A stretch of DNA of 64,000 nucleotides. Origin: Chromohalobacter moromii (lineage in GTDB: Bacteria; Pseudomonadota; Gammaproteobacteria; Pseudomonadales; Halomonadaceae). Under the pieces are notes generated by a model, which did not search any database, was not told the DNA's origin, and saw only the letters and a program-made list of their open reading frames with translations. The number at the start of each line of letters is the position of its first letter. Position 1 is the first letter of the stretch. Below are positions 1 to 64,000 of the stretch, piece after piece. The stretch covers positions 124,001 through 188,000 of the forward strand of contig NZ_JAHXDI010000001.1 in NCBI RefSeq assembly GCF_023091865.1, read 5' to 3'. A program made the position numbers and the translations under genes.

Positions 1-3700
<3,700 letters not shown>

Positions 3701-3743
3701 ATCTCGAGCTTCGGGTGTCGGGCAGGACAGAGACATCATCCTG

Positions 3744-3848
3744 CCCGCAGCCCGCAGCCCGCAGCCCGCAGCCCGCAGCCCGCAGCCCGCAGCCCGTAGC
3801 CCGTAGCCCGTAGCCCGTAGCCCGTAGCCCGTAGCCCGTAGCCCGTAG
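3744..3848. repeat. Heptamer tandem array, 7x CCCGCAG then 8x CCCGTAG
   Basis: Fifteen perfect 7-base units without interruption: seven CCCGCAG (3744-3792) followed by eight CCCGTAG (3793-3848). The array lies between gltD and pyrG, starts inside the right arm of a hairpin (3720-3746), and ends about 95 bases before the pyrG start. The block-wise change from C to T at one unit position suggests expansion of two variants by slippage or unequal crossing-over. A related array lies at 57775-57809. Translated frames across it give Leu-Arg-Ala-Thr-Gly-Tyr-Gly repeats that should not be annotated as protein. Confidence 0.95.
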
Positions 3849-6461
<2,613 letters not shown>

Positions 6462-6574
6462 GACGCCGACGAATGCAATAGTCGAGTACACGACGAGCGG
6501 AGCCGCCCGTAGCGGTCAACATGATCGCTACCCTCTCGATATGTTGAAACGACCCATCGTTAACACGAGGATGA

Positions 6575-7876
<1,302 letters not shown>

Positions 7877-7921
7877 CGCCGGACGCAAAGCGTACTTCTA
7901 CTATGACATCTAAGTTGTAGT

Positions 7922-7957
7922 ACCCACGGCGGCCTTCAGGGCCGCCGTGGGTGTTTT
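7922..7957 (+). terminator. Rho-independent terminator of eno
   Basis: Perfect 13-bp stem ACCCACGGCGGCC / GGCCGCCGTGGGT with a 5-base loop (TTCAG), followed by GTTTT. It lies 45 bases after the enolase stop codon. Confidence 0.9.
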
Positions 7958-7981
7958 GGAGTAAGCATTATCGTCATTTTT

Positions 7982-7999
7982 TGTAAGAGAATTCCTACA
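7982..7999 (+). promoter_or_regulatory. GacA/UvrY-type upstream activating sequence (candidate)
   Basis: TGTAAGAGAATTCCTACA matches the GacA-box consensus TGTAAG-N6-CTTACA with one mismatch in the right half. It is the core of a larger perfect dyad, CATTTTTTGTA (7975-7985) and TACAAAAAATG (7996-8006). It lies about 100-130 bases upstream of the predicted start of the GGA-rich RNA at 8100-8340, a spacing compatible with GacA-controlled rsm/csr small RNA promoters. Its position between the eno terminator and the RNA supports regulation of that RNA. Confidence 0.7.
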
Positions 8000-8019
8000 A
8001 AAAATGCCGTCCATCGGCG

Positions 8020-8060
8020 ATAAACAAGGGCAATAGGTGCGATAAACATTCCTTGTTTAT
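8020..8060. repeat. Inverted repeat in the sRNA promoter region
   Basis: ATAAACAAGG (8020-8029) and its exact reverse complement CCTTGTTTAT (8051-8060), separated by 21 bases; GCGATAAACA also occurs twice as a direct repeat. The stretch is far more AT-rich than its surroundings and sits between the GacA-like box and the probable promoter of the GGA-rich RNA. It may be a second regulator or nucleoid-protein site; this is inference. Confidence 0.45.
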
Positions 8061-8099
8061 TGTATGTCATTGTTTTTTTAGGCTTTTTTATGTTCTGCC

Positions 8100-8340
8100 T
8101 GGCGCTCTTGGGTAAGCGTCAGGGGATGGGACCCGGTTGAGGCACGTCACGGCTTCCGCAACAATGCTCCTGCACAGGATGAGCAAAGGCATTGCTTACC
8201 TGGAGGCAGATTGGGATGCAGCAAGGTGCGCCTGTCGTGGAGGGAGCCCATGGCAGGCATGGAGCGCACCTCGGGAGTCGAGCGGAGGGAGCCGCTCAGG
8301 GATGAATGGGATGCAGCGGCCTTCGGGCCGCTTTTTTTTG
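8100..8340 (+). ncRNA. rsmZ: RsmZ/CsrB-like CsrA-sequestering small RNA (candidate)
   Basis: No gene fits this stretch, but it has the layout of a Csr/Rsm regulatory RNA that titrates CsrA. I count 13 GGA motifs between 8124 and 8311, several in hairpin loops. AGCGG-AGGGAG-CCGCT (8281-8296) has a 5-bp stem with AGGGAG as loop. TGCTC...GAGCA (8165-8185) exposes CAGGAT. GGTGCGC/GCGCACC (8225-8270) encloses three GGA motifs. The RNA ends in a UUCG-loop terminator with eight T. The candidate -10 is TATGTT at 8089, so the 5' end near 8100 is approximate. It lies next to fdxA-mutS, the position I recall for rsmZ in Pseudomonas (between rpoS and fdxA), and csrA is 10 kb downstream. Confidence 0.75.
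8316..8340 (+). terminator. Rho-independent terminator of the GGA-rich sRNA
   Basis: GCGGCC-TTCG-GGCCGC stem-loop (8316-8331) with a UUCG tetraloop, followed by eight T (8332-8339). The T-run fixes the transcript to the plus strand, convergent with fdxA. Confidence 0.92.
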
Positions 8341-8426
8341 TCTTGCCGTTGCCTATCGATCCAAAAAAGCCGGCCTTGTCGAAAGGCCGGCGTTGCGTGG
8401 CGCGCCGAGGACGTTGGCAACCAGCG

Positions 8427-8750
8427 TCAGCGTTCGAGGTATTGCAGCTTGTCGGCGCTGCCATCCCACTGCTCCGCTTCCGGGAGAGGGTCCTTCTTCT
8501 CGCTGATGTTGGGCCAAACTTCGGAAAGCTCGGCATTCAGCTCGGTGAATTCCTTCTGACCCTCCGGAAGTTCATCCTCCGAATATATCGCTTCGGCCGG
8601 ACACTCGGGCTCGCACAATGCGCAGTCGATACACTCGTCGGGGTGAATCACCAGGAAGTTGGGCCCTTCGTAGAAGCAGTCCACGGGACAGACTTCGACG
8701 CAGTCGGTGTATTTGCAGCGAATGCAGTTTTCGGTGACGACGAATGTCAT
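8427..8750 (-). CDS. fdxA: 7Fe ferredoxin (3Fe-4S/4Fe-4S), FdxA type
   Basis: Small acidic cytoplasmic electron carrier, 107 residues, the usual length of the Azotobacter FdI-type family. Seen: N-terminal cysteines in [17 protein letters not shown] (residues 9-25) and a second cluster [12 protein letters not shown] (residues 40-51), the ligand set for one 3Fe-4S and one 4Fe-4S centre, then an acidic C-terminal tail. The start at 8750 is preceded by AGGAG with normal spacing; an upstream in-frame Met at 8846 would add 32 non-conserved residues and is rejected. It converges on the sRNA terminator and is divergent from nothing immediate; mutS lies upstream in the same orientation. Confidence 0.95.
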
Positions 8751-8923
8751 GAGGATCTCCTGAATCTCGGTCGCGGCAGCGCCCCAGAGTGACAGTAAGG
8801 TTATAAACGGGCGGCGATTTATAATGGCATATTCTAATGGCGCCACATTTTAGTCGCGCCCCTGGCGCGTGGGCAAGCGGAGGCCATAAACGTTTTGGAA
8901 TGGCCTCATAGCCAAACGCACCT

Positions 8924-11503
8924 TCAGCATTGTTCACGCCACTCATAGAGCAAGGCCATGGCCTGGCGTGGGGAAAGGTCATCAAGGTCGAGCTTTTCCA
9001 GCACCTCGATGACCGGATGCGGTGCACTGGCGAAAAGGTCTGCTTGTTGTGGTTTAGGCGCGTCGCCCTCGTGCATCCCGCCACGAGTGCTGGCCTGATG
9101 GACTTCCTGTTGTTCCAGGGTGGCGAGCTTCTCGCGTGCCCGTGCCACTACGCGTGGCGGCACCCCCGCGAGCTGCGCGACCTGTAGGCCGTAGCTTTGG
9201 CTTGCGGGCCCTTCCTCGACACGGTGCATGAAGACGATGCCGTCCTGATGCTCGGCGGCCGTCAGATGCACGTTGGCCACGCCGTCGTAGGGTTCCGTCA
9301 GGGCGGTCATCTCGAAGTAATGCGTGGCAAAGAGCGTGAACGCGCGTCGCTCGACCAGGTGTTCGGCGCTGGCCCAGGCCAGCGAGAGGCCGTCGAAGGT
9401 GCTGGTGCCGCGACCGATCTCGTCCATCAGTACCAGGCTGTGTTCGGTGGCGTTATGCAGAATGGTCGCGGTTTCGGTCATCTCCACCATGAAGGTCGAG
9501 CGGCCGCCGGCCAGATCGTCACTGGAGCCGATACGCGTGAAGATGCGATCCACGGGGCCGATTTCGGCATCGTCGGCGGGTACGCAACTGCCCGTATGCG
9601 CGAGCAGCGCGATCAAGGCCGCCTGGCGCATGTAGGTAGATTTCCCGCCCATGTTGGGCCCGGTGATGACCAGCAGGCGCCGCGTTTCGTCGAGCATCAG
9701 ATCGTTGGGCACGAACGGGTGATCGCTGACGTGCTCGACCACGGGATGGCGTCCGCCACGAATGCGCAGGCCGGGCTGATCGCTCAGGCGGGGGCGTACG
9801 AAATCCAGCGCCAGGGCGCGTTCGGCGAAACATGCCAGCACGTCGAGGGTCGCCAAGGCGCGCGCCGTGCCTTGGAGTGCTTGCAGATCGACGTTGAGCG
9901 TTTCCAGCAATCCATCATATAGCAGCTTTTCGCGCGCCAGCGCACGGGACTTGGCCGAGAGCGCCTTGTCCTCGAACTCCTTGAGTTCGGGGATGATGAA
10001 GCGTTCGGCATTTTTCAGCGTCTGGCGACGAATATACTCGGCCGGGGCCTCGCGGGCCTGAGCGCGCGGAATCTCGATGAAGTAACCGTGGACGCGGTTA
10101 TAGCCGACCTTGAGGCTGGCCAGGCCAGTACGCTCGCGCTCGCGCGTCTCGAGCTCCACCAGGTAGTCGCCGGCATGCTCGGCCAAGCCACGGTATTCGT
10201 CGAGTTCCTCGTCGAAACCTGTGGCGATTACGCCGCCGTCGCGGATCACCACGGGCGGGTTGTCCATCAGGGCACGGGTCAGCGTCTCGGCCAGTTCGGG
10301 ATACGGCCGGATATGACGCTTGAGCTCGTCGATGGCGGTGCCGTCGCCGAGCTCAGCGAGATCGCGCTCCAGCGCAGGTAGGGTATTGAGTGCATCGCGC
10401 AGGCGTGCCAGGTCACGTGGGCGAGCGCTGTAGAGAGCCACTCGAGCGAGGATGCGCTCGATGTCACCGATCGCCTTGAGCGGCTCGCGCAGGGCCGTAT
10501 AACGGTCGTCGTCGATGAGACTCTGCACTGCTGCCTGACGCGCCTGGACCTGGGCGGTATCGCGCAGTGGCCGGTTGAGCCAGCGCTTCAACTGACGCGA
10601 GCCCATGGCCGTGGCGGTGGTGTCCAACACGCTGGCCAGCGTGTTCTCGAAGCCACCGCCGAGGTTGATGTCGATCTCGAGATTGCGACGACTGGCGGCA
10701 TCGATCACCACCGCCTCGTCGCGAGTCTCCACGGCGATCCCGGTGACGTGGGGAAGGCGCGAGCGTTGGGTGTCGCGGGCGTAGTCGATGAGCACGCCGG
10801 CGGCGGTCAGCGCGGTGGTGAGATGCGCGCAGCCGAAGCCGCGCAAGTCGGCGACGCCGAATTGATCGCACAGCAAGCGCTGAGCACTCTCTAGATCGAA
10901 CAGCCAGTCGCCCTGGCGGCGAAAGCCGGGACGTTCGACGAGAGCAGGTGGCAACGAGAGACTCTCCGCGGCGAGCAACTCGGCGGGGTCGAGGCGCTGG
11001 ATCTCGGACAGCAGATCGCTTTCACCGTCCACCTCGAGCACGCTGAAGTGGCCGCTTGAAAGCTCTAGCCAGGCCATGCCCCAGCGTTCGCCGTGAGGAT
11101 GCACGGCAAGCACGAGATTGTCGCGACGCGCGTCGAGCAAGGCTTCGTCGTGCAGGGTGCCGGGCGTGACGATGCGCACGACCTGGCGGTCCACGGGGCC
11201 CTTGGCCGTGCTGGGGTCGCTCATCTGCTCGCAGATGGCCACCGATTCTCCGGACTTGACCAGCCGCGCCAAGTAACCCTCGGCGCTATGATAGGGCACA
11301 CCGGCCATGGGAATCGGCTTGCCCGCCGATTGGCCGCGTTGGGTCAGAGTGATGTCGAGCAATTTTGCGGCGCGTTTGGCGTCGTCATAAAACAGCTCGT
11401 AGAAATCGCCCATGCGATAGAAGAGCAGCACCTCGGGATGCTCGCGCTTGATCTTCAGGTACTGGACCATCATCGGGGTATGCTGGGCAGAGGCCTGGCT
11501 CAT
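8924..11503 (-). CDS. mutS: DNA mismatch repair protein MutS
   Basis: Recognises base mismatches and small loops and recruits MutL. 859 residues. Seen: the N-terminal mismatch-binding domain with the Phe-X-Glu motif in GDFYELF near residue 34; core/lever domains in the middle; and the C-terminal ABC-type ATPase with Walker [10 protein letters not shown] near 615, [12 protein letters not shown] (Walker B/signature) near 690 and ATHYFEMT near 725. The frame is open 25 codons further upstream, but the family start MSQAS... at 11503 is preferred. Neighbours fdxA, pncC, recA and recX reproduce the order I recall from pseudomonads. Confidence 0.97.
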
Positions 11504-11662
11504 GCGAATCCTTGTCGTGCCGGTGGCTGATGTTGCCAAATGTGGGATCAGGCGACGCGGCGCTGGATGAGCCTGCAAACGTTCGCCAAAGCCTCTATTC
11601 TACGCATTCGGGTGGGCGGCGTCAGTGGCACGTCGCTTGAGATGGCAACCGGGAGGCACGAC

Positions 11663-12187
11663 ATGGCGGTGACGCTGACAACATGGCAGGCCTATTCGCT
11701 CGAGGCATTGGCCGAGCGCCTGGGGCGTGCCTGTCTCGCGGCGAATGCCAGCGTGACGGCGGCGGAGTCCTGCACCGGTGGCGGCGTGGCTAGCGCCATT
11801 ACCGACATCGCGGGCAGTTCCGCATATTTCGAGACCGGCTACGTGACCTATGCCAATAGTGCCAAGCAGCGCCTCCTTGGGGTGCGTGACGTGACCCTTG
11901 CCGAGCACGGAGCGGTCAGTGCCGAAACCGTGAACGAGATGGTGGCGGGTGCGTGTCGCGACAGTGGTGCCACGCTGGGCGTGGCGATCAGCGGGGTCGC
12001 GGGCCCGGGTGGCGGCAGCGCTGCCAAACCCGTGGGCACGGTCTGGTTCGCCTGGGGCGACGCGCGAGCGCAAGAGAGCGAGTGTCACCATCTACCGGGT
12101 GCACGTGACGTCGTGCGTGGCCAAGCGGTACGCGTGGCGCTGATCGGCTTGATCGACAGGCTTGAGGAAATGGTATCGCCAGCGTGA
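11663..12187 (+). CDS. pncC: Nicotinamide-nucleotide amidohydrolase (CinA C-terminal domain family)
   Basis: Deamidates NMN to nicotinate mononucleotide in the pyridine nucleotide cycle. 174 residues, matching the stand-alone PncC form without the N-terminal CinA domain. Seen: TAAESCTGGGVAS near residue 34, the conserved GVAISGVAGPGGGSAAKPVGTV-like block near 110-130 (key residues Gly-Pro-Gly-Gly), and the terminal helix. The start at 11663 has GGGAGG 6 bases upstream; the frame continues 41 codons upstream without a better site. It is divergent from mutS and just upstream of recA, as in many gammaproteobacteria. Confidence 0.93.
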   Translation: MAVTLTTWQAYSLEALAERLGRACLAANASVTAAESCTGGGVASAITDIAGSSAYFETGYVTYANSAKQRLLGVRDVTLAEHGAVSAETVNEMVAGACRDSGATLGVAISGVAGPGGGSAAKPVGTVWFAWGDARAQESECHHLPGARDVVRGQAVRVALIGLIDRLEEMVSPA

Positions 12188-12237
12188 TATCGGGTAGAAA
12201 ACAGAGGTAGGCGGCGAAGAATTTTTTCGTCATACTA

Positions 12238-12253
12238 CTGTCTAGTCATACAG
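12238..12253 (+). promoter_or_regulatory. LexA (SOS) box upstream of recA
   Basis: CTGTCTAGTCATACAG is a perfect CTGT-N8-ACAG LexA operator, flanked by TA on the left. It lies 72 bases before the recA start codon, in the promoter region, and predicts SOS induction of recA (and of recX, 2 bases downstream of recA). Confidence 0.93.
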
Positions 12254-12325
12254 TGTTTTGCGGTCGGCGATGACATGCGTCAGCGCCGCCGTGCGAGCTT
12301 CGACGTCCTTCGATAGGAGACCTTC

Positions 12326-13402
12326 ATGGCACAGGACGACAACCGTTCCAAGGCGCTCAACGCAGCGCTTTCCCAGATCGAGCGCCAGTTCGGCAAGGGC
12401 GCCGTGATGCGTCTTGGCGATACGCCGCGCGTAGCGACGCCGGCGATATCCACCGGGTCGCTGGGGCTGGATATCGCGCTTGGCGTGGGCGGCTTGCCGC
12501 TGGGTCGCGTGGTCGAGATCTTCGGCCCCGAATCTTCGGGCAAGACCACGATGACGCTATCGGTGATTGCCCAGGCGCAGAAACAAGGCAAGACCTGTGC
12601 GTTCATCGATGCCGAGCATGCCTTGGATCCGACGTACGCCGAAAAGCTGGGCATCAATCTCGACGATCTGCTGGTCTCGCAGCCGGATACCGGTGAGCAG
12701 GCGCTGGAAATCTGCGACATGCTGGTACGTTCCGGCGGTGTCGATGTGATTGTCGTCGACTCTGTGGCGGCCCTCACGCCGCGTGCCGAGATCGAAGGCG
12801 AAATGGGCGATTCTCACGTCGGGCTGCAGGCCAGGTTGATGTCGCAGGCACTGCGCAAGGTGACCGGCAACATCAAGAATGCCAACTGCATGGTGATGTT
12901 CGTCAATCAGATCCGCATGAAGATCGGCGTGATGTTCGGGAGTCCCGAGACCACGACCGGCGGTAATGCGCTGAAGTTCTATTCCAGTGTGCGCCTGGAT
13001 ATCCGCCGGACTGGCTCGGTGAAGCAGGGCGACGAGGTGACCGGCAACGAAACCCGCGTCAAGGTCGTCAAGAACAAGGTGGCGCCGCCGTTCCGCCAGG
13101 CCGAGTTCCAGATCCTCTATGGCAAGGGTATCTACCATGCCGGCGAAGTCATCGATCTCGGGGTACAGCAAGGCTTGGTCGACAAGGCGGGGGCCTGGTA
13201 CAGCTATCAGGGCAGCAAGATCGGCCAAGGCAAGGCCAACGCCGCGCAGTTCCTTGAAGACAACCCGGCGATCATGGACGAAATCGAAGGCGAAATTCGC
13301 GCACGATTGCTGTCCGCGCCCAAGGCGGAGGACGACAAGCTGGAGGAAGGCGCGAGCGAAGATAAGGCCGCTGCGACCCAAGACGACGATAACCTGCTGT
13401 AA
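12326..13402 (+). CDS. recA: Recombinase RecA
   Basis: DNA strand-exchange ATPase and LexA co-protease. 358 residues. Seen: Walker [10 protein letters not shown] near residues 72-80, the conserved [21 protein letters not shown] region near 150-170, the L2 loop [22 protein letters not shown] near 192-213 (key residues Asn-Gln and Gly-Gly), and an acidic C-terminal tail. AGGAG is seen before the ATG. A perfect LexA box lies in the promoter. recX follows after 2 bases, so the pair is transcriptionally and probably translationally coupled. Confidence 0.99.
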
Positions 13403-13404
13403 TC

Positions 13405-13863
13405 ATGGATAAGCAAGAGACGACACCTCGCGACGATGCCATTCGTTTGTTGGCACGTCGCGATTACTCGCGGGCTGAGCTGGTGTCGCGGCTGACGACG
13501 CGTGGGCATGAGCGTGCCGATATCGCGCTGGCGCTGGATGGTCTGGCCGAGGAAGGCTTGCAGTCCGACGCGCGGTTCGCCGAGCAGTTCGTGCGTTCGC
13601 GTCTGTCTCGTGGCCAAGGGGAAATGAAGATTCGCGCCGAGTTGAGTTCGCGCGGTGTTACCGACGAGATGGCGTACGAGGCACTCGAAAGCGAGGCCCC
13701 CGATTGGCATCGTCTGGCGTGTGAGGCATTGTCCAAGCGCTTCGACTCACCCGGCCGCGAGCCGCGAGAACGCGCCAAGCGCGAGCGGTTTTTGGCCTCG
13801 CGCGGGTTCGATTTCGATCAAGTGCGTCATGCCATGGCGCATGCCTGGGAGAGTTCTCGTTAG
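13405..13863 (+). CDS. recX: Regulatory protein RecX
   Basis: Inhibitor of RecA filament extension. 152 residues, typical of the family. Seen: three-helix tandem repeats with the N-terminal LLARRDYSRAEL motif near residue 13, the central DARFAEQFVRSRL near 49 and the C-terminal KRERFLASRGFDFDQVRHA near 126. It starts 2 bases after the recA stop, so it shares the SOS-regulated transcript. Confidence 0.94.
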   Translation: MDKQETTPRDDAIRLLARRDYSRAELVSRLTTRGHERADIALALDGLAEEGLQSDARFAEQFVRSRLSRGQGEMKIRAELSSRGVTDEMAYEALESEAPDWHRLACEALSKRFDSPGREPRERAKRERFLASRGFDFDQVRHAMAHAWESSR

Positions 13864-13931
13864 AACCGCACGTGATGTGCGCCCCTTCCTCTGGGTGTTC
13901 AGGCACCTCTTTAGTCCCCCGCCGAACGCGT

Positions 13932-13937
13932 TATACT
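13932..13937 (+). promoter_or_regulatory. Possible -10 element of alaS promoter
   Basis: TATACT at 13932-13937 in the 204-base gap between recX and alaS, with only a weak -35 candidate (CTTTAG) 17 bases upstream. Suggestive only. Confidence 0.35.
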
Positions 13938-14067
13938 AGTGCGCCTTGCGATGGTTCGGGGCGACTCTTTTTCCGTCATTCGCCGACTTTCGCGTTTCTC
14001 GCCCACCGCTTGTCCGGTCGGGCCGCGCGTGCCCGCAGCGCCTAACGCACACCGCCACGGAATTTCT

Positions 14068-16674
14068 ATGAAAAGCGCAGACATCAGACAAGCCTTTCTG
14101 ACGTTCTTCGAGGAGCACGGCCATACCATCGTGCCGTCGAGTTCGCTCGTGCCCGGCAACGACCCGACGTTGCTGTTCACCAATGCCGGCATGGTGCCAT
14201 TCAAGGACGTCTTTCTGGGACGCGATCCGCGCCCCTACGTACGTGCCACTTCCCCGCAGCGTTGCGTGCGTGCCGGGGGCAAGCACAACGATCTGGATAA
14301 CGTCGGCTATACCGCGCGCCACCATACGTTCTTCGAGATGCTGGGTAACTTCAGCTTCGGAGATTACTTCAAGCGCGATGCCATTCGCTTTGCCTGGACG
14401 TTTCTGACCGAACGGCTGGGGCTGCCCGCCGACAAGCTGTGGGTCACCGTGCACGTCAGCGACGACGAAGCTGAACGTATCTGGAAGGATGAAATCGGCA
14501 TCGATCCGGCGCGCTTCTCCAAGCTCGACGAGGACAACTTCTGGCAGATGGGCGATACCGGCCCCTGTGGTCCGTCCTCGGAGATCTTCTACGATCATGG
14601 GCCCGAGGTCGCGGGCGGTCCCCCGGGGAGCCCCGACGAGGACGGCGATCGCTACATCGAGATCTGGAATCTGGTGTTCATGCAGTTCGATCGTGACAGT
14701 GGTGGGACGCTGAATCCGCTGCCCAAGCCTTCCATCGATACCGGCATGGGCCTGGAGCGCGTCGCGGCTGTCATGCAGGGCGTGCATTCCAATTACGAGA
14801 TCGACCTGTTCCGGAATCTGCTCGATGCCGCGGCACAAGCGACGGGCTATGCGGACACCAGCGCGCCATCACTGCGCGTGATCGCCGATCATATCCGTTC
14901 CTGCGCTTTCTTGATCACCGACGACGTATTGCCGTCCAACGAAGGGCGCGGTTACGTGTTGCGGCGTATCATTCGCCGCGCCATTCGCCACGGCCACAAG
15001 CTGGGAACGCGTGAGCCGTTCTTTCATAAGCTGGTGGCAGCGCTGGATGCCGAAATGGGCGACGCCTACCCGGAACTGCGCAAGACTCGCACCCAGATCG
15101 AGAAGGTACTGCTCAAGGAAGAAGAGCAGTTCGCGCGCACGCTGGATCATGGCATGGGGCTGCTGACGGAAGCGTTGAATACGCTCGAAGGCGACGTGCT
15201 GCCGGGCGAGACCGTCTTCAAGCTCTATGATACCTACGGTTTTCCGTTCGATTTGACGGCGGATGTCTGCCGTGAGCGTGGCGTGACGCCGGACGAGGTC
15301 GGCTTTCAGCGTGAACTCGAGGCGCAACGCGAGCGTGCCCGTGCGGCCAGCCAGTTCGGCGCCGACTATACGGCGGCGCTCGACCTGGAGGGCGAGACGG
15401 CCTTCACCGGCTATGATCGCCTGGAAGATGAAGCGCGTGTCACCGCCCTGGTGGATCGCGAAGGCAACGCGCTGGCGGCACTCGAGGCCGGTCAGCGGGG
15501 CGTCGTGGTGCTGGATCGTACGCCGTTCTATGGCGAATCGGGCGGGCAGGCCGGCGACACCGGTTACTTGAACGCCAACGGCATGCGTTTCCAGGTGACC
15601 GATACCCAGAAGCAAGGCGGTCATCATCTGCATCATGGCGTGCTCGTCGAGGGCCGGCTCGCCGTTGGTGATAGTGTTACGCCACAGGTCGATGCCAGCT
15701 TGCGCACGGCGACCATGCGTAACCATTCGGCGACGCACCTCTTGCACGAGGCACTCAAACAAGTATTGGGCGAGCACGTACAGCAGAAGGGCTCGTTGGT
15801 GACGGCGGAGCGTCTGCGCTTCGACTTCAGTCACTTCGAGGCGATGACACCGGCGCAGCTCGACGAGGTCGAGCGCATCGTCAATGCGCAGATCCTGGCC
15901 AACGCCGACACGCGCACCGAGCAAATGACGCTCGACGAGGCCAAGGCGAAAGGCGCCGCAGCGCTCTTTGAGGCCAAGTACGCCGATAACGTGCGTGTGC
16001 TGACCATTGGCGCCGATGACTTCTCCATCGAGCTGTGTGGTGGCACGCACGTGGCGCGTAGCGGCGATATCGGCTGCTTCCACATTCTCAGCGAGACGGG
16101 GGTCGCCGCGGGCGTGCGACGCGTCGAGGCCGTTACCGGTGAAGGTGCCCTGACGTATTTCCGCGATCAGGAAGCCAAGGTCACGCGTGTCGCCGAGCAG
16201 CTCAAAGCCAAACCCGAGCAGGTGGAGTCACGTCTCGAAGCGACGCTCGAGCGCAACCGCAGCCTGGAAAAAGAGCTCGAGCGGCTCAAGGCCAAGTTGG
16301 CGAGTGCCGCGAGTGGCGACATGCTGGCCGAGGTGCGCGAGGTGGCGGGTGTTAAATTGCTCGCCAAGCAGGTCGAAGGCATCGGTGGCAAGGAGCTGCG
16401 CGGCCTGCTCGATCAGCTCAAGAACAAGCTGGGCTCGGGGATCATCGTGCTGGGCGTGGCCGGCGACGAAAAAGTCAGCCTGATCGCCGGGGTGACCGAT
16501 GATCTAACCGCTCGCCTCAAAGCCGGCGATCTGGTCAAGCATGTCGCCGAACAGGTCGGCGGCAAAGGCGGTGGCCGGGCCGACATGGCGCAGGCAGGAG
16601 GATCGCGGCCGCAGGCGTTGCCTGATGCCTTGGCGAGTGTGCCGAGTTGGGTCGAGGCTCGGCTCGGCGAGTGA
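14068..16674 (+). CDS. alaS: Alanyl-tRNA synthetase
   Basis: Class II synthetase charging tRNA-Ala. 868 residues. Seen: the N-terminal catalytic core ([48 protein letters not shown] motif 2 near 80-100), the editing domain with zinc-binding [11 protein letters not shown] near 555 and CGGTH near 658, then a coiled-coil and the C-terminal C-Ala domain ([15 protein letters not shown] near 830). The start at 14068 is set by the conserved N-terminus; the open frame extends 43 codons upstream into intergenic sequence. The Shine-Dalgarno is weak (ACGGA). Confidence 0.97.
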
Positions 16675-16680
16675 GATCGT

Positions 16681-16716
16681 GAAAAGGGTCGTGCGCATGG
16701 CGCCGGCCCTTTTCTT
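16681..16716 (+). terminator. Probable terminator of alaS
   Basis: GAAAAGGG and CCCTTTTC arms around an inner GCGC-ATG-GCGC hairpin, followed by a T-rich stretch (CTTTTCTTCATT), immediately after the alaS stop. Confidence 0.5.
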
Positions 16717-16753
16717 CATTCATGCTTGGGAAAACCACCACGGATAGGCAGCT

Positions 16754-17998
16754 ATGGCGCTATACGTACAGAAGTTCGGGGGCACCTCGGTGGGCTCGGT
16801 GGAGCGCATCAAGGCCGTCGCCGAAAAAGTGAAGCGGTTCCGCGACGAAGGCCATCAAGTGGTCGTCGTGGTGTCGGCAATGAGCGGGGAAACCAACCGG
16901 CTGATCGATCTGGCGAGCCAGATCAACGATGAGCCCACGCCGCGCGAGATGGATATGCTGGTGTCCACCGGCGAGCAGGTCACCAGCTCGCTGCTGGCCA
17001 TGGCCTTGCATAAGCTGGATGTGGCGGCGACGTCCTATACCGGCGGTCAGGTCGGCATCCAGACTGACAGCGCCTATACCAGGGCGCGTATCCAGCGTAT
17101 CGAGACCGACGACATTCAGGCCGATCTCGACGACGGTCAGGTCGTGGTCGTGGCCGGTTTCCAGGGTGTCGACGACGAGGGCAACATCACCACGTTGGGA
17201 CGCGGCGGTTCGGATACCACCGGTGTGGCCCTAGCGGCGGCGCTCAAGGCCGACGAATGCCAGATCTACACTGATGTGGACGGCGTTTATACCACCGATC
17301 CGCGGGTCTGCTCCAAGGCACAACGGCTGTCCTCCATCACCGTCGAGGAAATGCTCGAGCTGGCCAGTCTGGGCTCCAAGGTATTGCAGATTCGCGCCGT
17401 CGAGTTTGCAGGTAAATACAACGTACCGCTGCGTGTGCTGTCCAGTTTCGAAGACGGCCCCGGTACCCTGATCGTCGCTGAAGAAGAAGAGGCCTCCATG
17501 GAAGAACCGCTTATCTCCGGTATTGCCTTCACCTCCAGTGAAGCCAAGCTGACGTTGCTCAACACTCCCGATGTGCCGGGCGTGGCGTCCAAGATCCTGG
17601 GGCCCATCGCCGATGCCAACATCGAAATCGACATGATCGTGCAAAACGTGGCCCCCGCCGGTGATTACACCGACTTCACGTTTACCGTGGCCAAGAGCGA
17701 TTTCAAACAGACTCGAAGCATCCTGCAGGATCAGGTGATCCCGGCGCTGGGCGGTGGTGAACTGCGCGGCGACGAGAATATCGCCAAGGTCTCGCTGGTC
17801 GGTGTGGGCATGCGCTCGCATGCCGGGGTGGCATCCAAGATGTTCCGCGTTCTGGCTGACGAAAACATCAACATTCGCATGGTCTCCACCTCGGAAATCA
17901 AGATTTCCGTGGTCATCGACGAGAAGCAGATGGAGCTGGCCGTGCGTGCGCTGCACTCCGCTTTCGGTCTCGATAAAGACAGTATACAAGGCGAATAA
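16754..17998 (+). CDS. lysC: Aspartate kinase (lysine/threonine-sensitive type)
   Basis: Phosphorylates aspartate, the first step to lysine, threonine, methionine and, in halophiles, ectoine precursors. 414 residues, the shorter alpha/beta type with two ACT domains. Seen: the N-terminal kinase motif VQKFGGTSVGS (residues 4-14), GRGGSDTT near 155, TDVDGVYTTDPR near 174, and two C-terminal ACT domains (starting near 265 and 345). It may start internally to make a beta subunit, as known for this class; I did not establish that here. csrA follows 218 bases downstream, the common lysC-csrA order. Confidence 0.95.
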   Translation: MALYVQKFGGTSVGSVERIKAVAEKVKRFRDEGHQVVVVVSAMSGETNRLIDLASQINDEPTPREMDMLVSTGEQVTSSLLAMALHKLDVAATSYTGGQVGIQTDSAYTRARIQRIETDDIQADLDDGQVVVVAGFQGVDDEGNITTLGRGGSDTTGVALAAALKADECQIYTDVDGVYTTDPRVCSKAQRLSSITVEEMLELASLGSKVLQIRAVEFAGKYNVPLRVLSSFEDGPGTLIVAEEEEASMEEPLISGIAFTSSEAKLTLLNTPDVPGVASKILGPIADANIEIDMIVQNVAPAGDYTDFTFTVAKSDFKQTRSILQDQVIPALGGGELRGDENIAKVSLVGVGMRSHAGVASKMFRVLADENINIRMVSTSEIKISVVIDEKQMELAVRALHSAFGLDKDSIQGE

Positions 17999-18045
17999 GA
18001 AAAGAAATTTGGCCTTCCTGGCCCATCGGCTTCTACGCTGAGGGT

Positions 18046-18062
18046 GGCGTCAGGACGACGCC
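18046..18062 (+). other. Hairpin with GGA in the loop upstream of csrA
   Basis: GGCGTC-AGGAC-GACGCC: a 6-bp stem presenting AGGA, in the 218-base lysC-csrA gap. It could be a CsrA autoregulatory site if the csrA transcript starts upstream; this is inference from the CsrA consensus (GGA in a hairpin loop). Confidence 0.3.
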
Positions 18063-18216
18063 GGGAGGCCAGATGCGGCCTTTCATTCAGTGCATCCGTG
18101 GATGCAAAGCATGTGCCATTGGCTCTCGAGGCCTGTATGACGCATAATTCGCCTTCGTACTGTCGCTTGGCGGTGCATGCATCCCGTTGGAAGAAAGCCT
18201 GAGAAGGAGATCAGAC

Positions 18217-18414
18217 ATGCTCATCCTGACCCGTCGCGTCGGTGAAACACTGATGATCGGCGACGACATCACCGTTACGGTTCTGGGAGTGAAAGGCAAT
18301 CAGGTCCGTATCGGAGTCAATGCGCCCAAGGACGTAGCCGTACATCGCGAAGAGATCTACCAGCGTATTCAGCGCGAGAAGACCGATAGCGAAGACGGCG
18401 GTTCAAACGTTTGA
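18217..18414 (+). CDS. csrA: Carbon storage regulator CsrA/RsmA
   Basis: Homodimeric RNA-binding protein that blocks or activates translation at GGA motifs. 65 residues. Seen: the family N-terminus [18 protein letters not shown] with Leu4, and Arg44 in VHREEIY, the two residues known to be critical for RNA binding. AAGGAG precedes the ATG at 7 bases; the ribosome binding site itself contains GGA, so autoregulation is plausible. The probable antagonist RNA (8100-8340) lies in the same window. Confidence 0.97.
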
Positions 18415-18642
18415 AGTGACGCATGCGTGGGACCGTCTGGGCTGGTGAAGTCGTCCCCTTTATCGGCTCGGGCTTTTGGATAAGGCATGCTTTCTGGGGT
18501 GAGCAGTTCGGCACGTACGCAGTACGGCAAGTGAGTCGTTCGCCAAGCAAACAGTGACGGTATTGGTTGATATCAAAAGATTTTCAATCCGCTCTAGACA
18601 AGACCCCAGCATAATCGGTAACATACGCGCCGTGTTGATGAG

Positions 18643-18735
18643 GGAGAGATGGCCGAGTGGCTGAAGGCGCTCCCCTGCTAAGGGAGTATGGGGTTTGTAG
18701 CCCCATCGAGGGTTCGAATCCCTCTCTCTCCGCCA
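18643..18735 (+). tRNA. tRNA-Ser (anticodon GCU)
   Basis: 93 bases including encoded CCA. Acceptor GGAGAGA pairs with TCTCTCC; anticodon stem CTCCC/GGGAG with loop CTGCTAA (anticodon GCT); long variable arm TATGGGGTTTGTAGCCCCAT; T-loop GGTTCGAATCC. This is typical of class II tRNA-Ser reading AGC/AGU. Confidence 0.97.
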
Positions 18736-18764
18736 CTCAACCGAATGCATCACATTGAAGTATT

Positions 18765-18841
18765 GCGCCCGTAGCTCAGCTGGATAGAGTACCTGACTAC
18801 GAATCAGGTGGTCGGAGGTTCGAATCCTCCCGGGCGCACCA
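18765..18841 (+). tRNA. tRNA-Arg (anticodon ACG), copy 1
   Basis: 77 bases with encoded CCA. Acceptor GCGCCCG/CGGGCGC, anticodon stem CCTGA/TCAGG with loop CTACGAA (anticodon ACG, read as ICG after deamination), T-arm GGAGGTTCGAATCCTCC. Identical to the copy at 18941. Confidence 0.97.
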
Positions 18842-18940
18842 CTTTAGCAGCGTGGTTAAATCACGTGATGATGCATATTCGAGAGCTTTGGCTTTCGAGA
18901 CAATGCGTAACACGGCAAAGATGGTCGTGCGTCGCGTAAT

Positions 18941-19017
18941 GCGCCCGTAGCTCAGCTGGATAGAGTACCTGACTACGAATCAGGTGGTCGGAGGTTCGAA
19001 TCCTCCCGGGCGCACCA
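18941..19017 (+). tRNA. tRNA-Arg (anticodon ACG), copy 2
   Basis: Base-for-base identical to the tRNA at 18765-18841 over all 77 bases, separated from it by 99 bases of unrelated sequence, so only the RNA gene itself is duplicated or homogenised. A terminator follows directly. Confidence 0.97.
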
Positions 19018-19023
19018 AATATC

Positions 19024-19052
19024 AAGCCCGTCCCTCCGGGGGCGGGCTTTTT
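19024..19052 (+). terminator. Terminator of the tRNA operon
   Basis: 11-bp stem (AAGCCCGTCCC / GGGGGCGGGCTT, one G-T pair) with a TCCG loop and a run of five T. Confidence 0.9.
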
Positions 19053-19162
19053 CGTCTTTGCAAACGAGATCCCCCTTCCTTGACGGCGAACCCTGTAGTT
19101 TGCAGGTAAGCAGTCGTTTCTGGCACGCCTTGCGTGCCATTTTTTCGTCTCGCATTCCTTGA

Positions 19163-19510
19163 TCAGTCGCCTGACTTGACGCGGTAATCGCCCTCGAGCA
19201 CTTGAGACGCGTGCGTGGCATCTTGCGCTGGGGCATCCTGGGCACCATCGCCACCAGCCGGGCGCGCATGGTCGGCGCGAAACACCTCGGCGCGTTTCTT
19301 CATTCGGTGGCGTAAGAAGGGCAGCATCGCCCAGCCGATGATCAAGAAGAACAGGCCGAGCAGGGTGCCGACGATCATCATGGCGCCGAACAACAACCAA
19401 GTGGCGAGCAGCTTGAGCCCGCCAGCGCCCTGTGACGGACGCGCCTGACGCGTCCGCTCTCTCCATTGCTGTGCTGCCTGCCAGGCGGCATTTTGCTGTC
19501 GATTAGTCAT
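19163..19510 (-). CDS. Small membrane protein of unknown function
   Basis: 115 residues, not a family I can name. Seen: a basic N-terminus (RQQNAAWQAAQQWRERTRQ), one long hydrophobic stretch at about residues 31-63 that can form one or two membrane helices (LLATWLLFGAMMIVGTLLGL then FFLIIGWAMLPFL), then a basic juxtamembrane patch RHRMKKR and an Ala/Asp-rich tail. Its start overlaps the stop of the PepSY-like gene (19503-19976) by 8 bases, so the two are co-translated; it is probably part of the same envelope-sensing locus. Function is not inferable beyond this. Confidence 0.75.
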   Translation of the reverse strand: MTNRQQNAAWQAAQQWRERTRQARPSQGAGGLKLLATWLLFGAMMIVGTLLGLFFLIIGWAMLPFLRHRMKKRAEVFRADHARPAGGDGAQDAPAQDATHASQVLEGDYRVKSGD

Positions 19511-19976
19511 GTTCCACTCCAGTGACCGTTAGGTCATTACGCTCGAGGCGAATGTCGATCTCACTATTCTGGGCGTCATAGCCTTCTATATCTACATGCC
19601 CTCTTTCATCGACATCCAATTCGGAAAAGCGTTTCATGCCGGCGTTCTGGGCATTGGTCAGCGCCTGATGCAGTTCGTCACTGGTCAGGCTCCAGTCGGG
19701 AATAGTGCCCTTGTGGCGTTTCTCGTGCACCAGGCTGCCATCCTCGATGAGCATATCGATATCGAGTTGCCAGCCATCGTCGCGCCAGCCTTCGACTTCG
19801 AGACGGTTACCGTCATCGATGGCGACGTCATCGTAATGGGTGAAGCCATAGGCGTCGGCATCGTTGAGCAGTGACTCGAGCTTGCCTGGTGAGAGGCTGC
19901 CATCATCGGCGAGCGCAGCGGTGGACAGTCCTCCTGTGAGTACCATCGGCATCATCAGCATATGCATCGTCTTCAT
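19503..19976 (-). CDS. Periplasmic protein with two PepSY-like repeats
   Basis: 157 residues with a signal peptide ending ...STAALA (about residue 23). The mature part is two copies of one module: residues about 27-82 (LSPGKLESLLNDADAYGFTH, then a D/E-rich strand pattern ending DGSLV) and about 94-150 (LTSDELHQALTNAQNAGMKR, then ...ERNDLTV). Each has a helix, then beta strands with VEGW or IEGY, like PepSY modules. It is divergent from a second PepSY protein and a two-component system at 20206-22600. Likely a periplasmic partner or target of that system; the role is inferred from context. Confidence 0.8.
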   Translation of the reverse strand: MKTMHMLMMPMVLTGGLSTAALADDGSLSPGKLESLLNDADAYGFTHYDDVAIDDGNRLEVEGWRDDGWQLDIDMLIEDGSLVHEKRHKGTIPDWSLTSDELHQALTNAQNAGMKRFSELDVDERGHVDIEGYDAQNSEIDIRLERNDLTVTGVEHD

Positions 19977-20076
19977 GATTCACTCCTGGCTTTCGCCTCG
20001 AGGTTGGTATGACATACCGCGACTGCGGATAGAGGCACGCTAACGTCGTCTACCTTGCAGTCACCTGAAAACGATG

Positions 20077-20092
20077 TTCATCTTTCATTCAT
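20077..20092. promoter_or_regulatory. TTCAT direct repeats, site 1
   Basis: TTCAT at 20077-20081 and again at 20088-20092, 11 bases apart (one helical turn), in the 229-base divergent intergenic region. Together with site 2 this looks like half-sites for an OmpR-family regulator, plausibly the one encoded at 20550. Confidence 0.45.
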
Positions 20093-20168
20093 GTGAACCG
20101 GGGTTGGGCATGCGCAGCGAAAATCGTGTCTCCGGCGTGGTAGAAGATATGGCGTATCTAACCCGCGG

Positions 20169-20188
20169 GCATTCATGCTGCATTCATG
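20169..20188. promoter_or_regulatory. GCATTCATG direct repeats, site 2
   Basis: GCATTCATG at 20169-20177 and 20180-20188: two perfect 9-base repeats with an 11-base period, ending 17 bases before the start of the PepSY gene at 20206. Same TTCAT core and same spacing as site 1. Candidate operator for the adjacent OmpR-type regulator. Confidence 0.55.
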
Positions 20189-20205
20189 TCGGCTGAGGCA
20201 GACTC

Positions 20206-20553
20206 GTGTCCATGAAACGCTTCAATCGCTGTATCAAAGCGCTGATGCTGGTGGCGGTAGGCATCATGGCCTGCCAGTCGCTGGTCGCGGCCGACGATGA
20301 CGAATGGCGCTCATTGCACCGAGAGGTGGAAGAGGGGCGTGTGGTGGCGTTGCCCAAGGTGCTCGACTGGCTCGAGCGCCACTATATCGGTCAGGTACTG
20401 GAGGTAGAGCTCGAGCGCGACGATGGCCTACCACGCTACGAAATCGACATGATCGGCCCGCAGGGGCAGGTCGTGGAGTTCGAGTTCGATGCCACGAGCG
20501 GGGAAATGATTGGCATCGAAGGGGTCAATATCGAGGGGATGGCACGTCAATGA
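20206..20553 (+). CDS. PepSY-domain periplasmic protein
   Basis: 115 residues. Seen: a signal peptide (basic start, hydrophobic core ALMLVAVGIMACQSLVA, cleavage near residue 28) and one PepSY module with ALPKVLDWLERHYIGQVLEVELERDDG...YEIDMIGPQG-type features (helix, then strands with VEFEFDATSGEMIGIEG). A GTG at 20206 has GAGG at 7 bases; an ATG six bases later (20212) is also possible. Its stop overlaps the response-regulator start (ATGA at 20550). Gene trios of PepSY, response regulator and kinase are common; the PepSY protein is thought to modulate sensing. Confidence 0.85.
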   Translation: MSMKRFNRCIKALMLVAVGIMACQSLVAADDDEWRSLHREVEEGRVVALPKVLDWLERHYIGQVLEVELERDDGLPRYEIDMIGPQGQVVEFEFDATSGEMIGIEGVNIEGMARQ

Positions 20554-21221
20554 AGGTGTTGCTGGTCGAGGATGATACCGCGTTGGCAGAGGCGCTCGGC
20601 GAGGCGCTCGGAGAAGCGGGGCTGTTGTGGGAGCATGCCGCGACCGGCAACGCGGCCGATTATCTCGTGCGCGTCGAATCCTATGACGCCGTGATACTCG
20701 ATCTAGGACTTCCCGATGGCGATGGCACGCGCTGGCTTGCGGCTTGGCGCGAGGATGGCATCGACTTGCCGGTATTGGTGCTCACGGCTCGTGAGCGCTG
20801 GTCGGACAAGGCGGCAGGCTTTTCCGCCGGCGCCGATGACTATGTCACTAAACCCTTCGAAACCGCCGAGGTGCTGTTTCGTCTGCGGGCCCTGGTGCGA
20901 CGCAGCCACGGCCATTCCCATCCCATACTCAGGCTGGGCGAGTTGGCGCTGGATACGCACACCGGCAGCGTCACTCTGGCAGGGCGCCCGATCACCTTGA
21001 CGGCCCAAGAATCGCGGCTGCTGGCGTATCTGCTGCATGCCGCGCCACGCATCGTGAGCCGTATCGAACTCTCCGAGCATGTCTATGACCGCGATCATGA
21101 GCCCGACTCCAATGTCATCGACGTGCAGGTGAGTCGCCTGCGCCGTAAGCTCGGAAACCAGCGCATCGTGACCTTGCGCGGGCAGGGATATCGGCTCGTA
21201 GCGCCCGAGGATGAGCAATGA
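20550..21221 (+). CDS. OmpR/PhoB-family response regulator (QseB/PmrA-like)
   Basis: 223 residues. Seen: receiver domain with acidic pocket VEDD (Asp8/Asp9), phosphoacceptor Asp51 in ILDLGLPDGDG, Thr79 in VLTAR and Lys101 in TKPFE; then a winged-helix domain (residues 130-220) with LTAQESRLLAYLL and ISNVIDVQVSRLRRKLG-type recognition helix (SNVIDVQVSRLRRKLG) and RGQGYRL. Overlaps the PepSY gene (ATGA) and the kinase gene (ATGA), so all three are translationally coupled. TTCAT repeats upstream are candidate autoregulatory sites. Confidence 0.93.
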   Translation: MKVLLVEDDTALAEALGEALGEAGLLWEHAATGNAADYLVRVESYDAVILDLGLPDGDGTRWLAAWREDGIDLPVLVLTARERWSDKAAGFSAGADDYVTKPFETAEVLFRLRALVRRSHGHSHPILRLGELALDTHTGSVTLAGRPITLTAQESRLLAYLLHAAPRIVSRIELSEHVYDRDHEPDSNVIDVQVSRLRRKLGNQRIVTLRGQGYRLVAPEDEQ

Positions 21222-22600
21222 GGCGACGCCCCTGGCGCCAACGTCTCGCACGTACTTCGATCCGCGCCCGCTTGCTGATCGCCTCGCTATTGCTGGTCAT
21301 GGTGGCGCTACCCTTAGCGGGAACGGGGCTTGCCTATAACTTCCGCGATTCCGTCACCACCGCCTTCGACGACCGTCTCGAGTCGCTGCTCAATGTATTG
21401 TTGGCCGGTGTGCAAGTCGATGCCCAGAACGAAGAGCTGCACATGACGCGTTCGCTGGGCGATTCCCGGTTCGAACGTGTCTTTTCGGGATGGTACTGGC
21501 AGGTCAGCGACAACGACGGACAAACGCTGACGTCGCGTTCGTTGTGGGATCAACGGCTACCGATCGATAACGCCACGGGCGTGGCGGTGAGCGAAGTCGA
21601 GGGCCCGCGGGGCGACACTCTGCGCGTCGTTGAACGTGATATCCGCCTGCCGGGGCATGCCGAGACATTGCATGTCAGTGTCGCGGCGTCACGCGAAGAG
21701 CTAGACACCGAAGTGGCGCGCTTCGAATGGCTGCTGGGGTTGTCCCTGCTGGCGCTGGGCGCCTTGCTGCTCGTCGGGCTGGCAGTGCAGATTCGTTGGG
21801 GACTGGCGCCGCTGCGTCGCATGCATACCAACCTGCGTGCGGTGGAATCAGGCGATGCCGATAGCCTCGAGACGCATTTTCTACCCGACGAGCTGGCTCG
21901 CCTCGCACGTGCCATGAACGGTGTGCTGGAGCGTGACAGGCGCCTGATCGAACGTGGCCGCAATGCCGCCGGCAATCTGGCGCATGCGCTCAAGACCCCG
22001 GTCAGTGTGCTCACCACCCTGGCCGAACGTTTCCCGCCCGACACGCGCGACCGCCTGCACGGCGAGCTGGGGCGCATCGATGACGCCGTACGCCATCACC
22101 TTGCCCGGGCCTCGGCGGCCGGTGGGGTCGTTCTCGCCGGCAAGGTGGATGCTGCGCAAACCCTGGCGCCGGTGCTCGAAGGGTTGACACGAATGGGGCA
22201 GCGGCGCGGTATCCAGTTGACGCAATCGCTGGCCGATGACCTCAAGGTGCGCATGGAGGCCCAGGATCTGCAGGAACTGGTCGGCAATCTTCTGGAAAAT
22301 GCGCTGCGTTGGGCCGATAGCCAGGTCACCGTGAGCCTTCATCCGCAGGCGGCAGGCGTCGAATTGTTGATCGAGGACGACGGGCCAGGTATGAGCGAAG
22401 AGCAGCGCGACGCCGCTCTGGCGCGAGGCTCCCGCCTCGACGAGCGACGCTCCGGTTCCGGATTGGGCCTGGCCATCGTCGAGGATTTAATGACCTTATA
22501 CGGTGGCCGCCTGTCGCTGTCACGCGCCTCCCTCGGCGGACTCGCAGCACACGTCTGGCTACCCACGTCACCGCTGGCGCCGAGCGGTCTCGAGTCTTGA
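21218..22600 (+). CDS. Sensor histidine kinase, partner of the upstream regulator
   Basis: 460 residues, inner membrane. Seen: first membrane helix near residues 21-40 (LLIASLLLVMVALPLAGTG), a periplasmic sensor region of about 130 residues, second helix near 172-192 (LLGLSLLALGALLLVGLAV), HAMP-like linker, H-box LAHALKTPVSVL with His256, N-box LLENALRW near 354, G-boxes DDGPGMSEEQR and GSGLGLAIVEDL. It begins inside the stop of the response regulator (ATGA). Related in layout to PhoQ/QseC-type kinases that sense cations or peptides; the actual ligand is unknown. Confidence 0.92.
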   Translation: MRRRPWRQRLARTSIRARLLIASLLLVMVALPLAGTGLAYNFRDSVTTAFDDRLESLLNVLLAGVQVDAQNEELHMTRSLGDSRFERVFSGWYWQVSDNDGQTLTSRSLWDQRLPIDNATGVAVSEVEGPRGDTLRVVERDIRLPGHAETLHVSVAASREELDTEVARFEWLLGLSLLALGALLLVGLAVQIRWGLAPLRRMHTNLRAVESGDADSLETHFLPDELARLARAMNGVLERDRRLIERGRNAAGNLAHALKTPVSVLTTLAERFPPDTRDRLHGELGRIDDAVRHHLARASAAGGVVLAGKVDAAQTLAPVLEGLTRMGQRRGIQLTQSLADDLKVRMEAQDLQELVGNLLENALRWADSQVTVSLHPQAAGVELLIEDDGPGMSEEQRDAALARGSRLDERRSGSGLGLAIVEDLMTLYGGRLSLSRASLGGLAAHVWLPTSPLAPSGLES

Positions 22601-22707
22601 TCGTCATCTGACGCGATCGCGGCGTGCTCTGGATGGGGCGCGTATTGTGCGCGTGGCGTGCGATTGCGATGATGCCGGCATTCTCCCTTCCAGCAGGAGC
22701 AGCGGCG

Positions 22708-23667
22708 ATGGATAAGTACGAACTCAAACGCGAGCAAGCGGCGCGTGCGGCCTGGCTGTCCTATGTGGGAGGGCGCACTCAGGATGAAATCGCCGGCCAG
22801 TTGGGCGTCTCGCGCCCCGGTGTGCAGCGCCTGTTGGCATTGGCGCGGCAGGAAGGGCTGGTCAAGGTACACATCGACCATCCCATTTCCGGCTGCATGG
22901 CGATGGGCGAAGCGATTCTCACGCATTTCGGGTTGGATTACTGCGACGTGGTCCCCAGCGACCCCGATGTGCCGGATAGCAGTCCACGCTTTCTTGCTCA
23001 GGCGGGAGCCGAACGCCTGGCCGGGCTTCTCGATCGCCAGCAAGCGCTGACACTATCGCTGGGGACGGGGCGTTCGGTGCGTGCCACGGTGGAGGCCCTG
23101 AGCCGCCTGGATCGCTCTCAGCATCGTATCGTCTCACTGGTGGGCAATGTCGCCCGCGACGGTTCCGCCAACCGCTACGACGGGGTGATGGTCCTGGCCG
23201 ACAAGACCGGGGCGGAGCGTTTCTTGCTACCGGCACCGGTGGTCGCCGCCTCGGTGGAAGAAAAAGAAGCGCTGCTGGCTCAGCAACTCGTGCAGGCGGT
23301 GTTCCATATTGCCCGTGAAGCAGAAACAGGGGTCATCGGCATTGGGCGCATCGATCCACGTGCAACCCTGTTCCAGGACCATTTCATCAGTGAAGCCGAA
23401 CTCAACGAACTGCTCGAGGCCGGTGCCGTAGGGGAGTTGCTCGGCTGGCCCTTGGATACCCAAGGGCGGCTCATCGATTGTCCTATTACGCGCCGGATCA
23501 CCAGCTTGCCGTTGTCGGCTCTCGGCGGTCAGCCGTTGATGGGCTTGGCTGGGGGACACGACAAGGGCCCGGCGATTCTGAGCGCCTTGCGGGGTGGCTG
23601 GCTCAAAGGGCTGGTGACCGACGAGGCGGCTGCACGCTATATCGTGTCCACATTGGGAACTGTTTAG
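22708..23667 (+). CDS. SorC-family transcriptional regulator of polyol/sugar catabolism
   Basis: 319 residues, close to the family norm. Seen: N-terminal helix-turn-helix (YVGGRTQDEIAGQLGVSRPGVQRLLALARQEGLV, key part Asp-Glu-Ile-Ala ... Ser-Arg-Pro) near residues 15-50, followed by the sugar-phosphate-binding domain with LGTGRSVRATVEAL near 118, VSLVGNVARDG near 145 and GIGRIDP near 216. The start at 22708 has AGGAG 9 bases upstream. It stands just before the polyol ABC operon in the same direction, so it probably senses a phosphorylated or free sugar from that pathway and controls it. A 14-base palindrome at 23709 is the best operator candidate. Confidence 0.88.
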   Translation: MDKYELKREQAARAAWLSYVGGRTQDEIAGQLGVSRPGVQRLLALARQEGLVKVHIDHPISGCMAMGEAILTHFGLDYCDVVPSDPDVPDSSPRFLAQAGAERLAGLLDRQQALTLSLGTGRSVRATVEALSRLDRSQHRIVSLVGNVARDGSANRYDGVMVLADKTGAERFLLPAPVVAASVEEKEALLAQQLVQAVFHIAREAETGVIGIGRIDPRATLFQDHFISEAELNELLEAGAVGELLGWPLDTQGRLIDCPITRRITSLPLSALGGQPLMGLAGGHDKGPAILSALRGGWLKGLVTDEAAARYIVSTLGTV

Positions 23668-23708
23668 GCCAAAGTCTAAGCGTGTGAGGTTTGCTTTTTT
23701 TGGCGTTG

Positions 23709-23722
23709 CAAATGATCATTTG
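23709..23722. promoter_or_regulatory. Perfect 14-bp palindrome, candidate SorC-type operator
   Basis: CAAATGATCATTTG between the regulator stop (23667) and the ABC binding-protein start (23782). It is self-complementary over all 14 bases and sits in an AT-rich 110-base gap that also contains repeated TGATC. Plausible operator or promoter overlap for the polyol operon. Confidence 0.5.
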
Positions 23723-23781
23723 AATACTCGATGAGTAGATTGATCAAAACAAATTCAATGATCTTCTCCAAGGAGCTCGCC

Positions 23782-25092
23782 ATGCGCCTTACACATGCAT
23801 TACCCCTGGCCGGGGCCGCGACACTGGCCTCGTTCGCCGCTCACGCCGAGACCATCACCGTGGCCACGGTGAACAATAACGACATGATCATCATGCAGGG
23901 CTTGACCGATGAGTTCGAAAAGGCCCATCCGGATATCGATCTGGAATGGGTGGTGCTCGAGGAGAACGTGCTGCGTCAGCGCCTGACCACCGACATCGCC
24001 ACCGACGGCGGTCAGTTCGACGTCATGACCGTCGGTACCTATGAAGTGCCGATCTGGGCCAAGCAGAATTGGCTGGTCGAACTCGACGACCTGCCCGAGA
24101 GCTATAATGAGCAGGACCTGCTCAAGCCGATCCGCGACGGCCTGAGCCAGGATGGCTCGCTCTATGCCCTGCCGTTCTACGGCGAGAGTTCGATGATGTA
24201 TTACCGCACCGATCTCTTCGAAAAAGCCGGCATCGAGATGTCCGATCAACCGACCTGGGACCAGGTTCAGGACTGGGCGAGTCAGATCAACGATCCTGCC
24301 AACGACGTTTACGGCATCTGCCTGCGTGGCAAACCGGGCTGGGGCGAGAACATGGCCTTCGTCTCGACATTGGTGAATACCTTCGGCGGCCGTTGGTTCG
24401 ATGAAGACTGGCATCCGGAAATCAATTCGCCGGAGTGGAAGGAAGCGGTCAGCTTCTACGTCGATCTGATGAACAATTATGGCCCGCCGGGAGCGACCTC
24501 CAACGGCTTCAACGAGAACCAGGCGCTGTTCTCCAGCGGCAAATGCGGCATGTGGGTCGATGCCACTTCGGCTGCTGGGCGACTCTACAATCCTGACGAG
24601 TCACAGGTGGCCGACAAGCTGGGCTTCGCCCCGGCCCCGATCGCCAAGACGCCGAAAGGCGCCAACTGGCTGTGGTCGTGGACGCTGGCGATTCCATCCT
24701 CGTCGGATGCCAAGGACGCCGCCAAGACCTTCATTACCTGGGCGACCTCGCAAGATTACATCGAGCTGGTAGGGGAAACCGAAGGCTGGACCAGCGTTCC
24801 CCCGGGCACTCGTGAGTCCACCTACGAGAATCCCAAGTATCAAGAAGCCGCGCCCTTCGCCGACTTCGTGCTGAACGCCATCCAGACCGCCGACCCCACC
24901 GATTCGACGCTCAAACCGAGCCCGTACATCGGCGTGCAAACCGTCAATATCCCCGAGTTCCAGGCGGTAGGCACTCAGGTGGGGCAAATGATCGGAGCTG
25001 CGCTTGCCGGCCAACAGTCGGTTGATGCCGCCCTCGATCAAGCCCAGCGTTCGGTCGAACGTACCATGCGTCAGGCTGGCTATTACGATTAA
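23782..25092 (+). CDS. Polyol ABC transporter, substrate-binding protein (SmoE/MtlE-like)
   Basis: 436 residues with a signal peptide cleaved near residue 22 (ASFAAHA). Family 1 extracellular solute-binding protein for sorbitol/mannitol-type polyols: seen are ITVATVNNNDMIIMQGLTDEF, GQFDVMTVGTYEVPIWAK near 75, LPFYGESSMMYYRTDLFEKAG near 130 and WSWTLAIPSSS near 298. AAGGAG lies 6 bases before the start. First structural gene of the polyol operon; a 10-bp hairpin follows it (25110-25134), consistent with higher expression than the permeases. The precise ligand (mannitol, sorbitol, arabitol, galactitol) cannot be read from sequence. Confidence 0.9.
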   Translation: MRLTHALPLAGAATLASFAAHAETITVATVNNNDMIIMQGLTDEFEKAHPDIDLEWVVLEENVLRQRLTTDIATDGGQFDVMTVGTYEVPIWAKQNWLVELDDLPESYNEQDLLKPIRDGLSQDGSLYALPFYGESSMMYYRTDLFEKAGIEMSDQPTWDQVQDWASQINDPANDVYGICLRGKPGWGENMAFVSTLVNTFGGRWFDEDWHPEINSPEWKEAVSFYVDLMNNYGPPGATSNGFNENQALFSSGKCGMWVDATSAAGRLYNPDESQVADKLGFAPAPIAKTPKGANWLWSWTLAIPSSSDAKDAAKTFITWATSQDYIELVGETEGWTSVPPGTRESTYENPKYQEAAPFADFVLNAIQTADPTDSTLKPSPYIGVQTVNIPEFQAVGTQVGQMIGAALAGQQSVDAALDQAQRSVERTMRQAGYYD

Positions 25093-25109
25093 CCAGTAGC
25101 ATCCCACGT

Positions 25110-25134
25110 CGGCCGGATCGTCATGATCCGGCCG
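25110..25134 (+). other. Intercistronic hairpin after binding-protein gene
   Basis: CGGCCGGATC-GTCAT-GATCCGGCCG: perfect 10-bp stem with a 5-base loop, 18 bases after the binding-protein stop and before the permease gene. Weak T content follows (CATTTCC). Likely a partial terminator or 3'-end stabiliser that lets the binding protein be made in excess. Confidence 0.7.
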
Positions 25135-25170
25135 CATTTCCCGACTTGTTTCCTTCAGTGGGGCACTCCC

Positions 25171-26058
25171 ATGCGCGAGAGAACGTCTGGACGAACCGTC
25201 GGCGGTTTCCGCAATCTGTTCCTGCAGGGTCCGGCAGTTACCCTGCTGCTGTTATGGATGCTGGTGCCGCTGGGCATGACCCTATGGTTTTCCTTCCAGC
25301 GCTATAACCTGATCAATCCCATGATCTCCGGCTTCGCCGGCTGGGATAATTATACCTATTTGCTCACCGACCCGGCCTTGTGGACGGCGATGGGCAACAC
25401 GCTGCTGCTGGTCGGCTGGGTGCTGGCGATCAGCGTGATCGGCGGTACGCTGCTGGCAGTACTTTTCCAGCAGGAATTCTTCGGCCGTGGCATCGCGCGT
25501 CTGCTGGTGATCGCGCCGTTCTTCGTCATGCCCACGGTCGGTGCACTGGTGTGGAAGAACATGCTGATGCACCCGGTCAACGGCGTGTTCGCCTGGCTGA
25601 GCAATCTGCTAGGGCTGCCGGTGATCGACTGGTTCTCGTCGATGCCGTTGACCTCGATCATCATCATCGTTTCCTGGCAATGGATGCCCTTTGCGCTGCT
25701 GATCCTGCTCACCGCCATCCAGTCGCTGGACGACGACCAGGTCGAGGCGGCCCGCATGGACGGTGCCGGACCACTGGCGATCTTCTGGTTCATTACCCTG
25801 CCGCACCTGAAGCGCGCGATCAGCGTTGTGATCATGATCGAGATGATCTTCCTGTTGACGATTTTCGCCGAGATCTTCGTCACCACCTCGGGCGGTCCGG
25901 GGCTAGCCTCGACCAACCTGGCCTATTTCATCTATATCCGCGCGCTGCTGGATTTCGACGTGGGCGGCGCCTCGGCCGGCGGTGTCATCGCCATCATCCT
26001 GGCCAACATCGTGGCGATCTTCTTGATCCGCACCGTGGCCAAGAATCTCGAGACCTGA
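25171..26058 (+). CDS. Polyol ABC transporter permease 1 (SmoF/MtlF-like)
   Basis: 295 residues, inner membrane, MalF/UgpA-type. Seen: six hydrophobic segments, the first being GPAVTLLLLWMLVPLGMTLW near residue 21, and the EAA cytoplasmic loop DDDQVEAARMDGAGPLAIFWFITLPHL (key residues Glu-Ala-Ala and Gly) near 200 that docks on the ATPase. The start at 25171 matches the family N-terminus; an in-frame ATG 48 bases upstream would add residues across the hairpin. Followed 15 bases later by the second permease. Confidence 0.9.
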   Translation: MRERTSGRTVGGFRNLFLQGPAVTLLLLWMLVPLGMTLWFSFQRYNLINPMISGFAGWDNYTYLLTDPALWTAMGNTLLLVGWVLAISVIGGTLLAVLFQQEFFGRGIARLLVIAPFFVMPTVGALVWKNMLMHPVNGVFAWLSNLLGLPVIDWFSSMPLTSIIIIVSWQWMPFALLILLTAIQSLDDDQVEAARMDGAGPLAIFWFITLPHLKRAISVVIMIEMIFLLTIFAEIFVTTSGGPGLASTNLAYFIYIRALLDFDVGGASAGGVIAIILANIVAIFLIRTVAKNLET

Positions 26059-26073
26059 GGCGAGGAGCACTGC

Positions 26074-26895
26074 ATGAATCCTACGATGACCAAGAAACTG
26101 CTGCTCACGCTGCTGGCCTGGGGCATTGCGCTGATCGTGTTTTTCCCGATCTTCTGGATGGTGCTGACCGGCTTCAAGACCGAGGGTGAGGCGGTCGCGA
26201 CACCGCCCAGCCTATTCTTCGAGCCAACACTGGCGGGCTACCACGAAGTCATGGCACGTGCCGATTACTTGAAGTTCGCCCTGAACAGCATCGTCATCTC
26301 GTTCGGCTCGACGCTGCTAGCGTTGATCGTGGCGATTCCCTCGGCGTACTCGATGGCCTTTCTGCCGACAAAGCGTACCCAGGGCACGCTGTTGTGGATG
26401 CTGTCCACCAAGATGCTACCGCCGGTGGGCGTACTGATGCCGGTCTACCTGCTGTTCCGCGACATGGGGCTGCTTGACTCGCAGCTCGGGCTGACCATCG
26501 TCTATATGCTGATGAACCTGCCGATCGTGGTGTGGATGCTTTACACCTTCTTCAAGGATATACCCAAGGACATCCTCGAAGCGGGGCGCATGGACGGTGC
26601 CGGCACCCTGCAAGAAGTGCTCTATCTGTTGTTGCCGCTGACCCTGCCGGGGATCGCGTCCACCGGACTATTATCGGTGATTCTGAGCTGGAACGAGGCA
26701 TTCTGGAGCCTCAACCTGACGACTTCGGATGCCGCCCCGCTGACCGCTTTCATCGCCTCCTTTTCAAGTCCCGAAGGGCTGTTCTGGGCCAAGTTGTCCG
26801 CCGCCTCGACGCTGGCCATCGCACCGATCCTGATCTTCGGTTGGATGACCCAGAAACAGATGGTGCGTGGTCTCACCTTCGGCGCCGTCAAATAA
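26074..26895 (+). CDS. Polyol ABC transporter permease 2 (SmoG/MtlG-like)
   Basis: 273 residues, MalG/UgpE-type inner-membrane subunit. Seen: N-terminal membrane helix ending in [17 protein letters not shown], central helices, and the EAA loop [32 protein letters not shown] (Glu-Ala-Gly ... Gly) near residues 165-195. The ATG has GAGGAG about 8 bases upstream. It pairs with the preceding permease and the ATPase 10 bases downstream. Confidence 0.9.
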
Positions 26896-26905
26896 GGAAT
26901 TCGCC

Positions 26906-28048
<1,143 letters not shown>

Positions 28049-28059
28049 TGGAGTCGCCC

Positions 28060-28740
28060 ATGGAGATGCTGATCTTCGATTGCGATGGCGTGCTGGTCGA
28101 CAGCGAGGCCATCGCCGAGTCGGTCCTACACGAGTGTCTGACGGCATGGTTACCCGACCTGGCTATCGGCGACGAGCTGCGCCATGCGCTAGGCATGACC
28201 ACTCAAGCGATTCTCGAGCATCTCGCCGCCCGCAGTGCCCATGCGTTACCTGACGACGCCCTAACGCGCATCGACGCAGCGATCGAGGCGCGCTTGGGCG
28301 AGGAACTTGAGGCGATGGTCGGCGTGGCGGCGGCCATCGAAGCGCTCGATTTGCCACTGGCGGTTGTCTCCAACAGTCGCCGCCGCCGGGTCGTCGACTC
28401 ATTGGCCAACACCGGCCTCGATGCACTCCTCGGCAAGGCACCGCTATTCACGGCCGAGCAGGTGGCGCGACCCAAGCCGGCGCCGGATGTCTATCGGCTG
28501 GCGGCGGAGAGCCTCGGCATCAAGCCTGAGGACTGTCTGGTCATCGAGGATAGCGTCTCCGGCACCCGTGCGGCCTGTGCCGCCGGCATGACGGTGATCG
28601 GCTTTACCGGCGCTAGCCATATCGAACCCGGTCACGAGGCTCGGTTGCGCGATGCCGGTGCCTGGCAGGTGCTCACGCAGATGGCGGAACTCGGCGCCCT
28701 GGTGCAACGCTGGCGTGGCGAGCGACGGGACGTGCGCTAG
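28060..28740 (+). CDS. HAD-superfamily hydrolase (beta-phosphoglucomutase-like phosphatase)
   Basis: 226 residues. Seen: nucleophile motif FDCDGVLVDSEA near residue 5, motif II SNSRRRR near 104, motif III Lys in RPKPAPDVYRLAAESLG near 140, motif IV IEDSVSGTRAACAAGM near 164. The start at 28060 is chosen for GGAG 6 bases upstream; in-frame ATGs at 28045 and 28048 overlapping the ATPase stop are alternatives that add 4-5 residues. Similar genes occur beside mannitol/sorbitol ABC operons, where a sugar-phosphate phosphatase role is assumed. Substrate unknown. Confidence 0.87.
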   Translation: MEMLIFDCDGVLVDSEAIAESVLHECLTAWLPDLAIGDELRHALGMTTQAILEHLAARSAHALPDDALTRIDAAIEARLGEELEAMVGVAAAIEALDLPLAVVSNSRRRRVVDSLANTGLDALLGKAPLFTAEQVARPKPAPDVYRLAAESLGIKPEDCLVIEDSVSGTRAACAAGMTVIGFTGASHIEPGHEARLRDAGAWQVLTQMAELGALVQRWRGERRDVR

Positions 28741-28790
28741 ACGGCCGCGTGTTGTGTCTCCCAACTTCTTTCGGACTAGGAATCACGGTG

Positions 28791-29576
28791 ATGAAACTCG
28801 AACAGCGTACGGCAGTGGTGACCGGTGGGGCGCGCGGTATCGGCTTGGCGATCGTCAAAGGTTATCTGCGGGAAGGCGCGTGCGTGGCGATCGCCGATAT
28901 CGACATCGACGCCGCCGAACAGGCGGTCGCCGATATTCAAGTCGATTCGCGTAATGCTCCAGTGATGGCGGTGCGCCTCGACGTGGCCGACGCCGACTCG
29001 CGCCAAGCGATGATCTCGGCCGTCGAGGCGCGTTTCGGCGGCATCGACATCCTCGTCAACAATGCCGCCGTGTTCGACATGGCGCCGATTCTCGAGGTCA
29101 GTGAGACCAGCTACGACCGCCAGTTCGGCATCAACGTCAAGGGCACCTTCTTCACCCTGCAGGCGGTGGCGGCGCACATGGTCGCGCGTGGGCAGGGCGG
29201 CAAGATCATCAACATGGCCTCCCAGGCCGGGCGCCGCGGCGAGCCGCTGGTCAGCATGTACTGCGCTTCCAAGGCCGCGGTGATCAGCCTGACGCAATCC
29301 TGCGGCCTCGACCTGATCAAACAGGGCATCAACGTCAACGGTATCGCTCCGGGCGTGGTCGACACGCCAATGTGGGACGAGGTCGATGCCTTGTTCGCAC
29401 GCTACGAGGGGCGCCCGCCCGGCGAGAAGAAACGCCTAGTCGGTGAGGCGGTGCCCTATGGCCGCATGGGACGGCCCGAGGATCATGTCGGCGCGGCGGT
29501 GTTCCTGGCTTCCGCCGACAGCGACTACGTGGTGGCACAGACGCTGAACGTCGATGGCGGCAACTGGATGAGCTGA
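28791..29576 (+). CDS. Short-chain dehydrogenase, sorbitol/polyol 2-dehydrogenase type
   Basis: 261 residues, cytoplasmic NAD-dependent classical SDR. Seen: cofactor motif TGGARGIGLA near residue 11, NNAA near 88, catalytic Ser in INMASQAG near 142, YCASK (Tyr-X-X-X-Lys) near 159, and NGIAPGVVDTPMW near 189. The length and IAPGVVDTPMWDEVD segment resemble SmoS sorbitol dehydrogenases, oxidising sorbitol to fructose or galactitol to tagatose. A hydroxyl-level assignment is inference. Within the polyol operon, 2 bases before the PfkB kinase gene. Confidence 0.9.
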   Translation: MKLEQRTAVVTGGARGIGLAIVKGYLREGACVAIADIDIDAAEQAVADIQVDSRNAPVMAVRLDVADADSRQAMISAVEARFGGIDILVNNAAVFDMAPILEVSETSYDRQFGINVKGTFFTLQAVAAHMVARGQGGKIINMASQAGRRGEPLVSMYCASKAAVISLTQSCGLDLIKQGINVNGIAPGVVDTPMWDEVDALFARYEGRPPGEKKRLVGEAVPYGRMGRPEDHVGAAVFLASADSDYVVAQTLNVDGGNWMS

Positions 29577-29578
29577 TC

Positions 29579-30550
29579 ATGCGCGCAGACCTGCATCGCT
29601 TCGATATCGTCACTGCCGGCGAGCTGCTCGCCGAATTCGTCGCCGAGCGACCCGGACAGCGTTTCGACGTGCCGGGACGTTTCCAGGGGCCGTTTCCCAG
29701 CGGTGCGCCGGCGATCTTCGCCTCCCAGGCGGCGCGCATGGGGGCGCGGGTCGCCTATGCCGGCTGCGTGGGCAGCGATGGCTTCGGCGACCTGATCCTG
29801 GATCGGTTGACCGCCGACGGCATCGATACCGCGGCGGTGGGGCGCGATGCCGACTACCCTACCGGCACTGCCTTCGTGCGTTATCGCGACGATGGCGACC
29901 GCGACTTCATCTTCAATCTGACGCACAGCGCGGCGGCGCGTCTCGACGTCGACGATGCCGGGCTCGAGCGACTGGCGGATTGTCGCTACCTGCATGTGAT
30001 GGGCTCGTCGCTGTCTTCACCCGCGACCATCGCACTGATCGACCGTCTGGCGACGCGGGTTCGCGCGCGTGGCGGCCGGATCAGTTTCGACCCCAATATT
30101 CGTGCCGAATTGATGGCTGACCCGGCGACCCGTGCGGCGGTGCTGACGCGCATCGACGATTGCGATGTCTTCCTGCCCAGCGAAGCGGACCTTGCTTGGC
30201 TGAGCCATGGCGAGCCGGAGGCCGAGACCGTGGCGAGACTGCTCGACGAGCGGCGCATGTCGCTGGTGGTACTCAAGCGTGCCGCGCGCGGCAGCGAGGC
30301 CTTCACGTCGGATCACGCGCCCCGACGCGTGGCGGCGTATCCCGTCGATGAGCGCGACCCCACCGGGGCCGGCGACTGTTTCGGAGGCGCCCTGATGGCC
30401 GCGCTGGCGGCGGGCGAGTCGCTCGAGCGTGCCCTGCAGCTGGCCAGCGCCGCCGGCGCCCACGCGGTGACGCGTGTCGGCCCCATGGAAGGATGCAGCG
30501 ACCGCGCCACCCTCGACGCCCTGATTGCATCCCACGGAGGTGCCCGATGA
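29579..30550 (+). CDS. PfkB-family sugar kinase (tagatose/fructose kinase candidate)
   Basis: 323 residues. Seen: the N-terminal substrate region TAGELLAEFVA and the Gly-rich PSGAPAIFASQAARMG near residue 40, and the C-terminal PfkB signature DPTGAGDCFGGALMAAL near 260 with the catalytic Asp. Placed between a polyol dehydrogenase and a GatZ-like gene whose start overlaps its stop (ATGA at 30547), it most likely phosphorylates the ketohexose made by the dehydrogenase. That pairing is like the tagatose kinase/GatZ-like pair I recall from the galactitol/altritol pathways of rhizobia; specificity is inferred. Confidence 0.88.
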   Translation: MRADLHRFDIVTAGELLAEFVAERPGQRFDVPGRFQGPFPSGAPAIFASQAARMGARVAYAGCVGSDGFGDLILDRLTADGIDTAAVGRDADYPTGTAFVRYRDDGDRDFIFNLTHSAAARLDVDDAGLERLADCRYLHVMGSSLSSPATIALIDRLATRVRARGGRISFDPNIRAELMADPATRAAVLTRIDDCDVFLPSEADLAWLSHGEPEAETVARLLDERRMSLVVLKRAARGSEAFTSDHAPRRVAAYPVDERDPTGAGDCFGGALMAALAAGESLERALQLASAAGAHAVTRVGPMEGCSDRATLDALIASHGGAR

Positions 30551-31824
30551 GCGATCATCTGCTCGACCCTATCGTCACCGCCAACCGCGAAGGCAGCCGT
30601 CGCGGTATCTATTCGGTGTGCTCTGCGCATCCATTGGTGCTCGAGGCGGCGTTTCACCAGGCGCTCGAGGATGGTTCGCCGCTGTTGATCGAGGCGACCT
30701 GCAACCAGGTCAATCAGGAGGGCGGCTATACCGGTCAGACACCGGCCGACTTCCGTGGCCGGGTGGCGGCGATCGCCGAGGAATGCGGATTCGATGCCGG
30801 GCGCTTGATTCTGGGCGGGGATCATCTGGGTCCCTCGCCGTGGCAGGATCAGCCCGCCGAGACGGCGATGGCCAAGGCCGAGGCACTGGTCGCGGCCTAC
30901 GCAGCAGCAGGCTTCACCAAGCTGCACCTGGACGCCAGCATGCCTTGCGCCGACGACCCGACGGCACTCGATGACGCGCAGGTCGCAGCGCGTGCCGCGC
31001 GGCTATGCCATGCCGCGGAGCAGGCCGTCGGCGATCGCTGCGGCGAGCTGCGCTACGTGATCGGCACCGAAGTGCCCACCCCGGGCGGTGCCCATGAACA
31101 CCTCGACGGCGTGGCGGTGACCACCACCGATGACCTGGCACGTACCCTCGCCACTCATCACGACGTGTTCGAGACTCAAGGGCTGGCGGATGCCTGGGCC
31201 CGGGTGCGCGGCGTGGTCGTCCAGCCAGGGGTCGAGTTCGGTCACAGCGAGGTGGTCGACTTCGTGCCGGGCGAGGCGCGCGCGTTGAGCCGCGCCATCG
31301 CCGCCTGGCCGAACATCGTCTTCGAGGCGCACTCCACCGATTATCAGACGCCTACCGCCTATGCCGAGCTGGTGGCCGGCCATTTCGCGATTCTCAAGGT
31401 CGGGCCGGCGCTGACCTTCGCGTTGCGCGAGGCGTTATTCGCGCTCGAGGCCATCGCCACCGAGGCGCCGGGCATCGACGCACCGCCGCTCGGTGCCAGT
31501 CTCGAACAGGCGATGCGTGACGCCCCCCGCTACTGGCAGGCCTATTACGAAGGCGACGTCGAGCAGCAACGCTTTGCGCGTCGCTACAGCCTGAGCGATC
31601 GGATCCGTTATTACTGGACGCGGCCGGAGGTGGCGGCGAACGTCGAGGCGCTATTCGACACGCTGAGCCGCCGGCCGATGCCACCGACCCTGATCAGCCA
31701 ATATCTGCCCGACGGCTATCGGGCGATTCGTGAGGGGCGCCTGGCGGCCGAGCCTCGCGCGCTGGTGCGCCAGCACATCCAGCAGGTGCTCGCGGCCTAT
31801 GCCCGGGCCTGCCTGCCCGAATGA
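30547..31824 (+). CDS. GatZ/KbaZ-like protein (probable tagatose 6-phosphate epimerase or aldolase subunit)
   Basis: 425 residues, the usual GatZ/KbaZ length. Seen: GIYSVCSAHPLVLEAA near residue 20, LLIEATCNQVNQEGGYTG near 46, LGGDHLGPSPW near 92, KLHLDASMPCADDP near 119, and a TEVPTPGGAHEH-like block near 172. GatZ is classically a non-catalytic partner of the aldolase GatY, but no gatY-like gene is in this cluster. I recall stand-alone homologues with an upstream tagatose kinase being D-tagatose 6-phosphate 4-epimerases, giving fructose 6-phosphate; that fits here. Overlaps the kinase gene by 4 bases. Confidence 0.85.
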   Translation: MSDHLLDPIVTANREGSRRGIYSVCSAHPLVLEAAFHQALEDGSPLLIEATCNQVNQEGGYTGQTPADFRGRVAAIAEECGFDAGRLILGGDHLGPSPWQDQPAETAMAKAEALVAAYAAAGFTKLHLDASMPCADDPTALDDAQVAARAARLCHAAEQAVGDRCGELRYVIGTEVPTPGGAHEHLDGVAVTTTDDLARTLATHHDVFETQGLADAWARVRGVVVQPGVEFGHSEVVDFVPGEARALSRAIAAWPNIVFEAHSTDYQTPTAYAELVAGHFAILKVGPALTFALREALFALEAIATEAPGIDAPPLGASLEQAMRDAPRYWQAYYEGDVEQQRFARRYSLSDRIRYYWTRPEVAANVEALFDTLSRRPMPPTLISQYLPDGYRAIREGRLAAEPRALVRQHIQQVLAAYARACLPE

Positions 31825-31847
31825 CGTTGAACGGCGGGAGCGAGGCG

Positions 31848-32597
31848 ATGCGTCAACTGCACTTCGATTTCAGCGGTAGCGTGGTGTTGATCACCGGGGC
31901 GGCCAACGGCATCGGCAAACAGCTCGCCGAGCGGTTCGCGGCAAGCGGCGCGCATCTGGTGCTGGCCGACCGCAGCGAGACGGTCGAGGCGGTCGCCCGG
32001 GCACTCGGCGACACCCACCTGGCCGCGGTGCTCGATGTCAGCGAGGAAGACGCCGTCGAGGCGATGGTCACCCAGGCCATCGAGCGCTTCGGCCACATCG
32101 ACGTACTGGTCAATAATGCCGGCATCGGCCCGCTGGCGCCCGCCGAGTCGATGGAGGCCACGCTTTGGGATGCCACTCAGGCGGTCAACCTGCGCGGCGT
32201 GTTCCTGTGTTGCCGCGCGGTGGGACGGCGCATGCGCGAGCGCGGCTACGGACGCATCGTCAATCTCGCCTCGCAGGCGGCCAGCGTCGGCCTGGAAGGG
32301 CACCTGGCCTACTGTGCCAGCAAGTCCGGCGTGCTGGGGCTGACGCGCACCCTGGCGCTGGAATGGGGGCCGCACGGGGTGACCGCCAACGCGGTGTCGC
32401 CGACGGTCGTCGATACCGAATTGGGGCGCTACGGCTGGGCCGGGGAGAAGGGCGAGCGCATGAAGGCGCTGATTCCCACCCGGCGTTTCGCCACCCCTGA
32501 CGAGATCGCCGACAGCATATTGTTCCTGGCTTCTCGCGAGTCGGCGATGATCAATGGCGCCGACTTACGGGTAGACGGTGGTTATACCGCGTGCTGA
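31848..32597 (+). CDS. Short-chain dehydrogenase, second polyol dehydrogenase
   Basis: 249 residues. Seen: cofactor motif TGAANGIGKQ near residue 14, NNAGIG near 83, VNLASQAASVG with catalytic Ser near 135, YCASKSG near 149, and the C-terminal DLRVDGGYTAC. The start at 31848 has GGAG at 7 bases; an upstream ATG at 31821 overlaps the GatZ stop and is possible. About as similar to D-threitol/galactitol-type dehydrogenases as to other SDRs; having two SDRs plus a mannitol dehydrogenase in one operon implies several polyols or a two-step interconversion. Confidence 0.87.
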   Translation: MRQLHFDFSGSVVLITGAANGIGKQLAERFAASGAHLVLADRSETVEAVARALGDTHLAAVLDVSEEDAVEAMVTQAIERFGHIDVLVNNAGIGPLAPAESMEATLWDATQAVNLRGVFLCCRAVGRRMRERGYGRIVNLASQAASVGLEGHLAYCASKSGVLGLTRTLALEWGPHGVTANAVSPTVVDTELGRYGWAGEKGERMKALIPTRRFATPDEIADSILFLASRESAMINGADLRVDGGYTAC

Positions 32598-32612
32598 TGA
32601 CGGAGTGACGCC

Positions 32613-33377
32613 ATGAAAGACGTGCAAGGCATTCCGGACGACGACCTGCCGATGACCCCGACACTCGAGGCCATGGCCGAGCGGTTACTGGCGAGCGCTT
32701 CACGCGAACGGCGCACGCTGGTGGCCATCGCCGGTCCGCCGGCGGCGGGTAAGTCGACGCTCACCGAGCGGCTCTGCGAACGGGTCAACGCGCTGCATGA
32801 GGCGCGTGATCCGCAGACGTCATCGGCGTTTGCCGTGGTGGTCCCGATGGATGGCTATCACTACGACAATGCCGTGCTCGCGCCTTTGGGGCTGGTCGCC
32901 ACCAAAGGCGCACCCGAGACCTTCGACTGTGACGGTCTCAAGCACGACCTGATGCGTATACGCCGCGCGGAGCGCAGCGTGGCGGTGCCGGTGTTCGACC
33001 GACCGCTGGATTTGGCCCGTGCCGGTGGCCGGTTGGTGACGCCACAGCACCGGTTGATCATCGTCGAGGGCAACTATCTGTTGCTCGACCAGGCCCCCTG
33101 GCGTGAGTTGCATCCCCTGTTCGATATGACGCTGTTCATCGACGTTCCCGATGACGTGCTCGAAGCACGTCTCATCCAACGTTGGGGGGAGATGGGAGCG
33201 GATCCTGCCGGCGCGCTCGACCGGGCGCGTAACAAGGACATGCTCAATGCCCGCTTGATCAAGACCGACTCCGTCGCCGCCGATCTGCACTGGTCCGCAA
33301 GCGACCGACCCTTTAAAGACCCTCAGGCGAAGCATTCGCCGTCTACGGCAGGAGACCTTCATGACCCGACTCAATAA
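32613..33377 (+). CDS. P-loop kinase-like protein of the uridine kinase/FrcK family
   Basis: 254 residues. Seen: Walker A GPPAAGKST at residues 41-49, the conserved VVPMDGYHYDNAVL near 89, GAPETFDCDGL near 109, PVFDRPLDLARAG near 135, and VEGNYLLLDQAPW near 155. Members of this nucleoside/pantothenate-kinase-like family are often found in fructose or polyol transport operons, with undefined substrate. GGAG precedes the start. Its 3' end overlaps the mannitol dehydrogenase gene by 17 bases, which supports co-translation. Confidence 0.82.
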   Translation: MKDVQGIPDDDLPMTPTLEAMAERLLASASRERRTLVAIAGPPAAGKSTLTERLCERVNALHEARDPQTSSAFAVVVPMDGYHYDNAVLAPLGLVATKGAPETFDCDGLKHDLMRIRRAERSVAVPVFDRPLDLARAGGRLVTPQHRLIIVEGNYLLLDQAPWRELHPLFDMTLFIDVPDDVLEARLIQRWGEMGADPAGALDRARNKDMLNARLIKTDSVAADLHWSASDRPFKDPQAKHSPSTAGDLHDPTQ

Positions 33378-34854
33378 CGACAACCTGCAACATTTAGCAT
33401 CCGATATAGCCGTGCCCGCCTACGATCGCGATAGCGTGACGCCGGGCATCGTGCACATCGGTGTCGGCGGGTTCCACCGTGCCCATCAGGCGATGTATCT
33501 AGACACGCTGATGAACCGTGGCGAGGCGTTGGACTGGGGGATCATCGGCGTGGGGTTGATGCCGGGTGATGTGCGCATGCGCGATGCTCTGGCGGCGCAG
33601 GATCACCTCTACACGCTAATGGTCAAGCACCCCGACGGGCAGTACGACGCCCGTGTCATCGGCTCGATCGTCGATTATCTGTACGCGCCCGAGGCCCCCG
33701 ATGTGGTCATCGAGACCATGAGCGACCCGGCGATTCGCATCGTTTCGTTGACGGTGACCGAAGGCGGTTACAACGTCGATCACGTCACCGGCGAGTATGA
33801 TCTGACGACACCCGAGGTACGCCAGGATCTGGCGACGCCCGAGGCGCCACGCACCACCTTCGGGCTAGTCGTCGCGGCGCTCAAGCGACGTCGCGAGCGC
33901 GGTATCGCGCCGTTCACGGTGATGTCCTGCGACAACATCGAAGGCAATGGCGATGTCGCCCGCAAAATGTTCACGGCCCATGCGCGTGCACTGGATGACG
34001 AATTGGGTGCTTGGGTCGAGGCCGAGGTCTGCTTTCCCAATGCCATGGTCGATCGCATCACGCCAGTGACGACGCCTGATGATATCGCTGCGCTCGTCGA
34101 GCGTTTCGACGTCGAGGACCAATGGCCAGTGGTCTGCGAGCCCTTTACGCAATGGGTTCTCGAGGATCGTTTCCCCGAAGGGCGCCCGCCGTATGAGCGA
34201 GTCGACGTGCAGATGGTCGACGACGTCGTGCCCTATGAACTGATGAAGCTGCGCCTGCTCAACGCCAGCCATCAGGCACTGACTTACTTCGGGTATCTTG
34301 CCGGTTACCGCTATGCCCATGAGGTGTGCCAGGATCCGCTGTTCGTCGACTTCCTGCTCGATTACATGAATCGTGAGGCCACGCCGACGTTGGCACCGGT
34401 GCCGGGTGTGGATCTTGACGCCTACAAGCACACCCTTATCGAACGCTTCGCCAACCCTGAGATCAAGGACACCCTGGCGCGGCTTTGTGCAGAAAGCTCG
34501 GATCGCATTCCCAAGTGGCTGCTGCCGGTGATTCGCGAGCAGCTCGCGCGCGGCGGCGATATTCACCGCAGCGCCGCCGTGGTCGCCAGCTGGGCGCGCT
34601 ATGCTGAAGGAATCGATGAACAAGGCCAACCGATCGAGATCGTCGATCGGCTAAAGGAGCGCTTGATGGCGGTTGCCGCCGACAATCGCGACGACCCAAC
34701 GGCATTCATCGAGCAGCATGCTTTGTTCGGCGAGCTGGCACGCGACGCGCGTTTCCGCGATGCTTACCTGCATGCGCTGCATGGCCTGCACACCGCAGGC
34801 GCGCGTGCGACACTGCGCGATGTGGTCGAGGGTCACATGGCATCACGCGACTAG
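33361..34854 (+). CDS. Mannitol 2-dehydrogenase
   Basis: 497 residues, the usual long-chain polyol dehydrogenase length. Oxidises D-mannitol to D-fructose (and often D-arabitol to D-xylulose) with NAD. Seen: N-terminal cofactor-binding HIGVGGFHRAHQAMYLD near residue 30, MSCDNIEGNGDV near 187, FPNAMVDRITP near 225 and the family signature KLRLLNASHQAL (Lys, Asn, His catalytic set) near 296. AGGAG is upstream, inside the preceding gene. With xylulokinase next, this matches the Pseudomonas mtl operon logic (dehydrogenase mtlD, xylulokinase mtlY). Confidence 0.94.
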   Translation: MTRLNNDNLQHLASDIAVPAYDRDSVTPGIVHIGVGGFHRAHQAMYLDTLMNRGEALDWGIIGVGLMPGDVRMRDALAAQDHLYTLMVKHPDGQYDARVIGSIVDYLYAPEAPDVVIETMSDPAIRIVSLTVTEGGYNVDHVTGEYDLTTPEVRQDLATPEAPRTTFGLVVAALKRRRERGIAPFTVMSCDNIEGNGDVARKMFTAHARALDDELGAWVEAEVCFPNAMVDRITPVTTPDDIAALVERFDVEDQWPVVCEPFTQWVLEDRFPEGRPPYERVDVQMVDDVVPYELMKLRLLNASHQALTYFGYLAGYRYAHEVCQDPLFVDFLLDYMNREATPTLAPVPGVDLDAYKHTLIERFANPEIKDTLARLCAESSDRIPKWLLPVIREQLARGGDIHRSAAVVASWARYAEGIDEQGQPIEIVDRLKERLMAVAADNRDDPTAFIEQHALFGELARDARFRDAYLHALHGLHTAGARATLRDVVEGHMASRD

Positions 34855-34914
34855 GCAGCGGATACTCGAGGTCTTGCCCCATGCGGGCCATACACTGCAG
34901 CGCAAGGAGAGAGC

Positions 34915-36411
34915 ATGTACGTTGGCGTGGATTGTGGAACGCAAAGCACCAAGGTGGTGATCGTCGACGTCCAGCGCGCGGCGATCCTGGGCGAGGCCAG
35001 CCGCCCGCATCATCTGATGGAAGGTGACGGCGGCCGACGCGAACAGGACGTGAACGAGTGGACGCACGCCTTGACCGAGGCGTTTCACGAGGCGGTCGCC
35101 AAGGCCGGCATCCAGGCGCGCGAGATACGCGCCATCGGCGTCTCGGGGCAGCAGCACGGCATGGTGGCCCTGGACGCCGACGGCCTTCCGTTGCACCCCG
35201 CGAAGCTGTGGTGCGATACCGAGACGGCGCTTCACAACGAGGCGTTGATCGAGCAACTCGGTGGCCGCGAGGGCTGCCTGGACAAGCTGGGCCTGGTGCT
35301 GCAAACCGGCTACACCGCCTCGAAGGTGGCGTGGCTGCGGGAGACGCATCCCGAGGCGTATCGGCGCATCGACACCTTGCTGCTGCCCCACGATTACCTC
35401 AACTTCTGGCTCACCGGCGAGCGCGTCGCCGAATGCGGCGATGCCTCGGGCACCGGCTATTTCGACACGCGAGCGCGCGAGTGGCGTCTCGACGTGTTCG
35501 AGACGCTGGCGCCGGAACTCTCGCCGACGCGGGTGCTGCCTCGTCTGATCGACTCCCGCGACCCGGTGGGCACGGTGCGTCCCGACCTGGCCCGCGAGCT
35601 GGGGCTGGCCGATGACGTGCTGGTGGCCAGCGGGGGCGGCGACAACATGATGGCGGCGATCGGTACCGGCAACATCGCGCCCGGCATGGTGACCTTGAGC
35701 CTGGGCACCTCGGGGACCGTGTATGCCCATTCGGACGCCCCGGTGGAAGCGGAGGACGCCCAGGTCGCCAATTTCTGCGCCAGCCACGGTGGCTGGCTGC
35801 CGCTGATATGCACCATGAACGTCACCTCGGCGACGACCAAGGTGCGCGAGTTGCTGGGGCTCGATCTGGAAGCCTTTGGCGAGTGCGTGGCCAGGGCGCC
35901 GCTGGGTGCCGAGGGCGTGATGGCCTTGCCGTTCTTCAACGGCGAGCGCGTGCCGGCATTGCCGCATGCCTCGGCCAGTTTCGTGGGCATGACGAGTCTC
36001 AATACCACGCGGGACAATCTGTGCCGAGCGGTAGTCGAAGGGACGACGTTCGGGCTACGCTATGGGTTCGAGCGATTGGGCGATCTGGCATCCCGGGCCA
36101 GCCAAGTGCGTCTGGTCGGTGGTGGCGCCAAGAGTCCGGTATGGCGCCAGATCGTCGCCGATGTCTTGGATGTCGACGTGATCTGTCCCCGCATCACTGA
36201 AGCCGCCGCACTGGGCGGGGCGATTCAGGCCGCATGGTGCGATACCCTGTCACGCGGGACGGGCGAGTCGCTGTCGGCGCTCACCGAACGGCTCGTCGAG
36301 GTGGATCTCGACACCCTCACCCGCCCGCGTGGCGAACCGGTGCGCCGTTATCAGGAACTTTACCAGCGTTACCGTCAGGCGCTGGCCGAACGCTACGACG
36401 TCGCGCCATGA
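34915..36411 (+). CDS. xylB: Xylulokinase
   Basis: FGGY-family kinase, 498 residues, phosphorylating D-xylulose to xylulose 5-phosphate. Seen: N-terminal phosphate motif DCGTQSTKVVIVD near residue 5, GVSGQQHGMVALD near 75 (catalytic region), DYLNFWLTGE near 159, TLSLGTSGTVYAH near 258 and VVEGTTFGLRYGFERLG plus GGGAKSPVWRQIVADV near 370-420. AAGGAG before the ATG. Its place after a mannitol/arabitol dehydrogenase implies D-arabitol use through D-xylulose. Confidence 0.93.
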   Translation: MYVGVDCGTQSTKVVIVDVQRAAILGEASRPHHLMEGDGGRREQDVNEWTHALTEAFHEAVAKAGIQAREIRAIGVSGQQHGMVALDADGLPLHPAKLWCDTETALHNEALIEQLGGREGCLDKLGLVLQTGYTASKVAWLRETHPEAYRRIDTLLLPHDYLNFWLTGERVAECGDASGTGYFDTRAREWRLDVFETLAPELSPTRVLPRLIDSRDPVGTVRPDLARELGLADDVLVASGGGDNMMAAIGTGNIAPGMVTLSLGTSGTVYAHSDAPVEAEDAQVANFCASHGGWLPLICTMNVTSATTKVRELLGLDLEAFGECVARAPLGAEGVMALPFFNGERVPALPHASASFVGMTSLNTTRDNLCRAVVEGTTFGLRYGFERLGDLASRASQVRLVGGGAKSPVWRQIVADVLDVDVICPRITEAAALGGAIQAAWCDTLSRGTGESLSALTERLVEVDLDTLTRPRGEPVRRYQELYQRYRQALAERYDVAP

Positions 36412-36450
36412 GACGCGACCCATGACCCTTTTCGTTACAGGACATTTGCC

Positions 36451-37401
36451 ATGACGCAACTCGAGGCTCTCAAGCAACTTTCGATGGTGGTCGCCGATAC
36501 CGGCGATCTCGAGGCGATCAAGCGCTATCAGCCGCACGATGCCACGACAAATCCTTCGCTGATCCTCAAGGCCTTCGAGCTGCCCGGCTATCAAGCGCTG
36601 ATCGACGAGACGCTGGCGCAGGTCAAGGCCGATATCGCAGATCCCCAGGCCCGTGTCGACGAGGCGGTGGACCGTCTGTCCGTGGCCATGGGCAGCGAGA
36701 TCACGCAGCTCATTCCGGGGCGCGTGTCCACGGAAGTGGCCGCCAAGCTGTCCTTCGACCGCGAGGCGAGCATCGCGAAGGCACATCGTCTCATCGAGCT
36801 TTACGAACAGCGCGGTATCGGCCGCGAGCGCGTGCTGATCAAGCTGGCGTCCACCTGGGAAGGCATCCGCGCCGCCGAGCAGCTCGAGAAGGAAGGCATT
36901 CAGTGCAATCTGACGCTGCTGTTTTCCGAGGCGCAGGCACGGGCCTGCTTCGACGCCGGGGTGTATCTGATCTCGCCCTTCGTGGGCCGCGTCACCGACT
37001 GGTACAAGCAGAAGACCGGGCAGGAATACACGCCGGAAGAAGATCCGGGCGTGGTGTTCGTGCGCAAGGTCTGCGATATCGCCAGCCGCTACCGCTACGA
37101 CACCGTGGTCATGGGCGCCAGCTTCCGTACCAAGGGCCAGATCCTGGGGCTGGCCGGCTGCAATCGCCTGACCATTTCACCGGCACTGCTCGAGGAGCTC
37201 GAGAGTGAGGAAGGCGACATCGAACGCAAGATCAGCGATGTCGGGGACGCCAGCGAGCGCCTCGCGCCGATCGATGAAGCCGCGTTCCGCTGGGGGCTCA
37301 ATCAGGATGCCATGGCGACGGAGAAGCTCGCCGAGGGCATTCGCCGCTTCGCCGACGATCAGGCGACCCTCGAGGAGAAGCTCGCCGCGCGCCTGGGATG
37401 A
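36451..37401 (+). CDS. tal: Transaldolase
   Basis: 316 residues, TalB type. Moves dihydroxyacetone units between sedoheptulose 7-phosphate and glyceraldehyde 3-phosphate in the pentose phosphate pathway. Seen: DATTNPSL near residue 31, Schiff-base Lys131 in [24 protein letters not shown] near 151 and [12 protein letters not shown] near 176. It is the last gene of the polyol operon, linking xylulose 5-phosphate from xylB to central metabolism, and is closed by a strong terminator. Confidence 0.96.
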
Positions 37402-37425
37402 CGTGCCATCGCGTAGCGTGAAGAC

Positions 37426-37459
37426 AAGAAGGCCGGCGAATGCCGGCCTTCTTGCTTTT
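37426..37459. terminator. Bidirectional terminator after transaldolase
   Basis: Perfect 12-bp stem AAGAAGGCCGGC-GAAT-GCCGGCCTTCTT followed by GCTTTT. It serves the polyol operon (plus) and, because the stem itself begins with A-rich bases on the left, possibly the convergent LLM gene (minus). Confidence 0.88.
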
Positions 37460-37481
37460 GGGTAGATGGGTGACGTGAAAC

Positions 37482-38477
37482 TCAGCCTTTCCAGACATCG
37501 GCGAGAATCTCGTACGAGCGACGTCGATCGTCATGGTCGTAGAAATCACCGTTGATCATGAGTTCGTCGGCTTGAGTATGCGCCAGGAAGCGCTCGAGTT
37601 CATCGCGGATCGTATCGGGGCCACCGACGATGGAGGCACCGAGATTCTGGCTGACCATGGCGCGTTCCTGTGGCGACCAGTCGAGTGCCTCGACCGGGGG
37701 CAGGGTCCGCGTGCTCTTGCCGCGAATAAGGTTGAGAAACTTCTGCTGCTGGGTAGTGGCCAGGTACTGCGCATGGGCGTCGCTGTCGGCGGCGACCAGT
37801 GGGATGCCTAGCATCACATAGGGCGCGTCCAGCACGTCGGAGGGCTGGAACATCTGCCGATAGAGCTGGATGGCCTCGAGCATGTAGCCCGGCGCGAACT
37901 GGCCGGCGAAGACGAACGGTAGGCCGAGCTGTGCGGCCAGGCGCGCGCTGAAGTCGCTGGAGCCGAGCAGCCAGAGCGGTACATGCGTGCCCTGACCGGG
38001 AATCGCCTTGACGCGCTGATCGGGCCGGGCATCGCCCAGGTAGCCGCGTAGTTCGGCCAGGCGGTCGGGGAAGTCATTCACGCCGGCGCGAGGATTGCGA
38101 CGCATGGCCTGCATGGTCACGCCGTCGGAGCCGGGCGCGCGTCCCAGACCGAGATCGATACGACCGGGATAGAGCGTTTCCAGCGTGCCGAACTGTTCGG
38201 CGACCACCAGCGGTGGGTGGTTGGGCAGCATGATGCCACCACTGCCCACGCGGATACGTTGCGTCTTGCTGGCGACATGACCGATGAGCAAGGACGTGGC
38301 GGCGCTGGCGATGCCGTCGATGTTGTGATGCTCGGCGAGCCAATAGCGGTTGTAGCCCAGAGTGTCGGTGAGCTGAGCAAGATCGACCGTGCGCTCGAAG
38401 GTCTCGGCGGGCGTGCCGTCATGCGAGATCGGTGCGAGATCGAGCACGGATAGCGGTATTTGCGAGAGTCGGCTCAT
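37482..38477 (-). CDS. LLM-class flavin-dependent oxidoreductase (luciferase-like, YhbW/alkanal type)
   Basis: 331 residues. Seen: N-terminal [39 protein letters not shown] near residue 45 (flavin/TIM-barrel start), [25 protein letters not shown] near 74 and [13 protein letters not shown] near 106. These are features of the MsnO8/YhbW group of LLM proteins of unknown substrate. The start at 38477 has AGAGG upstream; a further upstream Met would add 23 residues. Stands alone between the transaldolase terminator and a membrane-protein gene. Confidence 0.9.
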
Positions 38478-38577
38478 GATGGCCTCTTGGATAGGGTGAA
38501 CGTTAGCATCCTCAATATTTCCCTTCTGTTGGGATGGCGAGGGCATAACTCAAGGCAAGAGGGCTTCCGAAACTTGC

Positions 38578-39171
38578 TTATGGCGCTAACTGAGCCCAAG
38601 CCCAGATACCAAAGAGCGCAATGCCCAGCACGCCGATGGGGCGTGCGTGGCGCCGCCACAATGACAGGGCGGCGTCGCCGGCGAGATGCACCAGCAAGGC
38701 GAGGCCGAAATAACGCACGCCACGGGCCATCAAGGCGGCCAACAGGAAAAACGGAAATGGGTAGCCGCTGGAGCCGGCAGCGAGCATGGCGATCTGGAAG
38801 GGGATGGGGATGACGCCCACCGCGAGCACGGCCATAAAGCCGTCGCTGGCCATGCGCGCTTGAAAGGCGGCATAGGCGTCTTGACCTCCGAATAAAGGAA
38901 TGAGCGTCGCTCCCCAGGTATTCAATGCCCAGGCCCCTAGGGCATAGCCGATGCAGGCAGCGGCCAAGTTGCCGGCCAGCGCTACGCTTGCCAGGCGCCA
39001 TTTGCGCTGCGGCTGGGCCAGCATCCAGGGAATCAGGATGGTTTCGATGGGAATCGGTACCAGCAGGGTTTCCAGCATCGAAGCGAAAAACAACAGCGAC
39101 AAGGCGTGCCGTGAATGCGAAAGACGCTCAAGCCAAGCGGTGGCGGACGCCAGGCGGTTCGTTGGCGGCAT
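38578..39171 (-). CDS. YqaA/DedA-family membrane protein
   Basis: 197 residues with about four to five hydrophobic segments. Seen: FFASMLETLLVPIPIETILIPWMLAQP near residue 28 (re-entrant helix with conserved Glu-Thr and Pro), GYALGAWALNTWG near 75, VIPIPFQIAMLAAGSSGYPF near 118 with conserved Pro/Gly, and FGLALLVHLAG near 155. DedA-type proteins are linked to membrane lipid flipping and proton-coupled homeostasis; the exact role is undetermined. Own transcription unit, divergent from the BCCT transporter. Confidence 0.86.
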   Translation of the reverse strand: MPPTNRLASATAWLERLSHSRHALSLLFFASMLETLLVPIPIETILIPWMLAQPQRKWRLASVALAGNLAAACIGYALGAWALNTWGATLIPLFGGQDAYAAFQARMASDGFMAVLAVGVIPIPFQIAMLAAGSSGYPFPFFLLAALMARGVRYFGLALLVHLAGDAALSLWRRHARPIGVLGIALFGIWAWAQLAP

Positions 39172-39379
39172 AACAGGCTCTTTAATGAAGTTTAATGGTT
39201 GATATACTTAAATATAAATTGCGGTTATGGTCGTGCAGCGTTGGTTTTGCCATCATTGTCGATTGGTCTCATGCACCGAGCTTTGATTCTCTGGGTCATT
39301 GAAGTTGTGCCGAGCTCGGTGATAAGAACCCGGGAGGTGCATGAGGCGCCGTATCGTCGGAGACTAAGAGGATAGCTGC

Positions 39380-41014
39380 ATGGCCAATATTGGAAGGCAA
39401 TACGTATTTATCGTCTCCGCCCTAATCGTTGCGGTTCTGGTCGCCATTGGTGCGGCCTTTCCCGAGGGCTTCGGTGAGGCGGCATCGACGGCATTATCAA
39501 CCATTTCACACTATTTTGGGTGGTTCTACCTGTTCTCGGTCTTCGGGTTCGTGGTGTTCCTGTTGACGCTGGCCTTCAGCAAGTACGGCAAAATCCGTCT
39601 GGGTCCTCAGGACAGCTCGCCCTCTTACAGCTTTTTCTCGTGGATCAGCATGCTACTGGCGGCGGGATTTGGCGTCGGGCTAGTATTTTATGGCATGGCC
39701 GAGCCGATGACACACTTTCTCGAACCGCCTTACGGTGACATGGAAGGCGGCACCGAGGAAGCGGCACGCTATGCCATTCAATATAGCTTCTTCAATTGGG
39801 GCATTCACCAGTGGGCGGCGTTCTCGGTGGTTGGGTTGATCATTGCCTATTACCAGTTCCGCAAGGGGCAGGCGGGACTGGTGTCCAACGTGCTTTCGAG
39901 CATGACCGCCAAGCGTCCCAAGTTGCGCAGAGCGGGGCCGGCACTGGATGTATTCGCCGTGGTCGCGACCGTGATGGGGGTAGCGACCTCCATCGGCCTA
40001 GCGGTGTTGCAGATCAACGGTGGCCTACATGAAGTATTCGGTGTCGAAGAAGGTATCAAGTGGCAATTCATCATCATGGGCGCCATGTTCTTGTGTTATA
40101 TGGCGTCCACTTGGTCGGGGCTGGATAAGGGGATCAAGCGCCTCTCCAACCTCAACATGGCGCTGTGCTTCGCGCTTATGTTCTACGTGTTGTTCACTGG
40201 TCCGACCGTGGCCATTCTCGAAACCATCACGCTAGGCATCGGCGATTACCTGCAACATATCGTGGGTATGAGTCTGCGTATTGCGCCGTATAGCGATAAC
40301 ACTTGGGCGAGCAATTGGACGATTTTCTACTGGGCTTGGGTCATTGCCTGGTCACCCTTCGTGGGGACCTTCGTGGCGCGTGTCTCGCGCGGGCGGACCA
40401 TCAAGGAATATGTGTTCGGCGTCTTGTTCGTGCCGCCGCTGCTAGCCTGCCTGTGGATCGGCGTCTTCGGTGGGGCGGCGCTCAATATGGAGTTGACCGG
40501 CGATGTCGGGCTGGCGTCGGCAACCGCTGACAACATCACCGTAGCGTTGTTTCAGATGTTCAACTTGATGCCCTTCTCCAACGTTCTTTCTGTCGTGGCG
40601 CTGTTTTTGATCTTCATCTTCCTGGTGACGTCCGCAGACTCGGCGACGTATATCGTCTCGCAGATGACTGATGGCGGCTCGCTGAATCCGCCCTTGGTGA
40701 AGCGGATTATCTGGGGCGTGTTGATCGCCGCGATATGTCTCACCTTGTTAGTGGCGGGAGGTTTGAACGGTCTGCAATCCGCCGCGGTGCTGGCAGCCTT
40801 GCCATTCACCTTTATTCTCTATGGCATGATTATCGTCTTGATCAAGGAGTTGCGGGCGGACCGCAAGGCGATGCTGACTTCACTGTACCATCGTCACGGT
40901 GAGACCCCGGTCGGCGCCGACGCCTTTGAAGCCGAAACATTGGCCGATGCCGAGCGGTATCGTCGCGCCCCAAATGTGGTCAACCGGCGTATCAATACGC
41001 GTGAAGGCGGATAA
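39380..41014 (+). CDS. BCCT-family betaine/choline/carnitine transporter
   Basis: 544 residues, 12 predicted membrane helices, sodium- or proton-driven uptake of quaternary ammonium osmolytes. Seen: GLVFYGMAEPMTHF near residue 97, FFNWGIHQWAAFSVVGLIIAY near 137, and the BCCT signature YWAWVIAWSPFVGTFVARVSRGRT near 317-340 with the tryptophans of the substrate box. The short C-terminal tail suggests the OpuD/ButA-like size class rather than the long BetT type. AGAGGA upstream. Osmolyte uptake fits a halophile. A 16-bp perfect inverted repeat follows. Confidence 0.93.
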   Translation: MANIGRQYVFIVSALIVAVLVAIGAAFPEGFGEAASTALSTISHYFGWFYLFSVFGFVVFLLTLAFSKYGKIRLGPQDSSPSYSFFSWISMLLAAGFGVGLVFYGMAEPMTHFLEPPYGDMEGGTEEAARYAIQYSFFNWGIHQWAAFSVVGLIIAYYQFRKGQAGLVSNVLSSMTAKRPKLRRAGPALDVFAVVATVMGVATSIGLAVLQINGGLHEVFGVEEGIKWQFIIMGAMFLCYMASTWSGLDKGIKRLSNLNMALCFALMFYVLFTGPTVAILETITLGIGDYLQHIVGMSLRIAPYSDNTWASNWTIFYWAWVIAWSPFVGTFVARVSRGRTIKEYVFGVLFVPPLLACLWIGVFGGAALNMELTGDVGLASATADNITVALFQMFNLMPFSNVLSVVALFLIFIFLVTSADSATYIVSQMTDGGSLNPPLVKRIIWGVLIAAICLTLLVAGGLNGLQSAAVLAALPFTFILYGMIIVLIKELRADRKAMLTSLYHRHGETPVGADAFEAETLADAERYRRAPNVVNRRINTREGG

Positions 41015-41030
41015 TACGTCACATGACGAC

Positions 41031-41066
41031 ACCTATAACGCCCGGCTTTGGCCGGGCGTTATAGGT
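41031..41066. terminator. Perfect 16-bp inverted repeat after the BCCT gene
   Basis: ACCTATAACGCCCGGC-TTTG-GCCGGGCGTTATAGGT: all 16 pairs match, loop of 4, starting 16 bases after the transporter stop. It lacks a clear T-run on the plus strand. Probably a terminator or 3'-end stabiliser. Confidence 0.7.
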
Positions 41067-41130
41067 TGGCGATGGTGGAAACGCGCGTCACCTCTTATGG
41101 TAAAGCAATATTGCATGCACGGAGTGAGGA

Positions 41131-41313
41131 ATGCCCCAAGTGGTCAAAGCAGGTAGACGGCGAGGTCAAGGTGCCACTCGCCGCCAGAGACGAGGCCCCG
41201 TGCGTCGCCGGGGCAGCGTCGATGAATGGTTGAATCGGCTGGTGAGCATCGCCGTACTCACTGCGTTGATCGTGGGCGTATCGGCGTTGCTGGTCACCTT
41301 GTTGTGGGGCTGA
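41131..41313 (+). CDS. Possible small basic membrane protein
   Basis: 60 residues: an Arg-rich N-terminal half (about a dozen Arg in residues 8-28, e.g. RRRGQGATRRQRRGPVRRRG) and a single C-terminal hydrophobic helix (VSIAVLTALIVGVSALLVTLLWG, residues 38-60). GGAG lies 6 bases before the ATG. No family recognised. The pattern (basic tail, tail-anchored helix) is credible for a real small membrane protein, but composition could also arise by chance in GC-rich DNA. Confidence 0.45.
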   Translation: MPQVVKAGRRRGQGATRRQRRGPVRRRGSVDEWLNRLVSIAVLTALIVGVSALLVTLLWG

Positions 41314-41742
41314 TCATGTTGACCGTGGTGAGACTCTCCAGAGTCCGAAACAGCGCGCGAAGACCCAGATGCCCATCCCCCAGGCGCCATTGACCAGGAA
41401 GCCAATGGGGAATCCGGAGAGGTTGAGGCCGCGCCCCTTGAGCGGAAAGACGATGAACAGCGCCACGAGTGTCAAGGCGATACCGCCGAACAATACGCTT
41501 TTCCACCACAGCCCGGTCGTGACGTGGAAACGTGTGAATATCCATAGCATGACGATACCCCATACACCGCCCCAGAAGCTTGCCGACAGCCACTGAGGAA
41601 TACCCAGGGGCGGTACGGCTGTCATGCCATAGGGTGCAAATGGCACGATGGCGTAGGCGTGCAACAAGCCAGCCATGGGCTGATGGAAGCAAAGCACGGC
41701 GAAAAAGCCAGCGATGAAGGCGAGTGGAATCCAGCGTGGCAT
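41314..41742 (-). CDS. Conserved-looking membrane protein, function unknown
   Basis: 142 residues with four hydrophobic segments (IPLAFIAGFFAVLCFHQPMAGLLHAY, WGGVWGIVMLWIF, SVLFGGIALTLVALFIVFPL, GFLVNGAWGMGIWVFARCFGLW). AAGGAG precedes the start at 41742; a Met 10 codons upstream is less well placed. The stop abuts the small plus-strand reading frame convergently (41313/41314). I do not recognise the family with certainty. Confidence 0.75.
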   Translation of the reverse strand: MPRWIPLAFIAGFFAVLCFHQPMAGLLHAYAIVPFAPYGMTAVPPLGIPQWLSASFWGGVWGIVMLWIFTRFHVTTGLWWKSVLFGGIALTLVALFIVFPLKGRGLNLSGFPIGFLVNGAWGMGIWVFARCFGLWRVSPRST

Positions 41743-41867
41743 GACGGTTCTCCTTTCAGATCGAGGGTACATCCAGTATCGGTCAAATTCATATGCCTCA
41801 CATGATGATCGCCATATGATCGCTGGGGTTCTCTACACTGTAGGCCTTGCATCATTCCGGGAGCGCC

Positions 41868-42575
41868 ATGAAACCGTCGTTTGCCTTCCTCGCGTTGAGT
41901 TGCGCCGTGATTGCTGCGGGTATCGCCCTGGATAAAGGCGTCTGGACAGTCCCTCGTGCCTGGAACCCCTTTCAGCCCTTGCACATCGAAGACCCGTTGA
42001 CCCCCGTCACACAGTGGAAGTTGCGCCGGCTCAAGGGGAATCGCCAGGCATGCCGTAATGTTCTCGACTCCGCGCCTGCCGGAACGCTGACGTACACGCC
42101 GCTGGCGGATTACACCCCCGTTGCTGGCTGTCCGCTTAAAAACGTGGTGCGCGTGCGCCATACCGGCGTCGGTTTCAATGCCAGCTTCGTGGCCAGCTGT
42201 CCGTTGGCGGTGGCCTGGTCGTTGTTCGAGCATCAACGCCTTCAGCCGGTTGCGCGGGAGGTGTTCGGTGAGCCGGTGGAATCGGTACGTCATCTAGGAA
42301 GCTTTGCGTGCCGCAATATCTATCACCGCGACAACGCTCGCCGCAGCGACCATGCTACTGCTGAAGCGCTCGATGTGGCGGCCTTTCGGATAGCAGACGG
42401 ACGCCGAGTGTCCGTGCTCGAGGACTGGGAGGGTAACGATGACGCGGCGAAGTTCCTGCATCGCGTGCGCGACGGCGCTTGCGATGTGTTCGGGACGACC
42501 CTGGGGCCGGACTACAATGCCGCGCATGCCAACCATTTCCATTTTGGCATGCGCGGCATCTCATTGTGTCACTAG
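41868..42575 (+). CDS. Extensin-like family protein
   Basis: 235 residues. Seen: an N-terminal signal anchor (FAFLALSCAVIAAGIALDKG), four or more scattered cysteines, and the C-terminal extensin-like domain: GVGFNASFVASCPLAVAW near residue 103, SFACRNIYHRD near 145, SDHATAEALDVAAFRIADG near 160 and AAHANHFHFGM near 222 with metal-type His residues. The fold resembles D-Ala-D-Ala carboxypeptidase-like zinc enzymes, so a cell-wall-related role is likely. CGGGAG upstream of the ATG. Confidence 0.86.
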   Translation: MKPSFAFLALSCAVIAAGIALDKGVWTVPRAWNPFQPLHIEDPLTPVTQWKLRRLKGNRQACRNVLDSAPAGTLTYTPLADYTPVAGCPLKNVVRVRHTGVGFNASFVASCPLAVAWSLFEHQRLQPVAREVFGEPVESVRHLGSFACRNIYHRDNARRSDHATAEALDVAAFRIADGRRVSVLEDWEGNDDAAKFLHRVRDGACDVFGTTLGPDYNAAHANHFHFGMRGISLCH

Positions 42576-42681
42576 TGACATCGCGCATGGGCGCGCCGTT
42601 CGTCCTATGCGCATCACCTCATGGATGTGCCAAACTGAAGGCCGTCATCTTCTTCACCACGGACTACCAGGAGGCACCCGC

Positions 42682-43308
42682 ATGCGCATCGACGTGCAGG
42701 ACATCATCGACGGTGAACCTATTCCCGAACGCTTCGCGTTCGCCGTTCCCGATCCCGAGCAACACCTGCGTTTCAGCGACAACCGCAACCCGCATGTTCA
42801 CTGGCACGATGTGCCCGCCGGGACGCGTAGCCTCGCGCTGTTGGTGGTCGATGTGGACGCGCCTACGGATCCTAGCGACGTCAACCAGGAAGGTCGCAGC
42901 GTGTCAGCCGATCTGCCGCGCGCCGATTTCTACCACTGGGTTTTGATCGATATCCCCGTGGAGGTGAGCGGCATCGACGAAGGCGAAGATGCCGACGGTG
43001 TCGTGGCCATGGGCAAGGCACCGGGGGAGACCGGTAAGGGCGTACGCGGGATCAACAGTTACACGGACTTCTTCATCGATGACGAACAGCTCGAAGGTAT
43101 CTATGGGGGCTACGATGGGCCTTGCCCCCCGTGGAATGACGCTCGGGTACATCGCTATCACTTCACCATCTATGCCCTGGATGTCGCGTCGCTGGGGTTA
43201 CAGGGCGAGTTCACTGGCGATGAAGTGCTCGAAGCCATGCAAGGGCGGGTCCTGGAGCAATCCAGCGTGATGGGTACTTACACGCTCAACCCCGAGCTTG
43301 CACGTTAA
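42682..43308 (+). CDS. PEBP (YbhB/YbcL, Raf-kinase-inhibitor-like) protein
   Basis: 208 residues. Seen: PHVHWHDVPAGTRSLALLVVDVDAPT near residue 33 (PEBP motif with Asp and His), DFYHWVLIDIP near 82, GINSYTDFF near 121, and YDGPCPPWNDARVHRYHFTIYAL near 140, the ligand-pocket signature (Pro-Pro and His-Arg-Tyr). AGGAGG is seen 8 bases before the ATG. No signal peptide. Ligand unknown; bacterial members are poorly characterised. Confidence 0.91.
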   Translation: MRIDVQDIIDGEPIPERFAFAVPDPEQHLRFSDNRNPHVHWHDVPAGTRSLALLVVDVDAPTDPSDVNQEGRSVSADLPRADFYHWVLIDIPVEVSGIDEGEDADGVVAMGKAPGETGKGVRGINSYTDFFIDDEQLEGIYGGYDGPCPPWNDARVHRYHFTIYALDVASLGLQGEFTGDEVLEAMQGRVLEQSSVMGTYTLNPELAR

Positions 43309-43334
43309 GCTCGTTCACAAAGGTGACTCATGGA

Positions 43335-43871
43335 ATGAGACATAGACGCACGGGATGGTGGCTGGCCCTGGTGGGGCTGGCGCTGAGTGGCTGTGAAATG
43401 CTGCCGACGGGAGGACCGACACAGCCCGTCGAGATCGAGGAAGCCGGCGAAGGCTCGCCGGCGGGCGCCGTGGAACGTCAAGTTGCGTTTCCCGCCGAGG
43501 AATACGCCAAGCTGGATAAGCATGGATCTGCTGTCGTCAAAGGGCGATTGCGTTACATGTCCTCGTCCGCCGGCACGCTGGTGGGCAAAAACGAAACCGT
43601 GTCGATCGCCCCGGCTACGCGCTATTCCGCCGAGGCTGCCGAAGCCGCGCTGGCGGGTAAGCGCATCGAGCCTGCGGACCCACGTGCCCGTGAATACACG
43701 CATTACGCCAAGACCAACGACAACGGCTATTTCGAGGCTACCGGTATCCCCGCAGGGGTCTTCTATGTGGCCGGAAGTGTGCGCCTGCCGGATGGCTCAC
43801 GCAGCCCACTGATTCTGAAGCAAATAGAGATCGGCGCCGGTCAGACGCGAGAGGTCGATCTGAGCCGCTGA
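43335..43871 (+). CDS. Lipoprotein of unknown function with a carboxypeptidase-regulatory-like domain
   Basis: 178 residues. Seen: a basic N-terminus, hydrophobic helix and lipobox LALSGC (Cys near residue 19), then a spacer and a beta-rich region with NDNGYFEATGIPAGVFYVAGSV near 135, reminiscent of CarboxypepD_reg-like surface modules. The start at 43335 is chosen; a GTG at 43323 is possible. Likely outer-membrane-anchored. Follows the PEBP gene by 26 bases; a hairpin terminator follows at 43897. Confidence 0.8.
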   Translation: MRHRRTGWWLALVGLALSGCEMLPTGGPTQPVEIEEAGEGSPAGAVERQVAFPAEEYAKLDKHGSAVVKGRLRYMSSSAGTLVGKNETVSIAPATRYSAEAAEAALAGKRIEPADPRAREYTHYAKTNDNGYFEATGIPAGVFYVAGSVRLPDGSRSPLILKQIEIGAGQTREVDLSR

Positions 43872-43896
43872 CGCATGAGGTATGAGCCCAATGACA

Positions 43897-43922
43897 AACG
43901 CCCTGCCGGTTGGCAGGGCGTT
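43897..43922. terminator. Hairpin terminator between lipoprotein and small gene
   Basis: Perfect 11-bp stem AACGCCCTGCC-GGTT-GGCAGGGCGTT. Position between the convergent lipoprotein gene and the 40-residue gene suggests use in both directions. Confidence 0.75.
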
Positions 43923-43974
43923 CATGGTTCGTTCCTTGCCCACGCAAGGGCGAGGCGTGCCCCGATCACTGACG

Positions 43975-44097
43975 TCAGCTCGAGTGCGTGGGTGTCTTCT
44001 TGTAGTGTCCGGGCACCGTCACGCGTTCGCCATTGGGCAGATCGCGGACATAGGTAGGAACGTAGACACGTTTGATGACACTCTTGGCTTCCGCCAT
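43975..44097 (-). CDS. Small 40-residue protein
   Basis: Reads MAEAKSVIKRVYVPTYVRDL then PNGERVTVPGHYKKTPTHSS. AGGAG lies 8 bases before the ATG (minus strand), and a hairpin terminator (43897) closes it. Basic, with no membrane segment; the VPxYVRDLPNGERVxVPGHYKKT pattern looks like a compact beta-strand domain rather than random sequence. Divergent from the LysR gene at 44221. Not a family I can name; absence from most annotations would be due to size. Confidence 0.7.
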   Translation of the reverse strand: MAEAKSVIKRVYVPTYVRDLPNGERVTVPGHYKKTPTHSS

Positions 44098-44220
44098 GAT
44101 CAAGTCTCCTGTGAATTCGACGCCTTCACGCTACGCCGGTTGCGGATTGGAATCAATCTTATCCCCCATGGCCGTTCGTATGATAATGACCTGTTTATCT
44201 GACTGTTGACCGAGCTTGCC

Positions 44221-45177
44221 ATGACTCCGTTCAAATCTCGTGCGCTTGAATATCTCGATGCCGTCGTTCGCTATGGCTCGCTACGCCGAGCCGCCTCCCA
44301 TCTGGAGGTCAATCCCTCGGCGCTGAGTAGACAACTGCGGGCCCTCGAGGAAGAACTGGATTCCATACTACTGGTACGTTCCCCACGGCTTGGTCTGACC
44401 CCCGCCGGTGAATTGATGCTGCGTCACTATCGCGATAGGCGCGCTGCCGAGCGGGCGACACTTTCCCAGTTGCAAGCAATGCAGAATCTGGAACACGGCG
44501 AGGTACACATCGCCGTCGGCGAAGGATTCATAGCGGACTTGGTCTCGGCGCCCTTGCAGAACTTTTTGGCCACCTATCCGGGATTGGAGATCGAAGTGCA
44601 CATGGCCGGGCTCACCGACGCGATGGCGTTGGTCGAGGAAGGGGGAGTCGATCTGGCATTGCTGTACGCGCCGCCCGACGATCACCGTTTGGTGTCGCAT
44701 GTCGATCGGTGCCAACCGCTGGATCTGATCGTGCCCGCGGAACACGCATTGGCCCGCACGACGGCGCCGCTGACGTTAGCCGAGATCGGTGCGCATTCCT
44801 TAGCGCTGATCGATGGGCAGACCGGAATGGGGCAGTTGGTCGATATGGCATTGCGGACGGCCAAGCTGTCTTATCGACCGCGTATGAAAACCAACTCGGT
44901 GTCGGTGCTCAAGAACTTCGTGCGTTCCGGTTTGGGAGTGACGTTCATGCCCGAACTCAGCGTTCTGGAAGAGATTCACGAAGGAAGCATTGTCACACGC
45001 GAGGTTGATGCAGAGGTCCTGTGCCAGGCGCAGGCACGCATTGTCAGTCAGGTCGAGCGGCCTTTGACGGTGGCAGCCCAAGCGTTCATTGAACACTTGC
45101 GATATAGCATGCGTTTCTTCAGCGCCGACGCCCCGCGCGTCTTGGATGCACGCATGTTGCCTTTAAGGCAACGCTAG
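44221..45177 (+). CDS. LysR-family transcriptional regulator (TRAP operon)
   Basis: 318 residues. Seen: N-terminal winged helix-turn-helix (YLDAVVRYGSLRRAASHLEV then NPSALSRQLRALEEEL) in residues 9-50, followed by the periplasmic-binding-like co-inducer domain (GEVHIAVGEGFIADL near 96; RSGLGVTFMPELS near 237). The ATG at 44221 is preferred to a TTG 15 bases upstream. Located directly before a TRAP transporter operon, so likely its substrate-responsive regulator. Confidence 0.9.
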   Translation: MTPFKSRALEYLDAVVRYGSLRRAASHLEVNPSALSRQLRALEEELDSILLVRSPRLGLTPAGELMLRHYRDRRAAERATLSQLQAMQNLEHGEVHIAVGEGFIADLVSAPLQNFLATYPGLEIEVHMAGLTDAMALVEEGGVDLALLYAPPDDHRLVSHVDRCQPLDLIVPAEHALARTTAPLTLAEIGAHSLALIDGQTGMGQLVDMALRTAKLSYRPRMKTNSVSVLKNFVRSGLGVTFMPELSVLEEIHEGSIVTREVDAEVLCQAQARIVSQVERPLTVAAQAFIEHLRYSMRFFSADAPRVLDARMLPLRQR

Positions 45178-45290
45178 AGCGCTTGAAAGGTCAACATCGC
45201 AACGATTAGCGTCATAGAGAGCCGCTGAAATCAACGGCCGATCAATACGCGAGTCATGTCGCGTTCCGATAACAACAAGGAGTCTCTTTC

Positions 45291-46325
45291 ATGCATTTCT
45301 CGATGCTGCGTCCCGTGTTACTCACAACAGCCATTACAGGCTTGCTGACGACGGCGAGCCTGGCCAATGCGGCCACGACCATCAACCTGAGCTATAACGG
45401 ACCCTCCGATGCCGACAAGAATGCGGTCCACCTGTTTGCGTCCAATCTCAAGCGGCTAGTGGAAGAAAAAACCGACGGCGATATTCAGCTCAAGCTATAT
45501 CCCAACTCCATGCTTGGCGAAGAACAGGAGCGCATGGAGCAGGTCGCTAATACGCCGAGCCTTAACATCGCCTCATTCGCCGGTTTGTCACCGATCGTTC
45601 CTGAAATCTATGTCAGTGCTACCCCCTTCCTGTTCGATGATTACAACGCCGCTCATGAGTTTTTCGACGAGGGCGATTATTGGAACAAGGTCGAGCAGGC
45701 TCTCAAGGAGCGTACTGGTGCCGAGTTGCTTGGCGTGATCGAGGAGGGTGGTTTTCTCGGGTTTACGAACTCCAAGCGGCCAATAAAGGGCCCCGATGAT
45801 TTCGAAGGACTGCGCTTTCGTGCCATGGATCCTAGCCAAGTCGCGCTCTATGAGGCCTTCGGTGCATCTGGCACGCCGATTCCCTGGACCGATACCTACA
45901 TGGCGCTCAAGACCAATGTCGCCGATGGCCAGATGAACCCGCCGATGTACATCATCATGGGCAGTCTCTACGAAGTGCAGAAATACTTCACCCGGGCCAA
46001 CGTGCAGTACTCCGATCAGTTCCTCGTGGCCAACGGCAGTTGGTACGAGGGGCTTTCCGAGGACGATCGCCATGCCATCGACTCAGCCGTCGAGGAAGCC
46101 AATGAGCTCAACCGTGAAGATGTCGAGAAGCGGGTCGACGAGCGCGTCCAGTTTCTTGCCGATAATGGCATGACGGTGATCGAGCCTAGCGATGAAGAGA
46201 TGGCGGCTTTTCGTGAAAAAGGTCAGCCGGCCTATATCGAGTGGCTTGAAGAGCAGGGGATAGGCGACGAGTGGATCAAGATGGCGCTCGAAGATGCCGG
46301 CCAAAGCGACCTGCTCAGCGACTGA
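45291..46325 (+). CDS. TRAP transporter substrate-binding protein (DctP family)
   Basis: 344 residues with a signal peptide cleaved near residue 27 (LANA-ATT). Seen: VHLFASNLKRLVEEKTDGDIQLKLYPNSMLGEEQERMEQ near 43-80 (family start), and the conserved Arg region GLRFRAMDPSQVALYEAFGASGTPIPWTDTYMALKT near 170-205 where Arg binds a substrate carboxylate. Periplasmic. AAGGAG upstream. The ligand is unknown; an organic or amino acid with a carboxylate is expected for the family. Confidence 0.93.
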   Translation: MHFSMLRPVLLTTAITGLLTTASLANAATTINLSYNGPSDADKNAVHLFASNLKRLVEEKTDGDIQLKLYPNSMLGEEQERMEQVANTPSLNIASFAGLSPIVPEIYVSATPFLFDDYNAAHEFFDEGDYWNKVEQALKERTGAELLGVIEEGGFLGFTNSKRPIKGPDDFEGLRFRAMDPSQVALYEAFGASGTPIPWTDTYMALKTNVADGQMNPPMYIIMGSLYEVQKYFTRANVQYSDQFLVANGSWYEGLSEDDRHAIDSAVEEANELNREDVEKRVDERVQFLADNGMTVIEPSDEEMAAFREKGQPAYIEWLEEQGIGDEWIKMALEDAGQSDLLSD

Positions 46326-46354
46326 TCCTCACGTTATTCACTCGGATGCCAGGA

Positions 46355-46379
46355 GTACGACCGGTCATGCCGGTCGTAC
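46355..46379 (+). other. Intercistronic hairpin after dctP-like gene
   Basis: GTACGACCGG-TCATG-CCGGTCGTAC: perfect 10-bp stem, 5-base loop, between the binding-protein and small-permease genes. No T-run. Same placement and size as the hairpin at 25110-25134 after the ABC binding protein. Confidence 0.7.
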
Positions 46380-46391
46380 CATGTAATCGCT

Positions 46392-46898
46392 ATGTTCCGA
46401 AACACTTTATTATCGCTGCTGGGGCGGATCACGACCGGCCTGGGAGGGTTGGCGTTATTGGTCACGCTAATCGATATCTTGTATGGCGTCGTGACGCGCT
46501 ACTTGGTTGGTCAAGCGCCCATCTGGAGTGACGAGCTTGCGCGTTACTGCTTGATCGCGTCGGCATTGCTGATCGCCGGCAATGTGTGGGTGCGTGGCGA
46601 GCATATGCGAGTGGCGTTACTGGAGCGCAAGCTGGAAGGCGTCGCGCGACGTGCATTGTTGGCCTATCAATGGCTGCTCACCTTGGTGCTGTGCACGGCC
46701 ATGACTTGGTGGAGTTGGCATTACGCTTTCTCGGTGAGCTACTTCACCTCCCAAGGGTTGGGCATTAGCCGTACTATTCCCATGCTTGCGATGCCGCTGG
46801 GTTTCGGCCTGCTTGCATTGCAGGTACTGCTTTACGGTCCTCGTCCATTGCCCCAGGCCGGTGATGCCTCTCCAGACGTTGCGGAGGACGCCTCATGA
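46392..46898 (+). CDS. TRAP transporter small permease (DctQ family)
   Basis: 168 residues, four predicted membrane helices. Seen: GGLALLVTLIDILYGVVTRYL near residue 17, WSDELARYCLIASALLIAG near 44 (family signature Trp...Glu-Glu/Asp-Glu-Ala-Arg), GEHMRVALLERKL near 68 and a final helix ending GLLALQVLLYG. Its stop overlaps the DctM start (ATGA at 46895). Confidence 0.9.
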   Translation: MFRNTLLSLLGRITTGLGGLALLVTLIDILYGVVTRYLVGQAPIWSDELARYCLIASALLIAGNVWVRGEHMRVALLERKLEGVARRALLAYQWLLTLVLCTAMTWWSWHYAFSVSYFTSQGLGISRTIPMLAMPLGFGLLALQVLLYGPRPLPQAGDASPDVAEDAS

Positions 46899-48175
46899 TG
46901 GTCGCCGCGATGTTCGCAACCTTGCTGGCCAATACCTTATTGGGTATTCCACTTTTCTTGACGCTGATCGTGACCGCTCTGGTGGGCTTCGTTTTCGTCG
47001 ATCCAGGCATGATCGCGCGCATGATGCCGCAACAGTTCTTCGGTGGCCTCAATAGTTTTTCGCTGATGGCGATCCCATTGTTCATTCTCGCTGGTAATCT
47101 GATGAATGCCTGTGGGATGACCGAGCGTTTGATGCGCGTCGCGCGCCTGTTGGTGGGGCATCTGCGGGGCGGTATCGGACATGTCAATGTGGTGGGGAGC
47201 GTCTTCATGTCCGGGGTCAATGGCTCGGCGGCTGCCGATGCCTCGGCCCTGGGGGCATTGCTGGTGCCGGCGATGAGGCGCGATGGGTATTCCACGGCTT
47301 TTGCCGCTGGGCTAACCGCCGGTAGCTCGCTGATCGGGCCAATCATCCCGCCGAGCATCTTCATGATCTTGTATAGCGCGCAGACCAATACCTCGGTTGG
47401 TCAGTTATTCCTGGGTGGCGTGGTCCCCGGTCTTTTGCTGGCACTGGCGTTCATGACGATGAATGCCGTGCATGCCAAAAGGGCGGGATTCGAGCGCCGC
47501 ACCTCGCTGCCGGCAAGACACGAAGTGATCGATGCCGCACGCGGAGCGCTTCCGGCGCTGGCCGCACCGTTCATCATCGTCGCCGGCATCGTGCTGGGCT
47601 TCGTTACGCCGACCGAGTCCGCCGCCTTGACCGTCCTCTACGTGGCGGTATGCGGGCTGCTGATGGGGGAGCTGCGTCTAACGGCTTTCTGGCGTGCTGC
47701 GATCGAGACCACACGGTTGACGGCAGCCATCTTCTTGATCATCGGCATCTCGTCGGTGATTAGTTGGGAGCTGGCCTATGCCCAGGCGCCGGACCGTTTC
47801 ACCAGCCTGCTCGAGCCCTTCATTGACTCGCCGGTGATCGTGCTCTTGCTGCTTAGTGCCATCACCTTCGTGACCGGCATGTTCATGGAGGAAGTATCGG
47901 CGCTGATGCTGCTGTCGCCGGTATTTACCCCGGTGGCGCTGGCGGCTGGTATCGATCCGGTGGCGTTGGGGATCATCATCACGCTGAATATCACCATCGC
48001 CTTGATCACTCCCCCGATGGGAGCCTGCCTGTTCATCGCTGCGGCGGTCAGCCGCTTGGATATCACCGTGCTATTCCGCACTATCTGGCCGTTCATCCTA
48101 GTAGCGGTCGGGGTGCTGTTATTGCTGATCGTCTTTCCCGGCCTGATCACCTGGCTACCCAACACTCTGGGCTGA
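46895..48175 (+). CDS. TRAP transporter large permease (DctM family)
   Basis: 426 residues, about 12 hydrophobic helices. Seen: GGLNSFSLMAIPLFILAGNLM near residue 48, HLRGGIGHVNVVGSVFMSGVNGSAAADASALG near 90-120, AGLTAGSSLIGPIIPPSIFMILY near 135, and NITIALITPPMGACLFI near 365, all family landmarks of the sodium-dependent elevator domain. Translationally coupled to dctQ. Confidence 0.94.
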   Translation: MMVAAMFATLLANTLLGIPLFLTLIVTALVGFVFVDPGMIARMMPQQFFGGLNSFSLMAIPLFILAGNLMNACGMTERLMRVARLLVGHLRGGIGHVNVVGSVFMSGVNGSAAADASALGALLVPAMRRDGYSTAFAAGLTAGSSLIGPIIPPSIFMILYSAQTNTSVGQLFLGGVVPGLLLALAFMTMNAVHAKRAGFERRTSLPARHEVIDAARGALPALAAPFIIVAGIVLGFVTPTESAALTVLYVAVCGLLMGELRLTAFWRAAIETTRLTAAIFLIIGISSVISWELAYAQAPDRFTSLLEPFIDSPVIVLLLLSAITFVTGMFMEEVSALMLLSPVFTPVALAAGIDPVALGIIITLNITIALITPPMGACLFIAAAVSRLDITVLFRTIWPFILVAVGVLLLLIVFPGLITWLPNTLG

Positions 48176-48188
48176 CTTCAACTTGAAA

Positions 48189-48959
48189 ATGAATCGCTTG
48201 AACGTGACTGACTCGACGCTTTGTGCCATCGATCCCATCGCCGATCCACAGTGGGAGACCATCGCTGCCATCCCCATCGTCGACGATGGGTCGGCGCTAC
48301 ATGCGTTTAGCCTCGCGACGCCGGCTTTACGCGTGCACCCTATCTATCATGCGCTTGGCGTCCCTGGGGCGGTGCCCGAGTGCTGGGCGCGGGAGGCGGT
48401 CTATCGGCGGCTTCTCGACGTGGCGCGGCACTTGCCGGACGGTCTGGGACTGGTAGTGCTGGATGCCTGGCGACCTTACGTCGTGCAGCGCCACCTCTAC
48501 GACACCCTGCTGGAAATGGTGGAAACACGCTATGCGGATCTCGACGAGTCGGATCGGCGAGCCATGACCCGGGCGTTCGTCTCGCCGCCCAGCGAGCGGG
48601 TGGATCGGCCGAGTCCGCATCTCACCGGCGGCGCGGTGGACGTGGCGCTGTGCGATGCCGATGGGCTGCTGCTGGACATGGGGTCTGCCTTCGACGAGGC
48701 GCGTGCGGCATCGCATACCGTGCATTTCGAGCACCACGCCGTTGACGCCGACACGCGCACCTATCGTGATCGGCGGCGGATTCTCTATCACGCCATGGTC
48801 GATGCCGGGTTCGCCAACCTGCCAAGCGAGTGGTGGCATTACAGCTACGGCGACCAGATGTGGGCCTGGTACCGCGGCGAATCCCGCGCGCTATTCGGCC
48901 CCAGCGGCCCCGATAGCCTGGAGGCTCGCTGGCGGCGTTCGCTCGGGCAGGACGCCTAG
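48189..48959 (+). CDS. D-alanyl-D-alanine dipeptidase (VanX/DdpX-like)
   Basis: 256 residues. Zinc D,D-dipeptidase family. Seen: LGLVVLDAWRPYVVQRHLYD near residue 90 (catalytic Arg), PSPHLTGGAVDVAL near 140 (Ser-X-His-X-X-Gly-X-Ala-Val-Asp: zinc His and Asp), and LPSEWWHYSYG near 220 (Glu-X-X-His: catalytic Glu and zinc His). No signal peptide, so cytoplasmic. ATG at 48189 preferred to a TTG at 48183. Encoded 13 bases after the TRAP genes, so the transporter may import a D-amino-acid dipeptide or related compound; that is inference. Confidence 0.9.
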   Translation: MNRLNVTDSTLCAIDPIADPQWETIAAIPIVDDGSALHAFSLATPALRVHPIYHALGVPGAVPECWAREAVYRRLLDVARHLPDGLGLVVLDAWRPYVVQRHLYDTLLEMVETRYADLDESDRRAMTRAFVSPPSERVDRPSPHLTGGAVDVALCDADGLLLDMGSAFDEARAASHTVHFEHHAVDADTRTYRDRRRILYHAMVDAGFANLPSEWWHYSYGDQMWAWYRGESRALFGPSGPDSLEARWRRSLGQDA

Positions 48960-50323
48960 CGGACTGGCGGGATGCCCAGAGACGTCAGAGCGGCATCCAG
49001 AGAACTCCGCTCGCGTTCGGCATAGAGCGTCAGCTCGTCGGTGACCGGCGCGCCAAGTGCCTCCTCGAAGGCTTCGCGGTTGGCGTGACCGGCATAGGCC
49101 TCGCTGCCGTCACCGCCGAGATTCGATTGAAAGATGCCGGCCGCGCTGACCGGCAGGAAATCCTCATAAGTGATCGGTCGGGTCGTTATCAGTCCCTGCT
49201 CGATCAACCGCTCGACCGCGGTCTCGGCGATCGCGCCGGCCTCGCGTCCCGCCTCGGTCGTCCGGTATTCGAAGAAGGCCAGGCCCTGACGGCGCAGTTC
49301 GACCTCGGTATCCGGGAAATCGGCGAAGACCTCGGCCAGCACGCGCTGGTGCGCCTCGTTGCTCAGGCCGGCGGTGCGTCGGCGCGACTCGCCGAGCAGC
49401 CGGTCGTAGAGGGCGCGTCCCTTGGCCGTCAGCGCCACGCCGCGCTGTTCGATCTCGCCGAAGCGTGCGGTGTGGGTGCCCTGGCGATCGCCGGCGAAGC
49501 GGGTCGGCTCCTCCAGAGCCTTGAAGCTGGTCTGGCGCAGCAGGACCGGGCAGGCGCGACGCGGGGGGCCTTCGATGACTTCCTTGGGGTTCATTCCCGC
49601 CGCCGGCATCCGCCGCTGGACCTCGTCGATGTCCAGGGTGCGCGGCGTCAGGTGATTGATATGTGGCCCGTGGAAGCAGACCACGTCGGCGATCAGCCGG
49701 TGCTCGGCATGCAGTGCCTCGTAGGTGTCCAAGTCCACCGTGGCGTCCTTGTGCCAGCGAAAGGTCTCCAGCGACTCGGCCACGAAGCGGTCGGCCTGTT
49801 CGTCGGTGAGCCCATCCTGGCGCTCGCTGAGTTCGATCAACTCTCGTGCGCTGGGCGTGAAGATGTCACGCGCGGCGAGAATGCTGGCGGCACGCTCGCG
49901 CAACTCGGGGCTTTCGATCAGTTCCAGGCGCAGCAGGGACGTGAAGACACGGAAGGGGTTGCGCGCCAGGGCCTCGTCGTCGATGGGCCGGAAGGCGGTG
50001 GAATGTACCGGCACGCCAGCTTCGGAGAGGTCGTAGTAGCCCACCGGAACCATGCCCATCACCGCGAACAACCGGCGCAGCATGGCGAGCTCCTCGGCGC
50101 TGCCGACACGAATGGCACCGTGCCGCTCGACGCCGAGACGATTCAGTTCGTCGTGGGTCGCGAGTCGCTCGGCCAGTTCGGGGTCGCGCTCGAGGATCTC
50201 GCGGTTCACTTCCGCCACCAGCTCGAGCAGGGTTTCGTACTGCGGCACCTCGGCCTGATACATGGCCGACATGGCCCTGGAAAAACGGTCACGAATCTCG
50301 TGATGGGAAACGAGGGTTGTCAT
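48956..50323 (-). CDS. 2-oxoadipate dioxygenase/decarboxylase family (HglS/YdcJ, DUF1338)
   Basis: 455 residues, the family length. Iron-dependent enzymes of this family turn 2-oxoadipate into D-2-hydroxyglutarate in D-lysine catabolism. Seen: YYDLSEAGVPVHSTAFRPI near residue 96 (metal-binding His and substrate Arg), NPFRVFTSLLRLELI near 122, FHGPHINHLTPRTLDID near 217 (second metal His region), and FEYRTTEAG near 350. Converges with and overlaps the VanX-like gene by 4 bases. Divergent LysR gene at 50545 is its likely regulator. Confidence 0.85.
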   Translation of the reverse strand: MTTLVSHHEIRDRFSRAMSAMYQAEVPQYETLLELVAEVNREILERDPELAERLATHDELNRLGVERHGAIRVGSAEELAMLRRLFAVMGMVPVGYYDLSEAGVPVHSTAFRPIDDEALARNPFRVFTSLLRLELIESPELRERAASILAARDIFTPSARELIELSERQDGLTDEQADRFVAESLETFRWHKDATVDLDTYEALHAEHRLIADVVCFHGPHINHLTPRTLDIDEVQRRMPAAGMNPKEVIEGPPRRACPVLLRQTSFKALEEPTRFAGDRQGTHTARFGEIEQRGVALTAKGRALYDRLLGESRRRTAGLSNEAHQRVLAEVFADFPDTEVELRRQGLAFFEYRTTEAGREAGAIAETAVERLIEQGLITTRPITYEDFLPVSAAGIFQSNLGGDGSEAYAGHANREAFEEALGAPVTDELTLYAERERSSLDAALTSLGIPPVR

Positions 50324-50544
50324 CGGAGGTACCTCTCAAGTCGAACAAGGGCCCAGCGCCGTTCGTGAGCGCGGTGTCCATCATGGAGGTGATGAGACCA
50401 GAGCCCCCATCGCATCGGCAAACGAAAAAAAGCGCGCTACCCATTCCTTTAACTCATGTATTACGCTTGAGTGCTTTAAATAAAGCCTGGGGCATGAGAT
50501 TTCAGCATGAGCGTTGCGAATTCATTCCGTCGAGGAAAAGACGC

Positions 50545-51459
50545 ATGACGGCACGCCACCTGCCCTCGACCATCACCATGCAGTGCTTCGAGGCGGCTGC
50601 ACGGCATATGAGTTTCACACGTGCCGCCGACGAGCTGAGCATTACCCAGAGCGCCATCAGCAAGCAAGTGGCGCAACTCGAAGCGTACCTGCAGCACAAG
50701 CTGTTCCGGCGTGTGCGCCGCACCCTGGTGCTGACGCCGGAGGGCGCGCTGTACCTTACTGAAGTACGCAAGATTCTGGCACGGATCGAGATGTCAGCGA
50801 ACGCGATCATGAGCTACAGCGGGCAGGGCGAAGTGCTGCGGGTGGCCTGCCTGCCGACCTTCGGGGCCCGCTGGTTGGCCCGCCAGTTGCCCGATTTCCT
50901 GAACGCCAACCCGCACATCGACCTCAGCGTTAGTGACCATGTCGAGCCCTTCGACCTGGATCAGGCAGGTATCGACGTGGCCGTCTTCCACGGGCATGGT
51001 CGCTGGCCGAAACTGGAGTGCCACAAGTTGTTCGACGAGGAGGTGGTCGTGGTCGGCGCACCGGACTATCTGGCCAGACGGCAATCGACGAGCGCCGCCG
51101 ACCTGGCCGAGTGTCGCCTGCTGCACCTCTCCACGCGCCCGGATGCCTGGCACCGCTGGTTCGCCGACCAGGGCATCACCACCGAGCGCAGTTACCACGG
51201 CACTCGCTTCGAGACCTTCCAGATGCTGATCCGCACGGCGATGAACGGCGGTGGTCTCGCCCTGGTACCGCGTTTCTTCGTCGACACCGAGCTGGCCGAA
51301 GGCCGCCTGTCCCTGGCCTGGCCTCACGTCCTCAAGGGACCCGACGCCTACTACCTGGTGCACCCCGAGCACCTCGGCGAACTCGTGCGTGTGCGCCGTT
51401 TCGTCACTCATGTGCTGACGTGTGCCGAGGTGGATGCGCCAGCCGGGGCGTCGCGCTAG
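50545..51459 (+). CDS. LysR-family regulator, GcvA/AmpR-like
   Basis: 304 residues. Seen: N-terminal helix-turn-helix ITMQCFEAAARHMSFTRAADELSITQSAISKQVAQLE (Ser-Phe-Thr-Arg-Ala-Ala ... Gln-Ser-Ala-Ile-Ser) in residues 10-46, LRVACLPTFGARWLARQLPDF near 93 typical of the GcvA/TrpI/AmpR subgroup, and a co-inducer domain. The start at 50545 has GAGG 10 bases upstream; the frame is open 76 codons further but that region is intergenic. Divergent from the HglS-like gene across 221 bases, so a probable regulator of it. Confidence 0.9.
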   Translation: MTARHLPSTITMQCFEAAARHMSFTRAADELSITQSAISKQVAQLEAYLQHKLFRRVRRTLVLTPEGALYLTEVRKILARIEMSANAIMSYSGQGEVLRVACLPTFGARWLARQLPDFLNANPHIDLSVSDHVEPFDLDQAGIDVAVFHGHGRWPKLECHKLFDEEVVVVGAPDYLARRQSTSAADLAECRLLHLSTRPDAWHRWFADQGITTERSYHGTRFETFQMLIRTAMNGGGLALVPRFFVDTELAEGRLSLAWPHVLKGPDAYYLVHPEHLGELVRVRRFVTHVLTCAEVDAPAGASR

Positions 51460-51460
51460 T

Positions 51461-51489
51461 GCCTGCCGCCGGCGCTTCCGGCGGCAGGC
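51461..51489. terminator. Bidirectional terminator between LysR gene and gnd
   Basis: Perfect 12-bp GC stem GCCTGCCGCCGG-CGCTT-CCGGCGGCAGGC beginning 2 bases after the LysR stop, between convergent genes. Confidence 0.75.
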
Positions 51490-51510
51490 GCCGCGGCTTT
51501 CAATCAGCGC

Positions 51511-52488
51511 TCACTTCGGCGGTTCGACGTGGCCGCCGAAGCCGAAGCGCATCGCGGAGAGCAGCCGGTTGGCGTAGGTGCTGTCCTTGCGCGAGTTGAA
51601 GCGCGCGAACAGGGCGTTGGCCAGCACCGGGGTGGCGACGCCTTGCTCGACGGCGGCGTCGATGGTCCAGCGGCCTTCGCCACTGTCGGCGACGGCGCCG
51701 GAGTAATGATCGAGTTTGGGGTCGCCGGTCAGGGCCTGGGCGGTGAGGTCGAGCAGCCAGGATGAGACCACGCTGCCGCGACGCCAGACTTCGGCTACGT
51801 CGGCGAGGTTGAGATCGAAGCGTTCGTCTTCCGGGAGGTCCGGCGATGACTTGCTCTGCATCAACTCGAAGCCTTCGGCGTAGGCTTGCATGAGGCCGTA
51901 CTCGATCCCGTTGTGGACCATTTTCACGTAGTGGCCGGCACCGACCGGGCCGGCATGGATATAGCCACGCTCGGCGCTGTCATGGGGCGCGTTGCGGCCA
52001 TGCGTGCGCTCCAAGTTACCGTGACCGGGCGCCAGGGTATCGAACAGTGGGTCGAGATGAGCGAAGATCTCTTGCTCGGCACCGACCATCATGCAATAGC
52101 CGCGCTCCAATCCCCAGACGCCGCCCGAGGTGCCCACGTCCACGTAATGGATGCCCGTGAGCGCCAGCGCCTTGGCGCGGCGGATGTCGTCCTTGTAGAA
52201 GGTGTTACCGCCGTCGATGATGATGTCGCCGGCGTCCATCCGCTCGGCCAAGGCATTGACCGTTTCCTCGGTAGGGTCGCCGGCAGGCAGCATGACCCAT
52301 ACCACGCGCGGTGTTTCCAGTTGATCCACCAGCGTCGCCAAGGAGTCCGCCGGGGCGGCACCGTCCTCGATCAACGCCGAAGCGATGGATTGATCGCGGT
52401 CATGGGCGACGACGTCGTGGCCGCCGCGCATCAAGCGTCGGGCGATATTGCCGCCCATGCGGCCGAGTCCGATGATACCGAGTTGCAT
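51511..52488 (-). CDS. gnd: 6-phosphogluconate dehydrogenase, decarboxylating, short type (YqeC/GntZ-like)
   Basis: 325 residues, the short form (normal Gnd is about 470). Oxidises 6-phosphogluconate to ribulose 5-phosphate. Seen: cofactor motif [16 protein letters not shown] at residue 4, [14 protein letters not shown] near 93 (in place of the Gnd NTxYxD motif), [21 protein letters not shown] near 177 (catalytic Lys, Asn), and [19 protein letters not shown] near 270. AGGTA-rich upstream region. In the ancestral order it would follow nrdB; the island now separates them. Confidence 0.9.
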
Positions 52489-52564
52489 GTTCTTACCTTT
52501 CGCGATGTCGGGTAGGGAGTGGGAACGGCGGCAAGCCTACCGATACCGAGTGCATGACGCAAAG

Positions 52565-52589
52565 CGGGCCATGTCGCATGACACGGCCC
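52565..52589 (-). terminator. Hairpin beyond the displaced nrdB tail (likely original nrdB terminator)
   Basis: On the minus strand GGGCCGTGTC-ATGC-GACATGGCCC followed by GCTTTG; one A/C mismatch in the stem. It sits 25 bases after the stop codon of the nrdB 3' fragment at 52614. A 16-bp palindrome ACCTCACATGTGAGGT (52597-52612) lies between them. This is what would be expected downstream of an intact nrdB before the island was inserted. Confidence 0.55.
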
Positions 52590-52613
52590 ACTCGAAACCT
52601 CACATGTGAGGTG

Positions 52614-52743
52614 TCAATCCCAGCTCAGCGCGCCGCCGACTTGGTATTCCGTGACGCGCGTCTCGAAGAAGTTCTTCTCCTTGCGCAGGTCGATGATCTC
52701 GCTCATCCACGGGAACGGGGTCTCCGCGCCGGGGTACTGCTGC
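52614..52743 (-). pseudogene. Displaced 3' end of nrdB (copy A)
   Basis: On the minus strand this encodes [20 protein letters not shown], continuing as [21 protein letters not shown] and stop, the exact C-terminus of NrdB (real gene: [12 protein letters not shown]... identical thereafter). DNA identity to 56457-56590 is about 90% by eye, differences mostly silent. The upstream part of the gene is missing: homology stops at about 52743, where AT-rich island sequence begins. It marks the left end of the nrdB-associated island. Confidence 0.92.
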
Positions 52744-52775
52744 TGAATTTTAGCTATAGATGAAACCATAGCCGT

Positions 52776-54083
52776 CTACATTCTATCAAAGATTGAGCCA
52801 ACGTCAGGACTGAAAAGCTTATGATACAGTTTTGTGGCGTAACTATCTGTCATGCCTGATATGTAATCACAAATCACCCTGTTTTTATTTTCCGCCTCTA
52901 AGTATTTTTGGTAAGTAGATGTTGGCAACAGACGCTTTGGATTTTTTTGCAATGTTTCGAATATTCTGATTATTATTTGCTGACCCTTGTATTCGAGCGT
53001 TTGTACTTCTGGTTTTTTTATCACATTTTCATAGATAAAGTGCTTGAGGGAACCCAGAAGCCTTTCTTCAGAGTCGAGCATTTCAGCTTGATATCTAAGC
53101 ATTGGGGACGAAAAAGAAGTCTTCTCAGTGATTGTGATGTTTTTTATGAAGTGGCCGACAAGTTTGCTGATTGCATGTTTTCTTTCTTTGTTGGAGTCGG
53201 AGAATAGCTTCGCATCGTAGAAATCTTTTTCCTTTGCAATCAGGCTTTCACGGTCGAGGTTTTCTTCAACCATATTATCCCAATCTTTTTTTAATATAAG
53301 GCCAAGCGCTAATGCATCCTCTAAATCATGAACTCCGTAAGCTATGTCGTCAGCATACTCCATTATTGTAGTGTCAAATGATTTGTGCGAACTCTTATGG
53401 TGAGAGTTATTGTTAGTCTTTACCTCAAGGAATGTTTTAGTGTCTGTATCTGAGAAGGGGAGTAGTACCCATTCTAAAATGTCGATTTCTTCATCGTGTA
53501 TACATTTTGGTGGTTTGATGTTATCTATATTTAGAGTAGAAATTTTATCTATAAATTGGTAGTTGCTTACTTGTCTGTGTAGTGCTGGATATTTTAAAAT
53601 CCCAAGCATTGTTCTTCTGGTGAGGTCTATTCCATGCTTGGGTGAGTATTCGCCTAGTTTGCTTGTTATTCTTAGGGTTTGGCCGTTACCTTCAAATCCC
53701 CCTTGAGAGTGCATGTAGTAATTTAAGGCTAACTCACCACCATGTCCAAAAGGAGGATGGCCTATATCATGGCATAGGCAAATTGCTTCAATTTGACTCA
53801 AAGTTGGTATGAATTTGAGGTAATGAGGTTGGCTTTTGTGTTTTTCTCTAAGACTTTCGCAGATGCCGGAGCCTATCTGGGCTACTTCCATAGAATGTGT
53901 TAGTCTTGTTCTGTAAAAATCATTTTCACCGATTCCAAGAACTTGGGTTTTAGATTGAAGTCGTCTAAAAGCTGCAGAGTGAATGATGCGGGCACGATCT
54001 CTTTGAGCTTCGCTGTCTTCTGTGAAAGAATTAAAAGCTTTTCGCTGGTAGCCGTCTTCGTATCGTCTTCTTTCGTTCCACAT
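52776..54083 (-). CDS. dgt: dGTPase-family HD-domain triphosphohydrolase
   Basis: 435 residues. Hydrolyses dNTPs (classically dGTP) to nucleoside and triphosphate. Seen: the family N-terminus SEAQRDRARIIHSAAFRRLQ, then HD-domain metal residues His63 (RTRLTHSMEV), His105-Asp106 (CLCHDIGHPPFGHGGE) and Asp245/246 (MEYADDIAYGVHDLEDA). Very AT-rich: bases 53521-53580 hold only 15 G+C in 60, unlike host genes. Sits alone between two nrdB 3'-end copies. Dgt homologues in such islands are known to act against phage by depleting dNTPs; that role is inferred here. Confidence 0.9.
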   Translation of the reverse strand: MWNERRRYEDGYQRKAFNSFTEDSEAQRDRARIIHSAAFRRLQSKTQVLGIGENDFYRTRLTHSMEVAQIGSGICESLREKHKSQPHYLKFIPTLSQIEAICLCHDIGHPPFGHGGELALNYYMHSQGGFEGNGQTLRITSKLGEYSPKHGIDLTRRTMLGILKYPALHRQVSNYQFIDKISTLNIDNIKPPKCIHDEEIDILEWVLLPFSDTDTKTFLEVKTNNNSHHKSSHKSFDTTIMEYADDIAYGVHDLEDALALGLILKKDWDNMVEENLDRESLIAKEKDFYDAKLFSDSNKERKHAISKLVGHFIKNITITEKTSFSSPMLRYQAEMLDSEERLLGSLKHFIYENVIKKPEVQTLEYKGQQIIIRIFETLQKNPKRLLPTSTYQKYLEAENKNRVICDYISGMTDSYATKLYHKLFSPDVGSIFDRM

Positions 54084-54175
54084 GGATATACCTCCAAAGC
54101 TGAGGATTACTAATTTCCGTCCAAGTTGTGATAGCTGGCTTAAGGCACGAAACCAGCCATAGATTTTTATATAAA

Positions 54176-54236
54176 TCCTAGCTCAGCGCGCCGCTGGCCT
54201 GATGCTCGGTTACTCGTGTCTCGAAGAAGTTTTTTC
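54176..54236 (-). pseudogene. Degenerate 3' end of nrdB (copy B)
   Basis: Minus-strand translation [17 protein letters not shown] then stop (TAG where nrdB has Trp), clearly homologous to the NrdB tail [19 protein letters not shown] but more diverged and only about 60 bases long. It shares GTCTCGAAGAAGTT with copy A (52660) and the real gene (56503). It separates the dgt module from the TIR/caspase module. Confidence 0.85.
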
Positions 54237-54299
54237 CTCGTGGAGAGTGACGAGTTATCTTGCCAGGATTATGTCTTTGCATTGCCGTTGTGATAGAGG

Positions 54300-54431
54300 C
54301 TAGTTTTCTTTTTTGGGAGGCTTGGTTTTTGGCATTGGAGTGCCCGATGTTGTAGGTTTTAACCCTCGATCTTCATTCATTTTTTCTCTGCGAGGGGAGG
54401 GTTGTGGTTTTCTTGAGTTTCTGTCTTGCAT
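54300..54431 (-). CDS. 43-residue basic small protein, last gene of the TIR/caspase operon
   Basis: Reads MQDRNSRKPQPSPRREKMNE, then DRGLKPTTSGTPMPKTKPPKKEN. GGAG lies 6 bases before the ATG, and it starts 11 bases after the stop of the two-transmembrane gene (54443), so it is well placed as the fourth cistron. Rich in Lys, Arg and Pro, no hydrophobic segment, probably disordered. No family recognised; could be an accessory, inhibitor or substrate of the caspase-like protease (inference). Confidence 0.55.
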   Translation of the reverse strand: MQDRNSRKPQPSPRREKMNEDRGLKPTTSGTPMPKTKPPKKEN

Positions 54432-54442
54432 AGTAGTCTCCG

Positions 54443-54943
54443 CTATTCATAGAAGTTGATGAAGTAGGTCTTTGCGCTTTGTCTCGCTCTTTCCATTATT
54501 TTTTCATTATGGGGCAGGGATGCCTTGCCTAAGTGCTTTTGTATAGACAGCCTTCTTTTTTCCTTAATTTCTATGTGAAGCTTGTGAATTTCCTCCTCTG
54601 TAAGCCTACCCTCGGCTATATGGAACCAGTGGTTTTCCATTGATATAAAAAGACTTTCGAGTTCGTTTGTTAGGGAGCTTAATGACTTGAGTCGTAGCGA
54701 ATATGGCAAGTGCGGCTTTATGACATTTATGAACTGAGATGCTGCTATTATTGTCGCCCATAGGAGCTGTAAGTTGTTCCATACAGCCCAGCTAGCGATG
54801 CTGCCACTTGATGCCGCTGCTAGGAATATGTTTATTCCTCTTTCCGTGTTTTCCGTTTTTTCGAGATACAGTTCAAGGTAGTAGACGTGGATTTTTAGTT
54901 GGTCTAGCTCTCTCCAGAACTTTTTTTGGTAGATACTGCTCAT
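54443..54943 (-). CDS. Two-transmembrane protein, SLATT-like effector candidate
   Basis: 166 residues. Seen: a helical N-terminus (YQKKFWRELDQLKIHVYYLE), two adjacent membrane helices at about residues 37-53 (INIFLAAASSGSIASWAV) and 58-76 (LQLLWATIIAASQFINVIK), then a long amphipathic, charged helical tail (IHKLHIEIKEKRRLSIQKHL). This layout is that of SLATT domains, pore-forming effectors linked to nucleotide-signal defence systems; assignment is by architecture, not by a definite motif. Third gene of the TIR-caspase operon, 42 bases after the protease stop. AT-rich. Confidence 0.75.
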   Translation of the reverse strand: MSSIYQKKFWRELDQLKIHVYYLELYLEKTENTERGINIFLAAASSGSIASWAVWNNLQLLWATIIAASQFINVIKPHLPYSLRLKSLSSLTNELESLFISMENHWFHIAEGRLTEEEIHKLHIEIKEKRRLSIQKHLGKASLPHNEKIMERARQSAKTYFINFYE

Positions 54944-54985
54944 TCTAAGATTCGCCGATTTCCCATGTAAAGACTTTGTTTGTAG

Positions 54986-55939
54986 TTATATCATTCCATT
55001 TTTCACAAGCTTTCTATAGTGCTCGCCTAGAACTGTAAGTTTGCAGGATTTTCCTGACATAGCTGCGTGATACATGTGGATGGTATCAATAGGAGTAACG
55101 AGATTTACCCTGTTCATTCGTTGCAGAACTGCAAAGCGTTCAGTGTTTTTAGTGTTAGGCTCATCGCTTTCCGGCTCGAAGCTAGGGTCTAGTTGAAACT
55201 CAAAGCCTGGGGTTGGGAAGAGTTCTGTTATTCGTTGGAGGTCTGGTAAAGCTATCGGGGGCTGGACTGTTCTTAGCGAAAAAAATCTAGTAACGTTAGT
55301 TTTGAATACTGGTCTTTGTTCCCAAGGGCCCAAGGACTGATCAATGTGAGCATAAATGCTGCCAGGCGTTATTTCACCAACCAAGTTGCTAGCGGCGCCA
55401 CATAAAGCATCAACGAATAGCTGGGTAAAAATCCCTGAGCCATTCTCTTCCGAAGAATATTGATTAGCGGTAGAGGCAGTGAGAATGGTTACGCCTTCGG
55501 TAATCTCGGCTGTTTGCATGCAACCTGATCTGTTTCCAACGATTCCCGAGTGACAACTGTCAAGAATTATCAAGCGATTTCTTGCGTTAGACTGGTTGGC
55601 AAATGTCACCACATCATTTAAAGGCACTCCTTCATCACCAGATTCAGCATCGCTGGCTATTATATACCCTCCTGTAGAGTCAAGGCAGCCATGGCCAGCG
55701 AAAAAAAGAAGCGCACAGTCGCTATCTCCTTCGAATAGTTCTTGGATGTTTTTCCTAAGGTCGGATCTGGTAATTGAGCTTTCTGAGCCATCAGAGGTGA
55801 GTAGTTTTGTAGAGAAGTTTACGGTTCCGTCGCTATTTCTCTCTAGTGCAGCTTTGACTTCATGTGCATCATTGACGCAACCAAATAATGGAGGCACGTG
55901 ATCGTAGTGGTTTATTCCCACGATGAGTGCTTTTTTCAT
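54986..55939 (-). CDS. Caspase-like cysteine protease (peptidase C14 family)
   Basis: 317 residues. Seen: N-terminal [29 protein letters not shown] typical of caspase/metacaspase p20, catalytic His83 in [21 protein letters not shown] and catalytic Cys129 in [10 protein letters not shown]. The last about 90 residues (after [11 protein letters not shown], near 225) form a separate C-terminal region that may sense a ligand or bind a partner. Its ATG overlaps the stop of the TIR-like gene (ATGA at 55936-55939), showing tight coupling. TIR plus caspase pairs act as abortive antiphage systems in the Thoeris group. AT-rich island gene. Confidence 0.9.
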
Positions 55940-56352
55940 TTTGCCACCTTGTTGATTGCATTAACAATCGAAATGGTATTCCACTTGACAATGATATCAG
56001 CGTTGTCTTTGACGATTCTTGATGTGCGCTCTGATCCCCATGGCTCAATGGCAATTATTGATTTAGGGGTTGAGAACTCTTGATTTGCTATTATGATTTC
56101 TTTTTGTATCCACTTACTGTACGAAGAGTAGACGCCAGCTAATATAATGACGGCATGAGAGCGCGAAATCTTGTTTTTTATTGCTTCTGCAAGCTCTTTG
56201 TCCGTGCCTGATGTATGGATAGGGTTGTTTTGGGGCACTGAAAAATTTTTATATGAAAAATTTTGATGGTTGTCTAAAAGTGAGGTCAGCTTGTCGTAAG
56301 CGTCAGAGTATGCCCAAGAGTGACTTATGAAAAGGTGGCAGGTTTTAGACAT
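55936..56352 (-). CDS. TIR-like protein (ThsB/DUF1863-type)
   Basis: 138 residues, a single TIR-like domain. Seen: first strand and loop [11 protein letters not shown] at residues 5-15, [20 protein letters not shown] near 67-86 with Trp81 and a candidate catalytic Glu85, and [22 protein letters not shown] near 98-119. This is the MTH538/ThsB class of TIR-like proteins, which in Thoeris make a cyclic ADP-ribose-type signal from NAD on phage infection. First gene of the operon TIR, caspase, two-transmembrane protein, small basic protein. Signal production here is inferred. Confidence 0.88.
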
Positions 56353-56404
56353 GGTTTTCCTTGTTGTATGGGTTTTTAATCTGACATAGCTTCCAGTTAG
56401 TTTT

Positions 56405-56442
56405 CTGACTGTCCTGCTATCTATGACTAGCAGGACAGTCAG
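56405..56442. terminator. 15-bp hairpin between nrdB and the TIR-caspase operon
   Basis: Perfect 15-bp stem CTGACTGTCCTGCTA / TAGCAGGACAGTCAG with an 8-base loop, starting 15 bases beyond the nrdB stop on its downstream side. No T-run on the minus strand. It probably ends or processes the nrdB transcript and separates it from the island operon. Confidence 0.6.
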
Positions 56443-56456
56443 ATGCTAATCAGTAC

Positions 56457-57713
56457 TCAATCCCAGCTTAGCGCGCCGCCGACCTGATATTCCGTGACGC
56501 GGGTCTCGAAGAAGTTCTTCTCCTTGCGCAGGTCGATGATTTCGCTCATCCACGGGAAGGGATTGTCGGCGCCGGGATACTGCTCCTTCAGGCCGATCTG
56601 CGCCAGGCGGCGGTTACAGATGAAGTGCAGGTACTCCTCCATGATCGCGGCGTTCATGCCCAGCACGCCGCGCGGCATGGAATCGCGCGCGTAGGCGATT
56701 TCCAGCTCGGTGCCCTCGATGATCATCTGCGTGACTTCATCTTGGAATTCCGGCGTCCACAAGTGTGGATTCTCGATCTTGATCTGATTGATCATGTCGA
56801 CGCCGAAGTTCAGGTGCATCGATTCGTCGCGCAGGATGTACTGGAACTGCTCGGCGACGCCGGTCATCTTGTTGCGCCGACCCATGGAGAGGATCTGGCT
56901 GAAGCCGCAATAGAAGAAGATGCCTTCCGTCACGCAGTAGAAGGCGATCAGATTGCGCAACAGCTCCTGATCGGTTTCCGGCGTGCCGGTGTGGAAGTCC
57001 GGACGCGCCAGCGACTGGGTGTGCTTGAGGCTCCATGCCGACTTGGCGGCGACCGAGGGCACCTCGCGGTACATGTTGAAGACTTCGCCTTCGTCCATGC
57101 CCAGCGATTCCACGCAGTACTGGTAAGCGTGGGTATGGATGGCTTCCTCGAACGCCTGGCGCAGCAGGTACTGGCGGCATTCGGGGTTGGTGATCAGGCG
57201 ATATAGCGCCAGCACCAGGTTGTTGGCGACCAGCGAGTCGGCGGTGGAGAAATAGCCCAGGCTGCGCTCGACGATGCGACGCTCGTCCTCGGTCAGGCCG
57301 TCATTGCTTTTCCACAGCGCAATGTCGGCGTTCATGTTCACTTCCTGCGGCATCCAGTGATTGGCGCTGCCGTCCAGGTACTTCTGCCACGCCCACTCAT
57401 ACTTGAAGGGCACCAATTGGTTGAGGTCGGCGCGGGCGTTGATCATCTTCTTGTCGTCGACCTCGATACGCGCCGCCCCCATTTCCAGTTCTTCCAAACC
57501 AGCGGCGACATCGAGTTCGTCCAGCGACTTGCGGGCGCGCGCTAGCCGGTCTTCATCGGCCACCTGGTAGCGTGAAGCGCTTTCGCGCACCTGCTCGGGT
57601 TCCGGGGCAGCAGGTTGTGCTGCCGGATTAGTGGCCGGCGCGGGCTTCTGAGGCTTGGCGGCGGCACTCTCGTCATCAACCGTGTCTTCGTGGAATTCGT
57701 CCCAGTTCAACAT
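56457..57713 (-). CDS. nrdB: Ribonucleoside-diphosphate reductase class Ia, beta subunit
   Basis: 418 residues; provides the diferric-tyrosyl radical used by NrdA to make dNDPs. Seen: metal-site helices with [16 protein letters not shown] near 145, [20 protein letters not shown] near 185 (Glu-Glu-X-X-His and Tyr), [16 protein letters not shown] near 290 (Glu, His ligands) and C-terminal [19 protein letters not shown], the part that docks on NrdA. An acidic, Ala/Pro-rich N-terminal 60 residues is an extension relative to E. coli NrdB. Start at 57713 (MLNWDEF). Its 3' end is the site of island insertion and may itself derive from the incoming element. Confidence 0.95.
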
Positions 57714-57774
57714 ATGTCTGTCCTGTTCTCTCGCTGGCGGCGTCAAGGTATGACGCCGGTGGCTAGACTTTGGT

Positions 57775-57809
57775 GAGCTTCGAGCTTCGAGCTTCGAGCT
57801 TCGAGCTTC
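57775..57809. repeat. Heptamer tandem array, 5x GAGCTTC
   Basis: Five perfect GAGCTTC units in the nrdA-nrdB gap, followed by GAGCGGCTCGCTGCCCGAAG and CTCGTAGCCCGTGG, i.e. partial units of both GAGCTTC (inverted, CGAAGCTC) and CCCGTAG. This links it to the array at 3744-3848, whose left flank likewise contains CTCGAGCTTCGGG. Same 7-base period at both loci. Confidence 0.93.
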
Positions 57810-57849
57810 GAGCGGCTCGCTGCCCGAAGCTCGTAGCCCGTGGCCGGGT

Positions 57850-60783
57850 TTACTGGCAAGCCTCGCAGCCGAGTTCGTCGATATCGCCCGCCGAGGGGGC
57901 TCGCGAGCCGCTGCCGCTCTTGCCGTTCAGGAAGTCGTCGATGCCGCGCGCTTCGCCGGAGGCGCCACTGGCCGCTGGGCTGGGTGCGCCGCTGGCGGCG
58001 GGCTGAGTCGACGGCGCCGCACTGCTATCGGCGTTGCCCACGGCATTGAGGTTGCCACGATCGACGGTGGATTTTTCCACCGAGGTGGCGCCTAGCGCGC
58101 GCAGATAATAGGTGGTCTTGAGGCCACGGAACCAGGCCATGCGATAGGTGACATCGAGCTTTTTGCCCGAGACGCCGGCGATGTAGAGGTTCAGCGACTG
58201 GGCCTGATCGATCCACTTCTGGCGCCGCGCGGCGGCTTCGACCAGCCACTTGGGCTCGACCTCGAAGGCACTGGCATAGCGGGCCTTGAGGTCGTCCGGC
58301 ACGCGGTCGATGGGCTGCACGGAGCCGTCGTAATACTTGAGATCGTTGATCATGACCTCGTCCCACAGGCCGCGTTCCTTGAGGTCGTTGACCATGTAGG
58401 CGTTGACCACGGTGAACTCGCCGGAAAGGTTCGATTTGACGAACAGGTTCTGGTAGGTCGGCTCGATGGACTGCGTCACGCCACAGATGTTGGAGATCGT
58501 CGCGGTCGGCGCGATCGCCATGACGTTGGAGTTGCGCATGCCCTGACTGGTGACCTTGTCACGCAGACGCGACCAATCTTGCGTGGTAGAGGTATCCACC
58601 TCGATATAGTCGGCGCCGCGCTCCTCGGCCAGGTTCGCGATGGAGTCGATGGGCAGCACGCCCTTGCTCCATAGCGATCCCTCGAAGCTTTGGTAGCGTC
58701 CGCGCTCGGCGGCCAGATCGCTGGAGGCTTCGATGGCGTGATAGCTGATCAGCTCCATCGAGGTGTCGGAGAATTCAACGGCCTCCTGAGAAGCATAAGC
58801 GATCCCACGCTTGTAGAGTGCGTCCTGAAAGCCCATCAAGCCCAGCCCCACCGGGCGGTGCTTGAAGTTGGAGCGCTCGGCCTGCGGCACGGCGTAGTAG
58901 TTGATGTCGATGACGTTATCGAGCATGCGCACGGCCGTTTTGACGGTCTTCTTCAGCTTGTCGCCATCGAGCTCACCGTCGACGATGTGCTGCGCCAGGT
59001 TGATCGAGCCCAGGTTGCAAACGGCGATTTCGTCCGCCGAGGTATTGAGGGTGATCTCCGTGCACAGGTTGGAGCTATGCACCACGCCGGCATGGTTCTG
59101 CGGGCTGCGCAGGTTGCACGGGTCCTTGAAGGTGATCCACGGATGGCCGGTTTCGAACAGCATGGACAGCATCTTGCGCCACAAGTCCTTGGCTTTAACG
59201 CGCTTGAACAGGTTGAGCTGTCCGTTGCGGGTCATTTCCTCGTACTCGGTGTAGCGCTTCTCGAAGGCGGCGCCGTACAGGTCGTGTAGGTCGGGGCAGG
59301 TGGACGGCGAGAACAGTGTCCATTCTTCGTCGTCGAAGACCCGCTTCATGAACAGGTCCGGCACCCAGTTGGCGGTGTTCATGTCATGGGTACGGCGGCG
59401 GTCGTCGCCGGTATTCTTGCGCAGTTCGAGGAATTCCTCGACGTCGAGATGCCAGGTCTCGAGATAGGCGCAGACCGCGCCCTTGCGCTTGCCGCCCTGA
59501 TTGACGGCCACGGCGGTATCGTTGACCACCTTGAGGAACGGCACCACGCCCTGCGACTTGCCGTTGGTGCCCTTGATGTAGGAGCCCAGCGCGCGTACCG
59601 GGGTCCAGTCGTTGCCCAGGCCGCCGGCCCACTTGGAGAGCATGGCGTTGTCGCGAATCGCGCCGTAGATGCCATCGAGCTGATCGGGCACGGTGGTGAG
59701 GTAACACGAAGAGAGCTGGCTCTTGACGGTGCCAGCGTTGAATAGCGTCGGCGTGGAGGCCATGTAGTCGAAGCTCGAGAGTAACTCGTAGAATTCGATG
59801 GCCCGCGCTTCGCGATCATCCTCGTTGAGCGCCAGGCCCATGGCGACACGCATGAACATCACCTGCGGGAGTTCGTAGCGGATGTCGTCATGGTGCAGGA
59901 AGTAGCGGTCGTAAAGCGTCTGCAGGCCGAGATAGGTGAACTGGGCATCGCGGGTGTGATCCAGCGCCGCACCGAGGCGCTCGAGATCGAACTCGGCAAG
60001 CTGCGGATCGAGCTGGTCGAACGCGATGCCCTTGGCGATGTAGGCCTTGAAGGCCGGTGCGTAGAGCTCGGCCATCTCCTGGTAAGTCGCTTCGTCGGCG
60101 ATATCCAGGAAGGAGAGTGCCTCGCGCCGCAGGTTGTCCTGCAAGAGTCGCGCGGTGGCGTAGGTATAGTTGGGTTCTTTTTCGACCAGAGTACGCGCGG
60201 TCATCGTCAGCGCTTGCGACACGCCATCGATGGAAACGCCGTCATAGAGATTCTTCAGCGACGCGTCGACGATCTTCTGTGGCTCGACGTTGGTGAGCCC
60301 TTCGCAGGCGTCAAACACCAGCGTCTCGACTCGGCCCAGGTCCAGCGGACGCACGGTGCCGTCGGCCTGCGTGACGTTGAGGCTGGGGTGCGGTTTGGCG
60401 ATATCGCCGTTCTGGGGCTGACGGGCGCGAGCATGTTCTTCGCGGTACAGCACATAGGCACGGGCGACCTTCTGCTCACCGGCGCGCATCAGGGCCAGCT
60501 CGACTTGGTCCTGGATGTCCTCGATGTGCAGGGTGCCGCCATCGGGCATGCGACGCAGGAAGGTATCGACGATGCTCTGGGTCGCCTCGTGTACGAAGTC
60601 ACGGATGCGTGACGATGCTGCGGCATTGTCGCCTTCGGTGGCGATGAACGCCTTGGTGATCGCCACCGAGATCTTGCTGCCATCAAAGGCCGCGACATCA
60701 CCGCCTCGCTTGATGACACGCAGTCGCTGCGGTGCGGTGATGTCTACTGACGCCTTGTCAGGGGAAGAAAGAGTGGTATCCAT
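57850..60783 (-). CDS. nrdA: Ribonucleoside-diphosphate reductase class Ia, alpha subunit
   Basis: 977 residues, much longer than E. coli NrdA (761) and like the pseudomonad form. Catalytic subunit reducing NDPs to dNDPs. Seen: N-terminal ATP-cone ([25 protein letters not shown] near 22), a second ATP-cone-like segment ([23 protein letters not shown] near 140), active-site radical-chain cysteines in the barrel (NLCTEI near 570; CNLGSINLA near 585), an Ala/Ser/Pro-rich linker near 920-945 and the C-terminal redox pair GCEAC. Two ATP-cones suggest complex dATP control. Separated from nrdB by 136 bases containing a heptamer array. Confidence 0.95.
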
Positions 60784-60945
60784 GACGCCTTCCTGTCGTT
60801 ACGGGTCCAAGGGAAAAGGTGCCGCCGTTCATGTCGCATCGTGAGAAGTCGAGCGTTATGGCGACGATGGCCGAATTAGCCGTCCTGTCTCGGCATTTTC
60901 GTGCCTGAAGAGGCCCATTCGGGACGAGCACGCGAAATACTGTGA

Positions 60946-60992
60946 TCCCTATATATGGGGTGGGTCGTGATGATGAGCACAAGATAGAGCTG
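60946..60992 (-). promoter_or_regulatory. Pair of NrdR boxes upstream of nrdA (candidate)
   Basis: Box 1 around TCCCTATATATGGGG (60946-60961) and box 2 around GCACAAGATAGAGCTGT (60977-60992), both fitting the CWATATATWG-like NrdR core (second box 8 of 10 core positions). Their cores begin at 60949 and 60980, 31 bases apart, the three-turn spacing typical of NrdR pairs. They lie 160-210 bases before the nrdA start codon and predict NrdR repression of nrdAB. Confidence 0.65.
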
Positions 60993-61008
60993 TTTCTCAG
61001 GGGCCGCA

Positions 61009-61028
61009 AGTGGATAAGCTGTGGATAG
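61009..61028. promoter_or_regulatory. Two DnaA-box-like 9-mers upstream of nrdA
   Basis: AGTGGATAA (61009-61017) and TGTGGATAG (61020-61028), each 8 of 9 to the DnaA-box reverse complement TGTGGATAA, 11 bases apart. Paired DnaA boxes upstream of nrdAB are known in E. coli, coupling dNTP synthesis to replication. The rest of the 545-base gap 60784-61328 holds no gene I can support; only a loose GCCACGC/GCGTGGC inverted repeat at 61085-61114. Confidence 0.55.
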
Positions 61029-61328
61029 TCTGTGTCTCTCTTGGGGGTTGTTCTTGCGCTCCGTCAAGATATCTATAACTCGCTGCCACGCGACGATTTT
61101 TCAATCAGCGTGGCGATCTCTATGATGCTCGACAGCTACTCGAGAGTGAATTCGGGTATCATCGCTGGCTTTCCGCTATGGTAGGGAGTGGCGGCATGCA
61201 CCCCTTTGTCGCACCGCTTATTCAGGCGGCGTCGCTCTGGATAGCGCGAAGAATACAAAATAAAGACGAACGGAACTCGCACGATAAGGCCGAAGGTAGG
61301 CAGGGCTTCATGGCACTAATGTAAAGGG

Positions 61329-62048
61329 ATGGATGACAGCTTGGACAGCAGCAGACATCACGATCACGTCCTGATCATAGAGGACGACGAGCGGCTGGCG
61401 CATCTGACGCGGGAGTACCTCGAGGCGAATGAGTTCCAGGTCGATCTGGAATACGACGGCGCACGTGCCGTGGAACGTATTCTCGACGAGCAGCCGGATA
61501 TGGTCATTCTCGACCTCATGTTGCCTGGCGAGGATGGTCTTTCCATTTGTCGCCGCGTACGTTCCCACTATGCCGGCCCCATTCTCATGCTGACCGCGCG
61601 TACCGACGATATGGATCAGGTGCTGGGGCTCGAAATGGGCGCCGACGACTATGTGCCGAAGCCGGTGCAGCCGCGCGTACTGCTTGCACGCATGCGCGCC
61701 CTGCTGCGCCGGGCCGATGCTCTGGACGCCGCCAGCGGCGCCACCCGGCTGAACTTCGGCGATCTGCTCATCGATAGCGCTACGCGCGAGGCCTGGCTCA
61801 ACGATGAGCGTATCGACTTGACCAGTGCCGAGTTCGACCTGTTGTGGCTGTTGGCCGGCAATGCCGGCCGCGTACTGACCCGCGAGGAAATCTTTTCGCA
61901 GCTGCGGGGCATTAAGTATGACGGTCAGGATCGCTCGATCGATGTACGGGTCTCGCGTATTCGGCCCAAGATCGGCGACGATCCCAACCAACCGCACCGA
62001 ATCAAGACCGTGCGCAGTAAAGGGTACCTGTTCGTCAAGGATAGCTAA
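61329..62048 (+). CDS. rstA: OmpR-family response regulator, RstA-like
   Basis: 239 residues. Seen: receiver domain with LIIEDDER near residue 15, phosphoacceptor Asp62 in VILDLMLPGEDG, Thr in LMLTARTDDMDQVLGLEMGADDYVPKP with Lys near 112; C-terminal winged helix with LTSAEFDLLWLLAGNAGRVLTREEI near 170 and DRSIDVRVSRIRPKIG near 205. The GLEMGADDYVPKPVQPRVLLARM segment is characteristic of RstA. The kinase gene follows 5 bases later. Confidence 0.9.
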   Translation: MDDSLDSSRHHDHVLIIEDDERLAHLTREYLEANEFQVDLEYDGARAVERILDEQPDMVILDLMLPGEDGLSICRRVRSHYAGPILMLTARTDDMDQVLGLEMGADDYVPKPVQPRVLLARMRALLRRADALDAASGATRLNFGDLLIDSATREAWLNDERIDLTSAEFDLLWLLAGNAGRVLTREEIFSQLRGIKYDGQDRSIDVRVSRIRPKIGDDPNQPHRIKTVRSKGYLFVKDS

Positions 62049-62053
62049 CGTTG

Positions 62054-63697
62054 ATGCGGCGAACCCTGTCGGACAGCACTTTCCTGCGCGTTTACGCCTT
62101 GTTGTTGCTGGCGTTGGTGCTGACATTCGGACTCGCATTGCTGGGGTATCTGGTGGTCGACCAGGTTCGTCAGGAGAATTACCGCGAGCGTTTGGCCAGC
62201 GGCCCGATGCAGGTGCTCGCGCATCTGGCCGCCGAGCAGCCGGTCGACGAGCGTGACGAATGGCTGGCGTCGATGTCGTCGACGCTGGGTGTTCCCATGA
62301 CGTTGCACCCCATCGATGGCGTATCGCTAAGTTATTTCGACCGCTCGCGGCTCAATGAAGGACGGCCGCTGATCGAGCGTCATGACGCGGCATGGTCGGT
62401 GCTGCGGCGTCTGCCGGATGCGCCTTGGCTGCTGGAAGTGCGTGTCGGTGGGCTCAAAGAGATGCAGTTACGCGGCGCGACCGAGGCGCTTCGAACGTGG
62501 CTCAGCGGCGTCTCGGAAGATGAGCGTGCCGAGCGTCTGGCGCGCCTTCAGCGTGTCTTCAAGATCCCGCTGGAGGTCTCGCCGACGCCACCTTCGGGTG
62601 TCGATCCTATCCAGCAGTCGCGCCTCGAGGGAGGTGAAGTCGTCGTGCGCCTCGAGCCGGGGCTCGGCGTGCTTTATGTGCACGCACGGCTGGGAGCGGA
62701 TCGCTGGCTCAGTATCGGCCCCATACCGTCTTTCGAACCGATGCCCATTTCGTTGGCGCTGGTCTTGCTGGGCATCATGTTGCTGGTGTTGGCCGGCACC
62801 ATCTACTTCGTGGTGCGCGGTGTGGAAGGGCGCGTGGAGCGCTTGGAGCGTGCCGCCACTCGCATCGCCGGGGGCCATCTGGATACCCGCGTCAAGGTCG
62901 AGAGCAATGACTTTCTCGGGCGGTTGGGGATGGCCTTTAATGGCATGGCGGCCCAGGTGCAATCGTTGTTGCGTACACAGCAGGAAATGATCCGCGCCGT
63001 CTCCCATGAATTGCGTACGCCAGTGGCACGCATTCGTTTCGCGGTGCAGATGGTCGAAGACATGACCGAAGAACCCGTGGTGCGGCGTCAGTTGCAGGAC
63101 ATCGACGGGGATATCGAGGAACTCGATCAACTCGTCGATGAGATCCTGACCTATGCCCGCCTGGGGAGCGACAGCGCCCAGGGCATCCAGCTCGCCACCG
63201 AGACCACCGATTGTCGCGCCATGGCTCATCGCGTGGTCGATACCCTGGCGCCGCTGCACGCGCATTTGCGCTTGGAAGTCTTGGAAGGCGAGGACGTCGA
63301 TGTCGAGGCTGATCCGCGCTATCTGCAGCGCGCGCTTTCCAATCTCGTGGCCAATGCCTGCCGCCATGCGGAAGGGCATATCCATGTGAGCGTGACGCGG
63401 GAAGCCCGGGCCGTGCGGTTGGATGTCGAAGACGACGGCGCGGGGGTGCCCGAAGCCGACCGCCTGTTGATCTTCAAGCCCTTCGCGCGTCTCGATGATA
63501 GCCGTACGCGGCGCTCCGGCGGCTATGGCCTGGGGCTTTCCATCGTACAGAAAATCATGGCCTGGCATGGCGGCAGCGTCGTGGTCGAACGCAGCCAACG
63601 CCTCGGCGGGGCGCGCTTCAGCCTGTTGTTGCCGACGTCGGATATGCTCCAGGGTGAGCCGCGCCACCTGTGGGGGCGCCGCCTAGGCGATGTTTGA
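62054..63697 (+). CDS. rstB: Sensor histidine kinase, RstB-like
   Basis: 547 residues, longer than E. coli RstB (433) because of a larger periplasmic region (about residues 38-235). Seen: membrane helices near 14-37 (LLLLALVLTFGLALLGYLVV) and 238-257 (LALVLLGIMLLVLAGTIYFVV), HAMP, H-box VSHELRTPVARIRF with His318, N-box LSNLVANACRHA near 430, G-boxes DDGAGVPEADR and GYGLGLSIVQKI. ATG at 62054 preferred to an adjacent TTG. Operon with rstA. Confidence 0.89.
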   Translation: MRRTLSDSTFLRVYALLLLALVLTFGLALLGYLVVDQVRQENYRERLASGPMQVLAHLAAEQPVDERDEWLASMSSTLGVPMTLHPIDGVSLSYFDRSRLNEGRPLIERHDAAWSVLRRLPDAPWLLEVRVGGLKEMQLRGATEALRTWLSGVSEDERAERLARLQRVFKIPLEVSPTPPSGVDPIQQSRLEGGEVVVRLEPGLGVLYVHARLGADRWLSIGPIPSFEPMPISLALVLLGIMLLVLAGTIYFVVRGVEGRVERLERAATRIAGGHLDTRVKVESNDFLGRLGMAFNGMAAQVQSLLRTQQEMIRAVSHELRTPVARIRFAVQMVEDMTEEPVVRRQLQDIDGDIEELDQLVDEILTYARLGSDSAQGIQLATETTDCRAMAHRVVDTLAPLHAHLRLEVLEGEDVDVEADPRYLQRALSNLVANACRHAEGHIHVSVTREARAVRLDVEDDGAGVPEADRLLIFKPFARLDDSRTRRSGGYGLGLSIVQKIMAWHGGSVVVERSQRLGGARFSLLLPTSDMLQGEPRHLWGRRLGDV

Positions 63698-63756
63698 CCT
63701 CGGCAGGCTTGCATATGCCGCAAGCGCTGGCGTGAAAGCGTGGCGACGAGACGCGG

Positions 63757-64000
63757 CTACGCCGGCTTGATCCCCTCGAGTACCGAGAAGGAGGTCTCGC
63801 GCGCGGTGCGCAGGAAGTCCTCCATCCATGGCTCGTCACGGCTCTCCTCGCGAATCGCTGCGAATAGCGTGCTCCATACCCCCTGCTCGCCGAGATGCAG
63901 GGCGCGCACATAACCGCGCTCCAGATACTCCGTGAGCGCCCAATTGGGCAGCGCGCAGACCCCCCGACCGCTGGCGACCAACTGCATCATCATGATCGTC
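63757..64000 (-). CDS. metR: LysR-family regulator, MetR-like, C-terminal part (5' end outside window)
   Basis: Only the last about 80 residues are in the window. MQLVASGRGVCALPNWALTE, then GEQGVWSTLFAAIREESRDEPWMEDFLRTAR, match the end of MetR, the homocysteine-responsive activator of methionine genes (ASGRGVAALPNWA and LYAAIR landmarks). The N-terminal DNA-binding domain lies beyond base 64000, so the assignment rests on the tail alone. Confidence 0.75.
   Translation of the reverse strand, partial: TIMMMQLVASGRGVCALPNWALTEYLERGYVRALHLGEQGVWSTLFAAIREESRDEPWMEDFLRTARETSFSVLEGIKPA

Follow-up and report, generated by a model that had tools for sequence, protein, structure and literature searches.

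A candidate RsmZ-type CsrA sponge RNA with a GacA-type upstream box beside fdxA in Chromohalobacter moromii and other Halomonadaceae

In Chromohalobacter moromii (genome of 3.47 Mb), the gap between eno and fdxA harbors a conserved, GGA-rich element that in all likelihood encodes an RsmZ-type small RNA, activated by the Gac system and acting as a CsrA sponge. It lies in the window, that is, the whole stretch of 64,000 nucleotides that was analysed (G000:C1:124001-188000), where the gene order is eno (+), RNA (+), fdxA (-) and mutS (-), and the eno-fdxA-mutS region resembles named records of Modicisalibacter, Halomonas, Salinicola and Cobetia. The conserved box, the promoter-like elements, the RNA structure, the GGA sites, the terminator and the locus were found directly, as were csrA, gacA and a gacS-like gene (Table 1). 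The steps that go beyond this DNA anatomy, namely transcription, GacA binding, CsrA binding and titration, are modelled on the RsmZ paradigm. In the proposed model, activation of GacS/GacA would lead phosphorylated GacA to bind to the upstream box and, across an A+T-rich linker, to switch on a sigma-70-type promoter whose start lies about 181 nt past the box. The RNA would end at its own terminator, and its GGA hairpin loops and linkers would bind several CsrA dimers, titrating them off their target mRNAs, with the consequent relief of CsrA repression. An earlier note on this DNA had proposed an RsmZ/CsrB-type RNA in a Gac/Csr circuit, and this proposal is supported: the strand and the locus fit, and the box, promoter-like elements, a terminator, hairpins with GGA and the proteins of the circuit were all found.

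Table 1. Features of the candidate RNA gene and of the genes related to it, in window positions.
Feature	Position	Strand	Basis or detail
eno	6581-7876	+	family model
GacA-type upstream box TGTAAGAGAATTCCTACA	7982-7999	+	1 mismatch to TGTAAG-N6-CTTACA
A+T-rich linker, box to promoter	8045-8095	+	A+T profile of 51 loci
TTGtTTTTtaAg-like element within the A+T-rich linker	8069-8081	+	
-35-like TTGAGG (commonest form in the family TTGAGA)	8137-8142	+	conservation
-10-like AACAAT (commonest form in the family CACAAT)	8160-8165	+	conservation
Small RNA, about 168 nt, 11 GGA (RsmZ-type, putative CsrA sponge)	8172-8339	+	conservation, covariation, R1
Two-storey hairpin	8225-8270	+	outer stem 8225-8228/8267-8270, inner stem 8230-8235/8253-8258
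AGGGAG-loop hairpin	8280-8297	+	stem 8280-8285/8292-8297, GGA at 8288
Intrinsic terminator, 7-bp stem, UUCG loop, eight T	8315-8339	+	terminator scan, alignment
fdxA	coding 8430-8750	-	family model
mutS	8924-11578	-	translation recognised by eye
csrA, presumed RNA-binding partner	18217-18414	+	PF02599 94.6 bits; NF002469 122.7 vs cut-off 73

The limits of the RNA are set by conservation within the genus, all ten genomes of which carry it. In their alignment, 8171-8339 is nearly invariant, conservation jumping at the predicted start (around 8172) and dropping past the terminator, while the preceding 150 nt are variable, except for an A/T element and short promoter-like hexamers, and the box is kept further upstream. 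A search with 8085-8345 gives matches in 10 of 10 genomes; in six, the match starts no earlier than about 8152. As genus conservation begins at about 8171 and most of 8000-8160 is divergent, the transcript is taken to be about 168 nt long with 11 GGA, and not of about 240 bases as first claimed. The 13 GGA triplets on which the earlier note based its claim of GGA richness can indeed be counted at 8124-8311, but two of them (8124 and 8129) lie upstream of the predicted start, and counting in these two GGAs ahead of the promoter accounts for the greater length. The fold z-score, -2.69 for 8171-8339 vs -1.45 for 8097-8339, is consistent with the shorter transcript. A generic scan reports no sigma-70 promoter at 8137-8165, so that the promoter was taken from conservation instead.

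The composition of the RNA is unusual for the window, whose mean is 2.0 GGA per 169 nt. The + strand maximum is 11 GGA per 169 nt, reached at 38 positions, the 20 listed of which are all at the RNA locus, and the - strand maximum is 9. Nevertheless, dinucleotide shuffles of 8171-8339 reach 11 GGA in 10 of 5000 cases, and this figure together with the window maxima makes composition modest evidence; it is conservation and covariation, and not composition, that constitute strong evidence. The same caution applies to the box. The claimed TGTAAG-N6-CCTACA motif is present and has at most two mismatches in all ten genomes of the genus, but its centre is placed about 181 nt before the predicted start, and not at the 100-130 bases first estimated. 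Genome-wide, sites with at most two mismatches number 29 vs 60 for the reversed control pattern, fewer than in the control, so that the box by itself proves nothing. Three other GacA-like boxes with a single mismatch (C1:178768, which is window position 54768, C3:327871 and C4:340136) were rejected as candidates, no 200-nt stretch within 1.5 kb of them having more than 8 GGA; the one at 54768 is within an open frame.

Conservation was then followed across the family from the position of fdxA. FdxA was found in 119 of 121 family genomes (the other two genomes have a completeness of 77% and 87%), and of the 119 stretches downstream of its best copy, 5 were shorter than 1200 nt and 114 were kept. 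At least 8 GGA per 180 nt occur in 84 of these 114 regions, and 55 of the 84, across 12 genera, also have a box with at most two mismatches 120-230 nt ahead. Where eno is adjacent and the gap alone was scanned (n=87), 70 loci have a GGA cluster and 53 of the 70 also have the box; for 14 of the 84 clusters there is no adjacent eno and 1300 nt including other genes were scanned, so some of these may be coding. The set of regular members was obtained by setting aside 12 of the 84 clusters (g4, g6 and g7) and 4 more that have no recognised terminator, which left 68, and then the 10 loci of g9 and g15 and 7 that fall outside a box-to-terminator distance of 330-372 nt, which left 51 (47 distinct). 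After removal of L281 and L284, for which the scan had chosen a wrong -10, 45 sequences were aligned; being selected regular members, they give figures that describe the members and not the whole family.

The 51 distance-selected loci share a TTGAGA-like element, a spacer of 16 or 17 nt and a CACAAT-like element (two -10s being misassigned by the scan). The median separation between the centres of the box and of the CACAAT-like -10 is 172 nt, a spacing that is partly due to the selection of the loci; the RNA has a median of 170 nt and the GGA count a median of 11. When loci that have a terminator and a box of at most two mismatches are taken without distance selection (also n=51), the box-to-terminator distance is 330-372 nt in 48, and in the other three, where the scan chose another T-run, the box-to-GGA distance is 173-183. 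Across 51 loci, A+T averages 0.72-0.76 in the bins that lie 60-100 nt from the centre of the box, and most of the remaining bins between -40 and 180 give 0.39-0.58; in 20 of these loci a TTGtTTTTtaAg-like element (at least 11 of 13 positions matching) occurs at a distance of 75-79 nt from it. If Pseudomonas rsmZ is a guide, the linker is a possible site for bending or silencing by nucleoid proteins. At rsmZ, as given in the available portion of PMC4950607, IHF or H-NS-type proteins bind the A+T-rich region, and the P. aeruginosa site is located at -196.

RNAalifold on the 45 aligned sequences gives 23 pairs, 17 of them with two-sided compensatory changes; 97.7% of cells are paired, vs 84.2% in shuffles and 36-52% in slid controls, and none of 500 shuffles reaches any pairing measure of the alignment. 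The two-storey hairpin, with GGA at 8239, 8243 and 8261, has 10 pairs, 9 of which are changed on both sides, and 99.3% of its cells are paired, a result equalled by 0 of 500 shuffles. The AGGGAG-loop hairpin, which the earlier note had picked out and which is present as GAGCGG-AGGGAG-CCGCTC, has 6 pairs, all 6 changed on both sides, with 92.5% of cells paired. The UUCG-loop terminator was likewise correctly recognised, as a stem-loop at 8315-8332 followed by eight T; its presence in all 45 sequences is due to selection. GGA triplets are retained exactly in 45 of 45 sequences at 8261, in 43 at 8214 and 8288, in 42 at 8309, in 40 at 8177 and in 34 at 8274. Those at 8243 and 8300 are exact in 6 and 19 sequences, respectively, and are found within 3 nt in 37 and 44; poorly kept are 8202 (6 of 45), 8239 (6 of 45) and 8284 (11 of 45). 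The covariance model R1 matches the window at 8176-8338 with 130.6 bits, the window sequence being among the model's own 45.

These alignments also bear on whether the region could be a short protein-coding gene or a piece of a longer mRNA. Open frames do span it (e.g. 8137-8559 and 8211-8792), the RNA itself contains a closed 37-codon frame, and per frame 13 to 17 of the 45 relatives have no stop in it. However, no reading frame is conserved within the RNA across the 45 relatives, the longest closed frame inside it varies from 4 to 41 codons, all three remainders modulo 3 are represented among the RNA lengths and the stems covary, so that a coding origin is scarcely credible. The check proposed in the earlier note, conservation of GGA loops and hairpins as opposed to a coding frame, does not refute the RNA, as sites and hairpins are kept with covariation in relatives and a coding frame is not. 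Very improbable, too, is a structured element at the 3' end of eno or an opposite-strand attenuator of fdxA lacking any sponge role, a reading suggested by the location of the RNA in the eno-fdxA gap, with both genes pointing at it. Against it, eno has a separate hairpin and T-run at 7923-7957 (seen by eye, and absent from the generic scan), the box, promoter and terminator of the RNA come after this hairpin, and one locus (L083) has a strong R1 match, of 110.8 bits, at a distance of over 1 kb from fdxA.

Among the eno-adjacent gaps, 17 of 87 have fewer than 8 GGA, and 13 of the 17 belong to genus g3, none of whose 13 genomes has the RNA or GGA cluster in the eno-fdxA gap; GGA-rich RF00166 candidates below the cut-off are seen elsewhere in three g3 genomes (L162, L165 and L167). 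In genus g15 the cluster is found in 9 of 10 genomes and the box in 0 of 10. In the six genomes of genus g6 the arrays are longer, and 245-375 nt separate the box from the GGA peak. A longer GGA-rich array is also seen at the same locus, downstream of fdxA (-), in Cobetia amphilecti (L081), and the Cobetia amphilecti/g6 array is possibly a longer, CsrB-like RNA. In Larsenimonas suaedae (L107), four R1 matches of 52-69 bits stand in a row beside fdxA at 3492-4210 (-), in a locus with 27 GGA in 1080 nt. This looks like local amplification of a sponge RNA, either into separate genes or into a single long RNA; a tandem-repeat program reports no array at this locus.

The relation of the RNA to Pseudomonas RsmZ differs according to whether address or body is compared. 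Rfam at the gathering score finds only tRNAs within the window. The covariance search with Rsm/Csr family models that the earlier note had suggested does not give a family assignment: RF00166 (PrrB_RsmZ) scores 12.7 bits here (E 1.8) vs a cut-off of 44, and the CsrB model of Rfam has no match at the RNA locus up to E = 10. The RF00166 cut-off is passed by none of the 121 family genomes; below it, the model also matches in 4 of 14 control genomes. In contrast, 22 of 80 named fdxA loci are labelled Pseudomonas, and in 21 of these (all but L093) an RF00166 match is directly downstream of fdxA on the same strand, while 16 other named loci (Stutzerimonas, Thiopseudomonas, Marinomonas and Halomonadaceae among them) have no RF00166 match at the gathering score. 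RsmZ/PrrB and the present RNA share the position and strand beside fdxA-mutS, in convergent orientation. Both have a GacA box that precedes the start by about 180 nt, with A+T-rich DNA intervening, and both carry multiple GGA within stem-loops and have a terminator of their own. They differ in length and GGA number (matches of 119-136 nt with 6-10 GGA in the 21 loci vs about 168 nt and 11 GGA here), and in sequence and hairpin layout, which have here diverged past the Rfam threshold. The synteny claimed with rsmZ, adjacency to fdxA-mutS, stands; the upstream gene differs, being eno here; in Pseudomonas an RpoS-type sigma motif is found within 1200 nt upstream in 16 of the 21 loci checked. The same neighbour genes are named for the rsmZ neighbourhood in the part of PMC4353343 available, where the UAS appears in figure legends.

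Among the 80 loci, R1 detects 6 of the 9 named Halomonadaceae (52-149 bits) and misses two Salinicola and Modicisalibacter ilicicola, for which no eno was detected next to fdxA. Beyond the family it gives 22 matches up to E = 1, all of 20 bits or less, and 13 Pseudomonas loci at the rsmZ position score 10.1-18.0 bits. As these scores are low and the best two (L103, 20.0 bits, and L139, 19.5 bits) are not at the rsmZ position, the scores are considered near noise. In an order-wide search of 390 genomes, in which 7 candidates per genome were scored, 139 genomes have R1 matches at E <=0.01, 231 have no match, and matches below 1e-13 are limited to the family of the window, in 17 of its 18 listed genomes (G011 being the exception).

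Orthology to RsmZ is accordingly argued from locus and promoter geometry, and has to be weighed against a Csr-type sponge of independent origin that happens to sit beside fdxA and has RsmZ-like function but is no orthologue. For the latter speak the failure of the Rfam RsmZ model, the bare detection of Pseudomonas rsmZ by R1 and the presence of eno instead of an RpoS-type gene, as well as the repeated emergence of csr-type RNAs, RsmV and RsmW being probably independent according to the portion of the review PMC7366521 at hand. This origin is nevertheless unlikely, given that the convergent position by fdxA-mutS and the box are the same, and that the A+T-rich linker and the distance from box to start are similar, this distance being about 181 nt vs a median of 179.5 in the 21 Pseudomonas loci (where the best box is 161.5-183.5 nt before the RNA). 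Moreover, 17 of the 22 weak R1 matches outside the family are at the rsmZ position, just downstream of fdxA and on the strand of the RNA, and RF00166 gives sub-threshold matches (E 2.5e-7 to 0.009) to the fdxA-side RNA of five other family genomes (G012, G061, G052, G038 and G108). Since the address is shared and the body is below the RF00166 threshold, the RNA is designated RsmZ-type, and not a member of RF00166: it would be an orthologue by locus and promoter with a diverged body. The promoter address thus seems to be better kept than the RNA. A broader reading, which is put forward tentatively and which we would not yet favor, is that the regulatory address (GacA box about 180 nt from the start, A+T-rich linker, location beside fdxA) was kept from Pseudomonas to Halomonadaceae, while the RNA body was rebuilt as a separate structural family (R1, with its two-storey GGA hairpin) and the neighbour changed from RpoS-type to eno. 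If this were true, the near-fixed spacing would mean that an obligatory DNA geometry, a bend or loop, is needed for GacA to act at a distance.

CsrB and CsrC of Escherichia coli and RsmB of Pectobacterium work by the same titration mechanism, and compared with them the present RNA is shorter and has different neighbours. They are also listed in PMC7366521.

The proteins that such a circuit needs are encoded in the genome, GacS being represented by a candidate. The csrA gene claimed for the same window is confirmed by the family model from 18217 (+); it is the only match to PF02599 in the genome, and the closest solved structures to its product are CsrA/RsmA proteins. GacA exceeds its NCBIfam cut-off (291 vs 280 bits), and its gene is followed by uvrC (by eye). 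The candidate partner is a hybrid kinase of 989 aa with HAMP-HisKA-HATPase-receiver-Hpt architecture, encoded beside cysM (by eye; L336:1112-4081 (-), G000:C1), whose best family is BarA with 640 bits, under the cut-off of 890. A search for sCache_4 gives no match in this GacS-like kinase, and the same search finds the domain in E. coli; the kinase was for this reason located through its Hpt domain, and, as a GacS/BarA-like kinase that lacks the sCache_4 sensor domain, it may respond to a different signal.

A second RsmZ-like RNA is found in the genome at another locus (L177; G000:C1:1230351-1230486 (-)) and in 9 of 10 genomes of the genus. Like the fdxA-side RNA it is GGA-rich and has a terminator, and its RF00166 score, 34.4 bits, is below the cut-off although higher than the 12.7 bits of the latter. 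In the copies of two relatives (L143 and L146), no box with fewer than five mismatches is present within 400 nt upstream, and so this second RNA is possibly Gac-independent. Transposase-like ORFs are seen by eye upstream of it in C. moromii.

In the open-licence literature searched, no report of such an RNA in Halomonadaceae was found, which is no proof of absence. The table of a 2020 review (PMC7366521), in the portion available, has an entry for Halomonas anticariensis that gives GacS-GacA, CsrA as predicted and the mimic RNA as "Unknown", in a system that controls quorum sensing, exopolysaccharide and biofilm. The CsrA of Halomonas hydrothermalis has been modelled, with no such RNA mentioned in the available part of that article (PMC12889724), and the main text of PMC5568370 contains no word beginning with Halomona or Chromohalobacter. 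Very probably, the kind of RNA is one already known (RsmZ-type), and what is new is a closely bounded candidate member in Halomonadaceae. The locus is thus a candidate for the missing sponge RNA of the family, with predicted ends; the covariance model R1 finds relatives that the Rfam cut-off misses; and Gac/Csr control in these halophiles becomes testable through a single RNA gene. Some of these halophiles are in industrial use.

Two further observations were made elsewhere in the window. At 54443-55939 (-), a caspase-domain protein (PF00656, 74.5 bits) is followed by a small protein that has no Pfam match, and the two could form a defence or cell-death pair. Between gltD-like and pyrG-like genes (by eye), about 15 near-perfect copies of the 7-base repeat GCCCGTA occupy 3743-3849, and their number could be variable.
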